A stretch of 5,481 nt of DNA, taken from positions 1 through 5,481 of the forward strand of contig JASHSZ010000559.1 of NCBI GenBank assembly GCA_030040815.1, read 5' to 3'. Origin of the DNA: Streptosporangiaceae bacterium (GTDB lineage: Bacteria; Actinomycetota; Actinomycetes; Streptosporangiales; Streptosporangiaceae). The notes under the pieces are model-generated. The model was not told the origin of the DNA, did no database searches, and was given only the letters and a program-made list of their open reading frames with translations. The position numbers and the translations under genes are program-made. Positions 1 to 5,481 of this stretch are shown piece after piece. How positions within the stretch are numbered: the stretch's first letter is position 1; every line of letters begins with the position of its first letter.

Positions 1-936
1 CGGGTGCTCAAGCTCGCAGACGACCACCGGGAAGCCCGCCCTGGTCAGCCGCCAAGCCGCGCCCGTCGCCAGGTCGCCACCGCCGCGCAGCAGTACCAGA
101 GTGTCCGCGCACCCGGCTGGCCCGCGCGTCGATGGTGGGCAGCGGGCTGGATCCTCGCCGCCGCGGTGCAGAGCCACGACCTCGGCGAGGATGGACATCG
201 CGATCTCGCGCGGCGTCTCGGCCCCGAGTTCCACGCCGATCGGGGCCCGCACCCGGTCCAGGTCGCAGGCCGGGATGCCGCGGGCCAGCAACTGCGCTCG
301 GGTGGTTTGCCAGCGACGGCCGCTGCCAATGACGCCGACCGATCGCATTCCGGCCGCGAGTAGCGGCGGCAGGACATCGAGATCCACCAGCATGCTGCGC
401 GCCACTACAACCGCGTGTGTCTGGTCGGCGCGCACTGCCCCGATCGCGTCGGTCACTGGCCCCGGGATCAGCATGTCTGCGTCCGGCAATCGGTCCCTGG
501 TGACCATCTCGGGGCGATCATCGGTGGCCACCACGCGCAGCCCGAGCCAATGTGCGAGCGACGCCACCTCGCGACCGACATGTCCGCAGCCCACGACCAG
601 CACGGTCGGGTCCGGCAGGTACGGCTCGACGTAGACGGCTACTTCGCCGCCGCATACGCCGGGATCGCCGCTGCCCGGCTCGAGCAGCTCGTAGTGCAGC
701 AGCCGGGTGCGGCCGTCGGCCAGCGCACGGCGTGCCTCGGCGATAACCCTGGCCTCCATCTCGCCGCCGCCGACGCTGCCCGAGCACCGGCCGTCTGCCC
801 ACACCAGCATCTTCGATCCGGCGTGCCGGGGTACTGACTGCCTGGTTTCCACCACCGTCGCGAGTGCCACCGGCTCACCTCCGTCGGCTGCTGCCAGGAG
901 CTCCCGCATGAGTGCGGCATTACCGTGTGCCGACAT
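1..936 (-). CDS. yqeB: XdhC-YqeB fusion, Mo-hydroxylase maturation protein (C-terminus outside window)
   Basis: The open frame gives 312 residues and runs off the left edge without a stop. Residues 1 to about 260 are an XdhC/CoxI domain: SVPRHAGSKM (34-43), GSVGGGEMEA (53-62), CGGE near 95-98 with a following EP, a Rossmann motif GCGHVG (116-121) and GAETPREIA (238-246). XdhC proteins bind molybdenum cofactor and help modify it (sulfuration) before insertion into xanthine dehydrogenase-type enzymes. After a short linker, a second nucleotide-binding start appears, LLRGGGDLATGAAWRL (282-297) then AGFPVVV, which is the N-terminal signature of the YqeB/EF2563 family tied to selenium-dependent molybdenum hydroxylases. 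E. coli YqeB (about 541 aa, from memory) has the same two-part layout, so roughly 230 residues probably lie beyond the edge. The ATG at 936 overlaps the stop of the upstream catalytic gene by one base (TGATG); only a weak purine-rich GAGCAGG precedes it, so translation is probably coupled. Family assignment is firm; the selenium role is inferred from the family. Confidence 0.9.
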   Translation of the reverse strand, partial: MSAHGNAALMRELLAAADGGEPVALATVVETRQSVPRHAGSKMLVWADGRCSGSVGGGEMEARVIAEARRALADGRTRLLHYELLEPGSGDPGVCGGEVAVYVEPYLPDPTVLVVGCGHVGREVASLAHWLGLRVVATDDRPEMVTRDRLPDADMLIPGPVTDAIGAVRADQTHAVVVARSMLVDLDVLPPLLAAGMRSVGVIGSGRRWQTTRAQLLARGIPACDLDRVRAPIGVELGAETPREIAMSILAEVVALHRGGEDPARCPPSTRGPAGCADTLVLLRGGGDLATGAAWRLTRAGFPVVVCELEHP

Positions 937-938
937 CA
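934..938 (-). promoter_or_regulatory. TGATG stop-start overlap, xdhD-like gene / yqeB
   Basis: The TGA of the catalytic gene (938-936) and the ATG of the maturase gene (936-934) share one base, the same junction type as the preceding pair. With no strong Shine-Dalgarno in front of yqeB, its translation probably depends on the upstream gene. Confidence 0.8.
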
Positions 939-3926
939 CCGCGCCTGCTCGCGTAGCGCGGTCCAGACACGCTCTGGCGTCAGCGGAATGACGTTGATGG
1001 CAGCGCCGGTCGCGTCCAGGACCGCGTTGCGAACTGCCGGCGCCACGCCGTCCATCGGGATCTCGCCCACGGCCTTCGCCCCGAACGGGCCGGTCGTTTC
1101 CATCGTCTCCACGAGGATGACCTGCATGGGCGGAGTGTCATCGGCCCGGTAGATCCAGTACGGACCGAGCCTGTCGTTCACGGGGCGGCCCGCCGCATCC
1201 AGGACGACCTCTTCGGTCAGCGCGTATCCGAGTGCTTGCAGCATGCCGCCCTCCACCTGCCCGCTGGCGAAGACCGGGTTGATCGCGACCCCGCAGTCGA
1301 CCGCCATGACCAGACTGGTAACCGTGACCTGGCCGGTGGCCGTGTCCACCTCAACCTCGGCGCCCTGGGCGGCGAAGACCGGCGGAGAGTCGGGCGCAAC
1401 GTGCGACCCCGTTCCCATGATCTGTTCCTGATCCTTGGCGTGCAGCGCCTCCAGGGCCAGGTCCGCCAGACAGACCGAGCGCCCGTCCGGCGCCCAGGCA
1501 CGCCGTTCGTGCAGCGCGATGGCGTCCGGATCTGACCGGCCGAGCATCACTGCCGCCCGTGCCATGATCCGGCCGCGCACCGCCTCGGCGGCCTTCTTCA
1601 CCGCCATGCCGGAGATGTAGGTCGTGCTGGATGCGTACGCGCCGACGTCGAACGGCGTCACATCGGTATCGGCCGCATAGACGATGATGTCGTCGACCGG
1701 TACGCCCAGCACCTCGGCGGCGATCTGCGCCAGCACCGTGTCCGCACCGGTGCCGAGGTCGGTGGCGCCAATCAGCATGTTGAATGATCCGTCGTCGTTC
1801 ATCTTGATCGAGCATGCACCCATGTCTGCGCCTGGTATCCCGGACCCGGACATGCACAGGGCAAACCCGATGCCCCGCCGCACGTCTGGCCGGTCCCCGG
1901 GCTCGCGCCAGGCACGGTCGCGGCGCCGCTCCCACCCGATGGCCTTCAGGACCTGGGCCACGCACTCCTGCGTTCCGCAACTGGTGACCCGCGGCAGGTC
2001 TTCATCGGCGATATCCGCCACGCCGCCGCGCTCGTTCAGGCGCGGCACGATGTCGAGTGGGTCACCCGTGCGCACCCAGTTCCGGCGGCGGAACTCCACC
2101 GGGTCCAGGCCAAGGACCCTGGCGATGTCGTCCATGTGCGACTCGAGCGCGAAGTGCGCCTGCGGTGCACCGTAGCCGCGGAAGGCGCCCGCGACCGGGC
2201 CGTTGGTGTAGGCGACATCGCAGCTGAACCGTTTCGCCGGGCAGTTGTAAGAGGACAGGCCGCGGGTGCCGGTCACCGACTGCACCGTGAAGCCATGCGT
2301 GCCGTACGGGCCAGTGTTCGCCACGACCCGCATATCCTGGGCCACCAGCGTGCCGTCAGAGCGGACGCCGGTCCGGAACGTGATCGTCTGCGCGTGCCGT
2401 GTTCGCGCCGCCGCGAACTCCTCCTCCCGGCTGAGCTGCAGCCGGACCGGGCGGCGCGTTGCGAGCACCAGATGACCGACGATGTCCTCGATAAGCATCT
2501 CCTGCTTGCCGCCGAATCCAGCGCCGATCCGCGGCTTGATCACGCGGATTCGCTTCACCGGCAGCCCGAGCAGCGGGGCAACCATGCGGCGTACGTGGAA
2601 CGGGACCTGAGTCGACGTGCGGAGCACCAGTCGCTCATCCTCGTCGAGCCAGCCGATCGTCACGTGCGGCTCGATCGAGCAGTGCTGGACTGGCTGGACG
2701 TGGAAGGTTTCCTCGACGACACGATCGGCCGCCGCCAGGGCCGACTCGATGTCTGGCACGGTCGCGCCCTCGATGTGGCTGCTGATGTTGCGGGCCGCTG
2801 CGTGAATGCCCACGCTGTCGTCCTCGTCGTGGATCACCGGAGCGCCTGGCGCCAGCGCCTGCGTCTCGTCGAATACCGCCGGGAGGATCTCGTAGCTCAC
2901 CTTGATCCGGCGGCAAGCCTCGGCGGCGATCTCCTCCGTCTCGGCAGCGACCGCGGCTACCCTGTCGCCGACATGCCGCACCTTGTCGTCAAAGCTCACC
3001 TGGTCCCACGGGTAGGGATTGGGCCACGACTGGCCGCCCGAGGCGTACTTGACTCGCGGGGTGTTGCCGCCGTGCACCACCGCGTGCACGCCGGCCAACT
3101 GGCGGGCCTGCGAGTCGTCAATGGCCACGATGCGGGCATGGGCGTACGGACTGCGCAGCACCTTCGCATGCAGCATGCCGCGCATCTCCACGTCGTCGGT
3201 GAACGCAGCGTTGCCCTTCACTAGCCGCACGGCATCGATCTTGTGCTCGGGCCTGCCGACTACGGCTGTGCTCGCGACGTCGGCCACGACGACGAGGCGC
3301 GGCGTGCCCAGCGACGCCCGCTCACTATGACCGCCTAACCCGTTTCCACTGACCGGGCGCCCTAGTGCCCGGTCAGTGCCCGCCGGCTCGGCACCACTGC
3401 TGGGCACGCCGTCCGGGCTGGTCAGGCGCGGGACTGTCAGGGCCTCCATGGGCGGGGGCTTTTCCCCGCGCAGCGCCGCGGCGGCTCGCTGCACTGCCTC
3501 GACCACCTTGACATAGCCGGTCTCACGGTCGAGAACTCCCGACAGCGCGTCTCGGATCTCGGACTCCGATGGATCCTCATTGCGCTTCAGCAGCGCCTCG
3601 GTCGCCAGAACGAGTGCGCCAGCCGAGTAACCGGACTGTAGCGCCCCGGCGTCCACGATTGCCTCCTGGATCGGATGGAGCGTGCCCATCGCCGCGTTGA
3701 GGTGCTCGACCGTGGTCACGTCGTGGCCACCGGCCTGGGCCGCGAGCAGCACATCCGCGGCGACCAGCCGACCGTCGACCAGCACGGCCGCTGCGCCGGT
3801 CTCGCCCGTGCCTGACCCGTACCGGACGCTGAAGCAGCCCTCGCGGCGCAGCAACGCCAGCAGCGAATCGCCGGGAGCGCAGTCAAGCTGCTTATCGACG
3901 CCGTTCAGCGTGAGATGAATGCGCAT
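936..3926 (-). CDS. xdhD: XdhD-like molybdenum hydroxylase: degenerate [2Fe-2S] region fused to molybdopterin-binding catalytic subunit
   Basis: This is a 996-residue cytoplasmic oxidoreductase of the xanthine dehydrogenase family. Residues 1 to about 152 are a ferredoxin-like plus helical [2Fe-2S] region (LHPIQEAIVDAGALQSGY at 83-100, DRETGYVKVVEAV at 133-145), but all eight cluster cysteines are replaced. Residues about 155-225 form a Pro/Gly/Ser/Ala-rich linker. The Mo region follows: VRHVGDRVAAV (316-326), STQVPF with Gln440, GAGFGGKQ (468-475), AFRGYGAPQ (581-589), DLGTGADT (723-730), and GPFGAKAVGE (946-955) ending in the expected catalytic base Glu955. The frame stays open to 4145, but ATG 3926 is preferred: GGAGG lies 10 bases upstream, the family alignment begins at MRIHLTLNG, and the longer form would run deep into the FAD gene. 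The start shares one base with the FAD gene's stop, and the stop shares one base with the next start. E. coli XdhD (about 956 aa, from memory) matches in architecture and also lacks the cysteines. The substrate is unknown; a purine-like heterocycle is plausible. Confidence 0.93.
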   Translation of the reverse strand: MRIHLTLNGVDKQLDCAPGDSLLALLRREGCFSVRYGSGTGETGAAAVLVDGRLVAADVLLAAQAGGHDVTTVEHLNAAMGTLHPIQEAIVDAGALQSGYSAGALVLATEALLKRNEDPSESEIRDALSGVLDRETGYVKVVEAVQRAAAALRGEKPPPMEALTVPRLTSPDGVPSSGAEPAGTDRALGRPVSGNGLGGHSERASLGTPRLVVVADVASTAVVGRPEHKIDAVRLVKGNAAFTDDVEMRGMLHAKVLRSPYAHARIVAIDDSQARQLAGVHAVVHGGNTPRVKYASGGQSWPNPYPWDQVSFDDKVRHVGDRVAAVAAETEEIAAEACRRIKVSYEILPAVFDETQALAPGAPVIHDEDDSVGIHAAARNISSHIEGATVPDIESALAAADRVVEETFHVQPVQHCSIEPHVTIGWLDEDERLVLRTSTQVPFHVRRMVAPLLGLPVKRIRVIKPRIGAGFGGKQEMLIEDIVGHLVLATRRPVRLQLSREEEFAAARTRHAQTITFRTGVRSDGTLVAQDMRVVANTGPYGTHGFTVQSVTGTRGLSSYNCPAKRFSCDVAYTNGPVAGAFRGYGAPQAHFALESHMDDIARVLGLDPVEFRRRNWVRTGDPLDIVPRLNERGGVADIADEDLPRVTSCGTQECVAQVLKAIGWERRRDRAWREPGDRPDVRRGIGFALCMSGSGIPGADMGACSIKMNDDGSFNMLIGATDLGTGADTVLAQIAAEVLGVPVDDIIVYAADTDVTPFDVGAYASSTTYISGMAVKKAAEAVRGRIMARAAVMLGRSDPDAIALHERRAWAPDGRSVCLADLALEALHAKDQEQIMGTGSHVAPDSPPVFAAQGAEVEVDTATGQVTVTSLVMAVDCGVAINPVFASGQVEGGMLQALGYALTEEVVLDAAGRPVNDRLGPYWIYRADDTPPMQVILVETMETTGPFGAKAVGEIPMDGVAPAVRNAVLDATGAAINVIPLTPERVWTALREQAR
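3347..3378. repeat. Perfect 12-bp inverted repeat with 8-base loop inside the xdhD-like gene
   Basis: Left arm CACTGACCGGGC (3347-3358) and right arm GCCCGGTCAGTG (3367-3378) are exact reverse complements around GCCCTAGT. The element codes for residues 183-194 (GTDRALGRPVSG) in the linker between the Fe-S-like and Mo regions. In mRNA it would form a strong hairpin. No run of U follows, so it does not look like an intrinsic terminator. It may be the remnant of a small palindromic insertion. Confidence 0.75.
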
Positions 3927-3928
3927 CA
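3924..3928 (-). promoter_or_regulatory. TGATG stop-start overlap, FAD gene / xdhD-like gene
   Basis: The TGA of the FAD subunit (3928-3926) and the ATG of the catalytic subunit (3926-3924) share one base. This arrangement favours re-initiation by the same ribosome and suggests balanced synthesis of the two subunits. Confidence 0.8.
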
Positions 3929-4684
3929 CGTGATCGCCTCCACTGCCCGCCGCGCAAGCGTGACCGCCAGGGAGCGGCGGTACGCCGATGAGCCGCGGAA
4001 GTCGCCGGGTGGGTCGAGCCGCCCTGCCCAGTCCGCCCCGTCCGCACCGGACTGAATCAGCGCCGTTCTGTTGACCACCGGCCTCGCAGCGACACCGCTC
4101 AGCGCCAGCCGCACGCCGCCGGCCGCACGGCGCGCCACTGCGCACACGATCGGCCCGTCTGCATGCGTCCGGGCCGTTCGGGCGGCGGCAATACTGCCGT
4201 CACCCACGATGCAAACGCGGGTGATGATCGCGGCCCGCAGCCACCGATGATCCGCCAGCGCCTCGTCGAGGGCGATTTCCTGCAGGCCATCCGAATGTGC
4301 CAGCGTCAGCGTCGCATCGCAGGCGAGCAGGGTAGCCAGGAATTCGCTCTCCCAGTGGCCGGTTGCAACGCAGCCGCCGACGGTCGCGGCGGCCCGCAGC
4401 GTGCTGGGAGCTTCGCGTCGGGCCGCGTCCCGGACCGCGGCGGGCACGACCGCCTCATCGGCGATCTGCTGCAGCGTCGCGGTCGCGCCGACAGAACATC
4501 CGGTGGGGGTCGCCTCGATCCGGTCCAGGCCAAGTGCCTGCAGGTCGACAATCTCGATCTGGCCGCCGGACGGCGCGGCGTTCACCTTAGTGCCGCCGGC
4601 GATTAGGATCGCGCCGCCGCGGTGTGCGAGCTCGAGCGCGCCGTCCAGAGTGAGAGGCCGCCAGTAGACCGACACGGTGCCCAT
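3926..4684 (-). CDS. ygfM: FAD-binding subunit of molybdenum hydroxylase (YgfM/CoxM-like)
   Basis: A 252-residue protein of the FAD_binding_5 / CO dehydrogenase medium-subunit type, which normally passes electrons from the Fe-S clusters to an acceptor through FAD. Visible signatures are YWRPLTLDGALELA at the N-terminus, AGGTKVNAAP (29-38; the flavin-binding glycine loop, usually AGGTDL), TVGGCVATG (101-109; usually TIGGNIA) and the C-terminal FRGSSAYRRSLA (229-240) typical of the CO_deh_flav_C domain. Length is slightly short for the family (about 260-290) but close to E. coli YgfM (about 259 aa, from memory), which also has an AGGxKxNAxP loop. The ATG at 4684 is the only reasonable start: an in-frame TAG lies at 4718-4720 with no ATG, GTG or TTG codon between. 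No good Shine-Dalgarno sequence sits at normal distance (GAGGG is 19 bases away). It is the first gene of the three-gene unit, and its TGA overlaps the xdhD-like ATG by one base. Confidence 0.92.
   Translation of the reverse strand: MGTVSVYWRPLTLDGALELAHRGGAILIAGGTKVNAAPSGGQIEIVDLQALGLDRIEATPTGCSVGATATLQQIADEAVVPAAVRDAARREAPSTLRAAATVGGCVATGHWESEFLATLLACDATLTLAHSDGLQEIALDEALADHRWLRAAIITRVCIVGDGSIAAARTARTHADGPIVCAVARRAAGGVRLALSGVAARPVVNRTALIQSGADGADWAGRLDPPGDFRGSSAYRRSLAVTLARRAVEAIT
3937..3941 (-). promoter_or_regulatory. Ribosome binding site GGAGG deciding the xdhD-like start
   Basis: GGAGG on the minus strand sits 10 bases before the ATG at 3926, inside the last codons of the FAD gene. It supports starting the catalytic protein at MRIHL rather than at the in-frame ATG at 4145. 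Confidence 0.65.
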
Positions 4685-4866
4685 AACGCGACGCTGATTT
4701 GTGCCCTCGATCGCGGCCTAGAGTCGAAGGTCCTGCAGGTCGCCGCGAACGGCTCCCTCAGTGCACGAACGGCTCGACGACGGCACGCCGGCCGGCCATG
4801 ACCGCCCTTGCCCGTCACTAACTAGTTCAACACTCACCACAGCTTGGATGGTGCGTGCGAGTCCGG
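4685..4866. other. Intergenic region upstream of the Mo-hydroxylase operon
   Basis: A 182-base stretch between the flavodoxin stop and the FAD-subunit start. It holds a 10-bp direct repeat (4746-4755 and 4766-4775), the self-complementary 10-mer GCCGGCCGGC (4788-4797) and the palindrome AACTAGTT near 4822. No convincing promoter hexamers or terminator with a U-tract were found, but it is the natural place for the operon's own promoter. A minus-strand frame of 71 codons crosses it and runs into the FAD gene; it has no recognisable features and is not called. Confidence 0.5.
4746..4775. repeat. 10-bp direct repeat, 20-bp period, upstream of the FAD-subunit gene
   Basis: CGAACGGCTC occurs at 4746-4755 and again at 4766-4775. 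The start-to-start spacing of 20 bp puts both copies on nearly the same face of the helix, 62-91 bases upstream of the ATG at 4684. This is the geometry of a tandem regulator site, but two copies of ten bases may also be chance. Confidence 0.4.
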
Positions 4867-5379
4867 TCAGGCTGTGGGCTTGGTGGTGGCTGGCTGCCGG
4901 AGCGAAGGCAAGATCTGATCGGCGAAAGCCGCAACTTTCTGCTGCCAGCCGTCCTCCAACGGCCCCTTGATGCCGGTCACCAGAACGGCTGCCTCAGTGA
5001 CCTTAATCAGGCCCTTGCCTTCGAGCACTTCATTCATGATCGGGATGATCCGCTCCCACCGGTCCAGTTCTTCCTGGGTGGGCATTGTCCCGGTTTTCCT
5101 ATCGGGCCCCGGGGCACCCTGGGTCGTCAGCACCGCGTACCTGGTTCCTGGCTCCAGGCGTAGCTTGCGGATGAATCTGCGGGCGTTTGCCTTCGGCTTT
5201 CCGAGCCGGCCAGGGGAGCTGAACACGTACAGGTCTGCCGTTGGCAGTTTCTTCGGATTGGCATCCCGGACATGCTGGACTCGGACCGCTACGCCCTGGG
5301 CCGCCATAACTTTCTTGAACTCATCCGCGACCATAGCGCCGTTACCGAATTTCGAAGCATGGTAATAGGCGATATTCAT
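4867..5379 (-). CDS. Flavodoxin-like protein
   Basis: A 170-residue soluble protein with the flavodoxin-like layout. The N-terminal strand MNIAYYHAS leads into an FMN phosphate-binding loop, HASKFGNG (7-14, compare the classical T/S-x-T-G-N-T), followed by an amphipathic helix. SSPGRLGKP (54-62) fits the second flavin-contacting loop, and LTTQGAPGP (84-92) the third. No signal peptide or membrane segment is seen, and the tail (RQPATTKPTA) looks disordered. The family carries FMN and acts in one- or two-electron transfer, or as a quinone/menaquinone-type reductase; the exact partner cannot be read from sequence. The start is well supported: GAGGAG lies 11 bases upstream of the ATG. The gene is less GC-rich (about 52-62% in lines counted by eye) than the downstream operon. 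It is separated from the FAD gene by 182 bases on the same strand, so it may be a separate unit or share a transcript. A role as redox partner of the Mo hydroxylase is only an inference. Confidence 0.85.
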   Translation of the reverse strand: MNIAYYHASKFGNGAMVADEFKKVMAAQGVAVRVQHVRDANPKKLPTADLYVFSSPGRLGKPKANARRFIRKLRLEPGTRYAVLTTQGAPGPDRKTGTMPTQEELDRWERIIPIMNEVLEGKGLIKVTEAAVLVTGIKGPLEDGWQQKVAAFADQILPSLRQPATTKPTA

Positions 5380-5390
5380 AACCGGCGTTT

Positions 5391-5396
5391 CTCCTC
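5391..5396 (-). promoter_or_regulatory. Ribosome binding site of the flavodoxin-like gene
   Basis: On the minus strand the sequence GAGGAG lies 11 bases before the ATG at 5379. It is the strongest Shine-Dalgarno match in the window and fixes the flavodoxin start. Confidence 0.7.
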
Positions 5397-5404
5397 GACG
5401 TCGT

Positions 5405-5410
5405 CTTATA
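5405..5410 (-). promoter_or_regulatory. Possible -10 box (TATAAG) upstream of the flavodoxin-like gene
   Basis: The minus strand reads TATAAG about 26 bases upstream of the ATG, in an AT-rich patch that stands out from its GC-rich surroundings. It would give a leader of roughly 20 bases that includes the GAGGAG site. No clear -35 hexamer is present at 17 bases spacing (the position reads GGCCGC), so this rests on the -10 alone. Confidence 0.3.
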
Positions 5411-5436
5411 ACTCCTCAGCAACGCTCGCGGCCACG

Positions 5437-5452
5437 CCTGGCCAATTCCAGG
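5437..5452. repeat. Small inverted repeat CCTGG-N6-CCAGG
   Basis: Five-base arms around the AT-rich centre CCAATT, about 58-73 bases upstream of the flavodoxin ATG and just upstream of where a -35 element would lie. It could be an operator half-site pair or chance. The rest of 5411-5481 shows no gene I can support. Confidence 0.2.
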
Positions 5453-5481
5453 GACCAACGGCATCATTCTCAGGGCCAAAG

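Follow-up and report, generated by a model that had tools for sequence, protein, structure and literature searches.

An XdhD-like molybdenum enzyme retains its Fe-S-type domain without the eight [2Fe-2S] cysteines, a loss separate from that in the Escherichia coli XdhD branch

In enzymes of the xanthine oxidase family, electrons pass from molybdenum (Mo) to one Fe-S cluster, then a second, and on to FAD. The XdhD-like protein encoded in a stretch of 5,481 nucleotides from a Streptosporangiaceae bacterium (contig JASHSZ010000559.1; hereafter the window) has the Mo features of this family, namely Moco domains (PF02738, PF20256 and PF01315), Glu955, loop residues and fold. The family trait of two [2Fe-2S] clusters held on eight cysteines is absent from it (0/8). 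This raises the question of how the Mo centre gets, or avoids, electrons, and what the domain is kept for. The features discussed are collected in Table 1.

Table 1. Features of the window and their coordinates
Feature	Position	Strand	Remarks
XdhD-like gene	936..3926	(-)	three parts: Fe-S-type 1-155, variable linker 156-215, Mo-cofactor 220-990
Cysteine-less Fe-S-type domain, N-terminal in the XdhD-like protein	3480..3926	(-)	PF01799 Fer2_2, 67.4 bits
Former cluster II ligand codons, whole span	3753..3815	(-)	translation and alignment
Former cluster II codons	Ser38 3815-3813, Thr43 3800-3798, Ala46 3791-3789, Asp58 3755-3753	(-)	
Former cluster I ligand codons, whole span	3522..3635	(-)	translation and alignment
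Former cluster I codons	Ser98 3635-3633, Ser101 3626-3624, Asp133 3530-3528, Glu135 3524-3522	(-)	
Codons adjoining cluster I positions	Gln97 3638-3636, Arg134 3527-3525	(-)	near-invariant
Glu632	2031..2033	(-)	counterpart of E. coli XdhD Glu606, the residue proposed to orient urate
Glu955	1062..1064	(-)	catalytic-base position, xanthine oxidase family
YgfM-like FAD-type subunit gene	3926..4684	(-)	directly upstream of xdhD; stop overlaps xdhD start
XdhC-YqeB fusion, cut by window end	1..939	(-)	Mo-enzyme maturation and selenium-cofactor protein
Flavodoxin-like gene, upstream	4867..5379	(-)	PF00258, 21.1 bits, below cut-off 25

The eight ligand cysteines of E. coli XdhC, together with the Desulfovibrio aldehyde oxidoreductases, defined the ligand columns in the alignment. 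As the original prediction held, translation and alignment place Ser38, Thr43, Ala46 and Asp58 at the former cluster II and Ser98, Ser101, Asp133 and Glu135 (113, 116, 148 and 150 in human XOR; PMC8615798) at the former cluster I, with the same spacing (x4, x2, x11; 98/101; 133/135), while Cys16 and Cys31 lie outside the ligand positions. The register of the columns is secure because spacing and flanking family residues fix it, which rules out misalignment as the cause of the missing cysteines.

Scored across the clade, the loss is total in the window lineage: 200 aligned rows (the window protein P0001, 120 database proteins and 79 of 80 genome loci, L018 being left out as a precaution) contain one cysteine among 1,600 ligand cells, with three gaps, and that lone cysteine belongs to L050. 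The cluster II columns read S192/A7 at 38, T196 at 43, A165/S19/G11/D4 at 46 and D174/E25 at 58; the cluster I columns read S198/G2 at 98, S188/A11 at 101, D199/C1 at 133 and E200 at 135. We also scored 48 distinct Fe-S domains from parts of the genomes of nine relatives and of E. coli, and from the window, a table that takes in part of the 54 listed Fe-S-domain matches of the nine genomes. Seven XdhD rows had 0/8 cysteines, 36 rows had 8/8, four fragments had cysteine at each ligand position present, and one planctomycete subunit had 4/8. The XdhD proteins of G001, G003, G005 and G009 lie outside this table and are covered in the 200-row alignment as L001, L033, L050 and L076.

The original prediction further stated that E. 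coli XdhD lacks the ligands too, and read the absence as a single trait of an XdhD clade. The alignment bears out the first point, with no ligand cysteine in 968 cells from 121 rows (E. coli XdhD and its closest 120 database proteins). The single trait did not survive. Because the relatives of the fused Cetobacterium XdhD and the FAD/Fe-S/Mo relatives of the window clade with unfused chains are mostly or all intact (117 among the 120 relatives listed, and 9/9, respectively), the loss is not one shared event. A topology joining both cysteine-less groups was rejected with the Mo domains (p-AU 5.6e-56), and its p-AU was 0.0057 with the Fe-S domains after removal of the ligand columns. Furthermore, four residues separate ligand 1 from ligand 2 in 198/199 window-clade and 9/9 three-subunit rows, against five in 106/106 E. 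coli-type and 107/107 intact fused rows. Together, p-AU values and spacer lengths rule out a loss common to the window clade and E. coli XdhD. At the level of sequence, total ligand loss thus happened separately in the two lineages. In a first tree, built without intact fused XdhD, the E. coli type was the neighbour of the three-subunit group (SH-aLRT 92); with the fuller set it joins the fused group.

Alignment and substitution rates show the domain to be kept under selection without either ligand set. Its dN/dS is 0.046-0.151 in five genome pairs, that is, purifying selection, as expected from the earlier view that the fold is still selected; across the Fe-S and Mo regions, values in genome pairs are about 0.05-0.16. 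Gln97 and Arg134 are near-invariant in the window clade, and a new residue, His68, is conserved in 99% of its rows, where the E. coli type has Ala (0.92). The AlphaFold2 model of the XdhD-like protein (pLDDT 89.7) superposes on D. gigas aldehyde oxidoreductase 1sij with 868 residues aligned over 1..993 at an rmsd of 2.3, and in it the Fe-S-type domain docks normally, with canonical fold and layout. The Desulfovibrio enzymes (D. gigas 1sij, D. desulfuricans 1dgj) share the single-chain Fe-S and Mo arrangement, fold and dock; they carry two real [2Fe-2S] clusters and act on aldehydes. Near-invariant Gln97 and Arg134 and the canonical modelled dock favour the structural or assembly role, one of three options that the original prediction had listed without ranking them. 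More specifically, the domain would now wall the Mo-pterin pocket, given Gln97 and an acidic residue in the column of the cysteine that contacts the pterin in D. gigas aldehyde oxidoreductase, and the FAD-type subunit would dock onto this domain.

The Mo-site residues checked are intact in the window clade. Glu606 of E. coli XdhD, linked in print to urate specificity, has its equivalent in Glu632; this column is Glu in 131/131 window-clade, 117/117 E. coli-type, 112/118 fused intact and 9/9 three-subunit rows, Asp (3) or Gly (2) in five haloarchaeal rows, and a gap in E. coli XdhA. The catalytic-base column of Glu955 is Glu throughout all groups counted.

The surroundings are suggestive of a selenium-dependent Mo hydroxylase. 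XdhD loci often have the selenium-cofactor genes yqeB and yqeC nearby; both the XdhC-YqeB fusion and YqeC neighbours are found, and a 555-aa XdhC-YqeB homologue in L001 passes TIGR03309 (290.8 bits against a cut-off of 220). The gene selD occurs in 9/9 relatives' genomes; its presence in 10/10 XdhD genomes against 140/198 Acidimicrobiia overall (p 0.036) is no more than suggestive, selD being common in the class. The gene neighbourhood is conserved across 80 relative loci, with an amidohydrolase in 52, an F420-type LLM oxidoreductase in 37 and YgfK in 6.

The YgfM-like subunit matches PF00941 and scores 96.7 bits against TIGR03312, below its cut-off of 241.5; its model resembles CoxM, and the FAD-subunit fold is present. 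A gene for such a subunit was found in 69/82 sources (80 loci, E. coli and the window). The Asn of GGN and the Asp of S-x-D are absent in 65/65 rows (64 window-clade rows plus E. coli YgfM). Because the same positions are variable in subunits whose Fe-S partners are intact (L183 N/A, L184 N/G, L191 E/Q, L185-L188 R/D), we do not claim loss of flavin, and the case for joint decay of the FAD site is weakened.

Among known systems, E. coli XdhD-YgfM (TIGR03313/TIGR03312) is similar in having an FAD-type gene followed by a fused Fe-S/Mo gene, no ligand cysteines, the Glu606 equivalent and selenium-cofactor genes in the cluster. It differs in that the window protein is 38% identical, scores 655.5 bits against TIGR03313, below the curated cut-off of 1101.9, lost its ligands separately to different replacement residues, and has Arg583 where the E. 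coli type has Gln. YgeX, UacX, XanQ and D-aminoacylase had no matches in the 80 loci. The three-subunit FAD/Fe-S/Mo operons of Acidimicrobiia (L153-L161) share the gene order and the Glu606 equivalent, with Mo subunits 49-52% identical, but have a separate Fe-S subunit with 8/8 cysteines. Cetobacterium somerae XdhD (L169), in a uricolytic gene cluster, is fused and lies beside a YgfM-type gene, SsnA, guaD and dpaL, but keeps 8/8.

The explanation we find best as a whole, though at a little less than an even chance, is that the domain is kept as pocket wall and dock around an insulated, closed Mo(Se) cycle. For the chemistry, we tentatively favour a self-contained purine transhydroxylation. The Mo centre, probably selenium-modified, would run a closed redox cycle in which one purine gives up oxygen (yanthine forming from urate at C6) and another takes it up, for example at xanthine C8 to give urate; the net result would be conversion of xanthine into its isomer yanthine, urate serving as co-substrate and zero electrons leaving the active site. 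With the clusters gone, Mo(IV) would be shielded from flavin, NAD and oxygen, which would explain why all eight ligands went, and went twice. The closed cycle, and with it the xanthine-to-yanthine proposal, which is drawn from pathway logic, would be the least certain parts. That the window enzyme and E. coli XdhD would be convergent, electrically insulated Mo(Se) purine transhydroxylases, turning xanthine into yanthine with urate as co-substrate and having discarded an internal chain because it would leak electrons, is possible but rather doubtful. According to PMC10420851, XO-type sites can abstract and insert oxygen within one cycle, with pyrogallol transhydroxylase as the precedent cited. 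Pyrogallol:phloroglucinol transhydroxylase resembles the window enzyme in the mode of action proposed here, a Mo shift of oxygen between two aromatic substrates with zero net redox, but it is of the DMSO-reductase family and no kin of the window enzyme.

Some observations sit uneasily with a closed cycle. The yanthine assay of E. coli XdhD contained NADH (Li et al. 2025, PMC12507026, accessible part), an FAD-type subunit is retained beside an enzyme that, if self-contained, has no obvious need of it, and two of the ligand columns, 46 and 58, rank only mid-range for conservation (entropy ranks 85 and 70 of 150). The reaction itself does not need cluster loss because intact relatives share the Glu606 equivalent.

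The textbook Mo/Fe-S/FAD wiring seems not to apply to the window or the E. coli branch. The main alternative, which we consider unlikely, is that FAD in the YgfM-like subunit takes electrons from NADH and these get to Mo in the absence of clusters, through slow long-range transfer, hopping between residues or a flavin that has changed position. The wide retention of the FAD-type gene fits this wiring, as does His68, the sole hopping candidate seen, although that residue is not common to the E. coli type. The canonical layout is retained in the AlphaFold2 model, and in this layout the gap between Mo and FAD is too wide for direct tunnelling. In the accessible part of Li et al. (PMC12507026), purified E. 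coli XdhD with a co-purified protein of ~30 kDa converts urate to yanthine with NADH, and the scheme given runs from NADH to FAD to Mo; a commentary (PMC12990295, accessible part) adds an AlphaFold3 ipTM of 0.94 for the XdhD-YgfM complex. This scheme, however, has no cluster ligands to use because E. coli XdhD has none, nor do the 121 E. coli-type rows; moreover, the same part of the paper describes no minus-NADH control for XdhD, and the final buffer used to purify the protein contained 1 mM DTT.

Direct reduction of Mo or the pterin by another redox protein or small donor (a ferredoxin, flavodoxin, F420 enzyme or thiol) is quite improbable. The LLM oxidoreductase genes would suit it, and the commentary, as far as accessible, terms the physiological donor of the clostridial enzyme undiscovered; yet a reductase for the next purine step is the simpler reading of the LLM gene, as Li et al. 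suggest for Chloroflexota, the flavodoxin-like gene recurs in 0/80 relative loci and so is rejected as a conserved donor, and none of the 30 most frequent neighbour clusters was conspicuous as a ferredoxin-like family. It is very improbable that the conserved Ser/Thr/Asp/Glu set holds a hard metal ion or unusual cluster instead of [2Fe-2S]: S, S, D, E is conserved at the window-clade cluster I site, but the corresponding E. coli-type residues are S, N, S, D, the cluster II site reads S, T, A, D or D, A, D, S, in which Ala cannot ligate, and a hydrogen-bond network accounts for the same conservation. A pseudoenzyme or decaying gene, which the loss of entire cofactor sites might suggest, is scarcely credible given the low dN/dS, the retained Mo-site residues and the conserved neighbourhood.

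We found no mention of the missing XdhD ligands in the accessible parts of the open-licence literature (PMC12507026, PMC12990295, PMC2997495, PMC3958847 and, as ygfN, PMC2276186). Among human variants, Cys150Phe, which removes just one of these ligands, is catalogued with type 1 xanthinuria (PMC8615798); two lineages in the present analysis have lost all eight. One of them includes the E. coli urate reductase that is being engineered for gout, and how the Mo centre obtains electrons, or avoids them, during gut uricolysis can now be tested directly.

The ligand positions of [2Fe-2S] cluster II in P0001, the XdhD-like protein of the window, translate as Ser38, Thr43, Ala46 and Asp58, and those of cluster I as Ser98, Ser101, Asp133 and Glu135, with no cysteine in either set. 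These are the eight residues named in the original prediction, and the alignment extends the loss to the whole window clade (P0001 and its cysteine-less relatives), where cysteine occupies one of 1,600 ligand cells across 200 rows. The replacement residue is the majority in each ligand column (81–100% after weighting), and by conservation six of the eight positions fall within the top 49 of 150 columns; the other two, 46 and 58, are middling (ranks 85 and 70). Structure prediction and selection likewise support the predicted retention of the domain's fold. The lone ligand cysteine, at position 133 of L050 (L050:10001-13003, motif VLCRETGY), is the only such window-clade row in this alignment and is possibly a relic or a reversion. 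His68 of P0001 (window 3725-3723) is found in 99% of window-clade rows and is conserved in neither the E. coli type nor the intact groups.

As anticipated, E. coli XdhD also lacks the cysteines: with its 120 closest database proteins (the E. coli type), it has none in 968 ligand cells (6 gaps), the commonest residues being D, A, D, S, S, N, S and D. The claim that the loss is a single trait of the XdhD clade is contradicted by intact fused XdhD, trees and spacer lengths, which point to two losses. The fused XdhD of Cetobacterium somerae has 8/8 ligand cysteines, and of its best 120 listed database relatives (the intact fused type) 117 have 8/8, two have 7/8 and one is without the domain. The companions of the window clade are unfused FAD, Fe-S and Mo operons of Acidimicrobiia, with 9/9 Fe-S subunits intact, and haloarchaeal Fe-S/Mo pairs, where three of five Fe-S subunits examined have 8/8 cysteines and two have one serine. 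A quick Mo-domain tree of 58 rows requires two changes for the cysteine-less rows; SH-aLRT is 90 where the window clade meets its intact relatives and 100 on the branch that unites the E. coli and intact fused types. On this tree a single shared loss with the E. coli type is rejected, the forced grouping costing 213 log-likelihood units (p-AU 5.6e-56). Fe-S domains stripped of ligand columns also disfavour it (p-AU 0.0057), and their tree has a branch (support 99.8) that sets the E. coli and intact fused types apart from the other rows. Ligands 1 and 2 are separated by four residues in the window clade (198/199), three-subunit (9/9) and haloarchaeal (3/3) rows, and by five in the E. coli (106/106) and intact fused (107/107) types. 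We conclude from these sequence comparisons that the window clade and the E. coli type lost their ligands separately.

Among the relatives listed, two fused XdhD proteins (P0289 and P0294) keep 7/8 ligand cysteines, with Phe in place of the eighth in one and Tyr in the other, reflecting either sequencing error or a first step of loss. The Cetobacterium somerae XdhD cluster also has dpaL, YgeY-type, D-aminoacylase, SsnA, guaD, FAD-type and hydA genes. Two haloarchaeal plasmids (L167:4853-5431, L168:2724-3272) each carry two Fe-S/Mo pairs, those of L167 adjoining yqeB, selD and yqeC; one pair has serine as third cluster II ligand in both genera. E. coli XdhD passes NCBIfam TIGR03313, named 'Mo/Fe-S-binding subunit', at 2122.8 bits despite having no Fe-S ligand cysteines, and intact Cetobacterium XdhD is under its cut-off (1032.5 versus 1101.9). 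A survey of stretches of nine relatives' genomes, E. coli and the window gave 48 distinct Fe-S domains, of which 36 have 8/8 cysteines, seven XdhD rows have none, four are fragments and one has 4/8; the relatives thus retain normal Fe-S paralogues. A planctomycete Fe-S subunit (L129, G008 contig 10, ORF 1471-2160, minus strand), with cluster II ligands aligned to D, D, D and G and cluster I intact, is a half-lost case within another Mo-hydroxylase family.

By sequence, the window enzyme combines the absence of a cysteine ligand set with retained Mo-site residues. Every group retains the catalytic base Glu955 and the loop residues Gly468, Gly472, Lys474 and Gln475; the Arg583 column is Arg in 131/131 window-clade rows and Gln in 117/117 of the E. 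coli type. Glu632 aligns with E. coli XdhD Glu606, which a model predicts to orient urate in yanthine formation (Li et al., PMC12507026). The column is Glu in the window clade (131/131), E. coli type (117/117), fused intact (112/118) and three-subunit (9/9) rows; five haloarchaeal rows have Asp or Gly instead. Because the Glu606 equivalent is retained, a urate/yanthine-type reaction is our best guess for the substrate chemistry.

The missing ligands conflict with the published scheme, in which XdhD-YgfM is described as R. capsulatus XDH-like and NAD(P)H electrons pass via FAD (Li et al., PMC12507026). The assay used 1 mM NADH and 10 uM enzyme, and the final purification buffer held 1 mM DTT; in the available part of that account, neither a minus-NADH control for XdhD nor a mention of the missing ligands was found (PMC12507026). 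For the clostridial enzyme, a commentary calls the physiological donor undiscovered (PMC12990295). The YgfM-like subunit is modelled with a CoxM-like fold (1n61_C, TMq 0.81). Its flavin-site GGN Asn and S-x-D Asp are missing in 65/65 FAD-type rows (64 window clade, one E. coli YgfM), all of which keep Ser122 (numbered as in E. coli XdhB). The positions of the missing Asn and Asp also vary beside intact Fe-S subunits.

We tentatively favour, as a possible reading, a closed Mo redox cycle shuttling oxygen between purines, in which the Mo centre would take oxygen from one purine and pass it to another. Insulation of Mo(IV) would then be a selective reason for dropping all eight ligands. The cysteine-less domain may be kept as pocket wall and dock. 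In D. gigas aldehyde oxidoreductase, the cysteine matching the human Cys150 column touches the pterin amine. This column, that of a cluster ligand in the human enzyme (PMC8615798), carries an acidic residue in each cysteine-less lineage: Glu in 200/200 window-clade rows and Asp in 120/121 of the E. coli type (one gap). One review makes the case that an XO-type site is able both to remove and to insert oxygen within a single cycle, and points to pyrogallol:phloroglucinol transhydroxylase as a precedent (PMC10420851). Against a closed cycle stand, however, the NADH assay of XdhD-YgfM and the continued presence of the FAD-type subunit.

The window holds four genes, all on the minus strand.

Genes of the window
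Feature	Position	Strand
Flavodoxin-like gene	5379-4867	minus
YgfM-like FAD-type subunit	4684-3926	minus
XdhD-like fused Fe-S/Mo subunit	3926-936	minus
XdhC-YqeB fusion (cut by window end)	1-939	minus

Neighbourhood counts over 80 loci are lower bounds, because nineteen of these span no more than 12 kb: matches number at least 52 for TRZ/ATZ-type amidohydrolase, 37 for F420-type LLM oxidoreductase, 56 for XdhC, 57 for E. coli YqeB (in part via its XdhC half), 38 for YqeC, six for YgfK, four for YgeY, two for HyuA and none for YgeX. Representative amidohydrolase and LLM proteins are under every NCBIfam cut-off among the matches listed. In contrast to the E. coli cluster, most of its downstream genes were not found near these 80 loci; the neighbour set fits the F420 variant of the pathway suggested for Chloroflexota (Li et al., PMC12507026).

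selD is present in 9/9 relatives' genomes and, among 198 Acidimicrobiia (140 with selD overall), in all ten with XdhD. Of the ten XdhD matches, that in G134 covers only residue 205 onward, that in G177 is split in two, and that in G165 contains an in-frame TGA. In eight of the nine relatives (G002-G009) SelD is probably a selenoprotein, because an in-frame TGA lies within the best selD match; G001, closest to the window, has none. In C. difficile, growth on xanthine and urate is linked to selD and yqeB (PMC11448449). The nearest genome relative found, a Streptosporangiaceae MAG (L001, 90% identity), has the XdhD and XdhC-YqeB genes as in the window, then adenine deaminase and, further along, an NCS1 nucleobase permease. 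XdhC and YqeB form a single fused gene in both the window and this MAG (L001:12994-14658), a fusion that couples Mo-enzyme maturation with selenium insertion factors.
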